5,141 bases of DNA from an uncultured Clostridia bacterium (GTDB lineage: Bacteria; Bacillota_A; Clostridia; Oscillospirales; Oscillospiraceae): positions 1-5,141 of the forward strand of contig CASEPH010000356.1 of the NCBI GenBank assembly GCA_949289625.1, written 5' to 3'. The first letter of the stretch is position 1, and each line of letters opens with the position of its first letter. The position numbers were made by a program, and so were the translations under genes. Of the stretch, positions 1 through 5,141 are shown piece by piece. The notes under the pieces were generated by a model that worked only from the letters and a program-made list of their open reading frames with translations, was not told the DNA's origin and did not search any database.

Positions 1-53
1 TGAACGTGGTCCGCCTTGCTGACAAATCTGGCGGTCATAACGGTGTCTGCCAA
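1..53 (-). CDS. 5' end of an unrecognised gene, TTG start, runs off the left edge
   Basis: Only the first 17 codons are in the window. Read on the minus strand they give (M)ADTVMTARFVSKADHV. The start is taken as the TTG at 53-51 because a near-perfect ribosome binding site (AGGAGGTG, 66-59) ends 5 nt before it. The first ATG, at 38-36, would lie over 20 nt from that site. The fragment is too short to name a family. It is preceded by 170 bp without a gene that contains two matched dyad elements, so it is probably the first gene of a regulated transcription unit. Its existence is well supported by the ribosome binding site; its function is unknown. Confidence 0.6.
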   Translation of the reverse strand, partial: MADTVMTARFVSKADHV

Positions 54-58
54 ATTTT

Positions 59-69
59 CACCTCCTCCC
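59..69 (-). promoter_or_regulatory. strong ribosome binding site for the TTG-start gene
   Basis: The minus strand reads GGGAGGAGGTG, an extended match to the anti-Shine-Dalgarno sequence. It lies 5 nt before TTG (53-51), which decides the start of the partial gene at the left edge. Strong sites paired with TTG starts are common in Firmicutes. Confidence 0.7.
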
Positions 70-70
70 A

Positions 71-89
71 GGTGCAGCGTATTTGCACC
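71..89. promoter_or_regulatory. dyad element B, probable operator half of a pair
   Basis: This is the inverted repeat GGTGCA-N7-TGCACC. Its reverse complement matches the 19-bp core of element A (106-124) at 17 of 19 positions, the two differences being in the spacer, and the copies are in opposite orientation. The centres, at 80 and 115, are 35 bp apart. It lies immediately upstream of the ribosome binding site of the leftmost gene, roughly over the expected transcript start if the extended -10 at 104-96 (TGCTATTTT on minus) is used. The pattern suggests a dimeric repressor site, but no regulator is identified. Confidence 0.5.
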
Positions 90-92
90 CAT

Positions 93-128
93 AGAAAAAT
101 AGCATGGTGCAAATACATTGCACCATGC
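93..128 (-). terminator. possible Rho-independent terminator of the 211-residue gene (alternative reading of dyad A)
   Basis: On the minus strand the 10-bp perfect stem GCATGGTGCA/TGCACCATGC with a 7-nt loop is followed directly by TATTTTTCT. It lies 95 nt past the stop codon of the 211-residue gene. Stem and U-rich tail fit an intrinsic terminator, though the loop is large and the tail is interrupted. It may serve as both terminator and operator. Confidence 0.35.
102..128. promoter_or_regulatory. dyad element A, 10-bp arms, probable operator
   Basis: This is a perfect inverted repeat: GCATGGTGCA, a 7-nt spacer (AATACAT on plus), then TGCACCATGC. Its 19-bp core is nearly the same as element B. 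Read on minus, its left end abuts a possible extended -10 (TGCTATTTT, 104-96), and the position expected for a -35 falls inside the dyad, so a bound repressor would block this weak promoter. The same hairpin followed by TATTTTTCT can also be read as a minus-strand terminator (separate entry). The matched second copy favours the operator reading. Confidence 0.5.
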
Positions 129-222
129 CATGTGAAGGTCATCCAGAGTATGTCGTTTGCAGCGCTGGATTCCTGATCCAGCCGACGTCAAAAGACTGTC
201 GACATATTTTCCAACGCAGCTA

Positions 223-858
223 TTACTCCTCGGCCCATTCCTTTAATTCGTTTACTGCTTCTAAGAATATATCTATGCCCACTTCCCTCCATGCGGCTTT
301 GAAATCCAACAGTGTCAATACATTCTGGAACGTATGTCGAAGCATACCCCATAGCTGCTGTCCAAGCAACAACTCGTTGATAAATTTATCCCAAGTATAA
401 TCTTCTTTCGTATATACTTGATTCTGATAGCAGGCAAGTTCCATGCGCAAAAAAAGCCACTCAACCCAAGCACGTCCCTCTTCATGCGAAGAAAGCACTG
501 CCGCATGGAAAATACCATCTTCCGCATCCTCCATTTCGCAAGGGTGAAAAAATTCAATCTCTGATGAAGCATGGGATCTGTCAAGGCGAAATTTCTCAAT
601 CGTCTGGTAAAGTACGTCTACGACTGCATCCCGTATCTGTTTCCGGTGGCGAACAATCAGCACAAAATCGCGCCAAGACATACCATTCAGTTCGCTATCC
701 TCCTGACAGATCTCGAACAAGGCCCTCTGCACCCGATATGAGAGGTACTGCCAGTATGCATCCACTTCCTCTTGATTTTCTATCCCTACATAGCGATTGG
801 ACGCAAGAATATCCTCTAGTTGTTCTTTATTTATTTTCTTATCTCCCAGCTTGTCCAT
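223..858 (-). CDS. unrecognised acidic 211-residue protein
   Basis: I do not recognise a family. The ATG (858-856) has the ribosome binding site GGGAGG (870-865) 6 nt upstream, and the frame ends with TAA at 225-223. The 211-residue product has no evident signal peptide or membrane segment. It is rich in Glu, Asp, Trp and aromatic residues and looks mostly alpha-helical, with a very acidic C-terminus (NELKEWAEE). Tryptophans recur in amphipathic stretches (about residues 36, 62, 131-134, 156, 170, 190, 208). A cluster of His/Cys/acidic residues at 105-125 (FHPCEMEDAEDG) is notable, but I cannot call it a metal site. Base composition is more AT-rich than the genes to the right (38% GC in one 60-nt sample), suggesting a separate origin. 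It starts 28 nt after the stop of a truncated upstream gene, so the two were probably one transcription unit before the truncation. Confidence 0.75.
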   Translation of the reverse strand: MDKLGDKKINKEQLEDILASNRYVGIENQEEVDAYWQYLSYRVQRALFEICQEDSELNGMSWRDFVLIVRHRKQIRDAVVDVLYQTIEKFRLDRSHASSEIEFFHPCEMEDAEDGIFHAAVLSSHEEGRAWVEWLFLRMELACYQNQVYTKEDYTWDKFINELLLGQQLWGMLRHTFQNVLTLLDFKAAWREVGIDIFLEAVNELKEWAEE

Positions 859-886
859 GAGGTGCCTCCCGTCCCAGCACTTGCTC

Positions 887-1132
887 TTAATTCTGCGGGA
901 GCGGATAAAATTCTGTCCCCGCGCCAGGTGTTGCCAGGATTTTTTGTGTACTGGGAAGATCAGGGTCGTTTTCTTCCCGTTCTGTGACGTACTTAGGGAA
1001 CCTCTCCAAAATCATATTATGTAATGCAGACCTGTTGATTTGCGACTCCCAGGGCTGATCTGAACATTCCAGTAACTCGAACAGAACGACACTGCTCAGG
1101 CCGTAAGGATAGAAAGGTGTGCCGATATACTG
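887..1132 (-). pseudogene. 5'-truncated gene remnant, 81 codons
   Basis: An open frame on minus runs from just after an in-frame TGA (1135-1133) to TAA (889-887). It encodes 81 residues beginning QYIGTPFYPYGLSS and ending AGTEFYPLPQN. The composition looks like a real protein, but there is no ATG or ribosome binding site near the 5' end; the only internal ATG (residue 40) has none either. It is therefore best read as the C-terminal part of a gene whose 5' end was lost. The break coincides with an inverted repeat (1116-1142). It sits 28 nt upstream of the 211-residue gene in the same direction and was probably its operon partner. I recognise no family. Confidence 0.55.
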
Positions 1133-1142
1133 TCAGCACACC
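1116..1142. repeat. inverted repeat at the broken end of the gene remnant
   Basis: GGTGTGC (1116-1122) and GCACACC (1136-1142) are perfect 7-bp arms around a 13-nt spacer. The repeat spans the point where the remnant's frame is lost and lies 3 nt before the stem of the hairpin terminator. It could be a recombination junction, an end of an inserted segment, or chance. It is unlike the GGTGCA dyads in arm sequence and spacing. Confidence 0.4.
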
Positions 1143-1145
1143 ATT

Positions 1146-1192
1146 AAACTAGCGCAAGCGAACTGTGGTTTGCTTGCGCTAGTTTTGTTTTT
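1146..1192. terminator. strong hairpin terminator downstream of the Fic gene
   Basis: AAACTAGCGCAAGC (1146-1159) pairs perfectly with GCTTGCGCTAGTTT (1172-1185). The 12-nt loop can close further (AAC/GTT and one G-U) to leave a 4-nt loop, giving an 18-bp hairpin. On plus it is followed by a strong T tract (TTTTGTTTTTT, overlapping the stem end); on minus the tail is only GTTTAATGG. It lies directly after the Fic stop codon. It probably ends the minus-strand Fic transcript as a bidirectional element. The better tail on plus is odd, because no plus-strand gene ends here. Confidence 0.7.
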
Positions 1193-1988
1193 ATCGCTCC
1201 TGATCGTGTCTCGGCTTCCTGGCCGTCATGTCCGCTTCCGGTGTGCGGTCAATCGGAAGTACAAATCCTTCCGCCAGTGTCTTATACTCCGCCTGCTCCT
1301 CCAGGAAGAACTGCTCCAGAGGCCCATACGCTTCTTTTGTCTGCGCGGCGTTCAGCGCGTGGTAATACTCCACCTTTCTGTCATCCCGGATGATGAAGGG
1401 AACCATGCCGTTTCTCAGGCACTCCTTGAACAGGATGATCCGCCCGGTCCTGCCGTTCCCATCCTGAAATGGGTGGATCGCCTCATATTCGGCATGAAAT
1501 TTTGCCAGGTCGCCAAGGGTATGCCGGGGGATCGCCTGATACCACTCCAGCAGGCCAGTCATCCGGGCCTCCACTTCCTCCGGCAAGGCCGTAACGATAT
1601 CCGAGACCATGTTTCTTCTGTTTTTATATTCGCCAATCGGATACCCATTGGCAATGTCCTCAAAGACCCCGCTTTTCAGCTTATAGTGATACCGCTTGAT
1701 CAGTTCGTGGGAAAGGGGGCGGGTGTACGTTTTCAACATTTCGTTGAACATCAGGAAATGCCCCGTCATTTCCTCCACGTCTTTCGCACGGATCACGGCA
1801 TCCTCAGAGGTCAGAGTCCCGGTGTCGAACAGAGAGGCCGTCTGCTTCTCCGTCAGTGTACTGCCCTCGATCTTGTTGGAATTGTAGGCCATCATCCGCT
1901 GGGTAAGGGCATAGATGCCTCCGCGGTCATTCTTCCGCTGCTCAATCTCAAAGCGCCGGATCAGTTCCTTTACAAAATGATCGGTCAT
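1191..1988 (-). CDS. Fic-family AMP-transferase, class II (N-terminal inhibitory motif)
   Basis: This is a Fic (FIDO) domain protein of 265 residues. Such enzymes usually transfer AMP from ATP to a hydroxyl of a target protein, and many act as toxins by modifying gyrase, topoisomerase IV or other targets. The canonical catalytic motif is intact: HPFQDGNGRTGR at 172-183, with catalytic His172, acidic D176 and the anion-binding GNGR. The substrate-binding flap region is visible around 115-128 (GYPIGEYKNRR). The N-terminal helix carries the inhibitory motif (S/T)xxxE(G/N) as S37-N-K-I-E41-G42, which marks class II Fic proteins, where the Glu blocks productive ATP binding. The start overlaps the end of the upstream nucleotidyltransferase gene by 41 nt, with only a weak G-rich ribosome binding site, so translation is probably coupled. 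A strong hairpin follows the stop. The target is unknown; toxin behaviour is inferred from the paired arrangement. Confidence 0.93.
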   Translation of the reverse strand: MTDHFVKELIRRFEIEQRKNDRGGIYALTQRMMAYNSNKIEGSTLTEKQTASLFDTGTLTSEDAVIRAKDVEEMTGHFLMFNEMLKTYTRPLSHELIKRYHYKLKSGVFEDIANGYPIGEYKNRRNMVSDIVTALPEEVEARMTGLLEWYQAIPRHTLGDLAKFHAEYEAIHPFQDGNGRTGRIILFKECLRNGMVPFIIRDDRKVEYYHALNAAQTKEAYGPLEQFFLEEQAEYKTLAEGFVLPIDRTPEADMTARKPRHDQER

Positions 1989-2277
1989 AGACCACTACCC
2001 CCGTCCTTTTGATCTCCTGATCGGCCGCTTGCCCAGGGACGATCTCACTCTTTTCAAACAGTTCTACCGGAACAGAGAAGGCATTGCGCAGGATCTCATA
2101 CACGCCCCAGAAGGCAAAGTTGTGATGCTTCCCATCCATATCGATGACCAAGTCCAGGTCGCTCTCTTCTCTGGGGCATCCCTTGGCGTATGAACCAAAC
2201 AGGATCGCCTGCTTTACCGGCGTGTCACTCAACTCCCTGTTCAAAATGTCCCGGATATCTGAGATCGAGTAGATCAT
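1948..2277 (-). CDS. MNT-type minimal nucleotidyltransferase, putative antitoxin partner of Fic
   Basis: This is a 109-residue DNA polymerase beta-like minimal nucleotidyltransferase. The fold's signature is clear: GSYAKG at 28-33 and SDLDLVID at 39-46, with metal-binding D40 and D42; E72 in PVELFE is the likely third carboxylate. Proteins of this type include MntA, the antitoxin that adenylylates its HEPN toxin, and many MNT genes sit beside toxins. Here the partner is a Fic protein rather than HEPN, and the genes overlap by 41 nt. The ATG at 2277 has AAGGAG (2290-2285) 7 nt upstream, and a TATAAT promoter lies about 40 nt upstream, so this is the first gene of the pair. Inferred role: controlling Fic by AMP transfer or by direct binding. 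Antitoxin function is not shown by the sequence alone. Confidence 0.88.
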   Translation of the reverse strand: MIYSISDIRDILNRELSDTPVKQAILFGSYAKGCPREESDLDLVIDMDGKHHNFAFWGVYEILRNAFSVPVELFEKSEIVPGQAADQEIKRTGVVVYDRSFCKGTDPAL

Positions 2278-2315
2278 AGCGCATCTCCTTCCTATCAGGC
2301 TGTTTTTCCATCTCT

Positions 2316-2343
2316 ATTATATCAGTTTTTCACGGAACAGCAA
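2316..2343 (-). promoter_or_regulatory. sigma-A promoter of the nucleotidyltransferase-Fic operon
   Basis: On minus, TTGCTG (2343-2338), a 16-nt spacer and TATAAT (2321-2316) form a good vegetative promoter. The start codon lies 38 nt past the -10. It occupies the only gap (2278-2393) between this pair and the VapD-like gene, so the pair can be transcribed independently. Confidence 0.7.
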
Positions 2344-2393
2344 GGATAAACAGCAATGTTGGAGCGCATATTGTGCGGCCTGATCCCCAGCGG

Positions 2394-2810
2394 TCACCGC
2401 TCCCTGACATGGGATCTTCTTTTTGCATGGGCAGGTCCAGGACGTGCCCGCCGCGGAGCGGCTGTCTCCAGAGGAAGTTCCTTCAGTTCCACAGATAAGG
2501 GCTGGGAGGCGTTCTCCAGCAGCTTCTTCAAGCTGTGCTGCGCCCCGATATCGGCCACGTCGATCTCATTGACGCACCGGCTCAGCCAGGGGAACTCTGC
2601 CGCCAGCTGCTCCATCAGTCTTATCACACCCAGAGTTGTCAGCCTGTCCAGGGAGACATAGACGGAGGACTGCCGATGTTCAAAACCGTGGTCCTTCATA
2701 AATCGTCGGATGTCATAGTATGCCTGCGTATAGGACTGCGGATAGGATTGTTTGAGGGACTCTTGGCACAGGTCAAAGGCGATCTGCTTTCGGCTTCCTC
2801 TGCCCGCCAT
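2394..2810 (-). CDS. vapD: VapD-like endoribonuclease (Cas2-like fold)
   Basis: The 138-residue product resembles VapD, a small ribonuclease toxin related in fold to Cas2. The family pattern is readable: first strand with the conserved FD (QIAFDL, residues 9-14), a helix with YxxAYxDIRRFM (about 27-38), GFEHRQSSVYVS (42-53) matching the VapD second strand (GF..TQGSVYV), then the LTTLGVIRLMEQL helix and a PWLSRCVNEIDVADI segment. VapD proteins are usually about 90-100 residues; this one adds a 35-40 residue tail ending in a Pro/Arg-rich basic stretch (from about 119). The ATG at 2810 follows the upstream stop after a single base, with GGAGGG (2825-2820) inside the upstream gene, so the two are translationally coupled. 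Family assignment is good; toxicity and RNA cleavage are inferred. Confidence 0.82.
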   Translation of the reverse strand: MAGRGSRKQIAFDLCQESLKQSYPQSYTQAYYDIRRFMKDHGFEHRQSSVYVSLDRLTTLGVIRLMEQLAAEFPWLSRCVNEIDVADIGAQHSLKKLLENASQPLSVELKELPLETAAPRRARPGPAHAKRRSHVRER

Positions 2811-2811
2811 A

Positions 2812-3123
2812 TCAGGTCACCCTCCGGTCCCGGACCTTCCACGCCTGGGACAGCACATCTTCCCGCGTACCGTTGTCATCCTGCCAAATGCAGGAGGCGG
2901 CCAGGTCGGGGAACCAATCCGTCCGCAGCAGTCCCATGATGACCGCCCACAGATCAGCGAAGTCATCCTTGCCGCCGCTGCCTGTGAAGGAGAGCATATC
3001 TTCCTTCTGAACACAGCGCAGACCCCGCGCTTCAAAGTTCTGTTTGACAGTTTCCCACACAGCGGCCAGGGGATAGCCCTGCCGCTCCACCTTCTGCCGG
3101 TCAAATGTAATATCAACTCTCAT
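2812..3123 (-). CDS. small VapD-fold-like partner protein, candidate antitoxin
   Basis: This 103-residue protein is encoded just upstream of the VapD-like gene, separated by 1 nt. GGAGGTG (3136-3130) lies 6 nt before the ATG. I do not recognise a named family, but its layout parallels the VapD-like neighbour: strand MRVDITFD with the FD pair at residues 7-8, helix AVWETVKQNFEARGL (21-35), strand RCVQKEDMLSFTGS (36-49), helix DDFADLWAVIMGLL (53-66), then TDWFPDLAASCIW (68-80), comparable to the W..SV.DI segment of VapD. It lacks the SSVYV core. A degenerate VapD-fold subunit that pairs with VapD and restrains it is the most attractive reading. It remains an inference from by-eye alignment. No convincing promoter is seen upstream, so it may once have been cotranscribed with the methyltransferase gene. 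Confidence 0.75.
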   Translation of the reverse strand: MRVDITFDRQKVERQGYPLAAVWETVKQNFEARGLRCVQKEDMLSFTGSGGKDDFADLWAVIMGLLRTDWFPDLAASCIWQDDNGTREDVLSQAWKVRDRRVT

Positions 3124-3211
3124 CTATCTCACCTCCATCTTGTTGGATCGCTCACAGGATACCGCACCTCTGCCAACCTATCCACTCTTTTTCCCAGACA
3201 GCGCCCACAAT

Positions 3212-3307
3212 TCACGCACACGGCTCCAGTTCCAGTTCCTTCCTGATCCGCTCCCCGGCCAGCCTTAGCGAAATATATCGGCCTGCTGCTGATTTTTTCA
3301 CAGACAT
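3212..3307 (-). pseudogene. orphan 3' end of a DNA methyltransferase gene
   Basis: A 31-codon frame on minus ends in TGA (3214-3212). Its middle encodes RLAGERIRKELE, nearly identical and in the same frame as the RLARGRIRKELT end of the methyltransferase gene at the right edge; the DNA matches at 31 of 33 positions. The upstream 14 codons (ATG at 3307, MSVKKSAAGRYISL) do not match the methyltransferase and have no ribosome binding site, so this is probably not an independent gene. It lies 88 bp upstream of the VapD partner gene, where the original methyltransferase 3' end would be expected before the AbiE genes were inserted. Confidence 0.6.
3233..3265. repeat. left copy of a 33-bp direct repeat flanking the AbiE cassette
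   Basis: On plus it starts CAGTTCCTTCCTGATCCG and ends GGCCAGCCT. It matches 4916-4948 at 31 of 33 positions (differences at 3252 and 3256), in the same orientation. Similarity stops sharply on both sides. It encodes the RLAGERIRKEL part of the orphan methyltransferase end on minus. Confidence 0.85.
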
Positions 3308-3321
3308 TTCAGCCGAAGCCC

Positions 3322-3350
3322 TTTACTTTCGTGCCTATATGAGTTATTAT
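3322..3350 (+). promoter_or_regulatory. probable promoter of the AbiE operon
   Basis: TTTACT (3322-3327), a 17-nt spacer and TATTAT (3345-3350) form a plausible sigma-A promoter. The predicted transcript start falls about 18 nt before the abiEi ATG, leaving a short leader that still carries the ribosome binding site. The -10 lies inside an inverted-repeat operator. Confidence 0.55.
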
Positions 3351-3358
3351 ATGGGCAC
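3331..3358. promoter_or_regulatory. inverted-repeat operator for autoregulation by AbiEi
   Basis: GTGCCTATAT (3331-3340) and ATATGGGCAC (3349-3358) are inverted repeats with 9 of 10 positions matching around an 8-nt spacer. The dyad covers the -10 and the likely transcript start. AbiEi antitoxins are known to bind inverted repeats in their own promoter and repress it through the N-terminal winged helix, so this is the expected binding site. Confidence 0.65.
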
Positions 3359-3374
3359 AAAGGGGGAATATCCT

Positions 3375-3968
3375 ATGTCTGGTTTCGACATTCTGGACAG
3401 TCTGGTCCGCAGCGGCAACGGTTTATTGCGGACTGCAGATGCCGTTTCTGCCGGGATCTCCAAGCCTATGCTTGGAAATTATGTGCGGGAGCGAGGCTTC
3501 GAGCGTGTAGGCCATGGGCTCTACCTTGCCCCAGATGCCTGGAAGGATGGGATGTATCTGCTTCAGCTGCGCTGTCCGCAGGCTGTATTCTCTCACGATA
3601 CCGCTCTTTTCCTTCACGATCTGACAGATCGGGAACCATCTGTTTACACTGTGACTGTAAAAAGCGGATACAATCCACACCGCTTAAAGGATGACGGTGT
3701 AAAAGTATACCGCATCAAATCGGATCTGCACGATCTGGGCCTGTCACAAACAAGTACACCGTTCGGAAATCCGGTAGCGGTCTATGATTTGGAGCGCACT
3801 GTCTGTGATGTAGTCCGCAGCCGCAGCGGTATGGATGCCCAAATCATCCGTGACGCGTTGAGGCGGTTTGTTGGCCGGAGAGACAAGGATCTGCGCCGGC
3901 TGATGCGCTATGCCAGGGTGTTCCATGTAGAGAATATCATCAGACAATATTTGGAGGTCCTGTTATGA
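3375..3968 (+). CDS. abiEi: AbiEi-family antitoxin and transcriptional repressor
   Basis: From the ATG at 3375 the protein has 197 residues. This start is preferred over ATGs at 3339 and 3351 because AGGGGG (3361-3366) lies 8 nt before it, and because the earlier ATGs fall inside the operator and promoter. The N-terminal winged helix (about 1-50) has the family look: LLRTADAVSAGISKPMLGNYV then GFERVGHGLYL. The C-terminal domain carries SHDTALFLHDLTDREP (73-88), SGYNPHRL (97-104), FGNPVAVYDLERTVCDVVRSR (130-150) and the RQYLEVLL end typical of AbiEi. In type IV AbiE systems this protein counteracts the AbiEii toxin without stable binding and represses the operon. Its stop overlaps the abiEii start (ATGA). 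Length and motifs look complete. Confidence 0.93.
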   Translation: MSGFDILDSLVRSGNGLLRTADAVSAGISKPMLGNYVRERGFERVGHGLYLAPDAWKDGMYLLQLRCPQAVFSHDTALFLHDLTDREPSVYTVTVKSGYNPHRLKDDGVKVYRIKSDLHDLGLSQTSTPFGNPVAVYDLERTVCDVVRSRSGMDAQIIRDALRRFVGRRDKDLRRLMRYARVFHVENIIRQYLEVLL

Positions 3969-4891
3969 TCAAAACATCCAGGCAGTTAAAAGACCGGATC
4001 AACAATCTGGCACGGAAAAACGCGGCGGATGCACAACTTCTCATGCGGAATTATATGATGGAGCGCTTTCTGGAACGTGTTTCACTCTCCCGCTTCAAAG
4101 AGAATTTCGTTTTAAAAGGCGGAATGCTGGTTGCGGCCATGGTAGGGTTGGACGCCCGATCCACTATGGATATCGATGCGACGATCCAGGGCACAGCGGT
4201 GGATGTCGACCAAGTCAACGACATGATCTCCGAGATCGTCTCTATTCCTGTCAACGATGGCGTTTCCTTTTCCATAAAAAGCGTCTCTGAGATCATGGAC
4301 GAAGCAGAGTATCCTGGTGTGCGGGTATCCATAGAGACGATGTTCGACGGGGTACGTACTCCATTTAAGATTGATATCTCTACTGGCGATGTGATCACCC
4401 CGGGAGAGGTTCACTGCCATTTTCATCTGATGTTCGAGGAGCGGACCATAGAATTATTGGCCTATAGCTTGGAGACTGTTTTGTCCGAGAAACTGGAAAC
4501 AGTTATTTCCCGCGCTGCCACCAACACCCGCATGCGAGATTTTTATGATCTCCACACTTTATATCAACTCTATAGCGAAACCTTGACGGCACAGATCCTG
4601 TCAGACGCACTCTACGCAACAGCGAGAAGGCGTGAAACGGTCCGGCTGCTGTCTGGGGCAGAGGATGTGCTGCGGGAACTTGCTGACGATCCCCATATAA
4701 GAAAACTTTGGGGTACTTACCGCACAAGGTACAGTTACGCCTCTGAACTTCCATGGGATGTCATTCTCACCTCCGTCCGGCGGCTTTGTATCGCTGCAGG
4801 GCTTGCGGTCGAGCCGCCAGAGGTCGCTCTGCCGAATCCCGCCAGGACACCGGCCAAGGCAGCTCCGCACAAGAAGGGAAAAGACCGTTGA
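3965..4891 (+). CDS. abiEii: AbiEii nucleotidyltransferase toxin
   Basis: This 308-residue protein is of the AbiEii/AbiGii (DUF1814-type) nucleotidyltransferase family, the toxin of type IV systems first known from phage abortive infection. Characterised relatives such as MenT modify tRNA acceptor ends. All four family motifs are visible: KGGML (51-55), STMDIDATI (66-74) with D69 and D71, FKIDISTGD (134-142), and SEKLETVISR (174-183) followed by RDFYDLHTL (191-199). The ATG overlaps the abiEi stop by 4 nt, and GGAGG (3953-3957) lies 7 nt upstream. The C-terminus is a Pro/Ala/Lys-rich, probably disordered tail (about 284-308). The gene ends 9 nt from the convergent methyltransferase stop, with no terminator between them. 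It appears intact, so activity is likely. Its substrate is not shown by the sequence. Confidence 0.94.
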   Translation: MIKTSRQLKDRINNLARKNAADAQLLMRNYMMERFLERVSLSRFKENFVLKGGMLVAAMVGLDARSTMDIDATIQGTAVDVDQVNDMISEIVSIPVNDGVSFSIKSVSEIMDEAEYPGVRVSIETMFDGVRTPFKIDISTGDVITPGEVHCHFHLMFEERTIELLAYSLETVLSEKLETVISRAATNTRMRDFYDLHTLYQLYSETLTAQILSDALYATARRRETVRLLSGAEDVLRELADDPHIRKLWGTYRTRYSYASELPWDVILTSVRRLCIAAGLAVEPPEVALPNPARTPAKAAPHKKGKDR

Positions 4892-4900
4892 CATCCACGC

Positions 4901-5141
4901 TCATACCGCCTGTGTCAGTTCCTTCCTGATCCGCCCCCTGGCCAGCCTCGCGTACTCGTCTGTGACCTCGATGCCTGTGGCGGCGTAGCCCTCCAGCACA
5001 GCGGCCAGCACGGTGGTGCCGCTGCCGGCGAAGGGGTCCAGGATATGGCCTCCCGGTTCGGTGATCTTCACGATGTCCCGCATCAGCTGGAGGGGCTTCT
5101 CCGTCAGGTGGATGCGCTTCTGGGGATTGCCGTACTTGAAC
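4901..5141 (-). CDS. C-terminal part of a beta-class DNA methyltransferase (5' end outside window)
   Basis: The frame is open to the right edge and stops with TGA (4903-4901), giving 79 visible codons. They hold the C-terminal landmarks of amino-methyltransferases with permuted (beta) order: HLTEKPLQLM, then the SAM-binding motif I DPFAGSGTTVLAAVLEGY, then GIEVTDEYARLARGRI. The DPPY catalytic motif and target recognition region would lie off the window, so N6-adenine versus N4-cytosine specificity cannot be told. It is probably a solitary or element-encoded methyltransferase; no restriction gene is visible. The last codons (RLARGRIRKELT) are encoded by the right copy of the 33-bp repeat, and the final residues QAV differ from the orphan end (ELEPCA) at 3212. 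Confidence 0.9.
   Translation of the reverse strand, partial: FKYGNPQKRIHLTEKPLQLMRDIVKITEPGGHILDPFAGSGTTVLAAVLEGYAATGIEVTDEYARLARGRIRKELTQAV
4916..4948. repeat. right copy of the 33-bp direct repeat flanking the AbiE cassette
   Basis: It matches 3233-3265 at 31 of 33 positions, at a fixed offset of 1683 bp and in the same orientation. It lies inside the methyltransferase coding sequence and ends 13 nt from its stop codon. The repeats enclose abiEi, abiEii and their promoter and nothing else. Confidence 0.85.

Follow-up and report, generated by a model that had tools for sequence, protein, structure and literature searches.

The AbiE toxin-antitoxin pair of the window, a stretch of 5,141 nucleotides from an uncultured Clostridia bacterium (assembly GCA_949289625.1, contig CASEPH010000356.1), lies between the 3' end of a methyltransferase (MTase) gene and the stump of a second MTase 3' end, and probably arrived through recombination between MTase copies instead of through a site-specific integrase. 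Flavonifractor plautii ATCC 29863 (locus L031) likewise has a second MTase piece beyond AbiE, and the closest corresponding sites without AbiE are loci L016 and L017. The features of the window that bear on this reading are:

2394..2810, minus strand: VapD family gene, 138 aa (NCBIfam NF041506, 124.6 bits; cut-off 100).
2812..3123, minus strand: 103-aa gene adjoining VapD, 63-64% identical at the corresponding place in L016/L017.
3212..3271, minus strand: stump of an MTase 3' end (...AGERIRKELELEPCA) of L016/L017 type, assigned by sequence comparison, which holds the left 33-bp copy (3233-3265); its upstream edge is uncertain by a few nt.
3272..3310, no strand: AbiE-side flank common to the window and L031 (27/39 nt), with its outer edge the putative recombination joint.
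3331..3358, no strand: imperfect inverted repeat 5' of AbiEi, a possible (predicted) AbiEi operator (arms 9/10 complementary, 8-nt spacer).
3375..3968, plus strand: AbiEi antitoxin/autoregulator gene (Pfam PF13338, 26.8 bits, cut-off 25; PADLOC AbiEi, E 7.6e-70), 85% identical in L031.
3965..4891, plus strand: AbiEii toxin gene (Pfam PF08843, 144.5 bits; PADLOC AbiEii, E 9e-99), 80% identical in L031.
4901..5141, minus strand (ORF 4901-5140): C-terminal part of the MTase, ending ...RIRKELTQAV (Pfam PF01555, N6_N4_Mtase, 57.7 bits), cut by the window end.
4916..4948, no strand: right 33-bp copy, within the MTase 3' end (repeat comparison).

The two 33-bp copies are identical at 31 of 33 positions, with a start-to-start spacing of 1683 and a longest common exact stretch of 19 nt, and local alignment of the MTase tail to the left flank gives a score of 60, compared with a maximum of 36 in 2000 dinucleotide-preserving shuffles. 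The coordinates and the shuffle test bear out the first-pass annotation, in which AbiE was bracketed by this repeat and reversed relative to its surroundings, with the AbiE genes on the plus strand and their assigned neighbours on the minus strand. The right copy forms the present end of the MTase gene, as proposed, and the left copy belongs to the stump of an MTase-VapD junction. The left copy does fall in the suggested 31-codon orphan (3212-3307, minus strand), but this ORF is only partly MTase, with its last ~20 codons corresponding to the MTase tail and its start matching L031 DNA beyond AbiE. Positions 3272-3310 form a gapless continuation of the homology with L031 (1/2000 shuffles equally good), and as this AbiE-side homology runs beyond the AbiEi promoter as far as 3272, where the MTase tail starts, the 31-codon ORF is a fusion of both. 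An MTase origin of the ~40 nt beside the AbiE promoter is not supported for the window, with 46/300 shuffles equally good against the L031 MTase and 295/300 against its own; in L031 the result was borderline (3/300).

The AbiE pair looks intact and ordinary and, judged by its sequence, is a type IV toxin-antitoxin pair. The two genes overlap at 3965-3968 in the bicistronic antitoxin-toxin order of the AbiEi/AbiEii families, with an in-frame ATG upstream of AbiEi at 3339. The AbiEii motifs given in PMC3985639 are hG[G/S]x15DhD, a motif III lysine/arginine, and a motif IV aspartate, with mutation of the lysine, arginine, and aspartate reported there to abolish the toxicity of the AbiEii studied. 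By eye, the translation of the window AbiEii contains KGG-x15-DID, a SEKLETVISR stretch with K and R seven apart (motif III), and after it RDFYDL, such that the lysine, arginine, and aspartate needed for toxicity elsewhere are present. According to the same paper, AbiE confers phage resistance and stabilises mobile elements, and PMC11062541 describes AbiE as helping to stabilise an ICE of Streptococcus suis; like characterised AbiE pairs, that of the window presumably acts to stabilise its element, to abort phage infection, or both. The window AbiEi promoter has a single imperfect inverted repeat, whereas characterised AbiE autoregulation uses two, and no inverted repeat was found upstream of AbiEi in L031 at the threshold used for the window.

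When the MTase C-terminus was used to scan genome contigs, 56 loci (L002-L057) emerged, with record titles mostly of Oscillospiraceae, Oscillibacter, Flavonifractor, or other Clostridia; these loci are not independent, as some come from one isolate or are nearly identical. The 103-aa VapD neighbour lies downstream of the MTase in 24 of the 56, starting 74-88 nt past the MTase stop in 20 and 382-698 nt past it in four (L002, L005, L007, and L015), and no AbiE was found in the 24 within the locus DNA examined. The predicted MTase-VapD locus without AbiE therefore exists, in 20 of 56 loci. In the closest empty sites, L016 and L017, the MTase ends in ...RELEPCA and the VapD pair follows across a similar spacer, with the Fic gene of L017 87% identical to that of the window. 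Loss of AbiE had been expected to restore an MTase ending in ...KELELEPCA; the ELEPCA tail is present at L016/L017, but the natural end is two codons shorter. One member of the supposed VapD pair is a VapD gene (2394-2810), but the other (2812-3123) is a neighbour with no family match in Pfam, NCBIfam, or PADLOC. Elsewhere on the minus strand of the window, a Fic family gene lies beside a small nucleotidyltransferase gene resembling MntA antitoxins (1191-1988 and 1948-2277; NCBIfam score of the latter type 38.3, below the cut-off of 60), and a 211-aa ORF (223-858) has no Pfam or NCBIfam match.

L031 is the only one of the 56 MTase loci with AbiE, and the ends of its MTase and AbiEii genes are 9 nt apart, as in the window. 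Beyond AbiE, L031 positions 5435-5483 match nt 613-661 of its own MTase ORF at 40/49 (score 62, maximum 41 in 2000 shuffles, 0/2000 equally good), and positions 5474-5507 match nt 751-784 at 27/34 (score 40, maximum 38, 0/2000), with the two diagonals 99 nt apart and the piece internally deleted. In L031 as well, AbiE is thus flanked by an MTase 3' end on one side and by a decayed further copy of it on the other. A 188-aa ORF beyond AbiE was rejected as an ordinary gene, its first part being the decayed MTase piece, and its sole match among 400 genomes is L031's own genome. The genes downstream of AbiE in L031 differ from those of the window: they are a 108-aa ORF and a 43-49% identical relative of the ORF directly after the MTase in L015 and L021. 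When 65 MTase loci other than the window were scanned for a second tail copy, each against its own 20 shuffles, L031 exceeded its shuffles by 5 matches (26 vs 21 of 33) and L009, L010, L053, and L099 by 1 to 3; the other 60, L007 and L015 among them, did not exceed theirs.

In minus-strand coordinates, positions 1-1820 of the window match L031 (82%) and positions 1876-2750 match L017/L016 (80%), the DNA past the MTase stop being L031-like and that beyond AbiE L017-like again. The MTase body is closest to L017 (185/198 nt vs 176/198 for L031), and at the 23 sites where the L017 and L031 MTases differ the window is L017-like at 15, L031-like at 5, and like neither at 3. Amongst the readings offered by the first-pass annotation, a product of homologous recombination fits best. 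An incoming unit consisting of an MTase 3' end and AbiE, of the type seen in F. plautii, would have entered a resident locus of L017 type (MTase-VapD) by recombination within the MTase 3' region. The resident MTase would have gained the tail of the unit (TQAV) and then AbiE, and its own former tail, ELEPCA followed by VapD, would have been left as a stump on the far side of AbiE. Such a short repeat could result from a single crossover of Campbell type and a later deletion inside the redundant copy; we infer the crossover, its direction, and the trimming from these alignments. Counting against recombination, the arrangement is present in only one genome besides the window, so that the donor type is represented by L031 and two metagenome proteins, the latter known as protein sequences, and 5 of the 23 informative MTase sites are L031-like. 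Furthermore, the MTase piece starts at nt 613 in L031 and in the tail in the window, suggesting that the joint formed twice or that trimming of the window copy stopped exactly at the edge. An IRKEL stretch is common to both window copies and absent from L031, L016, and L017, and recombination of this kind would therefore need an unseen resident allele.

The same end product is given by a tandem of the form MTase-AbiE-... followed by MTase-VapD, collapsed by illegitimate deletion of nearly all of the second MTase. This is consistent with the multicopy MTase loci of several isolates (for example L002 and L013, or L004, L005, and L028, each set under one record title) and with a joint, at ~3271/3272, that lacks clear homology on its two sides; however, no tandem intermediate occurs among the loci examined, and we consider such a collapse unlikely. 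It is quite improbable that the 33-bp copies are att sites at the gene 3' end, at which a recombinase acting in trans introduced AbiE while restoring the coding end. The position at a gene 3' end, the direct repeat, and the regenerated coding end suit such sites, as does the exact entry of other cargo at the MTase stop, with the extra gene of L007 and L015 beginning at the stop and ending at the spacer found immediately after the stop in L008. However, neither L007 nor L015, nor 58 further MTase loci, shows a second tail copy that exceeds its own shuffles, and the MTase piece of L031 starts away from the 33-bp position and is internally deleted. No recombinase was recognised among the ORFs between the 33-bp copies, where the only family matches are the AbiE genes, in agreement with the first-pass annotation, and no constant core recurs at both ends across the two insertions. 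Integration of the att type, which that annotation had likened to this arrangement, is disfavoured because of this absence of a recombinase together with the differing starts of the MTase pieces. An assembly chimera of two MTase loci, whilst conceivable for loci that are similar and multicopy, is very improbable given a longest exact match of 19 nt and the same MTase-AbiE-MTase piece order in L031, an isolate assembly.

To find further loci that join MTase and AbiE, AbiEii was sought in overlapping sets of 7, 400, 58, 20, 18, 394, 299, and 40 genomes at cut-offs of 1e-3 to 1e-120, the 18-genome search having no positive control. Within these sets, AbiEii of at least 80% identity was found only at the L031 place, with the next best at 61-63%. 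AbiEii is present in 47 of 115 loci, most of the 47 spanning only ~1.5 kb to each side, with the MTase also present in only L031 and L058, which are the same place. Viral contigs yielded one 52% AbiEii relative, without MTase, and no matches in scans with the L031 ORF beyond AbiE or the L017 VapD partner, and plasmid and phage records gave no megablast match to the window. By protein, the MTase was found in 45 phage and 15 plasmid records at identities of at most 60%, except for three unannotated fecal contigs (72-82%), and none of these records has AbiE or VapD. Metagenomes hold AbiEii clusters at 77-98% identity (P0001-P0015). The P0013 AbiEii, on 12 contigs of up to 160 kb, ends in SSCSIRSLARLAYSPVTSMPVAV, the antisense of the L031 MTase tail, and that of P0010 ends in an antisense MTase reading matching one of L031; as the P0013 AbiEii runs into the antisense MTase tail, the junction recurs in metagenomes. 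Amongst the best 120 of 611 AbiEi relatives, which were checked for an N-terminal extension (other left flanks), the closest lengths are 197-205. No MTase-end docking site for AbiE is described in the titles and abstracts found by a search of the open-licence literature.

As anticipated, other loci carry different genes after the MTase stop, among them the VapD operon and Fic, HipA-like, and DUF genes. A VbhA antitoxin (PF18495) and Fic follow the MTase in L028, a HipA-like protein that scores under the Pfam cut-off in L036 (with a similar start in L038), DUF3849 in L034, DUF6329 in L029, DUF7768 in L053, and ORFs without family match in L006, L021, and L045. Other cargo between the same repeats, also anticipated, was not found, with L031, the sole clear second tail copy, again holding AbiE. 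L004 has an MTase tail and spacer identical to those of L003 but lacks the VapD pair, indicating that the slot loses cargo too, and an apparent Fic C-terminus scrap directly after the MTase stop in L018 and L098 (49% over 45 residues in L018) would be a deletion scar in this slot. Of the 44 related loci whose downstream sequence extends for at least 4 kb, 32 have a relaxase there, that of L023 matching PF03432; the window ends before that region. AbiE appears to occupy the MTase-side edge of a zone of variable cargo in mobile elements of gut Clostridia, a zone that runs from the MTase gene to, in related loci, the relaxase region.

Between the cargo and the relaxase region are short palindromes, picked up in a scan for arms of at least 7 nt, which vary between elements and in some cases form pairs; they may delimit the cargo zone at its far end. 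Those of the window (102-128, also 71-124) and of L017 (~3674 nt after the MTase stop) are of one type, GGTGCAAATACATTGCACC, and others occur in L018, L027, L030, L034, L035, L036, L038, L039, L041, L051, L053, L054, L057, L098, and L104.

The components described here are ordinary; it is the scar that is informative, with its structure suggesting how toxin-antitoxin cargo may be swapped at the border of a cargo zone with no dedicated recombinase involved. More tentatively, the MTase 3' end could be a recurrent homologous docking port, with AbiE, and perhaps other cargo, carrying an MTase 3' piece. Were this the case, RecA-dependent single crossovers into different elements would regenerate the MTase and leave a decaying stump each time, amounting to an integrase-free exchange of cassettes at a gene end. 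In elements of gut Clostridia, toxin-antitoxin genes and other cargo are worth seeking at the position after the MTase stop.

Mobile elements can integrate at gene 3' ends with att direct repeats, keeping the coding end. The window resembles such integration in its direct repeat at a gene 3' end, but has no recombinase inside and shares no constant core with L031. In Campbell-type, or homology-facilitated, insertion, homology on one side suffices, a partial duplication flanks the insert, and the gene end is regenerated. An insertion of this type would account for the same features in the window, as read from its DNA, although the duplicate there is only about 60 nt. The AbiGI/AbiGII pair of PDB 9hlo matches the window pair by sequence comparison (AbiGII E 4.5e-41, AbiGI E 4.5e-27), and its members are distant relatives. 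AbiE type IV systems, including those of streptococcal ICEs, are alike in having two overlapping genes, antitoxin first, both with family matches, and the report on ICESsuHN105 (PMC11062541) likewise places AbiE in a mobile-element neighbourhood. In contrast to known AbiE systems, the pair of the window, known here from its sequence, lies reversed at an MTase 3' end and is accompanied by a duplicated MTase stump.
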